From a virus: DNA of 32,420 bases. Location of the stretch: the IMG/VR virus record IMGVR_UViG_3300042898_002394, positions 1-32,420 of that record; one strand, given 5' to 3'. Every line of letters starts with the position of its first letter. The stretch's first letter is position 1. Made by a program: the position numbers and the translations under genes. Shown here in pieces: positions 1-32,420 of the stretch. The notes beneath the pieces were generated by a model, which saw only the letters and a list, made by a program, of their open reading frames with translations, was not told where the DNA came from and made no database searches.

Positions 1-263
1 GCGACTGGCTTTGCTACTACGCTGACTGCTGTTCCAAGCAACGGATAGATTGTTTGCTCGACTGCTGATGTTGCGTAGTCCTGGTGAAATTCGAACGTTA
101 CAGAATTGTCTGCAAGTCCGGCCACACGTGTCTTTGCTGTGTTTCCGAATGCAGTGGTTTCTACGATGTCGAATGTTGAATTTAGAGTGATGCTCGAAAT
201 ATATGAGCTTAGATCGGTGCTTCCAAATACAACGGATGCGTTTGTTAGTACAAGTCTTGGCAT
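1..263 (-). CDS. Tail tube protein paralogue 2, N-terminal part (cut by window edge)
   Basis: Reading the minus strand from the ATG at 261-263 gives a protein starting MPRLVLTNAS that matches the preceding gene (263-673) along its whole length, with shared blocks such as TRVAGL, EFHQDYAT and VEQTIYPLLGT. It continues in frame through the repeated window ends into 32300-32153, giving a 135-residue product. I infer a major tail tube subunit from the position between head-tail completion genes and the tail-assembly chaperone. The start overlaps the upstream stop as TAATG, so translation is probably coupled. Which of the two paralogues forms the bulk of the tube cannot be told from sequence. Confidence 0.75.
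   Translation of the reverse strand, partial: MPRLVLTNASVVFGSTDLSSYISSITLNSTFDIVETTAFGNTAKTRVAGLADNSVTFEFHQDYATSAVEQTIYPLLGTAVSVVAKPV
4..123. repeat. Terminal direct repeat, left copy (circular assembly overlap)
   Basis: These 120 bases are identical to 32301-32420. Immediately outside, bases 1-3 (gcg) differ from 32298-32300 (gct) at one position, a synonymous valine change (GTC or GTA) in the tail gene. The repeat lies inside a coding sequence whose frame is preserved across the junction, so it is most simply the overlap of a circular or circularly permuted assembly, not a biological terminal repeat. Confidence 0.9.
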
Positions 264-673
264 TATGCGACCGCCTTCGTGATTGCTCCGGTTACTGGCC
301 AAGTCACAGATGCTGTGGCCAATTCACCGACGGCTCCGTTGATCGGAGTCCACTCTGAAATTATAGCACTGCATGAATATGACGGATTGAATGCGCTGGT
401 GGTCGAGCCGTTTGGCTTGACGATCACAGCTGCTGCTGTTCCGAGAAGTGGGTAGATTGTCTGCTCCACTTCGCCGGTTGCGTAGTCCTGGTGAAATTCC
501 AGGGTGATTGAATTGTCTTCTAATCCAGCAACGCGTGTCTTTGCTGCTGTTGATGAGAATGCGGTGGTTTCGACGACGTCGAATGTTTCATTGAGGGTTA
601 CTGATGCGACCAAATCGCTCAGATCCACTCCGCCGACGGAGATAAATGCGTTAGTGAGAACTATGCGAGGCAT
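263..673 (-). CDS. Major tail tube protein paralogue 1
   Basis: This encodes a 136-residue protein with alternating beta-strand-like segments, a GELATASVTWP motif near the C terminus and no signal peptide or membrane segment. Size, composition and location after the connector/completion genes and before the tail-assembly chaperone and tape measure fit a siphovirus tail tube subunit. The next gene is a close paralogue, so the two are a tandem duplication. The ATG at 671-673 overlaps the stop of the upstream small gene as TAATG, and the stop overlaps the paralogue's start in the same way. The role is inferred from synteny and paralogy. Confidence 0.75.
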   Translation of the reverse strand: MPRIVLTNAFISVGGVDLSDLVASVTLNETFDVVETTAFSSTAAKTRVAGLEDNSITLEFHQDYATGEVEQTIYPLLGTAAAVIVKPNGSTTSAFNPSYSCSAIISEWTPINGAVGELATASVTWPVTGAITKAVA

Positions 674-864
674 TATTTTGTCGCTCCTTCTTCTGTTTCT
701 GTTTTGATGGATGGGGTTTGTGGTGCTGTATTACTTGCTTTGATGTGGTTTCCAGCGATCAGGGTTTCTGCGCTAACTCCTGCATCTTGCAATTCTTTTG
801 CGGTGATTGTGTCGCCTGTGGTCTTGCCGCAGACTTCTCGCTTTGAGGTTACTGTGTATGTCAT
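673..864 (-). CDS. Small conserved structural-module protein, function unknown
   Basis: This encodes a 63-residue protein starting MTYTVTSKRE with a canonical ribosome-binding site (AAGGAGCACCAC before the ATG). It has a short folded-looking N-terminal half containing KTTGDTITAKEL and a polar, Thr/Glu-rich tail. It sits between the tail-completion gene and the first tail tube gene and overlaps the latter by one base. I do not recognise the family. The position suggests a small connector, joining or tail-associated protein, but nothing in the sequence identifies the role. Confidence 0.7.
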   Translation of the reverse strand: MTYTVTSKREVCGKTTGDTITAKELQDAGVSAETLIAGNHIKASNTAPQTPSIKTETEEGATK

Positions 865-874
865 GTGGTGCTCC

Positions 875-1279
875 TTATCCCCAGATGGTTAGGCGGTATC
901 GGTACGAGAGAAATGTGTTCGATTGCGAATCGTATGTTCCCGACTCTGCGCCGATCACTCGCAATGTCTGGCATGTTCCGCCTAGCGTTCTATCTCCCTC
1001 TATTGCTGCTTTGATGGATGTTGCTCCTGTGCCTGCAAGATATCCATCGAGCTTGTCCTGGCCTGCTCGCTCTGAGAAGCGCTGGACGATCACATAAATG
1101 TCGACGTTTGCTTGGTCTAATCCCCGGGCGTTATCGATGTCGAATGTGAAGTCGAGCTGACCCACGATCGCGCATGGTGGTGTTACTGGTTCCGGGATAA
1201 CTTCGTAAACGCGAAGCCCTGAAATTGTTTGCAGTCTTGTCTTGAGCGCATCTCGCACCTGGCTTGGTTGCATCGGCAT
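875..1279 (-). CDS. Tail terminator / head-tail completion protein (putative)
   Basis: This encodes a 134-residue soluble protein beginning MPMQPSQVRD. The N-terminal segment (SQVRDALKTRLQTI) and the following GLRVYEVIPEPVTPP stretch resemble tail-completion or tail-terminator proteins, which start with a helix and a Pro-rich loop before a beta sheet. It lies directly after the gp6-like connector (TAATG overlap) and before the tail tube genes, where siphoviruses encode the tail terminator that caps the tube. The function is inferred from order, size and general sequence character. Confidence 0.6.
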   Translation of the reverse strand: MPMQPSQVRDALKTRLQTISGLRVYEVIPEPVTPPCAIVGQLDFTFDIDNARGLDQANVDIYVIVQRFSERAGQDKLDGYLAGTGATSIKAAIEGDRTLGGTCQTLRVIGAESGTYDSQSNTFLSYRYRLTIWG

Positions 1280-1887
1280 TATTTAGCCAGCCCATTGTTC
1301 TTGCGGAATGGTCGAAGCAAGGCTTCAACGTCTGCGTCTAGTTTGGCTGTGAGGCGCACTGTGCCTAAGTCTGGGCTTCCTGCGATTCCGAATGGCGACT
1401 GGCGGCGTGTGAATAATCGAGCTGCTTGGATCAAGGTTGCCATGTTGATCTCTGCTGGTACTGCGTTCCATCCCCAGACGCCGGTGATTCGGCATGCCTG
1501 TGGCAAATAATAGGGCCAAACGTATCGGCCAATTGCGAGAATGCGGTTGACTGGCCATCCGCGCTGTGGGTTGTTTACTGGTTCGAGCATGTAGTCGCTG
1601 GTTGCCCAGACGGTATCCCATGTCTGATTGAAGTTGTCGTCTGTGGCTACTTCGGTAATGGAAACGTTATCGTCCATATTCATCGTCCAGGGATCTAGCG
1701 GCGTGTAATAACGGGCGACTGGTGATTGCGTGGTTCCGTTGCGGTAAAAGAAGCGCCCTGTGTAATCGTCGATCATGCGGCTGGTTGCTGTGATCGCTGC
1801 TTCGAGTGGGGTGTCGTCCACGCTGTCTGTGATCGCAAGTGAGGCCTTTAATTCGGCCAGGGTGCAATAGGCATTAGTTAGGGCCAC
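1279..1887 (-). CDS. Head-tail connector protein, gp6/gp15-like
   Basis: This encodes a 202-residue protein. The N-terminal pattern (CTLAELKASLAI, then LEAAITATSRMIDDYTGRFFY) is typical of gp6/gp15-like phage connectors, whose helical core starts with a short adaptor helix followed by a helix ending in DxxTGRxF. These proteins form the ring beneath the portal that joins head and tail. The start is a GTG at 1885-1887, preceded by AAGGACGAAGC, with no better ATG upstream. It follows a small basic ORF whose end overlaps this start, and it overlaps the next gene by TAATG. The aromatic-rich middle (residues about 60-120) is probably species-specific. Confidence 0.75.
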   Translation of the reverse strand: MALTNAYCTLAELKASLAITDSVDDTPLEAAITATSRMIDDYTGRFFYRNGTTQSPVARYYTPLDPWTMNMDDNVSITEVATDDNFNQTWDTVWATSDYMLEPVNNPQRGWPVNRILAIGRYVWPYYLPQACRITGVWGWNAVPAEINMATLIQAARLFTRRQSPFGIAGSPDLGTVRLTAKLDADVEALLRPFRKNNGLAK

Positions 1888-1999
1888 GCTTCGTCCTTCT
1901 TTCCGGTTTCGGCAGCATTGCGCGTTCTAGTTTGGGATCGGCGGTTGCTGTTTCCTTTGCCGGCTTGCGCCGGATCTTCTTAATCTTTCCAAATATCAT
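1874..1999 (-). CDS. Small basic protein, function unknown
   Basis: This short ORF encodes 41 residues starting MIFGKIKKIRRKP and rich in Lys and Arg. It fills the gap between the glycosyltransferase and the connector gene. Its ATG lies inside the last codons of the glycosyltransferase and its stop lies inside the first codons of the connector, so it could be translationally coupled to both. I recognise no family. The strongly basic composition could reflect nucleic-acid contact or chance, and the main support is that it neatly bridges the two genes. Confidence 0.45.
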   Translation of the reverse strand: MIFGKIKKIRRKPAKETATADPKLERAMLPKPERRTKRGPN

Positions 2000-2663
2000 G
2001 ATGAATCTCTTCCATCCAGAAGCTCTTCTGGTGCGGCAAGATTGCAGCTGTGTTTACGTGGATCGTAAATCCGAGCGCCTTTGCCCTTCTGCAGAATAAT
2101 AAATCCTCGCCGATCCATTCTCCGTTTACTGGCCCATCCCAGAACCAGCACCAGTCTTTGCCCTGGTTTGGATCTGCGACTTCGCGCATCTTCTCCAGAA
2201 CGCTCCGGTGAACGAGCAGGCATCCTGTTCCTGCTGCGTCAATTTCGAAGACTGCGTTCTTGTCGTATTTGTAAAGCGGAAGGAAGCCGTTATCTGAATC
2301 CTGAAATATTGCCGGGACTGGCTTTGGGTAAGGCTTGCCTGGTACTCCAAATCCTGCAAAGACAAGGCCTGCGACGATCGGGCGGTCTTTGTCATGGGCT
2401 GTGTCGATCAAGGCGTCAAATGCTGCGACGCTGAGCTGCTCGTCTGAGTCCAACATAAGAAGCCAGTCGCTGTTGGTCTTATCCAGAAATTGTTTGACCA
2501 CTCGGTTTCGTTGCTTTGATAAAAGTCCCGAACCCTTGATTCTTACAAATGGCCCGAGTCTGCTGCTCCTTGCTTGCGCAAGTTGGATCAGTGTGTATGC
2601 GAATGATCCGTTTACGGATCCTGGATCGCACGAGCCGATTGTTACTTTGTGTCCTGTCTTCAT
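1980..2663 (-). CDS. Glycosyltransferase, GT-A fold, next to the capsid gene
   Basis: This encodes 227 residues from the ATG at 2661-2663, chosen because AGGGGGAAACAA immediately precedes it. An upstream in-frame ATG at 2726 would run through a strong hairpin. The sequence has a beta-alpha N terminus, then SDWLLMLDSDE with a DxD metal/nucleotide-sugar motif at residues 72-74, and later an aromatic-rich GKDWCWFWDGP segment followed by GEDLLFCRRAKALG, an arrangement typical of GT2-like enzymes. It probably transfers a sugar from a nucleotide donor to phage DNA, a virion protein or a host glycan. The position just after the major capsid gene hints at virion decoration, but the acceptor is unknown. 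Confidence 0.75.
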   Translation of the reverse strand: MKTGHKVTIGSCDPGSVNGSFAYTLIQLAQARSSRLGPFVRIKGSGLLSKQRNRVVKQFLDKTNSDWLLMLDSDEQLSVAAFDALIDTAHDKDRPIVAGLVFAGFGVPGKPYPKPVPAIFQDSDNGFLPLYKYDKNAVFEIDAAGTGCLLVHRSVLEKMREVADPNQGKDWCWFWDGPVNGEWIGEDLLFCRRAKALGFTIHVNTAAILPHQKSFWMEEIHHDIWKD

Positions 2664-2683
2664 TTGTTTCCCCCTGTTTGGAA

Positions 2684-2726
2684 GTGCAGGGCGAGTGACT
2701 CGGGGGGTGGGCCACTCGCCCTGCAC
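2684..2726 (-). terminator. Strong hairpin after the major capsid gene
   Basis: Bases 2684-2697 and 2713-2726 form a perfect 14-bp GC-rich inverted repeat with a 15-base loop. It starts about 20 bases past the capsid stop on the transcribed strand. No clear U-run follows, so it could be a partial terminator, a processing or stabilising hairpin for the capsid mRNA, or an attenuator before the glycosyltransferase. Confidence 0.55.
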
Positions 2727-2746
2727 AATTTAGTGCTGTCCTTCGA

Positions 2747-4099
2747 TTAGAAGGTTGGTGCGCTTAAGCCTGAGCCTGAAATGATTGAGGCTGCAAGTGG
2801 GTAGCGCTCTGCTGTGTATGCGGCGTAGCCGTAAACGACAGACTTGATCTGAAGGTTGCCAGCGCCTGTCGCATCAAAGCGAAGTGCGAATGGTGATCCT
2901 GGCTGCTCCCAGAGATGTGATTCGCTTGCTGTTACGCAATAGATTTCATCCTGGTTTGTTGTTGTTCCGTATGTTGTTCCGACGTTTGCATCGGTGATGA
3001 TTGGAAGTCCGAGCATCTGGTATCCGGAGTTTCCGTATGCTGGCGCTCCGCCGACTCCTACTGCGTTCATCGCGCCGTTTGCTGCTGGTACAACAAGTGG
3101 ACGGTTTGTGCTGTCTACTGCTGCGAGCAAGAATGCGAGGCGACGTGGGTGAACTACCCAGTGTGTAGGTGAAACGAATGCGTTTGTCTGGATCTGCTGA
3201 ATTGCGTCAGCAAGCTTTGGATAAAGCAATCCGACTGTTGGCGCTGTTGATGTGAATGTGACTGCGTTTCCACCTGAAGCACGAAGGCCCTTGATTGTGC
3301 CGGCTGTGCCTGCACCGTTTAGGATCTGTGAGTCGAGTGTGGTGTGCCATGACTTGATCAAGTCAGCAATTACAAATGTATCGATGCCTGTTCCGCGCTC
3401 TAGTGCCTGGCGAGAAATATCTTGCTGGCCTGCGATTGTACGAACATTGATCGTGAGCAGTGTGTCATCTACATCTGTTTCTGAAACTGCATCGTTCTGT
3501 GTAACTTGAACGGCTGTTGATGAGCCTGTGGTCATGCGGCTAATGTTCAGAGTCATTCCACTTGGTGGAAGTGCCATCTTGTTTGTAGCTGCATCGGCGA
3601 ATGGGCGTCCTGCGCGTGCGAATGGTGCTGCAAGGTCGACGAGGTATTGTGGAATTACAAGACCATCGAACTGTGCTGTTCCAACATCGCGGCGCTCGAT
3701 TGACTCTTCACGCATGTGGCGTGCAAGGCGCTCGTTTGCTGCATAGTCATTTGAGAATTGCGCATTGAATGCGTCCTTCACGAATGAAGTTTCTGAGTTT
3801 GGTGAGTATGTGCGCTCTTCGCGTGTAACTGTTGCGCCGCCTGTGGTGCGTGGCATTACAACATCTGAAACTGCTGAGCGGATTTCAGATGCCTTTGCAT
3901 CTGCATCTGCCTGTGCTTTCATCTTTTCGATCTTTGAATCGAGTGAGCGTGATTCTTCTACGAGTGTATCCACCTTTGTGGTTTCCTCTTCTGTTAGGTC
4001 AGTGCGGTTCTCTTCTGCTACTGCTTCGAGAACTGCGTCCATCTCTGACTTAACTGCATCACGACGCTCGATCAACTTATCAAGGAAAGACTTTGACAT
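2747..4099 (-). CDS. Major capsid protein, HK97 fold
   Basis: This encodes 450 residues. Residues 1-75 are highly charged and helical/coiled-coil (EEETTKVDTLVEESRSLDSKIEKMK), like the HK97 delta domain that acts as internal scaffold and is removed by the head protease. The rest matches phage major capsid proteins, with GLVIPQYLVDL at the start of the capsid domain and PTHWVVHPRRLAFL and ESHLWEQPGSPFALRFDA toward the end. The ATG at 4097-4099 has a strong site, AGAAGGAGATCAACAC. The gene is flanked by a 113-base leader and a strong 3' hairpin, consistent with separate high expression. It lies directly after the protease that would mature it. Confidence 0.93.
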   Translation of the reverse strand: MSKSFLDKLIERRDAVKSEMDAVLEAVAEENRTDLTEEETTKVDTLVEESRSLDSKIEKMKAQADADAKASEIRSAVSDVVMPRTTGGATVTREERTYSPNSETSFVKDAFNAQFSNDYAANERLARHMREESIERRDVGTAQFDGLVIPQYLVDLAAPFARAGRPFADAATNKMALPPSGMTLNISRMTTGSSTAVQVTQNDAVSETDVDDTLLTINVRTIAGQQDISRQALERGTGIDTFVIADLIKSWHTTLDSQILNGAGTAGTIKGLRASGGNAVTFTSTAPTVGLLYPKLADAIQQIQTNAFVSPTHWVVHPRRLAFLLAAVDSTNRPLVVPAANGAMNAVGVGGAPAYGNSGYQMLGLPIITDANVGTTYGTTTNQDEIYCVTASESHLWEQPGSPFALRFDATGAGNLQIKSVVYGYAAYTAERYPLAASIISGSGLSAPTF

Positions 4100-4212
4100 G
4101 TGTTGATCTCCTTCTGATTAGGGTTTGGATCAAAGTGGTGTCACTTTTTCTCGCGGCGCATATTGGGTGCGAGAGGCGCTCCGGCTTTGTATCTGCTGAT
4201 TGCAGCAGAATT
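4100..4212 (-). promoter_or_regulatory. Capsid gene leader with two hairpins and a possible -10 element
   Basis: This 113-base noncoding stretch separates the protease from the capsid gene, where most neighbouring genes touch. On the minus strand a TAGAAT hexamer (4215-4210) overlaps the protease stop and could be a -10 element, but I see no convincing -35. Downstream are two small hairpins: 4193-4198 with 4203-4208 (6-bp stem, 4-base loop) and 4149-4154 with 4169-4174 (6-bp stem). The capsid ribosome-binding site follows. A dedicated capsid promoter is plausible but unproven. Confidence 0.35.
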
Positions 4213-5748
4213 CTAGTTTGTATTGTTTACGATTGCTTGCGCAAGGCGTAGGGAAATCTTGCGACTTGCATCTTCTGGACTTGCTTCTGGCAATGGATCG
4301 ATTGCTGTAAGTGTGGAGGCTTTGTGTCCTACAAGAGTTTCTGTTGCTCGCCATCCATCTCGAAATTCTTCATAGATTCTAATCAAAACAGCAGGATCAT
4401 CGTCTTCGGCTGTGATTGAGAAATCTGTTCCTGGTATTCCTAGAACGCCTTCTCGCATAACGTGTTCGATTCTTCCGCGTGCTGTTCCACCTGAAGAATC
4501 CCAGGATACGAAGCTGCCGACTGTATCGACTGCGCGGATTGCGTCTTCTTCCATCTCTGGCTCTTCTGAAATTCCGAGAACTGTTTCCAGCATCGACTTT
4601 CCTTCTCCAAGATATTCGTATGATTCGTCGATCTTGTCGAGGATGGCCTGGATTACGATCAGGCTTTCGCCGGTGATCTCGCGTCCTTCTTTGATCGCCT
4701 GTCGAGCTGCTGCGATCTGTTCTCTGGCTTCAACGGTGGTGGTTGGATAGGCCGGGTAAGTAACGACTGAAACGTCGCCATCTGCCAGCGATAATTCTGT
4801 AAGGGTGCGCTCTGTTCTTCCCTCGTTCCATTTCTGGCGTATAACTCGGAATGCGAAGCTCATCTGATCAACGTCGCCGCGCTCGACCAGGGTGTAAAGG
4901 TCGCGAGCTGCCTGGGTGTCTGGTAGATCGGCGTCCATGTAAAGGCCGACGGTGTCTTCTTCAAGGCGAAGGGTTCCGTTCTTCGTGCGTGCTAAAGGTA
5001 GGCCTTCGTGATTGATCAAAAGGCGCACATCTGGTGTTTCGCTTAGCGTCTTGCGAAATGCGCCGGGTGCGATTCTTTCAATAAATGGAAGCGGCACGCT
5101 GTCGTCGTTGAATACGGCTGCGTATCCAGAGAGGCGCATGGTTCCGTCTTCTGCCTGGCGTGCTTCTACGTTCTTGATCGTGAAGGTGCGGCGTTCGATT
5201 TTCTTTGTCATTTTGCTCCTTGAGTCTTCTTCTGCGTCGAGTGCGTCTATCTTCCTTTGCGCCCAGTTTTGTGCTCGGTCGCTGAAGTCTGAATCTCCGC
5301 CCCATAAAAGCCAGGCCACTAATCCTGCGCCTGGGTATCCTGGATCGGACTGGTTGCTGTTCTTTGGGGCCTGGCCATCGACTTTGTGTCTTGCAAACCA
5401 GGGGGCCATTTTCCTGATCTTGTTTTCGGTGATATTGCCTGCTGCCATCTCGCGAGCTTCTCGCTTGGTTCCTTCTGTGAGGCCGTCGCCGCCGTATCCC
5501 TCTGCCAAATATTTCAGGCCGCGCTCTGCGTTTGCCTGAATAAAGGCCGGGACTGATAAATCAACGGCTCGCTTGCTGACTTCGCCGCCTGGTTCCATGT
5601 CCTCTGCGATCGAAATTGCCACCATCTGGTCGATTGCGTCTTGCTTATTTTCGTGGCATCCGATTGTGGTGTATGTGCCGTCTGCTTCTTCTTTAACGGC
5701 TGCCCATCCTGCGCAGTCGCTTTGTTTGTCGCTTATGAAATATGGCAT
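4213..5748 (-). CDS. Prohead (capsid maturation) protease, HK97-type, with N- and C-terminal extra domains
   Basis: This encodes 511 residues in three parts. Residues 1-175 form a phage domain with WAAVKEEADG, AEGYGGDGLTEGTKREAREMAAG and NWAQRKIDAL, whose role I do not know. Residues 185-345 are the HK97-type serine protease (U35-like), with His247 in LLINHEGLPLA and Ser297 in VDQMSFAF as likely catalytic residues. Residues about 400-495 contain VSWDSSGGTARGRIEHV, resembling a small beta-barrel domain. The protease cleaves the capsid scaffold domain during head maturation. An in-frame ATG at residue 180 (5211) has its own strong AAGGAG site, so a shorter 332-residue protease may also be made. 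The gene begins immediately after the portal stop. Confidence 0.88.
   Translation of the reverse strand: MPYFISDKQSDCAGWAAVKEEADGTYTTIGCHENKQDAIDQMVAISIAEDMEPGGEVSKRAVDLSVPAFIQANAERGLKYLAEGYGGDGLTEGTKREAREMAAGNITENKIRKMAPWFARHKVDGQAPKNSNQSDPGYPGAGLVAWLLWGGDSDFSDRAQNWAQRKIDALDAEEDSRSKMTKKIERRTFTIKNVEARQAEDGTMRLSGYAAVFNDDSVPLPFIERIAPGAFRKTLSETPDVRLLINHEGLPLARTKNGTLRLEEDTVGLYMDADLPDTQAARDLYTLVERGDVDQMSFAFRVIRQKWNEGRTERTLTELSLADGDVSVVTYPAYPTTTVEAREQIAAARQAIKEGREITGESLIVIQAILDKIDESYEYLGEGKSMLETVLGISEEPEMEEDAIRAVDTVGSFVSWDSSGGTARGRIEHVMREGVLGIPGTDFSITAEDDDPAVLIRIYEEFRDGWRATETLVGHKASTLTAIDPLPEASPEDASRKISLRLAQAIVNNTN
5211..5222 (-). promoter_or_regulatory. Internal ribosome-binding site and start inside the protease gene
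   Basis: On the minus strand AAGGAG (5222-5217) is followed after five bases by an in-frame ATG (5211-5209) at codon 180 of the protease ORF. This is exactly where the N-terminal extra domain ends and the protease domain begins. It would allow a nested, shorter protease to be translated from the same message. Confidence 0.5.
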
Positions 5749-7140
5749 TTATTCGACCTCGTAAACCGAAGCCGGATCTGCTGGGTCAATCGTGCCGACT
5801 TGCTGCAGCTGCGTGCTCGGTACTCCTGTGTGTTTCATCGGTGGTAATCCGACGGCTTCTGTTACGGCCTTTGGATCGAAGCCGACCTGGATCAGGCTTG
5901 CTGCGATCTCTGCTCGAAGTTTGAGTCCTACATCTGGTGCATCTGCTGCGTCGATATTCTGCAATGGCACTCTGAATTGATCGCCTGGTGTTCCGAGTGG
6001 GGCCAAATCTTCAACGGCGCGAACGTCGTTCAATGATAGGAAACCTTCGCGGAGGCCCTTTGTGTATGCGTCGAAGCGCTCGAGTGTGGTTCCTCGAAGC
6101 AATGCGTCAAGATTAAATTTGATGAAGCCGTCCGGCTCTGGAAGTAATTCGGACATTGATTGTTCGATTCGTTCCAATAATGGGCGAAGTGAGTGCTGCA
6201 CGAATGAAAGGTTCTGCGCTTCAACGCTGGCAAATGACATCGCTCCTGCTACTGGGTGTCCTAGCAGGCTGATTGGTACTCTGAATAATCTGGCAATGTC
6301 TTCGACGTTGAATCTTCTGGCTTCTAAGAGCTGCGCGTCTGCTGCGTTAAGTGTCAGCGGTCTAAATTGTGCGCCGCCTGAAAGGATTCCGATCTTGCCT
6401 GCGCGGTACGGCCCTGTGTGGGTTACGTTCCAATCGCGGCCGATGTCGCTTGCCTGCTCTTCTGTTAATTCGCCCGGTACTTCAATGACGCCACCTGGGT
6501 TTGCAGCGTTGCCAAAGTATGCGGCTGCGTATGTGTCTGCTGCCATCGCTGCGCCGATCGTGAGACGAGCTGCTGCGATTGGGCCGAGGCCGTAAAGCGA
6601 ACCGGGAAGTCTGAAGAGTGGAATGTGTTTCATTTCGCGTGAGGTCAAAATGCGCGAGTATGTTCCTTCTTCATCTCTCATCTTGTAGATGATTGGCTCT
6701 CCTGGACGTGGGCGTTCAATACGAACGTCGTCTGGGTGTACGCAATAGACTTCTTGGACTTCGTCCATGTCGTCGCGAACGGTGAGGATGAATGCGTTGC
6801 CATGAATATTAAGTGAAGCGATTATCTGCTCGTAAAACTCTAGGCGCGATGCTTCTGGATTTGGTTTGTTGATCCAGGCTGGTTGCGATCCGTAAACGCT
6901 GGCATATGAGATTCTGTTTCTGCCGCGTCGTACATATGCTGCAAGTGGCAACGAGGAAATCGTATCGCCGAGCAATCTTACGCAGGCATAAACTGTCGAC
7001 ATGCGAATTGCAGAATCTGCATTTACATCGATTCCAGATGGGGCCATGTAAGCAGGGCGTCCTGGGATAAGTGGTTCGACCCATTGGCTATTGTTTGTGC
7101 GCTTCTGCTCTGCTGCTTTGATTCGCTTCGATAGACTCAT
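5749..7140 (-). CDS. Portal protein, HK97 family
   Basis: This encodes 463 residues. The N terminus carries ADSAIRMSTVYACVRLLGDTIS, the hallmark opening of HK97-type portals. GNAFILTVRDD, the HPDDVRIER segment and FNVEDIARLFRVPISLLG follow in the usual order, and the helical C-terminal part starts with LRPLLERIEQSM. The protein forms the dodecameric portal ring through which DNA is packaged and to which the connector binds. The ATG at 7138-7140 overlaps the stop of a tiny membrane-protein gene as TGATG, and the stop abuts the protease start. Confidence 0.92.
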   Translation of the reverse strand: MSLSKRIKAAEQKRTNNSQWVEPLIPGRPAYMAPSGIDVNADSAIRMSTVYACVRLLGDTISSLPLAAYVRRGRNRISYASVYGSQPAWINKPNPEASRLEFYEQIIASLNIHGNAFILTVRDDMDEVQEVYCVHPDDVRIERPRPGEPIIYKMRDEEGTYSRILTSREMKHIPLFRLPGSLYGLGPIAAARLTIGAAMAADTYAAAYFGNAANPGGVIEVPGELTEEQASDIGRDWNVTHTGPYRAGKIGILSGGAQFRPLTLNAADAQLLEARRFNVEDIARLFRVPISLLGHPVAGAMSFASVEAQNLSFVQHSLRPLLERIEQSMSELLPEPDGFIKFNLDALLRGTTLERFDAYTKGLREGFLSLNDVRAVEDLAPLGTPGDQFRVPLQNIDAADAPDVGLKLRAEIAASLIQVGFDPKAVTEAVGLPPMKHTGVPSTQLQQVGTIDPADPASVYEVE

Positions 7141-7280
7141 CAGTTAGCCTTTTCTGTTATCCATACTAGGAATGTGCCTAGTGTAATTAATGCGATCGGC
7201 AATGAAAGCATTGCGATTCCTGTGGTTGCTAATGCTACGCCAGTCACTTCTGCTACGAGTGAGAAATCTATTTTTTTCAT
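7140..7280 (-). CDS. Small membrane protein between terminase and portal
   Basis: This encodes 46 residues starting MKKIDFSLVAEVTG, with a hydrophobic stretch covering most of residues 15-40 (GVALATTGIAMLSLPIALI). It probably crosses the membrane once, or twice as a short hairpin. A TAGGAGCGCA ribosome-binding site, overlapping the large terminase stop, lies directly upstream of the ATG. The gene's own stop overlaps the portal start. The function is unknown. The strong site and tight overlaps argue that it is real. Confidence 0.65.
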   Translation of the reverse strand: MKKIDFSLVAEVTGVALATTGIAMLSLPIALITLGTFLVWITEKAN

Positions 7281-7287
7281 TGCGCTC

Positions 7288-8823
7288 CTAAAGTTGAACC
7301 GAGAAGAATCTGGCCACTGGTGGCTTTGGTTCTGCTGGTTGCGTTGCTCTGTCGTATCCGAAGATTGCTGCTACGGCCGCATCGACTTTCCGCTTCGAGC
7401 TTGCTTTCGCAACCATTACGCCCCGAGATGATTGCTTCGTGACGCAGTTTGTTATGTGCCTTGCCATTCTTTCATCGCCATCGTGGGTGAAGCTTTGATT
7501 CACTACGGCTTCGTAGAATTTTTGCGTTGCTGGAACCATGCGCTCTGCGCTGTTCGGGTAAGAAACGACTGGCATTCCTTGCTCGTCCAGAACCATGAAT
7601 GTGCGCTGCCATCGCGCCGGGTCGAAGACGATCTCTTTCGTTTGGAAGTTGCTATTTCTGAATGTGTCGATAATCGTCTGCTCTACTTCGGCGACTGGAA
7701 CATGCCAGCCCTGTTCTGCGTCGTCTGGTCGCTCCCAGATTCCTACAACCATGAGGTGCGGTTTATCTCCGCCAAGCAGCCAGGCAATTAGCGCGGTGCT
7801 GTCGTTTGAGAACGCTCCATCAAATGCAAGGATTACGTCTTCGCCTGGTTCTGGCGTTCTCTCTGCGTCGATCAAGGCTTCCCATGATCCTGTTGGAAGC
7901 CAGGCGGTTGCTGTTGATACGAAGCAATTCGTGCGCTTGGTTCTGAATTCTGCTTCTGGCGTTCTCAAGACTGCGCTCTCGAAATCTTCGGCGTCGACGA
8001 TGTCTGCGAAGCCGGGGTTTGATTCGATCCAGAGCTGCTTATCTCGGTGGTCTGCTTCTGGGTTCTTCGGTTCCCACCAGGCAAAGAAGAACGACGGATC
8101 AACAAGTTCGCCCTTTACGAGCTTCTGGCCGTATTGATATAAAGAATATGCGAGGCTGTCCTGGCCATTTGCTTGCGTCTTTACTCCTGCTGTCGTTATG
8201 CCGAGGAGAAGTGAATCGGATCGTGCGCCGCCTGCAAGCGACATAACATCCCAGAGTTCGCGGTTTGGCTGCGCGTGGACTTCGTCAAAGATTACGATCG
8301 GTGAAGGGTTGAGTCCTTCTTTGGTGTATGCCTCTGCTGAAAGCGCTCGGTAAACGGATCCCTTGTCTTTGTATTCGATTACGTCGCGGTAAAGGGTAAA
8401 CATCGAAGAAAGTTCCGGGTCAAGTTCAACCATGCGCTTTGCTGTTCCGAATACGATGCGAGCCTGATCTCGATCTGCTGCGCATGAATAAATTTCGGAA
8501 CCGTTGCCGCCAAGTGTGAGCGCCGATAATCCCATCGAAGCTGCGAGCGCCGACTTTCCGTTCTTGCGTGCCATTCCGATCAGGGCGACTCTGTGTTTGA
8601 GTCTACCATCTGGCCTGCGTGCAAGTGCGTAGTTGAGAAGTTCCTTCTGCCAATCGCGCAGGTGCAAAAGTTCGCCGGCTGGTGCTGCCACCGAATCTTT
8701 GGTCACTCTGCATACGGCTTCTGCAAATTCAGAATATAAAGGGCCGTCACCGCGTTTGCGGTCTGCCAAGTCCACCGGCGTTATCCAACGCGGCGGCCAT
8801 GATTGTATTTTTTTCTTAGCCAC
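7288..8823 (-). CDS. terL: Terminase large subunit
   Basis: This encodes 511 residues starting with GTG (8821-8823). The N-terminal ATPase has the variant Walker A motif GMARKNGKS at residues 83-91 and Walker B IVIFDEV at 176-182, with Asp180 and Glu181. The C-terminal nuclease half shows ILAFDGAFSNDS (Asp335) and KEIVFDPARW (Asp401), which fit the acidic metal-binding residues of the RNase H-like terminase nuclease. The enzyme cuts concatemeric DNA and drives it into the prohead through the portal. It overlaps the small subunit gene by eight bases. The RKNGKS form of Walker A is usual for this terminase subfamily. Confidence 0.94.
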   Translation of the reverse strand: MAKKKIQSWPPRWITPVDLADRKRGDGPLYSEFAEAVCRVTKDSVAAPAGELLHLRDWQKELLNYALARRPDGRLKHRVALIGMARKNGKSALAASMGLSALTLGGNGSEIYSCAADRDQARIVFGTAKRMVELDPELSSMFTLYRDVIEYKDKGSVYRALSAEAYTKEGLNPSPIVIFDEVHAQPNRELWDVMSLAGGARSDSLLLGITTAGVKTQANGQDSLAYSLYQYGQKLVKGELVDPSFFFAWWEPKNPEADHRDKQLWIESNPGFADIVDAEDFESAVLRTPEAEFRTKRTNCFVSTATAWLPTGSWEALIDAERTPEPGEDVILAFDGAFSNDSTALIAWLLGGDKPHLMVVGIWERPDDAEQGWHVPVAEVEQTIIDTFRNSNFQTKEIVFDPARWQRTFMVLDEQGMPVVSYPNSAERMVPATQKFYEAVVNQSFTHDGDERMARHITNCVTKQSSRGVMVAKASSKRKVDAAVAAIFGYDRATQPAEPKPPVARFFSVQL

Positions 8824-9253
8824 GTGCTCGCGTCATTAATTCCTGGATGCGTGTCTGTGCCTGGACTTCTGCGAGTCCAAGTCGCGAACGCTCGACCGGG
8901 TTGAATGCGATCAATGAAAGCATTGCGGTTATCTGGTGATCAAGGTGGCGCAATGCGACGCGGTCGCGCCATTCTCCGCCTCTGAAAACTATCGCTCGAA
9001 GTTGAACGCGCTCATCCATTGTTTCGCAGAGAATCATTACGTGTTCGATGTCTGTGGTTGGAGAAATCCATGCGCGGCCTGCTTGCCAGATGCGTTCCCA
9101 CATCTTCTGGCCTTCTGATCCAAGTGGTCGAAGTGGTTCTGGTGTTTCTTTCGCCATTGGTAATGCGATCAGGTTTGCTTTCTCTGGAAGTGGTCGCTTT
9201 CCTGGGTTGCCAAGTTTGCGCTTCTGCTCGATTGTCTTTGGGGGATTAGGCAT
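8816..9253 (-). CDS. terS: Terminase small subunit, P27 family
   Basis: This encodes 145 residues. The opening motif KRKLGNPGKRPLPE followed by a short Pro-rich linker is characteristic of P27-type small terminases. The remainder is mainly helical, with MWERIWQAGRAWISPTTD and a helical C terminus. The protein recognises the phage packaging site and recruits the large subunit. It overlaps the methyltransferase gene upstream by eight bases and terL downstream by eight bases, so the three are translationally linked. Confidence 0.88.
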   Translation of the reverse strand: MPNPPKTIEQKRKLGNPGKRPLPEKANLIALPMAKETPEPLRPLGSEGQKMWERIWQAGRAWISPTTDIEHVMILCETMDERVQLRAIVFRGGEWRDRVALRHLDHQITAMLSLIAFNPVERSRLGLAEVQAQTRIQELMTRARG

Positions 9254-10571
9254 TGTCGCTTCCTATGAAATCGTAAGGCTTGCCGGTTAGTTCATTGATT
9301 GGAAGAATTCCAGTCAGTTCTTGCCAGCGCTTGCAGATAACGTCTGCGTAGATGGGATCCAATTCTACAAGTGCTGCAGTCATTCCGAGTGTGTGAGCTG
9401 CTACAAGTGTGGAACCTGATCCGCCAAATGGATCCAGAACAACCGAATCACGATTCGCCGAGTTGCTCAATATTCGAGTGATGAGGTTGATGGGCTTCAT
9501 GGTCGGGTGTTCTGAATTTCTGCGTGGACGTGGCTCGCGGATAATGGTCGAAGATTCTCTGGCTGTTTCGATTATCTTTACGAGTTCTGTCTTGCTCAAT
9601 GTGTCCAAGTCCTTCGTTGCGAAGTCGAGAACGGTTGAGTCGTTAAATGGGCCGAACCAGGGATGTGCTGCTCCTGGCTTCCATCCGTAGATGATTGGTT
9701 CGTGCTGCCAGTTGTAATCCTGGCGGCTCAATGTGAAGTTGTCTTTCACCCAGATAAGAATTTGCTTGAGCATAAATCCGGAAGTCTTGAACGCTGATCT
9801 AAATGTGACGCTGCTTCCATCTGCGTGGCAGACATAAATCGGGCAGCCCTCTTTCGCGTTTACGTACATCGCTCCGTAGGTTGCAAGGAGAAACGATTCG
9901 AATTCTAAGTCGCTCATCGAGTCGTTCTGAATTGTTAGGTTCTCGTTTGTTCCGCCCTGGTATGCGACGTTGTATGGCGGATCGGTGAAGATGCAATCTG
10001 CAAGTTTGCCGTTGAGTGCCTTGCTTAAAATCTCCGGGTTTGTTGAGTCGCCAACAACGAGGCGGTGCGGCCCGAGGATCCATGTGTCGCCTTCGATGCT
10101 GTGCGCTGTTCTTGACTTCGCTGGTGCTGCATCTAAGTCGCCGGCCATTGGAATCTCTTCAACCGGAATCTTGAGAATCTCTGCGATCGCTTCCTGGCTG
10201 TAGCCGGCGTCGCTTACTAATTCTGGGTCAACGTTTACGAGCTGCGCGATCATCTCTCGAAGCGCGTCTTCGTCGTAGGTTCCAAGTTCGGCGGTGCGGT
10301 TATCTGCGAGCGCGAATGCGTGGGCCGTGTTGTCATCGTCGTCTGTCCAAACGACGGCGATCTCGCTCCAGCCGAGCTGCTTCGCTGCTTGCCATGTGTG
10401 GTTGCCGGCGATGATGGTTCCGTCGCTGTGTTTGGCAACGATCGGCTTGCGCTGGCCGAAGCGCTCGAGCGATCGCGCAACGGCGGCGATGTCGCCCCTG
10501 CGTGGATTGCCGGGCAGTGTGTGCAAGTCGTCGATTGGCGTGGCCAAACTCTTCAAGCTTTCGTTGATCAT
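9246..10571 (-). CDS. ParB-like nuclease domain fused to DNA methyltransferase
   Basis: This encodes 441 residues. Residues 10-110 form a ParB/sulfiredoxin-type domain with GNPRRGD (21-27) and IIAGNHTWQAAKQLG (53-67). Residues 155-440 are a DNA methyltransferase with catalytic DPPY (197-200) ahead of the SAM-binding FGGSGST (382-388), plus HPTMKP (355-360). This beta-type order is used by N6-adenine and N4-cytosine methylases. ParB-methyltransferase fusions are common in phages and may protect phage DNA or mark it near the packaging genes. The ATG at 10569-10571 follows ACAGGGGGAAAAT. No cognate restriction enzyme is recognisable nearby, so this is probably an orphan methylase. The target sequence is unknown. 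Confidence 0.88.
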   Translation of the reverse strand: MINESLKSLATPIDDLHTLPGNPRRGDIAAVARSLERFGQRKPIVAKHSDGTIIAGNHTWQAAKQLGWSEIAVVWTDDDDNTAHAFALADNRTAELGTYDEDALREMIAQLVNVDPELVSDAGYSQEAIAEILKIPVEEIPMAGDLDAAPAKSRTAHSIEGDTWILGPHRLVVGDSTNPEILSKALNGKLADCIFTDPPYNVAYQGGTNENLTIQNDSMSDLEFESFLLATYGAMYVNAKEGCPIYVCHADGSSVTFRSAFKTSGFMLKQILIWVKDNFTLSRQDYNWQHEPIIYGWKPGAAHPWFGPFNDSTVLDFATKDLDTLSKTELVKIIETARESSTIIREPRPRRNSEHPTMKPINLITRILSNSANRDSVVLDPFGGSGSTLVAAHTLGMTAALVELDPIYADVICKRWQELTGILPINELTGKPYDFIGSDNA

Positions 10572-10723
10572 ATTTTCCCCCTGTTTTTAGTTTATCTTGC
10601 CAAACCCTGAAAACCCCTGAACTGCGACGGTGCGCGTTCTGGGGGCGTCGGGGTGAATCCCCCCGTTGCGCCCTGAGGTTACAGGGTGTACCGGGATATG
10701 CCGGGTGGGGGGTCTGTGTGCGT
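10572..10723 (-). other. 152-bp noncoding region, candidate packaging (cos/pac) site
   Basis: No gene fits here. The stretch is GC-rich in the middle, with inverted or repeated short motifs (CCGG-N6-CCGG at about 10690-10707, GGGG-TGAAT-CCCC near 10650, and repeated CAGGG on the minus strand). It lies between the HNH nuclease and the ParB-methylase/terminase genes. HNH-type actinophages commonly carry cos near this position, so a packaging site is plausible. No overhang can be identified from sequence alone. Confidence 0.3.
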
Positions 10724-11032
10724 CTATCTATTCGACTTGCTTGAATTGCATTTTCTGCAAAGGACTTGAAGGTTGGATCTGATTGTCAGGCCGCCATCGG
10801 CCAGCGGTTTTATGTGGTCAACGGTCAAGTCTGATTGCCGGCCGCATGCGCTGCACCAGGGTTGCTCTTCTCGAAGCGCTTTACTGATCTGTCGCCACTG
10901 GTAGTCGTATCCGCGCTGTGCGCGTGTTGGTCTGGCTGCTTCTTTAATCTTTCGGTAGATGCGATCGCAGTCGTTGCATCGAGCTGCGCGTGCAATGGTT
11001 CCGCAGTCTTTGCATGGTCTAGGTAAGGCCAT
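10724..11032 (-). CDS. HNH endonuclease (packaging-associated type)
   Basis: This encodes 102 residues. An N-terminal zinc-binding pair, CKDC (7-10) and CNDC (19-22), is followed by a second cysteine pair, CSAC (60-63) and CRKC (92-95), bracketing the HNH core with Asp72-His73 in LTVDHIKPL and Asn87 in RSNLQVLC. HNH proteins encoded next to terminase genes assist large terminase in cutting DNA at the packaging site in HK97-like phages, so that role is likely here. The start overlaps the endonuclease VII gene by 14 bases. Confidence 0.88.
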   Translation of the reverse strand: MALPRPCKDCGTIARAARCNDCDRIYRKIKEAARPTRAQRGYDYQWRQISKALREEQPWCSACGRQSDLTVDHIKPLADGGLTIRSNLQVLCRKCNSSKSNR

Positions 11033-11423
11033 CGTAATCCATTAGATATTTGATTGCCTGGCCAAGCCTGCCGGGTTGGTCTTTGAAGTAGCCGAGTCCA
11101 ACGTTGCAATTGCTACAAAGGATTCCGCGTACTTGATTCGTTTCGTGATTGTGATCCATTACGAATCTCGTTGCACTCTCTTCAATGTGGACGCCACAGA
11201 TAGCGCACGAATGGTTCTGCTCTTCGAGTATCGCCTGGCGATTCTTATTCGCCTTATGAACAATGCGACGATCGCTGCTCCTGCAATGCTTACAAAGTTC
11301 ACGCACTCCATCTGCTCTTCTTCTATCTTTGCAGAAGAGATGTAGTGCTTTGGTTTCTTTGCATCTGGTGCACGTTCTTTCAGTCGGTATCTCCATCGGA
11401 TTCGTCATCGTAGTCCGATCCAT
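11019..11423 (-). CDS. Recombination endonuclease VII family protein
   Basis: This encodes 134 residues from the ATG at 11423. Alternative starts at 11408 and 11396 are possible because no start has a clear ribosome-binding site. Zinc-binding CTRC (18-21) and CKHC (44-47) precede the endonuclease VII signature: CAIC (73-76), DHNH (90-93) and VRGILCSNCNVGLG (98-111). Endonuclease VII enzymes resolve branched DNA, such as Holliday junctions, before packaging. The gene lies between an acidic small protein and the HNH packaging nuclease. The resolvase-like PD-(D/E)XK enzyme at 18384-18734 could share the task. Confidence 0.88.
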   Translation of the reverse strand: MDRTTMTNPMEIPTERTCTRCKETKALHLFCKDRRRADGVRELCKHCRSSDRRIVHKANKNRQAILEEQNHSCAICGVHIEESATRFVMDHNHETNQVRGILCSNCNVGLGYFKDQPGRLGQAIKYLMDYDGLT

Positions 11424-11580
11424 AAAGGGCGAGCCTGTCCTTCTCCGGTAGCGATAGGTACGACTGTAATGTCGCGGTAACTGCTCGGTTAAGTAACGAC
11501 TCGATTGCGTCGAATGATAAGTTATTGTCTGTCGTCATGTCTGTGTGAACATCGCCGATGCTGATCGTAATGTTTAGCAT
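11380..11580 (-). CDS. Small acidic protein, function unknown
   Basis: This encodes 66 residues starting MLNITISIGD, with a predicted helix (FDAIESLLNRAVTATLQSYL) and an Asp-rich C-terminal tail (YDDESDGDTD). The ATG at 11578-11580 follows AAAGGGGAATCGA. It overlaps the start of the endonuclease VII gene by 44 bases if that gene's first ATG is used. I do not recognise the family. The acidic tail could mimic DNA or bind a basic partner, but that is speculation. Confidence 0.6.
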   Translation of the reverse strand: MLNITISIGDVHTDMTTDNNLSFDAIESLLNRAVTATLQSYLSLPEKDRLALYGSDYDDESDGDTD

Positions 11581-11665
11581 TCGATTCCCCTTTGTGTTTC
11601 GGGGATGGTTGCATCTGCTAGCGCAAGCGTATCAGATTGGATTGACACTTTCGTCAAATCGTCAG
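11581..11665 (-). promoter_or_regulatory. Intergenic gap with inverted repeat, possible operator
   Basis: This 85-base gap separates the zinc-finger/HTH gene from the endonuclease VII/HNH/terminase run. Bases 11642-11646 and 11653-11657 form the inverted repeat TTGAC-N6-GTCAA, which also offers a -35-like TTGACG on the minus strand. I do not see a convincing -10 element at the right distance. It may be a regulatory site at the early-to-late boundary. Confidence 0.25.
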
Positions 11666-12403
11666 TCATGATCGTGCCTGGATAATTGCTGCGATGTCAT
11701 AAAGACTTCCTCTTCTCTGGATGTCGTTCTTCTTTATCGTTCTATAAACTTCGCGCTCTGTAATTCCTAGCCACATCGCAATCGCTTCGACGTCAAGGTA
11801 GAAGGTTTTGCTCGGGTTGCTCATTGCTAATGCTATCAACCGAAGCACCGTCCATTGTTGCTTGCATCCAAAGCAGGCGACTTCGGCCGTTAAGTTATCG
11901 GCGTCAATGACCACGTGCTTCTTGCAGTCATCTGTGGGGCATGGGATTCGCCGGGGCTGCTCTGAGAATCGTTTGGCTGCTGCTCTTCCTTTGGCGTGCA
12001 TGAGCTGTATCTGGTGGGCGAAGTCTGCCGCCCATTCCTGTCCTAGTGACCAGTCAAGATGGGTCAGGTGAAAGGTTGCGCTCGCCAAGACTTCCCCCTC
12101 GATCGTGGGTTCTCTGATCAACATCGCCGGGCGCGTCAGGCTTCTCTGGTATCGGATGGTGCTCTCCCAGGCGTGAAGGGTGCGCAGTAGTTCGGTTGCC
12201 ATCGTGAAATCCAAAGCGGCCACGTTGATTCCAATGCTGCGCTCGGTGCTGGCTGTTCCGGATCCTGTCCGGGAAGGCTGAAGGAATTGCCTGGCTTCTT
12301 TGTGTAGCTGTGGAAGTTCCCCGATCTGGTTGCGGACTTTAATCGCGCATCTGGTGCAGGCTCCTGGGTTCTCGGTCTTCTTATCGCAGATGGTGCATTG
12401 CAT
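11666..12403 (-). CDS. Zinc-finger and helix-turn-helix protein, probable DNA-binding protein
   Basis: This encodes 245 residues from the ATG at 12401-12403, which overlaps the upstream stop as TGATG. The longer frame to 12454 has no support. An N-terminal zinc-ribbon (CTIC at 3-6, CTRC at 16-19) is followed by a helical middle. A second cysteine set has the form CPTDDC...CFGC, and a C-terminal helix-turn-helix covers DVEAIAMWLGITEREVYRTI with a winged tail (RRGSLYDIAAII). Proteins of this build are common in actinophages beside primase-helicase genes and are usually annotated as DNA-binding. Regulation of late genes or a replication accessory role are both possible. Confidence 0.7.
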   Translation of the reverse strand: MQCTICDKKTENPGACTRCAIKVRNQIGELPQLHKEARQFLQPSRTGSGTASTERSIGINVAALDFTMATELLRTLHAWESTIRYQRSLTRPAMLIREPTIEGEVLASATFHLTHLDWSLGQEWAADFAHQIQLMHAKGRAAAKRFSEQPRRIPCPTDDCKKHVVIDADNLTAEVACFGCKQQWTVLRLIALAMSNPSKTFYLDVEAIAMWLGITEREVYRTIKKNDIQRRGSLYDIAAIIQARS

Positions 12404-12777
12404 CAGAACGGTATCCCTTCTTGCTCGAGCTGTGGTTGCTTCCTTCTGTTCCAATAATCGGGGATCTCATCTTCGGCTGGCTCCTGGCCTTTGAATCTGA
12501 ATATCTCTTTCGTCCTGCTGCAGCTGTGGCTGGCCAGAATTGTGGGGCTTTGCCCTTTGCTTCTCTGGATGGCGTTTACCGATCGCAGTCTTGCTTCGAA
12601 TGATACGGCCGTCCTATGTAGTTCGAAGGTTCGGCTGCCCTGGATCCGTTTGATGATCTCTTCTTGAATGGTCAAAGTTCCGGGGTCGAGTTTGGTTTGG
12701 AATCCGACGGTCAACCCTTCCCAGATAAGTTTTCCACAGGCTGTGCAAAAGATGGGGATAAAGTTCGAATCTCTCAT
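12403..12777 (-). CDS. Conserved phage protein with CxxC motif, function unknown
   Basis: This encodes 124 residues with CTAC at positions 11-14 (IFCTACGKLIWEG), then a charged central helix (TIQEEIIKRIQGSRTFELH) and a polar C terminus. A single CxxC may bind metal together with a partner. It is the first gene after the repeat-rich origin-like region and overlaps the following zinc-finger/HTH gene by TGATG, so it belongs to the replication/regulation group. A DnaA-box-like TTTTCCACA lies within its 5' coding end. I do not recognise the family by function. Confidence 0.6.
   Translation of the reverse strand: MRDSNFIPIFCTACGKLIWEGLTVGFQTKLDPGTLTIQEEIIKRIQGSRTFELHRTAVSFEARLRSVNAIQRSKGQSPTILASHSCSRTKEIFRFKGQEPAEDEIPDYWNRRKQPQLEQEGIPF
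12730..12738 (+). promoter_or_regulatory. DnaA-box-like site TTTTCCACA
   Basis: The nonamer fits the DnaA box consensus TTWTNCACA and is followed by GGCTG, the same five bases that follow the perfect box at 12916-12924. It lies near the 5' end of the CxxC protein gene, on the far side of the repeat region. Confidence 0.4.
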
Positions 12778-12872
12778 TTATTCTGTTCCTTCGGCTGCTG
12801 TTCCACTGTTCCGCGTTCCCCCTTATAGGGGGGGAACAGCGGAACAGTTTGGTCGCTCTTGCCCTGCCGTTC

Positions 12873-12910
12873 TGCGGAACGGTGCGGAACGGTGCGGAAC
12901 GGCGGAACGG
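12873..12910. repeat. Tandem 10-bp repeats (iteron-like)
   Basis: Three exact copies of tgcggaacgg begin at 12873, 12883 and 12893, followed by cggaacgg at 12903-12910. With the preceding ccgttc (12867-12872) the first copy forms a small hairpin. The 10-bp period would place all copies on one face of the helix, as expected for a bound initiator or repressor. Confidence 0.75.
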
Positions 12911-12915
12911 TTGAG

Positions 12916-12924
12916 TTATCCACA
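12916..12924 (+). promoter_or_regulatory. Perfect DnaA box TTATCCACA
   Basis: The sequence equals the high-affinity DnaA box consensus. It lies between the tandem repeats and the stop codon of the primase-helicase gene. Together with the related site at 12730 and the one at 19360 it suggests host DnaA participates in replication initiation. Confidence 0.55.
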
Positions 12925-12930
12925 GGCTGG

Positions 12931-14997
12931 TTACTCCGCTTCCCATGCGTTGACGTCGCCGATCATGAATTGGTTCTTGAATTTGTAGAGGTACTTCTGC
13001 CCTTGCTTTCTGAAATCGACGAAGCCGCCGGCGATGAGCTGCTCCAAAGCCTGCCCTAGTTCCTGGTTGCCGATCTCGATTCCTTCTTGTCGGAGGCCCT
13101 TGCGGATGTCGTTCTGGCCCATCTCGGTTCCGATTCGCTCGAAGAAGTTGGAAAGTTCCTGAAGCTTCTGCTCCTTCGTCGTCACCACGATCGTGCCGCC
13201 GCTAATCGTGACGGTGATGGTTCCGTCCTTGTTGCTCTTCAAGTTTGCGACGCCGAGGTCTTTGGCGTCCTGGCAGATGGCGCGGACGAATCCTGGCCGG
13301 TCTTTGGTTACTTTCAGATTCAGGCAACCGTCCAGGCCCCTGCCGAATGGCATCGCGACGTCGACTGCGATCGCTACGCCGTCGATATCGGCTCGCTTTG
13401 CCTGTGCTCCGATGGCGTAGTTGCCCCGGGTGTCCTTGCTCTTTGTGACGTGGTCAATGGTCAAGATGCAGGCGTTCTCCATCCGAAGTGGGCGAAGAAT
13501 GAGCTGCGAGAATGTGGTTGCGTCTTTGTTCTTCTCCAAGTCCAGGCCGAGCAGGTTCATGGCGGCGTTGACGCCGTCGATAACGATCAGGCTCGGTTTG
13601 TGGATCTGGATCTCGCTTTGAATAACTTCAACGATGCCCCTGGTGATTCCTTCGTCCGGATTTGCGTATCTGAAATGGCGCAGGCCTTTCGCATCGACGC
13701 CCATCGTCTTGAGGCGTCCTCGAATGCCGCGAGCGCTGTCCTCGAAGTCCATGTAGAAGACGCACTGGCCTTTGGCTAATTCCTGGCGCACCGCTTCGAT
13801 GGCGATCCAAGTCTTGCCGCTTTCGCTCTCTCCAAAGATGGCATTTATCTTGTTTGCATAAAGGATGAAGTTGCCGTCTTCTCGCTTGAGAATTGATGGC
13901 CCTGGTTCATCTTCGAGCTGCATATCGGTGATGTCCTGTGGGATCCAGGAGCTGGTCGCGATCTCTTCGTTCTCATCGTGAAGCTGCACGTGGCTCGGGT
14001 TATGGGCTTCGATCTGCTGCCAATCGGTGCGCAGTTCGGTCTTTGCTCCGAAGCCCTGCGATCGTAAATGTGAAGCTGCTGCTTTGAAGTCGCCCTTATG
14101 TTCTATCTGGGTGTAGGCGGCAAATTTTGAGTAACTGCTCTGCGCTTCGAAGATGGTCGAAGTGCTGAAAACGAAGAGCTTGCCGTTGCCGTTGAAGTTT
14201 GTCGTCGCCGATATGCCTTCGGACTTGCCGGGACGTCGCCAGGCGGTCGATTCGCCCTTCTGATAAACCTTCGTCCATCCAAGTGGTTCGAGAATGCTTT
14301 CCCAGGTGACGGTGTCGTTATAAGCATCTCCTGGTGTTTCGATGCCGTCTTTGCGTGGCTTTGTTTCTTCTTCGATCCATTCAGCCTTCGGTACTTCGTC
14401 GTAAAGTGCGAAGTACTGGTGAATAATCTGGCGCTCTGCCATCGTAAAGGTTGGAATTGTTTCGATGGATCCTGCGCTGATCTGCCAGGGGTTGCCGGAA
14501 GGGTGGCACTTGCCGCCCGATGGCGCTGTGATCACGAAGCCGCCTTCACCGCGTGTTTCTGCCAAGCATCCGCCGTCTTCGCCGGCTGCCTGTGCGATCT
14601 TCGTGTTCCCTGGAACCTTGCCGTCGCTGATTCTGTATAACCAGTGAATTCCGCCCGATGGCGTTGCTTCCATGTATCCGTTTACGAGCTTTGTCCAAAG
14701 GTGGCCATGCTCGCTGCTTTCGAATATCTCGCGGAGTTCGATGTGAAGTTTCTTCGCTACGGCTCTTCCTTCAAGTTCCAACATTTCAAGGTTGCCAGAA
14801 ACTGCGCCGCATATAACGCCGACGCCGTCTTGCTTCTTTGCAAACCAGCCCATTAATTCTTCGGGTGTCGGTCGCTTCTTCTGGTAGGCCGTCCATGCTG
14901 GCAATCCGGGGCGTTTGGATCCGTCTGCTGCTACTGGAACCGCCGAGATTCCTGCAGCTGCAAATCGGAGCGCTGTCGTCAGAATTTCGTTGCTCAT
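12931..14997 (-). CDS. Primase-helicase: bifunctional prim-pol domain plus RecA-like ATPase
   Basis: This encodes 688 residues from the ATG at 14995-14997, which overlaps the upstream stop as ATGA. An upstream ATG at 15054 is unlikely. Residues 1-200 match the bifunctional primase/polymerase N-terminal domain, with GVGVICGAVSGNLEMLELEG (58-77), ATPSGGIHWLYR (111-122) and ETRGEGGFVITAPSG (147-161). The usual Asp pair of the first motif reads as Glu here (LELEG). Residues 380-600 are a RecA-like ATPase with Walker A GESESGKT (389-396), Walker B SLIVID (469-474) and TIDHVTKS (513-520). The C terminus is a probable winged helix. It should prime and unwind phage DNA for the host polymerase. Confidence 0.85.
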   Translation of the reverse strand: MSNEILTTALRFAAAGISAVPVAADGSKRPGLPAWTAYQKKRPTPEELMGWFAKKQDGVGVICGAVSGNLEMLELEGRAVAKKLHIELREIFESSEHGHLWTKLVNGYMEATPSGGIHWLYRISDGKVPGNTKIAQAAGEDGGCLAETRGEGGFVITAPSGGKCHPSGNPWQISAGSIETIPTFTMAERQIIHQYFALYDEVPKAEWIEEETKPRKDGIETPGDAYNDTVTWESILEPLGWTKVYQKGESTAWRRPGKSEGISATTNFNGNGKLFVFSTSTIFEAQSSYSKFAAYTQIEHKGDFKAAASHLRSQGFGAKTELRTDWQQIEAHNPSHVQLHDENEEIATSSWIPQDITDMQLEDEPGPSILKREDGNFILYANKINAIFGESESGKTWIAIEAVRQELAKGQCVFYMDFEDSARGIRGRLKTMGVDAKGLRHFRYANPDEGITRGIVEVIQSEIQIHKPSLIVIDGVNAAMNLLGLDLEKNKDATTFSQLILRPLRMENACILTIDHVTKSKDTRGNYAIGAQAKRADIDGVAIAVDVAMPFGRGLDGCLNLKVTKDRPGFVRAICQDAKDLGVANLKSNKDGTITVTISGGTIVVTTKEQKLQELSNFFERIGTEMGQNDIRKGLRQEGIEIGNQELGQALEQLIAGGFVDFRKQGQKYLYKFKNQFMIGDVNAWEAE

Positions 14998-15326
14998 TCT
15001 GGCCAGTATCCCCTCTTCTTGATTGAATAAAGAAGTCGATGTTTTTTCACCCATCGAATTGCATCTTCATGTCCTGCTATGGCTTCTGCCTTTGTGCTGT
15101 ATCGCTGGCATCCGATATCTGCGCTGTTAGATTTTTCGTCGAATATCATTGTTTCAAATATCAACGGCGGACCATCGTTATATCTGTGGTTCATGCCAAG
15201 CCAGACAGTTGAAATAAAGAAGCGGCCAATTGTGGTCTTGCTAAATTGACGCTCATCTAGGTCGCCCCATAATTCGAACCATTGATCGTGTGTGATCGGC
15301 TTGCCTTCTTGATCGTAGTAGCTCAT
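14994..15326 (-). CDS. Conserved phage protein, function unknown
   Basis: This encodes 110 residues starting MSYYDQEGKPITHDQW. A central block (RFFISTVWLGMNHRYNDGPP, then FETMIF) and a later RYSTKAEAIAGHEDAI belong to a family I know only as conserved phage hypotheticals. No catalytic motif is obvious. The start overlaps the preceding gene by ATGA and the stop overlaps the primase-helicase start by ATGA, so it is part of the replication operon. Confidence 0.7.
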   Translation of the reverse strand: MSYYDQEGKPITHDQWFELWGDLDERQFSKTTIGRFFISTVWLGMNHRYNDGPPLIFETMIFDEKSNSADIGCQRYSTKAEAIAGHEDAIRWVKKHRLLYSIKKRGYWPE

Positions 15327-15523
15327 TCGTCGTCTGCTTCTTCTTCAATGTAACGAGCGCGAAGACTGGCTCTGCAAATCTGCAGCCCTTCCTGGAATCC
15401 CTTTTCTCGTTCTCTGAAGCAGCAGTCAGATGCTTCTGTGACTATTTTCCTATTCAGCAATTTGATTATTTCTATTTCGATGCCCTCGAGGACTTCGTTA
15501 ATTGCCTTGACTTGCTCCGTCAT
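15323..15523 (-). CDS. Small helical protein, function unknown
   Basis: This encodes 66 residues, mainly helical, with an amphipathic N-terminal segment (VKAINEVLEGIEIEIIKLLN) and an acidic tail (EEEADDE). The ATG at 15521-15523 is preceded by AGGGGGGTAACAA. It overlaps the upstream GTG-start gene by 26 bases and the downstream gene by ATGA. I recognise no family. Confidence 0.6.
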   Translation of the reverse strand: MTEQVKAINEVLEGIEIEIIKLLNRKIVTEASDCCFREREKGFQEGLQICRASLRARYIEEEADDE

Positions 15524-15710
15524 TTGTTACCCCCCTAGATGATTCTCGGTCTTTCGCTCCTGCTGGGTCGCCTTGATCAAGGATGACGAAGCCCTGCGCT
15601 TGCAAATGTTCAACTATTCCGGTCGCAATTCTTCCCGGCGTATCTGGTAATCCGTACTCGTAATATTTCCAGAGCCATGCCGCGATCGTTGCTTTCGGTG
15701 TTTGTTTCAC
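15498..15710 (-). CDS. Small protein, function unknown (GTG start)
   Basis: This encodes 70 residues from a GTG at 15708-15710. The segment TPKATIAAWLWKYYEYGLPD followed by IATGIVEHLQAQGFVIL looks like a genuine small folded domain. The frame stays open upstream to an ATG at 15836, but that extension would translate a structured tRNA-like element and overlap the previous gene, so I prefer the GTG. No clear ribosome-binding site is visible before it, which lowers confidence in the start. The C-terminal third is polar and overlaps the next gene. Confidence 0.5.
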   Translation of the reverse strand: MKQTPKATIAAWLWKYYEYGLPDTPGRIATGIVEHLQAQGFVILDQGDPAGAKDRESSRGVTNDGASQGN

Positions 15711-15807
15711 GTGCGTGTGATCGGAATCGAACCGATCCGCTTCCCCTACGGCCGCCTGGCCCACGCGCCTTCCCCGGATGGAGGTAATGATCCGGGAATG
15801 GTCTATC
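15711..15807 (-). ncRNA. Truncated tRNA-like element with upstream hairpin
   Basis: On the minus strand a textbook T arm is present: ATCGG, loop TTCGATT, CCGAT (15735-15719), followed by CACACGC and a discriminator-like A. The segment GCGTGGG, 23 bases upstream of the T arm, pairs with CACACGC at six of seven positions, like an acceptor stem. The roughly 55-nt unit has room for only one further arm, and I find no anticodon arm. Immediately before it, CCCGGAT and ATCCGGG form a perfect 7-bp hairpin (15774-15797). It could be a decayed tRNA, the tRNA part of an old attachment site, or a tRNA mimic. No CCA is encoded. Confidence 0.4.
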
Positions 15808-16281
15808 TTACGCCGGCTTTGCTCCGAGCTGCGCAAGCAACGCCATCACTTCTGGTGAAAGTGCATCGGCGGTTACTACTTGCTTTGCTTCGGTTGCAGC
15901 TGCTGGCGCTGCCGCAGGCTTCGCAGGGGCAGATGCAACGAAGGCGTTTGCCTTTGCTAAATCTGCCGGGTTACTGGTTGCGTCGATCAGGATCCAGGGC
16001 GCTGACTTTCCTGGCTTTGCTGTTCCCTGTCCGATGCGTGCCAGAACCTTCTGGCCGACTTTGTTCTTCAGCGCGTTCTTGAGTGCAACGTTGAAGAATA
16101 GAAGCCCTTCGTGAATTTCCCCGGTGTCGAGGTTGGTCACGTTGACTTCGATTGCGTCGGTGTCGCCATGCACTGTGGTGATGCTGGCTTTATATTCGGT
16201 TGGTTCAATGATTAGCAATTGGTTTGCTAAATCTGCGACCTTTGGCTGGTCGCCGCCTGTTGCAAGTTCCGAGAATGTCAT
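15808..16281 (-). CDS. Possible ssDNA-binding-like protein
   Basis: This encodes 157 residues. Residues 15-110 look like a beta-rich domain (LLIIEPTEYKASITTVHG, then IEVNVTNLDTGEIHEGLLFF and VGQKVLARIGQG) compatible with an OB fold. The remainder is an Ala/Pro-rich linker and a short C-terminal helix. Similar proteins in actinophages lie beside recombination nucleases and are sometimes annotated as ssDNA-binding, and the neighbourhood here (Cas4-like nuclease, primase-helicase) fits. The C terminus does not end in the acidic tip of bacterial SSB. The ATG overlaps the upstream stop as ATGA and follows AAAGGGGGATCGAGA. The function is an inference from fold and context. Confidence 0.5.
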   Translation of the reverse strand: MTFSELATGGDQPKVADLANQLLIIEPTEYKASITTVHGDTDAIEVNVTNLDTGEIHEGLLFFNVALKNALKNKVGQKVLARIGQGTAKPGKSAPWILIDATSNPADLAKANAFVASAPAKPAAAPAAATEAKQVVTADALSPEVMALLAQLGAKPA

Positions 16282-16391
16282 TCTCGATCCCCCTTTGTCT
16301 TGGTGTTGCTTGGTTGTTGGTTTTCCAACTCTGTAGGCGGATTGCTTTCCGCGATTTCCTTTGCTATGTCCGAGATCGTCTTCTCGATCAT
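16278..16391 (-). CDS. Very small protein, function unknown
   Basis: This encodes 37 residues starting MIEKTISDIAKEI, a charged helix followed by a polar tail. The ATG at 16389-16391 overlaps the nuclease stop as ATGA and is preceded by GGAG ten bases away. Its own stop overlaps the next start as ATGA. The double coupling supports a real gene. A longer frame reaching 16496 would lie mostly inside the nuclease gene. Confidence 0.5.
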   Translation of the reverse strand: MIEKTISDIAKEIAESNPPTELENQQPSNTKTKGDRE

Positions 16392-17125
16392 GGAGTGGTA
16401 TCTCCGCTGCATGCCTTTGCTAAGTCTGTACTGAAAGGCTGGAAGTATGGGCAGTAATTGCAAAGCCGATCGGGGCTTGCTGGTATCAATTGCCAAAGTT
16501 CCGGGCTGTTCTCGACGTCGACGGTTGCTAGCAATCCGTAGACGGTGTCGAGTCTTGCCAGGGCTGCGATCGCAACTGATTCGTCGTAATCGTGAAGTTC
16601 CACATGCATGTCGTCAAGGCTGCCGCTTGTCGGTAAATAAATCAGTGCGACTTGTTTAACCTCTGCGCCTTCTTGCGCTTTGCCGTAGCCGTAGAGCTGC
16701 ACTTGTACGAGCTGCTGCTCGGTTGCTCCTTCTTTGCGCCGCTTCTCAAGGCCTGAGCTGCCTGTGGTTTTCCAGTCCATAACAATGCCGCGCCGCTTGT
16801 CGAATAAGTCCACTGTGCCGGTGAGATTGGCTCGAATGGTGACCTTCTGTTCGACTTCGAAGTCTTCAAGTTTGCCGAAGATATCGGCCAGGTGCGCATG
16901 GATCGCTGTTCCGACTTGCGCTGCCCAGTTTCCGCCGCCGGGGATCTCGTTTGCTTTATCCCAGTCGAGGAGTTTGTAAGCGATGCGCCTGGTGCATGAA
17001 TGGCCTATCTCGGATGGCCCGATATAAACCTGCTTTGATCTCGGTGTCCATGTGCCGGCCTTCGTGATGATTGCTGCCAATTCATCGCCGAGTGCCTTGC
17101 CTGGTGCGTGCGGTGATACGAACAT
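16388..17125 (-). CDS. Cas4/RecB-like exonuclease, PD-(D/E)XK with Fe-S cysteines
   Basis: This encodes 245 residues. Nuclease motifs appear in order: GTAIHAHLAD with His76 (72-81), GTVDLF with Asp106, VMDWKTTG with Asp117 and Lys119, and QVQLYGYG with Gln141. Four cysteines are placed as in Cas4 and AddB-type Fe-S nucleases, one before the core (Cys44 in GHSCTRR) and three after it (Cys222, Cys225, Cys239). The enzyme probably resects DNA ends for phage recombination or degrades host DNA. It follows a tiny acidic gene directly (TAG then ATG). No CRISPR array or other cas gene is in the window, so an adaptation role is unlikely. Confidence 0.85.
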   Translation of the reverse strand: MFVSPHAPGKALGDELAAIITKAGTWTPRSKQVYIGPSEIGHSCTRRIAYKLLDWDKANEIPGGGNWAAQVGTAIHAHLADIFGKLEDFEVEQKVTIRANLTGTVDLFDKRRGIVMDWKTTGSSGLEKRRKEGATEQQLVQVQLYGYGKAQEGAEVKQVALIYLPTSGSLDDMHVELHDYDESVAIAALARLDTVYGLLATVDVENSPELWQLIPASPDRLCNYCPYFQPFSTDLAKACSGDTTP

Positions 17126-17218
17126 CTAGTCGTCGTCCTCTTCATCGTCGTCTTCGTAAGGTGCGAAGATGGAAGGCTCTTCGATGCCTGGGTTTGGGAT
17201 AATTGTGGGCAGGCTCAT
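17126..17218 (-). CDS. Tiny acidic protein, function unknown
   Basis: This encodes 30 residues starting MSLPTIIPNPG and ending in an unbroken acidic run (YEDDDEEDDD). The ATG at 17216-17218 overlaps the stop of the upstream gene as ATGA, and the stop abuts the nuclease ATG. The acidic tail might bind a basic partner or modulate the nuclease next door, but this is only suggested by adjacency. Confidence 0.5.
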   Translation of the reverse strand: MSLPTIIPNPGIEEPSIFAPYEDDDEEDDD

Positions 17219-17532
17219 GCGTCTTGCTCCACGATCGTAAATCGCCGGCTGGTCGAAACTGTTTCCAGCGCTTCTATTACTTGCGGTGGAAGAATCTCCC
17301 TCGCTCGCTTTGTATCGAAGCGCTTGCTTTCGACTGTCGTCCATCTGATCACTGGGCGGTTCTGGTACATCGCAACTTCGGCATCGCCCATCGCCGCTTC
17401 AAGGTGCGAGCGTGCGACGTCTGCGATCTCGCTCCACTTCTTTGCTTCTGCCTGCGCTGCCTTGTATTGGCGCAGCCATTGGCCTACTCCGTCGTCGAAA
17501 TCAACGACGCCATGCTCTATTTCCATTGTCAT
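17215..17532 (-). CDS. Conserved phage protein beside the exonuclease
   Basis: This encodes 105 residues from the ATG at 17530-17532, placed directly after AGGGGGAAAG. The middle is a long charged helix (QYKAAQAEAKKWSEIADVAR), followed by a beta-hairpin-like region and a conserved-looking end (KRFDTKRAREILPPQVIEAL, then STSRRFTIVE). Proteins of this shape often precede Cas4/RecB-like exonuclease genes in phages, which suggests an accessory role in recombination. I cannot assign an activity. It overlaps the tiny acidic gene by ATGA. Confidence 0.65.
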   Translation of the reverse strand: MTMEIEHGVVDFDDGVGQWLRQYKAAQAEAKKWSEIADVARSHLEAAMGDAEVAMYQNRPVIRWTTVESKRFDTKRAREILPPQVIEALETVSTSRRFTIVEQDA

Positions 17533-17540
17533 CTTTCCCC

Positions 17541-17930
17541 CTAATACCAGCCGTAGCCGGTCTTTGCTTTCTGTTGCTTCCAATGAGTCCAAGCTGCGCA
17601 AGGGCCGCCGGCTCCGTATCGTCGTCCGATATATGCCAGGGCTGCGATCGTCTGGCTCACTCTGGATTCAGGGTGTCGCATTCCTAGATTTTTGTATGTG
17701 CCGGCAAGGAGCTGCCCCACTCCCTTTGCAGAGCTGGTGGGGTTATTGACGGATTGCCACGCGCTCTCCTTGCCGATTAATTGCGCGAAGCATTTGTATT
17801 GCTGTGGCTGCAGCAATTCTCGGGCGAGCTGCTTCGGATCGATGTGTTGCATCGGTGTCCTCTGCTCGTAAATGACCGGCGGTGTTGCCGGGGCTGGTGT
17901 TAAGGCTGCCGCCGCTAGGCTGCTGGTCAT
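17541..17930 (-). CDS. Lytic transglycosylase-like (SLT/Rpf-type) protein
   Basis: This encodes 129 residues from the ATG at 17928-17930, which overlaps the WhiB stop as ATGA. The domain contains CFAQLIGKESAW with a probable catalytic Glu55, NPTSSAKGVGQLL, ALAYIGRRYG, the actinobacterial-type GPCAAWTHWKQQ and a terminal GYGWY. Such domains cleave peptidoglycan. The first residues (MTSSLAAAALTPAPA) look like the second half of a Sec signal peptide. The frame remains open upstream and encodes IRRFIFIIGVST, which would complete one but lacks an ATG, GTG or TTG. The gene is far from the CHAP endolysin, so it may act early on the wall rather than in final lysis. Confidence 0.72.
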   Translation of the reverse strand: MTSSLAAAALTPAPATPPVIYEQRTPMQHIDPKQLARELLQPQQYKCFAQLIGKESAWQSVNNPTSSAKGVGQLLAGTYKNLGMRHPESRVSQTIAALAYIGRRYGAGGPCAAWTHWKQQKAKTGYGWY

Positions 17931-18391
17931 CGTTGAGACTCCAATGATGAAGATAAATCGGCGGATTGAATATTTGTTATCTGGTTTGATTGGTCTTCTC
18001 GCTTTCTCGCCTTGTTTGCTTCAGTGAAGATCCGATAAACCTGGGTCACTCTGATGCCTACTTTTCTGGCGATTTCGTCTGTCGAGATTCCTTGATCGCG
18101 TAGCTTGATGATGCGCTTCTGGCGCTCCATCTTCTGATCGCGCTTCAAGACCTGGCCCCTCTCGGACGGCGTCTTGCCGCCCCAGATGCCATGTGGGATC
18201 TCTTCTTTGATGGCGTATGCCAAGCATTCCTTTCTTTCGATACAACCGCCGCATATTCTGCGAAGGTTTGGGAGGCGCTCTGCCTCTTCTGCTTTCCCTT
18301 CCGGGAAGAAATAATCGGGATCTCCAATTTCGACGCATGATGCATTCTCGAAGAGCTGCACGAATGGGAGATGTTGCGTCGTTCTAATCAT
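17927..18391 (-). CDS. whiB: WhiB-family Fe-S transcription regulator fused to a helix-turn-helix
   Basis: This encodes 154 residues. Four cysteines (19, 47, 50, 56) in the pattern C-x27-C-x2-C-x5-C and the turn GIWGG (68-72) define a WhiB protein, which holds a 4Fe-4S cluster and binds the primary sigma factor in Actinobacteria. After a basic linker, residues 92-122 (RDQGISTDEIARKVGIRV, then VYRIF) form a resolvase-like helix-turn-helix, an extra DNA-binding domain not needed in ordinary WhiB proteins. It probably redirects host RNA polymerase to phage promoters. The gene overlaps the resolvase-like gene by eight bases and the transglycosylase by four. Confidence 0.9.
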   Translation of the reverse strand: MIRTTQHLPFVQLFENASCVEIGDPDYFFPEGKAEEAERLPNLRRICGGCIERKECLAYAIKEEIPHGIWGGKTPSERGQVLKRDQKMERQKRIIKLRDQGISTDEIARKVGIRVTQVYRIFTEANKARKREDQSNQITNIQSADLSSSLESQR

Positions 18392-18734
18392 GGCGCTGTA
18401 CCCACTGCTCTAAATTCTCAACGACCCAGGCCTTCTCAATGCCTGCGTTGCGTCGTTTAATTATGACGTATGCCGGCGGCGTTTGCTCTAGTCCTCTGGC
18501 CTTTGCATAGTTCGCCGCTTCTGTCGTTGCTTCATCCCAGAACGCCGGGAGCGATATGTTCTTTCGGTTCTTTAATTCCAGAATGTATGTTTTGCCTGCA
18601 ACGATCGCGACGATGTCGCCTTCGTCTTTGCTGCCGGCTTTGGTCAGTCGTTCTGCGATCGCTCCAACCGAACGCAGCCACTTCATTACATCTGTTTCGA
18701 AGAGTGCGCCTTTGCGTCCGTTTGGGTTTGCCAT
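18384..18734 (-). CDS. PD-(D/E)XK nuclease, Holliday junction resolvase-like
   Basis: This encodes 116 residues with KGALFETDVMKWLRSVG (Glu13), GSKDEGDIVAIVAGK (Asp40) and YILELKNRKN (Glu53, Lys55), the E...D...ExK layout of archaeal Hjc and phage resolvase-like enzymes. A conserved YAKARG follows. It would cut branched recombination intermediates or act as a general nuclease. The gene starts immediately after the stop of the upstream hypothetical gene. Endonuclease VII at 11019-11423 is a second potential resolvase. Confidence 0.8.
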   Translation of the reverse strand: MANPNGRKGALFETDVMKWLRSVGAIAERLTKAGSKDEGDIVAIVAGKTYILELKNRKNISLPAFWDEATTEAANYAKARGLEQTPPAYVIIKRRNAGIEKAWVVENLEQWVQRHD

Positions 18735-19073
18735 TTACTTTACGAGTTCCAATCGTGGGGCTGCTGGTTCTTTGATCGCTCTGACTGTGATCAGGATTTG
18801 TTCCGCCAAAGTCAGCGCTTCGTCCTGGCTCATGTTTGCAATCAATAAAGCTGTGGCATCTAGTTTGTCGCGATGTTTGGAATATCTATCGAAGCCTTCT
18901 TCTGTCTTGAGGTTTTCAATCTTTCCATAATCGGCCAAGTCTGCGATGTAGTCCGGGTGTACTTCTCTGCCGGTTTCTTCTATCAAATCTAGGACGGCAT
19001 CTCGTTCTTCTAAATAAATCGCCAGGCGTCCTTCGTTGCCATGTACTGAAAATAAAGGCTCGCGATATTTCAT
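18735..19073 (-). CDS. Hypothetical early protein
   Basis: This encodes 112 residues starting MKYREPLFSVHG, soluble and charged, with a helical C-terminal half (SQDEALTLAEQILITVRAI). I recognise no motif. The start overlaps the small membrane protein stop by four bases and its stop abuts the resolvase-like gene's ATG, placing it second in the early leftward operon. Confidence 0.65.
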   Translation of the reverse strand: MKYREPLFSVHGNEGRLAIYLEERDAVLDLIEETGREVHPDYIADLADYGKIENLKTEEGFDRYSKHRDKLDATALLIANMSQDEALTLAEQILITVRAIKEPAAPRLELVK

Positions 19074-19228
19074 TTGCGGATCGCCTTCGCCATCTTCTGT
19101 TGCTTGCTTTCGTATTGCATCGCTGCTCGAATGTCTTCTTCAAGTGGATCGTTCTGCCATCGCAATAATAATGCGGTGATGATTCCTGCTGCTGCGATCC
19201 CTGCTCCGATGATGAGCTGTAGCTCCAT
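19070..19228 (-). CDS. Small single-span membrane protein
   Basis: This encodes 52 residues from the ATG at 19226-19228, directly after CAGGGGGAACCAG. Residues 3-22 (LQLIIGAGIAAAGIITALLL) form one membrane helix, followed by a charged cytoplasmic-type tail (EEDIRAAMQYESKQQKMAK). The longer frame to 19375 runs through intergenic DNA and is unlikely. It is the first gene of the leftward early operon. A role in superinfection exclusion is conceivable but not shown. Confidence 0.6.
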   Translation of the reverse strand: MELQLIIGAGIAAAGIITALLLRWQNDPLEEDIRAAMQYESKQQKMAKAIRK

Positions 19229-19359
19229 CTGGTTCCCCCTGCTGTCTTGGGGCCTTGCGGCCATGTCGTTGCTAATTGTGGGGGCAGTGGGGCTGTTTCT
19301 GGATCCGCCACGCCGTTGCTTCGCCCGGGCCTGGCGATTCACGCTCAGTTTGCTGGGGC

Positions 19360-19368
19360 TGTGGATAA
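19360..19368 (-). promoter_or_regulatory. Perfect DnaA box (reverse orientation)
   Basis: TGTGGATAA is the exact complement of TTATCCACA. It overlaps a 6-bp inverted repeat ending in CCACAG. It could bind host DnaA either for replication or to control the divergent operons. Confidence 0.45.
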
Positions 19369-19397
19369 AACCCACAGGATTCAGGCGTGTTTCTGTA

Positions 19398-19426
19398 TTG
19401 CTCTTTGTATGGACAAGCCCTAAGTT
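19398..19426 (+). promoter_or_regulatory. Candidate promoter of the rightward operon
   Basis: TTGCTC (19398-19403) and TAAGTT (19421-19426) are separated by 17 bases and fit the loose actinobacterial -35 and TANNNT -10 patterns. A start near 19433 would give a leader of about 45 bases before the first gene at 19478. Confidence 0.35.
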
Positions 19427-19477
19427 ATGGGTGTGGGCAAGAGAGGAAATTCCTCAAGGCCTACGGGGGGTAATAAA

Positions 19478-19768
19478 ATGCTAGTTCTTAATCTTCAAGA
19501 TGTAATGATCGAAGCTGCTACCGAGCTTGCTATCTCTGGCGAGATCGATGTTCCGGTTGATAATCAATGGGGCGGCGTCGATGTGTTTCTTCCTGGTGTT
19601 GTTGCACATCGCGGTCGCAATTTTTACAACGGTGTTCGCTTCGTTGAAGTCGACGGTTCTATCGTGATGTACAAGTTTCGCGGATCTCTTGTTTGTGCCG
19701 AAGTTACTTTCAAGGGCGAGATGGTTTCATCTTCTGTCCTCGTTGCGATTGCGAAGGAGTGGCTCTAA
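19478..19768 (+). CDS. First gene of plus-strand operon, function unknown
   Basis: This encodes 96 residues starting MLVLNLQDVMIEAATELA, from the ATG preceded by CGGGGGGTAATAA. It appears to be a small alpha/beta domain (VDVFLPGVVAHRG, then VRFVEVDGSIVMYKFRG). I recognise no family. It leads a run of seven small, tightly packed genes, the only genes on this strand, and its stop overlaps the next start as TAATG. Confidence 0.65.
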   Translation: MLVLNLQDVMIEAATELAISGEIDVPVDNQWGGVDVFLPGVVAHRGRNFYNGVRFVEVDGSIVMYKFRGSLVCAEVTFKGEMVSSSVLVAIAKEWL

Positions 19769-20034
19769 TGACTTTGAACGATCTCATCGAGCAGCTGCAG
19801 GATCTTGTTGAAGAATTTCCTGAATTGGCCGAGGCCGATGTAATGGTCGCCACTCAGCCTTCTTATCCGTTGACTGCCGTCATCGATTGCATCTCCCTGG
19901 TTGATTCGGAAGATGAAGACGAGGACGAAGATATTTCTGGCGGTTTGCCTACTGTCTGGATCGCGACTTCTGAAGTTGGTTCTTCTTCTTCGATTTCTCC
20001 TTATGCTCCTTCTGCTGCATGGGAAGGTCGCTGA
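19768..20034 (+). CDS. Conserved small acidic protein, function unknown
   Basis: This encodes 88 residues starting MTLNDLIEQLQDLVEEFPEL. The helical N terminus followed by ADVMVATQPSYPLTAVI resembles a small family common in actinophages and annotated only as hypothetical. Residues 50-60 are an acidic run (SEDEDEDEDI). The C terminus is Ser/Pro-rich. It is coupled to the upstream gene by TAATG. Confidence 0.65.
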   Translation: MTLNDLIEQLQDLVEEFPELAEADVMVATQPSYPLTAVIDCISLVDSEDEDEDEDISGGLPTVWIATSEVGSSSSISPYAPSAAWEGR

Positions 20035-20036
20035 TC

Positions 20037-20204
20037 ATGAATAAGCCCCAGGTAAAGGTTGCCGGTCTTCCTGATTGCGATGCCTGCGATGGTCGCTGGC
20101 AGGCGATCTACAAGCGTCAATATCAACATCCAAATGGCGAGCGCTATTGGATGAATATGTGTGTCTTCTGTCTTCCTAAACATTCCGAATTTGAGGTGAA
20201 ATAA
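20037..20204 (+). CDS. Small zinc-binding protein
   Basis: This encodes 55 residues starting MNKPQVKVAG. Two cysteine pairs, CDAC (14-17) and CVFC (42-45), should form a single zinc ribbon around a beta hairpin (AIYKRQY). Such tiny proteins in phages can bind nucleic acid or host factors. The start is two bases after the upstream stop, and the next gene follows directly. Confidence 0.6.
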   Translation: MNKPQVKVAGLPDCDACDGRWQAIYKRQYQHPNGERYWMNMCVFCLPKHSEFEVK

Positions 20205-20375
20205 ATGGGTGCAATGAAAGCAATTTATACGGATGTCTGCGATGCGATGTATACGGCTTCGCATAATCTTCTGGAGGCCGTCGAGTCTGGCGATGCCGAT
20301 CTTATGGAGGCGGTGCTGGTGAACACTCTGGCTGGTCTTCCTTCCTATCTCGAGGCGTTAAGGAGCACGAAGTGA
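20205..20375 (+). CDS. Small helical protein, function unknown
   Basis: This encodes 56 residues starting MGAMKAIYTDVCDAMYTA, predicted to be nearly all helix with acidic character (LLEAVESGDADLMEAVL). The ATG directly follows the upstream TAA. GAGGTGAAATAA provides a weak ribosome-binding site. I recognise no family. Confidence 0.55.
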   Translation: MGAMKAIYTDVCDAMYTASHNLLEAVESGDADLMEAVLVNTLAGLPSYLEALRSTK

Positions 20376-20539
20376 AAATGGATCCGAAGTTTGTTCGTCG
20401 TCGTCGCGCAGTGGCGATCGTGATTGGCCTGCTGCTAGCCAGCCTGTTCACGTATGCCACTCGCGATCTCTGCTGGACTGGTTCTGGCTATGGCTCCTGC
20501 TCTGCAATGATTGACGAGGTGATCTCCGATGGCCGTTAA
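20372..20539 (+). CDS. Small single-span membrane protein (GTG start)
   Basis: This encodes 55 residues. The GTG at 20372-20374 is preferred over the ATG at 20378 because AGGAG lies exactly six bases upstream and the GTGA overlap couples it to the previous gene. A basic N terminus (KFVRRRR) precedes one membrane helix (AVAIVIGLLLASLFTYA). The short outer part has two cysteines (LCWTGSGYGSC) that could form a disulphide. A role in host envelope modification is possible. Confidence 0.55.
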   Translation: MKMDPKFVRRRRAVAIVIGLLLASLFTYATRDLCWTGSGYGSCSAMIDEVISDGR

Positions 20540-20660
20540 GAAGGCGCGTTCTGTCCGGGTGTCTGATTCCCTGTGGGCTGCTGTAAAAGCCAAAGCTGCC
20601 GCCGATTCGAAGTCGGTCAGCGAAGTGATTGTGGATGCTCTGAAAGCCTACGTGCGATGA
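20529..20660 (+). CDS. Ribbon-helix-helix DNA-binding protein (CopG/Arc-like)
   Basis: This encodes 43 residues: ARSVRVSDSLWAAVKAKAAA followed by DSKSVSEVIVDALKAYV. One beta strand (SVRVS) and two helices with a conserved SVSEVI turn are the defining layout of a ribbon-helix-helix dimer, with the strand contacting the DNA major groove. It probably regulates a phage operon, most likely its own or the divergent early promoter. It overlaps the upstream gene by 11 bases and the downstream gene by ATGA. Confidence 0.75.
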   Translation: MAVKKARSVRVSDSLWAAVKAKAAADSKSVSEVIVDALKAYVR

Positions 20661-20899
20661 GCTGGTGGAATCTGGCCATCGCCCCTGTTGCCGGCCTTCT
20701 GGCCCTGGCCTACGGCCGCCGGATCTGGTTCTGGTTCTCCTTCGGCCTGTTCTTCGGCCTATGGTCTTTCCTGATCGTGCTGCTGCCAAAGAAAGAGCTG
20801 CGCGTTCCTGTTCTTCCCGATCGCTTCCTTGTCTATTGGGGTAATCGGGTCATTGCGAAGGAGATGCGATCTATCCGGGATCCATCCGATCTCCTTTAG
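20657..20899 (+). CDS. Small membrane protein with basic tail
   Basis: This encodes 80 residues. Two hydrophobic segments (NLAIAPVAGLLALAY, and WFWFSFGLFFGLWSFLIVLL) are separated by GRR, and a basic hydrophilic tail follows (PKKELRVPVLPDRFLVYWG). It is the last gene of the rightward operon and ends five bases before the shared terminator. A holin-like or exclusion role is conceivable, but the position away from the lysis genes gives no direct support. Confidence 0.6.
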   Translation: MSWWNLAIAPVAGLLALAYGRRIWFWFSFGLFFGLWSFLIVLLPKKELRVPVLPDRFLVYWGNRVIAKEMRSIRDPSDLL

Positions 20900-20903
20900 C
20901 AAG

Positions 20904-20945
20904 AAATACCCCCCACCGCCTGTTTCCTGGCTGTGGGGGGTATTT
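20904..20945. terminator. Bidirectional intrinsic terminator
   Basis: Bases 20904-20916 and 20933-20945 are a perfect 13-bp inverted repeat (AAATACCCCCCAC with its complement) around a 16-base loop. The stem ends in A/T runs, so each strand has a GC-rich stem followed by a short U tract. It lies exactly between the convergent stops of the plus operon (20899) and the epimerase gene (20946). Confidence 0.85.
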
Positions 20946-21809
20946 TCATGCCTTGAGCGCCCTAGCGATTCCTTCTTCTAGGCTGATCTTCGGTTCATAA
21001 ATCTGCAGCATCTTCGTGGGGTCGCCTACTCTGTATTCGACTCCGCTTGGTTTGCCTGGGTGTTTCTTTATCGGGGCCAGGTATCCCTGCGCCAACATGA
21101 TCATCTCTGCGAGCTGGATGAATGAAGTCGGTCGCCCGGTGCAAAGGTTCAAGGTTTGGATGTCGTTTGTGATCGCTTCGAAGGTCGCTGCGACGACGTC
21201 GTCGATGTGAATAAAGTCGCGCACTTGCTCGCCGGTTCCCCATACTTCGAAGGGTTCCTGTTTTGCCTTGCCGCGTGCTATCAAAGATGGGAATGGGTAA
21301 TCGAGCGCCTGGTCGCTGCCGTAGCCGCTAAATGGGCGCAGGATGTTGACCTTGATTCCTTCTGCCCTGGCGTATCTGGCCAAAGTTTCGCCGGTCAATT
21401 TTGCCCATCCGTAGCTCAAGTCTGGGGTTCGAATGTGGTCGAGATTGATGTCGCCTTCTCGAAGTCGTTGCTGGTAGGCGGCTCTCTGCAAATAGATCGG
21501 GTAGGCCGCCGAGCTGCTGTAATAAACGAGGTGCTTCGGCTTGGTTCTTACGGCCCATTGGAACATGTCGCTGTCGATCGCGAGGTCGCTGGCAACGGCC
21601 AAAGGGTTCCCCTCGATCGTGGCCCTGCCCCCGACGATCGCGGCGAGGTGAATAACGACGTCGTATCTGGTGTCGTCCTTCTTGAAGAAATCCCTGCAAT
21701 CGATGCCGTTTGCGATGTCGATTCCGGTGATGTCATGGCCTTTGCCGTCGAGTGCTCTGTGGAAGGCGCGGCCAACGAAGCCGGCATCTCCTGTTATAAG
21801 AATTTTCAT
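20946..21809 (-). CDS. NAD-dependent sugar epimerase/dehydratase
   Basis: This encodes 287 residues from the ATG at 21807-21809, which overlaps the upstream stop as ATGA. The Rossmann motif GDAGFVG (7-13), HLAAIVGG, a serine cluster SSSAAYP (98-104) and the catalytic YGWAK (Tyr133, Lys137) define an extended short-chain dehydrogenase acting on nucleotide sugars. ILRPFSGYG and VRDFIHIDDV are typical of GDP-mannose/UDP-glucose epimerase-dehydratases. It probably makes or modifies the sugar donor used by the adjacent glycosyltransferases. The exact substrate cannot be told. Confidence 0.85.
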   Translation of the reverse strand: MKILITGDAGFVGRAFHRALDGKGHDITGIDIANGIDCRDFFKKDDTRYDVVIHLAAIVGGRATIEGNPLAVASDLAIDSDMFQWAVRTKPKHLVYYSSSAAYPIYLQRAAYQQRLREGDINLDHIRTPDLSYGWAKLTGETLARYARAEGIKVNILRPFSGYGSDQALDYPFPSLIARGKAKQEPFEVWGTGEQVRDFIHIDDVVAATFEAITNDIQTLNLCTGRPTSFIQLAEMIMLAQGYLAPIKKHPGKPSGVEYRVGDPTKMLQIYEPKISLEEGIARALKA

Positions 21810-22522
21810 ATGAGCCATTCTGCCAGGTATTTGTCGCTTCCTGATTCGGCCTTTGCCATCGTCTGGTCAATGCTGAAAACGAAGCGGTCGTCTGCTTCCA
21901 AAGCCGCCCCTATATGGTGCAAGGTTGCCTTCTTGCCGATCGGAAATGGCCGGCGTCTGCTCTGGCCTTCTGTGGGGGTTTCGTAGCTCTCATCGTGGAT
22001 CAGGCTGCTGTCCTTGATTAAGGGCCAAATGTAGGCCGCTAGCCAGTCCTGGTCTTGCGTGTAGTAATTCCTGGCTGCTTCTGTTTCGTGCAAATCGGCC
22101 GGGATTGCCCTGGTACGAGCTGCGAACATGCCGGCGCTGATCTGGTAATTGTGGCCTGTGGGGTGATCTTTCATAATGTGAAAATCCAGGCCGCTTGCCA
22201 GAAACTCTTCGTGTGCGATCCGTTCCCGGTGCGTCAGCCTGGCGTCTGCGTCGCGGCTGAGAACGACGTCGAAGTCTTGGTCTGCCAAAGCCTGAAATCT
22301 CCAGAGTTTGGCTGTGTGGTCTTCTGGCCCTGGCTGCTCTACGAGCTGCACGTGGGGGAAGAGCTGCAGGGTTTGTTTGATGGATTCTGGAACGCTGGCC
22401 CCGGTGTAGAAGCGCAGGGTGAATCCTTTGAAGTGCCTGGTTGCCAGAATTGCGTTCTTGATCGCGCCGATCGTGTATCGCTCTTCGCTGCCGTATAAAG
22501 AGTACGCGATGAGCTGCTTCAT
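21806..22522 (-). CDS. Glycosyltransferase-like protein
   Basis: This encodes 238 residues with an N-terminal nucleotide-binding fold (MKQLIAYSLYG, KGFTLRFYTG) and the DxD motif in VVLSRDADARLTHRE (Asp91, Asp93), which coordinates metal and the nucleotide sugar. An MKDHPTGHNYQISAGMFAAR segment follows, where acceptor-side residues usually lie. This fits a GT-A enzyme of a GT8/GT32-like type. It overlaps the neighbouring glycosyltransferase and epimerase genes by ATGA, forming one sugar-modification unit. Confidence 0.7.
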   Translation of the reverse strand: MKQLIAYSLYGSEERYTIGAIKNAILATRHFKGFTLRFYTGASVPESIKQTLQLFPHVQLVEQPGPEDHTAKLWRFQALADQDFDVVLSRDADARLTHRERIAHEEFLASGLDFHIMKDHPTGHNYQISAGMFAARTRAIPADLHETEAARNYYTQDQDWLAAYIWPLIKDSSLIHDESYETPTEGQSRRRPFPIGKKATLHHIGAALEADDRFVFSIDQTMAKAESGSDKYLAEWLI

Positions 22523-23196
22523 GGCCTTAGTTTGCGCTTTAGCAATTCGTAGGCTTCGCTCTCGATGTAGTTCTTGTATGCGAGCGCGTCGAATGAATAT
22601 ATTTCGGTCGCGTTGACTTCCTTGTATCCCTCATCCCATTCCGCTTTGCCTGCAATTGGATGCATGTGCTCAACGATAACGTCATCGAGATAAGTCAGCG
22701 CTCCTAAATCCTGGCCTAGTTTCTTCCAGAAGTTATCAAGGTATAAATGCTTCATCTTTGGCGGAACCATGCCATCAAGCGCTTTGACGATGTCGCTGGT
22801 CATCGCGATCATGGTTGGAAGTCGTTCCTTCTGCAGCAAGTCGTTGCCGTAGGCCATCGACGGCCGCCGTTGCATTGCCTGGATGAGAAGTGCATCCCAC
22901 CCGGCTGTGCGTGGGCGGTGGTCATCGCCGAGGAAGGCGAAGTATTTATATTCGCCCTTCTTTGCGATCGCACTGGCTGCCTTGTTTATTGGGTAAGCCA
23001 TGCCCCGGGTTTCGTTCTCGATCGTCATGCACTTGTCTGCGCCTACTTCGTATTCGTAGGCATCGTGCTCTGGATCGTTTGCGTCAATAACGAAGAGAAT
23101 GTCTGAATGTGTGGAAAGGCTATCGTGCTCTGCCAATAGTTCGATTGCGTTGCGTGGGCGTCCTCTGGTTGGTACGAGGATAATCATTTCGTTCAT
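22519..23196 (-). CDS. Glycosyltransferase family 2-like protein
   Basis: This encodes 225 residues starting with MIILVPTRGRPRN at residues 4-16, the common opening of phage GT2-like enzymes. GMAYPINKAA and FAFLGDDHRP (Asp91-Asp92) follow as the metal/donor site, then DALLIQAM. The C-terminal half (DVIVEHMHPIAGKAEWDEGY) is characteristic of the same group. The likely reaction is transfer of a sugar to a phage or host acceptor. The ATG overlaps the upstream stop as ATGA, and a second in-frame ATG three codons in is possible. Confidence 0.8.
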   Translation of the reverse strand: MNEMIILVPTRGRPRNAIELLAEHDSLSTHSDILFVIDANDPEHDAYEYEVGADKCMTIENETRGMAYPINKAASAIAKKGEYKYFAFLGDDHRPRTAGWDALLIQAMQRRPSMAYGNDLLQKERLPTMIAMTSDIVKALDGMVPPKMKHLYLDNFWKKLGQDLGALTYLDDVIVEHMHPIAGKAEWDEGYKEVNATEIYSFDALAYKNYIESEAYELLKRKLRP

Positions 23197-23456
23197 TTGC
23201 CTGTCGCAATCTCGCCGGCGATGCTGGCGTATGCCGCTAAATCTACGAATGAGTCCAGGGTTTCTGTTTCCATCAAGCGTGCGATTTTAACTAGCGCCAT
23301 GCATATCGCCACTTGCTGTGGGGTTATTTCGTGCTTCAGATATGTCGTCCATAAATCTGCAATTCTGCAGTGGTTGGTCTTTGGATCGCCGTATGTTTGC
23401 TGGCGGTCTTTGGCTGTGAGTCGAGCTGCTTCTTGAAGAATATCCCCCCGATTCAT
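23193..23456 (-). CDS. DUF6378-like protein, function unknown
   Basis: This encodes 87 residues. ILQEAARLTAKDRQQTYGDP, an LWTTYLK block, then QQVAICMALVKIARL and DSFVDLAAYASIAGE match a small helical family widespread in phages (DUF6378, as I recall it), sometimes compared with MazG-type nucleotide pyrophosphohydrolases. An effect on nucleotide pools is possible but not demonstrated. It lies between the holin candidate and the sugar genes. Confidence 0.7.
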   Translation of the reverse strand: MNRGDILQEAARLTAKDRQQTYGDPKTNHCRIADLWTTYLKHEITPQQVAICMALVKIARLMETETLDSFVDLAAYASIAGEIATGK

Positions 23457-23459
23457 CGA

Positions 23460-23654
23460 CTACTTCTTTCCGCGTCCGAATTCGGTCGCCTTTGGATCGA
23501 TTGCCTTCAAGATTGGGCCGGCGATCGCTGCGATTCCTACTGCAAGGTATTCCTTCAGTGGGCGGTTTGGATCTACAAGATAAAGAGCTGCGATTGCTGC
23601 TGCTCCTGCTCGCAGGTAAGTCATGACGATGGCTTCGAGTTTGTTCTTATCCAT
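23460..23654 (-). CDS. Holin candidate
   Basis: This encodes 64 residues with two hydrophobic segments (YLRAGAAAIAALYLV and YLAVGIAAIAGPIL) joined by a short DPNRPLKE turn, and a charged C terminus ending GRGKK. This is the build of small phage holins that open the membrane to release endolysin. The ATG follows TTAAGGAGATAGCAA and overlaps the CHAP endolysin gene by eight bases, which supports a lysis role. Confidence 0.75.
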   Translation of the reverse strand: MDKNKLEAIVMTYLRAGAAAIAALYLVDPNRPLKEYLAVGIAAIAGPILKAIDPKATEFGRGKK

Positions 23655-24156
23655 TTGCTATCTCCTTAAATTTAGGGCGTCCAAATCCTACGATAAAGAC
23701 TGGAAGCGATGGCTTAACCTTGCCGCGATTCTTCTTCTTGAATGCTCGTATCTTCTGGCAGACTTCGCCGCCGTTGCGCTGGTCGCCCTTCTTGTCCGGG
23801 CTTGTATTGCCTTCGATTGTGGTCACTGTGCCGTTGCGGTTATTTGCGATCACAATTCCAACGTGGGAAATGCGATCGAGCGCATCTCCTGGGAAATCAA
23901 AGAAGACGATATCGCCTGGCTGTGGATCTGCTACTTCTGCAAGTGTCCAGGCGTTCTTGTCCATGAATGCTGTTGCTCCTGCTGGCGTGTATGTGCAATT
24001 TGGAATCTTGACGCCGGCTTGCTTTGCGCACCAGTTGACGAATGCTCCGCACCAGGGCTGCTTTGCCTTCTGGTATTTCGTTTGATTGTCTGCTGGCCCT
24101 TCGATGTAGCCGAGTTCTGCTTTGGCCACTTCAATGAATTTTTCTACTTGGCTCAC
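23647..24156 (-). CDS. Endolysin with CHAP amidase/endopeptidase domain
   Basis: This encodes 169 residues from a GTG at 24154-24156 preceded by AAGGGGGAAGAA. The catalytic Cys36 in PWCGAFVNW, GDIVFFDFPG, His98 in ISHVGIVI and Glu115/Asn117 in TIEGNTS form a complete CHAP active site. It should cleave the peptide part of host peptidoglycan at lysis. There is no signal peptide, so it needs the adjacent holin. A C-terminal basic stretch (RAFKKKNRGKVK) may bind the wall, but no separate binding domain is present. GTGA overlaps the upstream membrane protein gene. Confidence 0.87.
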   Translation of the reverse strand: MSQVEKFIEVAKAELGYIEGPADNQTKYQKAKQPWCGAFVNWCAKQAGVKIPNCTYTPAGATAFMDKNAWTLAEVADPQPGDIVFFDFPGDALDRISHVGIVIANNRNGTVTTIEGNTSPDKKGDQRNGGEVCQKIRAFKKKNRGKVKPSLPVFIVGFGRPKFKEIANG

Positions 24157-24371
24157 TTCTTCCCCCTTCTTGTCGATTGTGTATCGAGCAAGATTGAATA
24201 TATTTCGTCAATGCGTGATTCTAGTCTGTTGACTTGGTCTTTTACCGAGCTGCCGCCGTTTGGCTTTAATTCTGCCAGGTAATGCTTGACGAGCCATCTG
24301 GTCATCGCGATAAAGGCTCCGCCGATCGTAATCAATGAAACGGTAAGCGCTGCGTAATCCTGCGCCGTCAT
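24153..24371 (-). CDS. Small membrane protein, possible second holin
   Basis: This encodes 72 residues with one N-terminal membrane helix (YAALTVSLITIGGAFIAM), then a polar linker and a charged coiled-coil-like segment (VKDQVNRLESRIDEIYSILL) ending in RRGKK. This resembles holin-associated or DUF2746-like phage membrane proteins upstream of endolysins. It overlaps the endolysin gene by GTGA and the upstream gene by ATGA. It may regulate or assist the holin at 23460-23654. Confidence 0.65.
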   Translation of the reverse strand: MTAQDYAALTVSLITIGGAFIAMTRWLVKHYLAELKPNGGSSVKDQVNRLESRIDEIYSILLDTQSTRRGKK

Positions 24372-24622
24372 AATCCGATTGCCAATACCATCATCGTGAC
24401 GGTTCCCGATGCTGTAATCGCCCAGATTCCGTTTGCCTTGTTTTCGATCGTGAGCTTGTCGCCGTTATCCATGCGGTATCCGGTGCTGGTTGTCACGTCG
24501 CTGGACCCTATAAAGCACTGGCCGCTTGCTGAGTGAAGAACAACGGTTTCGGCTTCTGCTGTTGCATCAACGAGCGCGGTTGCTGTGGTTCCTACGGTGA
24601 CTTGCCGGGTGCTGATTCCCAT
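24368..24622 (-). CDS. Small virion-associated-type protein
   Basis: This encodes 84 residues and looks all-beta (STRQVTVGTTATALV, then ETVVLHSASGQCFIGSSDV, and KLTIENKANGIWAITASG). Such proteins recur near tail fibres or as small decoration-like subunits in phages. It has a strong CAGGAGAGAAGA site before the ATG. The position between fibre genes and lysis genes suggests a minor tail or fibre-associated component. The function is inferred only from fold and place. Confidence 0.6.
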   Translation of the reverse strand: MGISTRQVTVGTTATALVDATAEAETVVLHSASGQCFIGSSDVTTSTGYRMDNGDKLTIENKANGIWAITASGTVTMMVLAIGL

Positions 24623-24728
24623 TCTTCTCTCCTGGTTTCTTCTGGATCCCCGATGCTTCTACTTCGTCTACGGCGTCGTCGATCGTCCGGGTTGGTTCCC
24701 TGGTGCAATCGCCTTCTTGGTATCCCAT
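24567..24728 (-). CDS. Small polar protein bridging two genes, uncertain
   Basis: This ORF encodes 53 residues starting MGYQEGDCTRE and becoming basic at the end. It starts with a TAATG overlap to the upstream gene, covers the entire 105-base gap, and overlaps the next gene by 56 bases. Translational coupling favours a real gene. The lack of any recognisable fold and the long overlap argue caution. Confidence 0.4.
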   Translation of the reverse strand: MGYQEGDCTREPTRTIDDAVDEVEASGIQKKPGEKNGNQHPASHRRNHSNRAR

Positions 24729-24952
24729 TAAAGGGCAGCGATCTCGTCTTCTGTCAGGCCAAGAGCTGCAAGTTTGGCCCGGGCTGAGGCTTTGGCTGCT
24801 GCCTTCGCCTGTTCTTCGGCTTCTGCTTCGGCCTTGTGTGCCGCCACTGCTGCTCGGTCGATTTCCATCTGCGCGATCTCTGCATCCGTCAGCTCGATTT
24901 CCAAGACTTCGCCGGTGGTGCAGTTGACTTCGATTCGTGTTGGTTTAGGCAT
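24728..24952 (-). CDS. Tail fibre-associated small protein
   Basis: This encodes 74 residues from the ATG at 24950-24952, served by a GGAG site inside the last codons of the upstream gene. The N-terminal RIEVNCTTGEVLEIELTDAE and the long Ala/Glu/Lys-rich helix ending AKLAALGLTEDEIAAL are typical of small proteins encoded after phage tail fibre genes, which may act as fibre chaperones. The chaperone role is an inference. Confidence 0.6.
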   Translation of the reverse strand: MPKPTRIEVNCTTGEVLEIELTDAEIAQMEIDRAAVAAHKAEAEAEEQAKAAAKASARAKLAALGLTEDEIAAL

Positions 24953-25451
24953 TTGATACTCCATATAGATAGGCGGTTGTATGTTGGGCGAATGAAGCTC
25001 CGCCGTTATGCGTTAGTTTGATTGAATTGATAGCTGCTGTTCCAGACCATGTTCCTGCGCGGAGTGTTTGATATGCAGTTATTGCGCTATTCTCTGTAAC
25101 TGATTCAGTGGCAAAACTTTTGATAGTTGATCCTGAATAACTAGATATATAAATTTGACTATTTGCAAAAGTCGAGGCTGTGTCACCGGATCCTGAAGAA
25201 GTTGCACTTTGATTTCCTGCTCCACCAGAACTTGCAGCACTTGCTCCGTTGCCTTGTATTTGTTTCTGATCATAGGTAGAACCAGTTGCATTAAATTCAA
25301 TCATAACGTCAACAGGGCCGCCTGTAGCAGCGCGACTAGACAAGCTAATAACAAGATCGGTATATGTGCTCGGAATTGATGAAAAGGTTATATTTGCCTG
25401 ACCACCACTTCCGACTATAACGGCTGTTCCTATTTGCGTAAATGTTGGCAT
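24945..25451 (-). CDS. Tail fibre/tip-like protein, AT-rich paralogue 3
   Basis: This encodes 168 residues. VGSGGQANITFSSIPSTYTD opens a beta-rich domain that ends in FAQHTTAYLYGVS. The same beginning (FSSIP-TYTDL) and end (F-LYGI) occur in the two upstream genes, showing a family triplicated in tandem. A Gly/Ser/Ala-rich loop lies at residues 66-92. Given the place after the tail fibre gene, these are probably distal fibre or receptor-binding proteins. The DNA here is markedly richer in A+T than the flanking tail genes. Confidence 0.6.
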   Translation of the reverse strand: MPTFTQIGTAVIVGSGGQANITFSSIPSTYTDLVISLSSRAATGGPVDVMIEFNATGSTYDQKQIQGNGASAASSGGAGNQSATSSGSGDTASTFANSQIYISSYSGSTIKSFATESVTENSAITAYQTLRAGTWSGTAAINSIKLTHNGGASFAQHTTAYLYGVSNA

Positions 25452-25454
25452 ATT

Positions 25455-25943
25455 CTAAGCCGCCTTTATTCCGTATAAAGTGAAGGTAGAGCCAATTGTA
25501 AAAGTAGCACCAGAAGCAGCAATTAAATCCACACTTGTAATTGCTGCAAGTGGTGTCTTTCTATAAAGTCCAGCATTTGCATCTAATCCGCCTGCTGCTG
25601 CGCTAGATCGACTTATGAATGTTTTAAATGTTGTTGTATTAGCGTAATTAAAAATTTGAACTATTGTCGTGCAAATAGTTGTAGTTAAATCTCCAATATA
25701 AGCAAAGGTTTCGCTAGTAAATCTAGCGCTACTTGCAGCCGTACCATTGCCATATAATCGAGTTGAACTGTAATTAGTTGCTGTATCTCCATTAAGCCGA
25801 ATAATTGAATTGACGTAAGTGCTACCAGAAGCATTAAAAACAATCACAAGATCGGTGTATGTTCCTGGTATTGATGAAAACGTAACAGTTGAGGTAGCGC
25901 TACCTAACGTTCTTGATTCTATTTTGTCATAAGTCGCTGGCAT
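25455..25943 (-). CDS. Tail fibre/tip-like protein, AT-rich paralogue 2
   Basis: This encodes 162 residues starting MPATYDKIESRTLG, with TVTFSSIPGTYTDLVIVFNA near the start and FTIGSTFTLYGIKAA at the end, matching the neighbouring paralogues. The middle is Thr/Asn/Ser-rich and divergent, as expected of a host-contact surface. The start follows AGGGGATAAAAA. The line of DNA at 25621-25680 has only 15 G or C of 60, against about 35 of 60 in the adjacent fibre gene at 27121-27180. Confidence 0.6.
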   Translation of the reverse strand: MPATYDKIESRTLGSATSTVTFSSIPGTYTDLVIVFNASGSTYVNSIIRLNGDTATNYSSTRLYGNGTAASSARFTSETFAYIGDLTTTICTTIVQIFNYANTTTFKTFISRSSAAAGGLDANAGLYRKTPLAAITSVDLIAASGATFTIGSTFTLYGIKAA

Positions 25944-25946
25944 TTT

Positions 25947-26531
25947 TTATCCCCTAATTCCATAAAGTGCAAAAGATGAATATTGGGCAAATGAAGCCCC
26001 ACCGAAGGCTGTTATAGTGATGCTAGTTATAGCATTTGTATTTAACCAAAGACCAGAACCTAATCCTATAGCGCCTGAACCTGTCGCATCGTATCCACCT
26101 AAAATTTTTAATGTTTTATTTTTTGATGTAGAAGAATAATCAATTAAATCAACAACATTTGGGGCTATTAAAGATGTTGTATTAGCAGCAACAGAACCAC
26201 CAGTGATACCAGTTAATGTTGCATTGTAAATAGATGAGGCGCTAGTTCCATCTCCAAATGTTAAGTGTCTTGCATAATAATTAGAATTATTTGTATCGCC
26301 GTTAAATGTAAAAGATAAAGATGTTGGTGATCCTGAATTGGAGCGAGCATTTATGCGCAGTTGCAGATGCTTATAGCTTTGCGAAATAGAAGAAAACGCG
26401 ACGGAAGATTGCCCACCTGATCCGACTGTAACAGTCTCAATTGAGTCATAAGAACTTGTTATTAAAGACGGCGCGAACAATCCGTAGGCCGATGCTGAAA
26501 GGCCGCCCCTTGCTCCTAGTATCGGTGACAT
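25947..26531 (-). CDS. Tail fibre/tip-like protein, AT-rich paralogue 1
   Basis: This encodes 194 residues from the ATG at 26529-26531, preferred over a TTG one codon earlier because AAGGGG is correctly spaced. A Gly/Ala-rich N terminus precedes TVGSGGQSSVAFSSISQSYK, a beta-rich body, and a C terminus GGASFAQYSSFALYGIRG shared with the downstream paralogues. This arrangement is common in phage fibre-tip or receptor-binding proteins. It follows the repeat-containing fibre gene. Confidence 0.6.
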   Translation of the reverse strand: MSPILGARGGLSASAYGLFAPSLITSSYDSIETVTVGSGGQSSVAFSSISQSYKHLQLRINARSNSGSPTSLSFTFNGDTNNSNYYARHLTFGDGTSASSIYNATLTGITGGSVAANTTSLIAPNVVDLIDYSSTSKNKTLKILGGYDATGSGAIGLGSGLWLNTNAITSITITAFGGASFAQYSSFALYGIRG

Positions 26532-26540
26532 CAATTCCCC

Positions 26541-27545
26541 TTATGCAAATTTCGTCTGGCTTGCGAATACGGTGTAGGTGGGCGTCGCCGCAGTCTTGAC
26601 GACCGTATAAACGTAGGCGTCAATGCTTGAGGCGTTGCCGGCGGCGAATGCTGTTCCACCCTGGTACTTCGGTGTTACGGCTGATCCGTCGATCTGCACC
26701 GCGCTATTGTAGTAGGCGGTGCTGCCCTGTGTAACGAGGTGCGTGACTGTGATCGCATCGCCTACGGCCAGAATCGAATTGAGTGTGGTTCCTGAATTGC
26801 CTCGAATGTTCAGCGTCCAGTTTGCGCTGGCATTGCTGGTAAAGAAGAGGACGCCCTGGGTTATGGCGTCGTATGCGATCGTGCCTGTGGCTGCCGTAGC
26901 TGCGACTGTGGTTCGCTCTTCTGGCCCCACGAGAACAGGGCCGGTAATTGTGCCGCCGTTGATCGCCGGGCTTGTCAGGGTCTTGTTTGTCAGGGTGTCT
27001 GTGGTTGCTCTTCCTACGATCGTGTCGGTCGAAGTTGGAAGGGTCAAAGTTCCGGTGTTTGTAATCGTGGAAATGACCGGCGCTGTCAGCGTCTTATTGG
27101 TCAGCGTATCTGTCGTTGCGCGTCCTACGAGCGTGTCGGTCGAAGTTGGAAGGGTCAAAGTGCCGGTGTTTGCGATCGTGGAAATGACCGGGGCTGTGAG
27201 CGTCTTGTTGGTCAAAGTCTGGCTGCCGGTCAAAGTGGCAACAGTGGAATCAATGGCAACGGTTGGAATTGGCCCGGTTGCGCTCGAGATGCTGATTCCT
27301 GTTCCTGCTGTTAGAGCTGTGATATCGCCGGTTGCTCCAACCCAGGCGGATCCGTCATAAACTTCGAGGCTGTTTGTGTCCTGGAGATATGAAACCATGC
27401 CCTCTGCCAATACTCCGCTTAGGGCTGTGGTTCGAGCTGCTGAAGATGCAAATACCATCACCGTCTGCTGCATCAGAAAAGTGTTGACTTGCGCTGCCGT
27501 CAAAACGTCGCCTGTTGCGAATAGTTTGTATCCTGCTCCTGCCAT
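26541..27545 (-). CDS. Tail fibre protein with internal repeats
   Basis: This encodes 334 residues. After an N-terminal attachment segment (FATGDVLTAAQVNTFLMQQT) come repeats built on TLTNKTLTAPVIS and TGTLTLPTST separated by D-T-GRATTD. Two full copies are 37 residues apart and a third begins LTNKTLTSPAI. TLTNKTL repeats are a hallmark of trimeric phage tail fibres. The C-terminal 130 residues form a beta-rich distal domain with GTAFAAGNASSIDAYVYTVV. The ATG has an ACAAGGAGAAATC site. Confidence 0.82.
   Translation of the reverse strand: MAGAGYKLFATGDVLTAAQVNTFLMQQTVMVFASSAARTTALSGVLAEGMVSYLQDTNSLEVYDGSAWVGATGDITALTAGTGISISSATGPIPTVAIDSTVATLTGSQTLTNKTLTAPVISTIANTGTLTLPTSTDTLVGRATTDTLTNKTLTAPVISTITNTGTLTLPTSTDTIVGRATTDTLTNKTLTSPAINGGTITGPVLVGPEERTTVAATAATGTIAYDAITQGVLFFTSNASANWTLNIRGNSGTTLNSILAVGDAITVTHLVTQGSTAYYNSAVQIDGSAVTPKYQGGTAFAAGNASSIDAYVYTVVKTAATPTYTVFASQTKFA
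26960..27230 (-). repeat. Tandem 111-bp repeats inside the tail fibre gene
   Basis: The segment containing gtgtcggtcgaagttgg starts at 27022 and again at 27133, a period of 111 bp or 37 codons. A 29-base stretch is identical between the two copies, and flanking partial copies extend the array. Such repeats can expand or contract and alter fibre length. Confidence 0.8.
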
Positions 27546-27557
27546 GATTTCTCCTTG

Positions 27558-28814
27558 TTAGTAACTGAGAACGCCTGCGACGCCCAGAATTCCTTGCGAT
27601 TCACTGTCGAGAATAAACGCCTGGATGATCGGTTCGCTCGTCAGTATCTTAGTGGTGAATGTTGTCCTTGTTATGTCGTGTTGCAGTCCTTGTACGAATA
27701 ATTCGCTGGTAATCGATGTCGATCCTGGCATCGCCTTTGTAACGTTGACCAGGTCGAATATCTCCAGGTCAATGCCGGCGATGTTTCTTGCTACTTGCCC
27801 ATCGTCGACAAGGTTGAGCGTCATCGAATCAATGCGAAGGGTTGCGTCTTTGCGTGATTGCAAGATCATCGTTGCCTGGTTTAGCGATTCTGTATCTGAC
27901 TGCACCAGGATGCCGGTTCTGGCTCCTGAATGGATGAAGTAGTTATCGATCGATGTCTGGTCGCTTACGATCTGGTTTGTTCCATTTAATCTTTGAACCG
28001 AGACGTTATTTACGATCAGGGTGTCGTCAAAGGCTAGGTCAATCTGGGCGTATCCAATTCCTGTGCCGTCGTCGCTGAAAACTGTCGGTGTCGAGTCTGC
28101 GTACTGGCTGACTGTGGTTCTGGAGTAGAAGGTTGCATTTCCTTCTGCGTCCAAGAAGAAGCCACCGAATTCGCTATTTTCTACCGTCTGAATCGCTTCG
28201 AGGACGGTTCGATCTGCTGTTCCTGGATCTGCCTGCATCGTGCTGTCGCCGGCGTTGATATCTCTTTGCGATAATGGCCAATCGACAACATCTAGAAGTT
28301 TGTTGATTCGCGTTCCGCTTAGTTGCCCTGCTCCGGTATCTGGCACTGTGCTAATCGCTGCGTTATTGAGAAGGCGGAAGCCGTCCACGCAATTGAGGAT
28401 CACTCTGGAAACTTCATCGGCTCCAAGCGCGAAGGTGGTGTCGTAGCTGGTGATAAAGCCTGAGAATAAATAATAACGAACGCCTTCGTAATCTGCCCAG
28501 ATTCGAATCTTGCGCAAGGGTACGAGCTTGCCGTAGTAGGGGCCTGCTGTATTGGCCGGGTTCCAGTCGCCGGTTTCGTCCTTAATCTCAACGACGGCCG
28601 TTCCTGCTTCGAATTTGTTCAGGATGCGGTTGCGTCCTCTTCGAATGGATGAGCGCAGAATGATGTCTGAAATGTCGACCGAGTCGTCTGCGTCTGCGAG
28701 CTGCCCTGTTCCTAGTTTGCCCTTGATGGCGTCGTCCAAAGTGAAGGCTGCTGAAATAAATGCCGGGCCGTTCACGAAGTCGATCGATGCTCCGAGCTGT
28801 GGAATGCCTGCCAT
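27558..28814 (-). CDS. Minor tail protein, baseplate/hub-type
   Basis: This encodes 418 residues directly after the tape measure gene (TAATG overlap), the place of distal tail and hub proteins. The sequence has SSIRRGRNRILNKFEAGTAV and the pattern DETGDWNPANTAGPYYGKL-PLRKIRIW near residues 50-110, which I associate with phage minor tail proteins of this type. LNCVDGFRLLN and a mainly beta C-terminal half follow. No separate distal-tail (Dit) gene is seen, so this protein may combine Dit and hub functions. The assignment is by position and sequence character. Confidence 0.72.
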   Translation of the reverse strand: MAGIPQLGASIDFVNGPAFISAAFTLDDAIKGKLGTGQLADADDSVDISDIILRSSIRRGRNRILNKFEAGTAVVEIKDETGDWNPANTAGPYYGKLVPLRKIRIWADYEGVRYYLFSGFITSYDTTFALGADEVSRVILNCVDGFRLLNNAAISTVPDTGAGQLSGTRINKLLDVVDWPLSQRDINAGDSTMQADPGTADRTVLEAIQTVENSEFGGFFLDAEGNATFYSRTTVSQYADSTPTVFSDDGTGIGYAQIDLAFDDTLIVNNVSVQRLNGTNQIVSDQTSIDNYFIHSGARTGILVQSDTESLNQATMILQSRKDATLRIDSMTLNLVDDGQVARNIAGIDLEIFDLVNVTKAMPGSTSITSELFVQGLQHDITRTTFTTKILTSEPIIQAFILDSESQGILGVAGVLSY

Positions 28815-31168
28815 TAGAGTTGGATCGCTGTCTTTGTGATCGCCTGGCCGTTATTTTGGCCCTGGAGAATGGCATTGCGGATCGCGTTGACGAGGTCGCC
28901 CTCGCTGGTAACGCTGCCGTTTACAACGATGTTGACGGTTCCGCCGCCCATCGATCCCATGCGGTTGAGTGGAATTACGGCCTCTGGCCCTGCTTCGCCG
29001 ATCAGCGCTGCTGTGGGGCTGTTAACGATTCCGCCGTCTGCCAATGCGACCATTCCCATTCCCTTGAGCTTGTTCTGTAGGCCCTGGCTGGTGAAGTTGC
29101 CGCCTGCCGATGGGACTGGCACTGGCACTGGCACTGGTGTCGTTGCCTTTGGAATCACTGGCCCGATGAAGCCGGGTTCTCCTGGCTGTTTCGCGGTTGG
29201 AGATGGTGTTATGTATGGCTTGAATCCTGGCGGTAGTGGCGTTCCTGTTACTGGTGCTGGTGTTGCCGGCGCTGCAATCTTTGCTCCTGAAGCTGCGACG
29301 TAGGCGTTAAGAGCTGCGAGCGCGTCTTTCCATGATTGTGCTGCCTGGTTGCCGGGTGTAGGCCAAAGATCGGAAGGGCTGACGCCGTCTGATATTTTCT
29401 TTGCGTAATCGGCGACTTCTTTGTTTGTTAGGCCCCACTTGGTCGCGAGTTTATTGATCTCTTCATCTGAAAGTTTGCCGTCATTTAGCGCTGCGAAGAA
29501 GTCGAGATAAACCTGCGCCTGCGCCTTTGTGACACCCCATTGTGCGGCGAGTGCGTCGACTTCCTTTGTCGAAATCTTTCCGTCGTTGACTGCGAAGATT
29601 GCGCTGGTGTATGCAACCACCGCTTCTTTGCTTATGCCCCACTTCTGCGATAGGACGATTACTTCTTCTGCTGAAATCTTCGAATCTGCAACAACGCCGA
29701 GCAGATCGGTGTATCGCTTGATTGCATCGTTTGCCTTCAGTTGCGCGTCAAGGTTTGCCAGAATTGCTGTGACGCGTGCTGCTTCCTGGATGTTCGCTTG
29801 CTTTACAAGGTTCAGACGTGCTGCTTCGAGTTGGATTGGATCTGTTTCTGTGGTTGGCTTGATTTTAAATTTCGCCAACGCTGCAAGCGCCTTCTGTGTC
29901 TGAATAAGTTTCAGGTCTGCTGCTGTGAGCGCCTTCGTGTTCTTTCCGGCTGTGCCAAGATTAACATTGAGGCCTTTGAGATTTTTGAGGAAGTCGTCAG
30001 TCGTTCCGTTTAATCCGTCAAATGAGAATTCTAATTCTTCGCCGGTGGTTTCTAGTTTGCTCATCTCGCTATTGGCTTTTTTAGTGATGAGGTAAAGGCC
30101 ACCTAGTGAAGCTGCAAATGCAGCGGCTCCTGCTACGGCTGCTGCTACTGAAATTCCGCCTGTTGCGACTGCCTGCGCTGCTGCTGCTCCAAGTGCTGCA
30201 GCTCTGATTGCCTGGTACGCCTTGACCAGTCCTTGTATCGCTGTAACGAATGCGATCACTTTGCCTGCTACGAATGTTGCTGCAAATATCGCGCCAAGTG
30301 TTACGAAGACTTCCTTATGCTTTGCTACAAATGCAAAGACTTTGAAGATTGCAAATCCAAAGCCGACAATGGCTTTGATTGCCTGGGTCATAACAGCGAC
30401 GAGTTTGTTTCCATTTTCGTTCAGGAATGTTTGTATTGCTGGAATGACTTTAGTGATCATCACTGTGAATAATTCTTCAAGCACCGGCATTAGTGCTGTG
30501 CCTAGTGTTTCTTTGGCTTCGTCGAATGCAATGCCGAGGCGCTTCATTCTAAATTCGAAGGTGTTTGCTCTGGTTGCTGCTGCTCCACCGAATTGCTTCT
30601 GAAGAATTCCGAGAACGGCTGCGAAGTCTTTCGTCTTTCTTACGTTTGCATCGATCGGTACGCCGAGTTTGGTTAATGCTCCGAAGTTGCCCTGGGTTGC
30701 TTTCGTGATCGCAGATACTGCTGCCGTCAGATCGATGCCTGAGCCTGCTGAAAGGTCGAGTGCTACTCCTAGTAATCCTTGCGCTTGCGTAATGTCGCCG
30801 GTGACGCCTGCTAATTTGGCAAGCGCTGGCCTTAAGTCGTCATCAACGACTCCGAATGCTCGCTGAGTCTGATCAATATATGACTCGGTTGCTGCGATCG
30901 CTGCGTCTGTCGCGCCTGTGGTGTTCTTGAGTGAATTGGCAAGCAACGCCTGGGATTTTTCATCTGCGATCGCAGCCTTGACTGAATCCACGCCGATCTT
31001 AACTGCGAAGGCTGCGCTGGCTGCAGCTGCAATGCCGAAGGCCTTGCCTACTCTGCCTGCAAACTTATCGAAATTCTTGCCGAGCTTGTTGATATCTCTG
31101 GCTGCTGCCTTGCTGCCCTTATCTGAATATTGGGTAATAATCCGGGCGGTTACTGCGCCTATTGCCAT
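28814..31168 (-). CDS. Tape measure protein
   Basis: This encodes 784 residues, the largest gene, located between the tail chaperone region and the baseplate gene. It has a helical N terminus (AAARDINKLGKNFDKFAGRVG), Ala-rich hydrophobic segments around residues 265-360 that may insert in the host membrane, and charged helices up to residue 600. A Pro/Thr-rich linker precedes a C-terminal GGIVNSPTAALIGEAGPEAV motif found in many tape measure proteins. Three 34-residue repeats (residues 494-590) carry DGKIS-type motifs. It sets tail length, about 115-120 nm if the usual 0.15 nm per residue holds. Confidence 0.9.
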   Translation of the reverse strand: MAIGAVTARIITQYSDKGSKAAARDINKLGKNFDKFAGRVGKAFGIAAAASAAFAVKIGVDSVKAAIADEKSQALLANSLKNTTGATDAAIAATESYIDQTQRAFGVVDDDLRPALAKLAGVTGDITQAQGLLGVALDLSAGSGIDLTAAVSAITKATQGNFGALTKLGVPIDANVRKTKDFAAVLGILQKQFGGAAATRANTFEFRMKRLGIAFDEAKETLGTALMPVLEELFTVMITKVIPAIQTFLNENGNKLVAVMTQAIKAIVGFGFAIFKVFAFVAKHKEVFVTLGAIFAATFVAGKVIAFVTAIQGLVKAYQAIRAAALGAAAAQAVATGGISVAAAVAGAAAFAASLGGLYLITKKANSEMSKLETTGEELEFSFDGLNGTTDDFLKNLKGLNVNLGTAGKNTKALTAADLKLIQTQKALAALAKFKIKPTTETDPIQLEAARLNLVKQANIQEAARVTAILANLDAQLKANDAIKRYTDLLGVVADSKISAEEVIVLSQKWGISKEAVVAYTSAIFAVNDGKISTKEVDALAAQWGVTKAQAQVYLDFFAALNDGKLSDEEINKLATKWGLTNKEVADYAKKISDGVSPSDLWPTPGNQAAQSWKDALAALNAYVAASGAKIAAPATPAPVTGTPLPPGFKPYITPSPTAKQPGEPGFIGPVIPKATTPVPVPVPVPSAGGNFTSQGLQNKLKGMGMVALADGGIVNSPTAALIGEAGPEAVIPLNRMGSMGGGTVNIVVNGSVTSEGDLVNAIRNAILQGQNNGQAITKTAIQL
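29386..29689 (-). repeat. Three 34-residue repeats inside the tape measure gene
   Basis: Translated residues near 494, 528 and 562 start three copies of an unusual module: ADSKISAEEV, NDGKISTKEV and NDGKLSDEEI, each followed by L-A-x-x-W-G-[IVL]-[ST]-K. The 34-residue period is exact. The motif resembles a degenerate EF-hand or dockerin-like helix-loop-helix but lacks a full calcium ligand set. Confidence 0.7.
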
Positions 31169-31174
31169 GCTCGG

Positions 31175-31726
31175 TTATCCCTTCTGTTTCTCTAGATTGG
31201 CTTGCAGGGTCTTCTCTGCGTCGTTCATTGCGGCTCTGATATTGGCATAAATCCGGGGGCGATCGCGATCAATGACGGCCCATATTCCGCGACTGGCTTT
31301 GCGGAAGCGGTCATTTAATACGCCGATCATCTGGCGTCCGGTTCCTTGCCCTGGTGTTCTGCGTCCTGCGACTTCGAAGATAACGCCCGAGGCGGTCTTG
31401 TTTAGGAGTGCGCCTGCGCTAGTGGTGTAATCGGCCCTCACGCGGCCCTCAGAACGGGTTTTAACGATGCCCTGGCGGATTGCCTGTGGATCCCATGCCG
31501 GCCAGCCTTCGCCACCTCTGACGCCCTTGCGTGGGTTCTTTGCCGCCGTCGTTCTCCAGCCACTCATGGGCGGCTTTGTGTCTATCTGGTCTTTCGCTGC
31601 ATTTTCGGCCAAGCGCAGCTCGTCGTTGACGACTTTGTTCAGCCGACGAGCTGCGTCCTTGTCGAATTTCTTCAAGGCGGCACTGGTTTCTTTGATGCCG
31701 CTAATTACAACGACTTCATTGGCCAT
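31175..31726 (-). CDS. HK97 gp10-like protein (putative)
   Basis: This encodes 183 residues with a helical opening (IKETSAALKKFDKDAARRLN), a basic middle with TSAGALLNKTASGVIFEVAGR, and a helical end (RAAMNDAEKTLQANLEK). This arrangement resembles gp10/tail-completion proteins that sit at the head-tail joint. Here it lies between the chaperone and the tape measure, later than usual. The ATG follows AAATAAAC after a distant AAGGAGAAG, and the chaperone frameshift extension overlaps its first codons. Confidence 0.55.
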   Translation of the reverse strand: MANEVVVISGIKETSAALKKFDKDAARRLNKVVNDELRLAENAAKDQIDTKPPMSGWRTTAAKNPRKGVRGGEGWPAWDPQAIRQGIVKTRSEGRVRADYTTSAGALLNKTASGVIFEVAGRRTPGQGTGRQMIGVLNDRFRKASRGIWAVIDRDRPRIYANIRAAMNDAEKTLQANLEKQKG

Positions 31727-32131
31727 GTTTATTTGCCGCCTTTGTCTTCTCCTTAAGATAAATCACGATCGCTTCAAGGATGCCGTCTGGTGCATCCATT
31801 AATGAAATCGGATCTATTCCTGTTTCCACAGAAACTGCTGCTATTGAATAGGTCAGGCTATCTCTGTGGATTCTGAATTTGGGTCTGTGTCTAGTTGCAC
31901 TCCTTCAAGCGTATCTAAGAACTCCGGGCCGAATGGTTTTACAACGACTCCGTTTGCTCTCAATGCAAGCCACCCGAGATAATAAATATGTTCGAGTTTC
32001 TGCTCTTCGCCGATGAGTTTGGCTAGGCCTTTGCCGTACTTCTGTTCGAAGTCGACGATGATGCGTGGTCGTAATGAGAACGTTTTCTCCACGCCATCAG
32101 TCGTCTTGACTTTGATATTTAATCCATCCAT
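31716..32131 (-). CDS. Tail assembly chaperone, long form by -1 frameshift (G/GT type)
   Basis: Ribosomes that slip at CCCAAAT (31883-31877) leave the short frame and continue in the -1 frame, reading FRIHRDSLTYSIAAVSVETG, then DPISLMDAPDGILEAIVIYL, to a TGA at 31718-31716. The product has 138 residues. In siphoviruses the long form bridges the tape measure protein and tail tube subunits while the short form coats the rest. The extension shows clear protein-like sequence and fills an otherwise empty gap. It overlaps the next gene by 11 bases. Confidence 0.8.
31853..32131 (-). CDS. Tail assembly chaperone, short form (G type)
   Basis: This encodes 92 residues: MDGLNIKVKTTDGVEKTFSL, a VDFEQKYGKGLAKL helix, HIYYLGWLALRANG and an acidic end. 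It lies between the tail tube genes and the tape measure, where siphoviruses encode the chaperones that organise tail assembly. The ATG follows ATAGGGGGAAACAAAG. The slippery heptamer near its 3' end allows the long form listed separately. Confidence 0.82.
   Translation of the reverse strand: MDGLNIKVKTTDGVEKTFSLRPRIIVDFEQKYGKGLAKLIGEEQKLEHIYYLGWLALRANGVVVKPFGPEFLDTLEGVQLDTDPNSESTEIA
31877..31883 (-). promoter_or_regulatory. -1 ribosomal frameshift site CCCAAAT
   Basis: On the minus strand C-CCA-AAT fits the X-XXY-YYZ slippery rule. In the zero frame the P- and A-site codons are CCA and AAT, and after slippage they are CCC and AAA. It lies nine codons before the zero-frame stop (31855-31853). 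Confidence 0.8.
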
Positions 32132-32152
32132 CTTTGTTTCCCCCTATTTTCT

Positions 32153-32420
32153 TTAGGATGTTGCTTTGGTAATTGCGCCGGAGATCGGCCAAGTCACACT
32201 TGCAGTTGCTAATTCACCGACGGATCCATTTAGAGGAGTCCATTCTGAAACAAGCGCTGAAAATGTGTATTGCGGATTTACTGCTGTTGTTGTTCCTGCT
32301 ACTGGCTTTGCTACTACGCTGACTGCTGTTCCAAGCAACGGATAGATTGTTTGCTCGACTGCTGATGTTGCGTAGTCCTGGTGAAATTCGAACGTTACAG
32401 AATTGTCTGCAAGTCCGGCC
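32153..32420 (-). CDS. Tail tube protein paralogue 2, C-terminal part (cut by window edge)
   Basis: This is the distal part of the tail gene whose start is at 261-263. Joining the ends through the 120-base repeat gives one uninterrupted 135-codon frame, ending with GELATASVTWPISGAITKAT and TAA (32155-32153). The C-terminal block is nearly identical to that of the paralogue at 263-673, supporting duplication. The central region (VAGTTTAVNPQYTFSALVSE) is where the two differ most. Confidence 0.75.
   Translation of the reverse strand, partial: AGLADNSVTFEFHQDYATSAVEQTIYPLLGTAVSVVAKPVAGTTTAVNPQYTFSALVSEWTPLNGSVGELATASVTWPISGAITKATS
32301..32420. repeat. Terminal direct repeat, right copy
   Basis: This is identical to bases 4-123. 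With a period of 32,297 bp it closes the sequence into a circle and joins the two parts of the split tail tube gene in frame. Confidence 0.9.

Follow-up and report, generated by a model that had tools for sequence, protein, structure and literature searches.

Variable host-recognition genes, including genes for C1q-like and lectin-like domains, have been described in otherwise conserved aquatic phages as metaviromic islands (PMC3909814). These islands are defined by under-recruitment of reads, and the available text of that paper has 0 occurrences each of 'GC content', 'low GC' and 'GC-content'. One 'Ca. Planktophila' strain served as the isolation host of both Planktophila phages LanE43AprE7 (E7) and LanE43AprF5 (F5) (PMC10202952). 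The available text of that report mentions a host-recognition island as 'three proteins encoding DUF2541', and read recruitment there points to a variable region that takes in three neighbouring proteins and a portion of the tail fibre. In mycobacteriophage Mysterious, gp35, gp36 and gp37 form a heterotrimer of beta-sandwich chains, as given in the accessible part of a preprint (PMC13252515).

The locus analysed here consists of three adjacent genes, P3, P2 and P1 (the trio), in an IMG/VR virus record of 32,420 bases, which as a whole is called the window. Its gene set is that of a tailed phage (terminase, portal, head protease, major head protein, tape measure, CHAP lysin), and no tRNA was found in it. 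Positions 1–123 and 32298–32420 form a direct repeat of 123 nt with 99% identity. The record, though classed as linear, therefore probably represents a whole genome of about 32.3 kb that is circular or terminally redundant. Elsewhere in the window, the ORF at 9246–10571 matches both ParB-like nuclease and DNA methyltransferase families. The stretch 20946–23196, downstream of the lysin gene, holds a nucleotide-sugar epimerase-like gene (20946–21818) and two neighbouring ORFs that look like glycosyltransferases. The features of the trio region are as follows.

ANCH, 27558–28814, minus strand: conserved tail gene (phrog_5313), used as the anchor for finding relatives.
FIB, 26541–27545, minus strand: fibre-shaft-like gene upstream of the trio (phrog_5906, phrog_16452).
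Upstream exchange boundary, 26404–26531, minus strand: DNA similarity to close relatives stops within the first P3 codons.
P3, 25947–26531, minus strand: first member, with a class-specific N-terminal extension (ORF, alignment of 36, AlphaFold model).
P3/P2 junction island, 25919–25985, minus strand: junction sequence with short DNA islands 71–85% identical to relatives.
P2, 25455–25943, minus strand: middle member of 162 aa, domain only, lacking an N-terminal anchor (ORF, alignment of 35).
P2/P1 junction island, 25338–25508, minus strand: junction sequence with short DNA islands 72–82% identical to relatives.
P1, 24945–25451, minus strand: last member of 168 aa, domain only, predicted beta-sandwich (ORF, alignment of 31, AlphaFold model).
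Downstream exchange boundary, 24945–25040, minus strand: DNA similarity returns within the final P1 codons or shortly past them.
D1, 24728–24964, minus strand: small gene after the trio, linked to it.

The trio lies on the minus strand between FIB and D1, and its genes are spaced by 3 nt. P3 has 194 aa when read from its ATG and 195 aa when read from a TTG at 26534; D1 has a second in-frame ATG 12 nt downstream of the first. F-S-S-I-x-x-x-Y close to the N-terminus and a terminal LYG(I/V) are common to all three trio proteins, and the P3 and P1 profiles align across the whole domain (hhalign probability 99.9, E 1.6e-31). The three genes are therefore paralogues, as the initial annotation had proposed from their common beginning and end. 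It had also described their middles as diverging; this is correct, but the alignments of 36 P3, 31 P1 and 35 P2 sequences contain conserved interior positions as well. Each junction island encodes the C-terminus of the preceding protein and includes an SD-like motif, AGGGGA before P2 in the P3/P2 island and AAAGGCGG before P1 in the P2/P1 island. Among relatives, an SD-like motif for the next gene lies in the gene end at 139/192 and 139/193 junctions. No RNA structure beyond that of shuffles was found at either trio gene junction.

Window P1–P3 match no PHROG up to E 1 and no Pfam family under E 0.1; two PHROGs were matched, each by 1 of the 36 P3 members. In the PDB, no sequence relative was found beyond a chance-level match (E 0.75). 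The Pfam model of DUF2541 gave no match for the window trio up to E 1, nor for any of the 36 P3 members up to E 0.01. A diversity-generating retroelement at the trio was rejected: reverse transcriptase PF00078 has no match in the window, while control genomes did give matches, and no template-like repeat of the trio was found in the window.

Both E7 and F5 carry the complete trio in the same order as the window, P3-P2-P1, with proteins about 39% identical to the window's. Between the two phages, P2 and P1 are letter-for-letter identical, and P3 is identical where the F5 record covers it. We take the three DUF2541 proteins of PMC10202952 to be this trio. The available text of that report does not discuss the trio as an old conserved set, its structure, its reassortment or its base composition. 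Within the searchable licensed PMC text, it is the only source that links DUF2541 with a phage, and no description of the trio as a set was found there, which does not imply absence in print. A genome scan with ANCH matched 35 stretches, 0 of them confirmed; with P3, 2/109 were confirmed, both in actinobacterial metagenome-assembled contigs, which may be taken as support, short of proof, for actinobacterial hosts. The weak relatives of ANCH come from one phage of Pontimonas, an actinobacterium (phiPsal1, 25.5% identity to a 'putative tail fiber'), and one phage of Microcystis, a cyanobacterium. The window phage would infect freshwater bacteria, probably Actinobacteria, an assignment that these two ANCH relatives keep tentative.

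To describe the family, loci were collected with several queries. The P1 query confirmed 25 loci among 40 candidates, and the ANCH query gave 222 relatives, the best 80 of which were kept. The P3, P1 and P2 profile queries kept the best 80 loci each, of up to 600 candidate stretches, a selection that could miss distant single-copy relatives. Of the 283 loci where at least one member was found, 257 have the complete set in the order P3-P2-P1, and all remaining 26 are close to a sequence end (no more than 700 nt from the start or 1,200 nt from the end). These loci overlap, some being pieces of one contig, and their counts are thus not independent. No complete locus with only one or two members was found among the 283. 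One locus has the assignments P2-P3-P3 (by its layout L183, a 3.3-kb contig) and is counted among the 26 edge cases. The whole trio occurs twice in tandem at 5 loci, and one or more extra members occur at 6 loci. Two complete, diverged trios stand in tandem in one phage at L130:3217–6449, L158:7923–11144 and L177:5322–9535.

In total, 204 distinct trios were obtained, 194 of which were aligned (all domains at least 120 aa) and 191 of which had enough other sequence for composition analysis. The tree of 87 trios groups the sequences by position, with one clade for each, and the best split misplaces 0 (P3), 3 (P1) and 4 (P2) sequences. Because one order is kept across the loci and each position has a separate clade, the triplication predates the spread of the trio over many phage lineages. 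The recent duplication proposed earlier is refuted by these three distinct old clades and by an order kept in many lineages.

D1 is tightly linked to this set. A D1-like gene lies at most 1.5 kb downstream in 175 of the 181 trios with at least 350 nt downstream, and 3 of the 6 trios without it belong to loci with two trios. It was found at 0 of 36 trio-less loci. D1 might be a tip-assembly factor, which is a guess from this linkage alone.

The slot that holds the trio is not always filled by it. At the 53 loci with both ANCH and the downstream marker, the trio is present in 17 and other genes take its place in 36. Of ten other slot occupants tested, 6 match both phrog_2295 and Gly_rich_2 and 1 is an integrase; the matches of the remaining 3 are weaker or absent. 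The integrase is a tyrosine integrase-like gene beside the fibre gene (L078:3184–3981). Genes of similar size (263–265 aa) occupy the slot of L082, L083, L087, L099 and L100. The phrog_2295/Gly_rich_2 fibre family thus fills the slot in trio-less relatives and is fused C-terminally to some P1 and P2, but differs from the window's P1–P3 in having a PHROG match at all.

Where the trio is present, its alleles are much more diverged than its flanks. Between L023 and the window, TMP, ANCH, FIB, D1, D2, D3, CHAP and GT1 are 93–100% identical, whereas P3 is 58, P2 52 and P1 49% identical. Similarly, the flanks of L005 are 96–99% identical to those of the window (D1 91%) and its trio 46–54%. In contrast, P1 of L001 is 71% identical to that of the window although ANCH is only 40% identical, a likeness that, to judge by the sequences, is cross-lineage sharing. 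The upstream similarity block ends at 26404–26479 in 6 of the 7 relatives compared, the exception being the distant phage L001. Downstream, the block edge lies at 25040 (L005), 24992 (L023, L034), 24987 (L012, L013) and 24953 (L028). Inside the exchanged block, DNA similarity is limited to the two short islands at the gene junctions. Whatever the phage, member identity across the 194 aligned trios falls in a narrow band, with medians of 0.46–0.48. Among 18 pairs with P3 more than 85% identical, P2 is less than 60% identical in 12 and P1 in 12. Members have thus clearly been swapped between phages singly as well as in block, and the earlier proposal of horizontal acquisition is supported in so far as it concerns exchange of the block. 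As in metaviromic islands, variable host-recognition genes would here lie within an otherwise conserved phage, and the allelic divergence against conserved flanks would be consistent with such an island. The islands of PMC3909814 are defined by read under-recruitment, while the trio slot is known from genome comparison.

Neighbouring genes vary in other ways. FIB has a 111-nt (37-residue) tandem repeat at 26973–27214. Its motif TLTNKTL is present in 3 copies in the window and in 0 to 3 copies in 23 relatives; therefore, shaft length differs between close phages. D2 (24368–24622) exists among relatives in two sharply different forms, 77–99% and 34–36% identical to the window's. The latter form is found in L012, L013, L029, L033, L046 and L070, and the remaining flank genes of these phages are mostly well conserved.

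The base composition of the trio was then compared with that of its phage. The trio genes have a GC of 0.38–0.42 versus 0.516 for the window, and a GC3 of 0.21–0.24, while the same amino acids with window codon usage would give 0.57–0.58. No other listed window gene has a GC3 below 0.40; the flanking fibre gene has 0.60, and the highest value among the listed genes is 0.68 (ORFs 20946–21818 and 21806–22522). The trio is therefore richer in A+T than the flanking tail genes, as first noted, and the anomaly exceeds chance. Amino acid content was rejected as its cause, as codon choice given the amino acids explains the drop. In the family, trio GC3 is below that of the other genes of its phage in 185 of 191 trios (mean offset -0.11) and rises with that of the genome (slope 0.59, r 0.72). 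No trio is offset further than that of the window, which ranks 1 of 191 and departs from the family trend by z -2.9. In the 12 phages with other-gene GC3 below 0.25 the offset is -0.018; it vanishes only in phages that are AT-rich throughout. The refuting condition set by the initial annotation thus holds by half: relatives with the same three genes do exist, but outside these AT-rich phages their trio, too, usually lies below the genome, on average by 0.11 GC3.

At the ANCH loci, the trio lies below its flanks in 15/15 cases and unrelated slot occupants in 25/26, with L099 as the sole exception. For L099 and L078, an AT-rich fibre gene was left out and the gene next to it was counted as the occupant, in L078 the integrase. 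AT-richness thus tends to belong to the slot, whatever occupies it. Because unrelated occupants are also below their flanks, it is no clock for one event, and its reading as a sign of recent acquisition fails on an offset found in nearly all relatives and in unrelated genes alike.

Gene ends are less AT-rich than gene bodies in 13/13 members of the window clade and in 172 of the 179 other trios; the end segments were picked after viewing the window-clade profile, and the 179 other trios are the cleaner test. This fits resident ends and bodies exchanged with an AT-rich pool, and SD-like motifs in the gene ends can be another reason for the higher GC3 there. A difference between conserved and variable codons was rejected as the cause of the composition, interior conserved codons being as AT-rich as variable ones. 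In L183 (3–1102), a GC-rich actinobacterial MAG contig, the family members have a GC3 of 0.81, equal to their surroundings; low GC is therefore not built into the protein. Most likely, the slot is AT-rich since the genes that fill it move in a pool shared with AT-rich phages. As to composition alone, it is possible, though we lean against it, that selection on the genes themselves (translation, mRNA structure) keeps them AT-rich, rather than exchange with AT-rich phages. The nearly universal offset and the equal AT-richness of conserved interior codons agree with such selection; the less AT-rich ends (which SD-like motifs may also raise), the dependence of trio GC3 on the genome and the GC-rich members in L183 argue against it.

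Structure predictions were made for P1 and P3. The P1 model is all-beta with a mean pLDDT of 91.6, and the P3 model is all-beta with a mean pLDDT of 87.4, residues 5–16 and 18–23 being under 50. Both are predicted to be lectin-like beta-sandwiches. The best PDB fold matches are C-terminal sandwiches of GH32 proteins, with Z 7.6, rmsd 3.6 and 122 aligned residues for P1 and Z 7.3, rmsd 3.7 and 121 aligned residues for P3, both below Z 8; galectin-9 matches with Z 6.4 (P1) and 6.2 (P3). The listed matches, at Z 5.5–7.6, include GH32 C-terminal sandwiches and galectins, lie below the level that marks a relation, and may reflect merely a common arrangement. Foldseek found no PDB match for P1 or P3 at E ≤ 0.001, which does not imply a new fold. 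Against BFVD, the P3 model gave 119 viral matches at E ≤ 0.001, several of which are longer proteins named Fn3, Stf repeat, collagen repeat or tail fibre. The four long P3 proteins tested have N-terminal fibronectin III (Fn3) or minor-tail-protein regions, and the three long P1/P2 proteins tested have a C-terminal Gly_rich_2 domain, the same as in the slot filler of trio-less relatives. The trio domain is therefore also found within longer fibre proteins. Together with the tail-fibre neighbourhood and the predicted fold, these fusions support the initial annotation of the trio as probable receptor-binding modules.

The N-terminal extension is confined to the P3 class. The number of residues ahead of the conserved core Ile has a median of 24 in P3 and of 8 in P2 and P1, and the N-terminal part exceeds 100 residues in 6/194 P3. 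Conversely, C-terminal extensions of more than 100 aa occur in 0/194 P3, 4 P2 and 7 P1. Because of its longer N-terminal part (24 versus 8 residues), P3 seems to be the anchored chain of the trio, and in the model it looks like about 25 flexible N-terminal residues followed by a beta-sandwich domain.

We consider it rather probable that the trio is an exchangeable host-recognition tip, acting as a composite receptor-binding head and perhaps as a heterotrimer. A joint structure is argued because a fixed set has one anchored member. P3, P2 and P1 are old paralogues of a single, predicted lectin-like beta-sandwich domain, and their genes, which lie close together, would be expressed jointly. P3 alone would fix the tip to the fibre or baseplate through its N-terminal anchor, and P2 and P1 would join it through conserved framework strands to give one composite head, plausibly a 1:1:1 heterotrimer. 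Variable loops would bind the host surface glycan, and D1 may help tip assembly. Host range would shift by swap of the whole block or of single members through recombination in the conserved gene ends. The suggestion that the trio may broaden host range is accordingly less likely than a switch of host range, since three fixed members with one anchor would make one composite tip and not three binders. The fuller form of this reading, with an obligate heterotrimeric head, P3 as the sole anchored chain, separately reassorted chains giving combinatorial specificity, and a slot AT-rich through traffic with an AT-rich pool, is plausible but held tentatively.

The Mysterious heterotrimer is the analogy for a 1:1:1 assembly. 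Like the trio proteins, gp35–37 are encoded by three genes side by side, have about 200 aa each and are built around beta-sandwich cores, as the accessible part of the preprint gives them. The same-number genes of Acadian, a phage of the same cluster, code for 209, 202 and 206 aa and overlap by 4 nt; gp35 and gp36 are paralogues (27%, E 3e-10), and the similarity of gp37 to gp36 is not significant. The trio likewise has three adjacent, translationally close paralogous genes, and by analogy might assemble 1:1:1. No homology to the Mysterious-type gp35–37 was found in the 3 of 9 possible pairs compared (hhalign probabilities of 0.9, 0.0 and 0.2 per cent). The N-terminal beta-hairpin arms described for the Mysterious heterotrimer in that part of the preprint have no sign on P2 and P1.

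Chain-chain contacts were approached by coevolution analysis of 194 and 181 trios. Couplings between the proteins are weak, and only P2:7 with P1:166/168 is clearly above shuffles. The P1–D1 couplings rank much like the others, and common descent can therefore account for the signals. Framework classes agree in 7/10 pairs that retain P2 but differ in P1 (base rate 0.38), and in 7/12 pairs that retain P3 but differ in P2 (base rate 0.49). This matching between kept and swapped members is suggestive only. A tight complex with easy reassortment of single members needs conserved interfaces, which are here hypothetical.

Homotrimeric fibre tips are the usual case, and the members reassort separately, as would be expected of three independent receptor-binding proteins, each a homotrimer, that give one virion several receptors. 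However, copy number does not float, no complete locus has one or two members, and P2 and P1 are too short at the N-terminus to hold a separate anchor, which makes this arrangement unlikely. A stacked tip, with a P3 trimer on the shaft followed by P2 and P1 trimers in sequence, would account for one anchored and two unanchored members and for C-terminal extensions on P2 and P1 only, and sequential trimers have a precedent in the bead-chain neck fibre of cyanophage A-1(L), according to the available text of PMC10966104. It is less likely still, as P2 and P1 have no N-terminal docking segment, with 7–8 residues before the conserved Ile as a rule. The trio proteins could also decorate the virion or tail without choosing the host, for example as stabilisers or loose binders of environmental glycans; the fold matches are weak and the function rests on prediction. 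We regard this as improbable in view of the strong allelic divergence of the block against its flanks, the identity of the trio proteins between E7 and F5, phages of a single host strain, and the fusions to an Fn3 shaft and tail-fibre-type domains. Recent acquisition from an AT-rich source with recent duplication, which would broaden host range, draws on a GC3 far under the genome, the most depressed value of 191 trios and the cross-lineage similarity to L001, but is very improbable given the old clades in fixed order, the AT-rich unrelated occupants and the fact that L001, the nearest P1 relative, is less AT-rich (GC3 0.39) and thus not an AT-rich donor.

The general outline of such a host-recognition slot was already known; what is new is a defined, obligate three-paralogue set, proposed as a tip, with separate reassortment. 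In aquatic phages, hypervariable islands for host recognition have mostly been described as groups of hypothetical genes, and here one slot can be resolved into a well-defined unit, a constant trio of paralogous domains, one of them anchored. It can now be tested whether a phage tip may be an asymmetric heterotrimer, whether host range may be set combinatorially, and whether the low GC of such an island would reflect traffic through the slot rather than the date of one transfer. With two cultured phages and their host, these tests on the trio are feasible.
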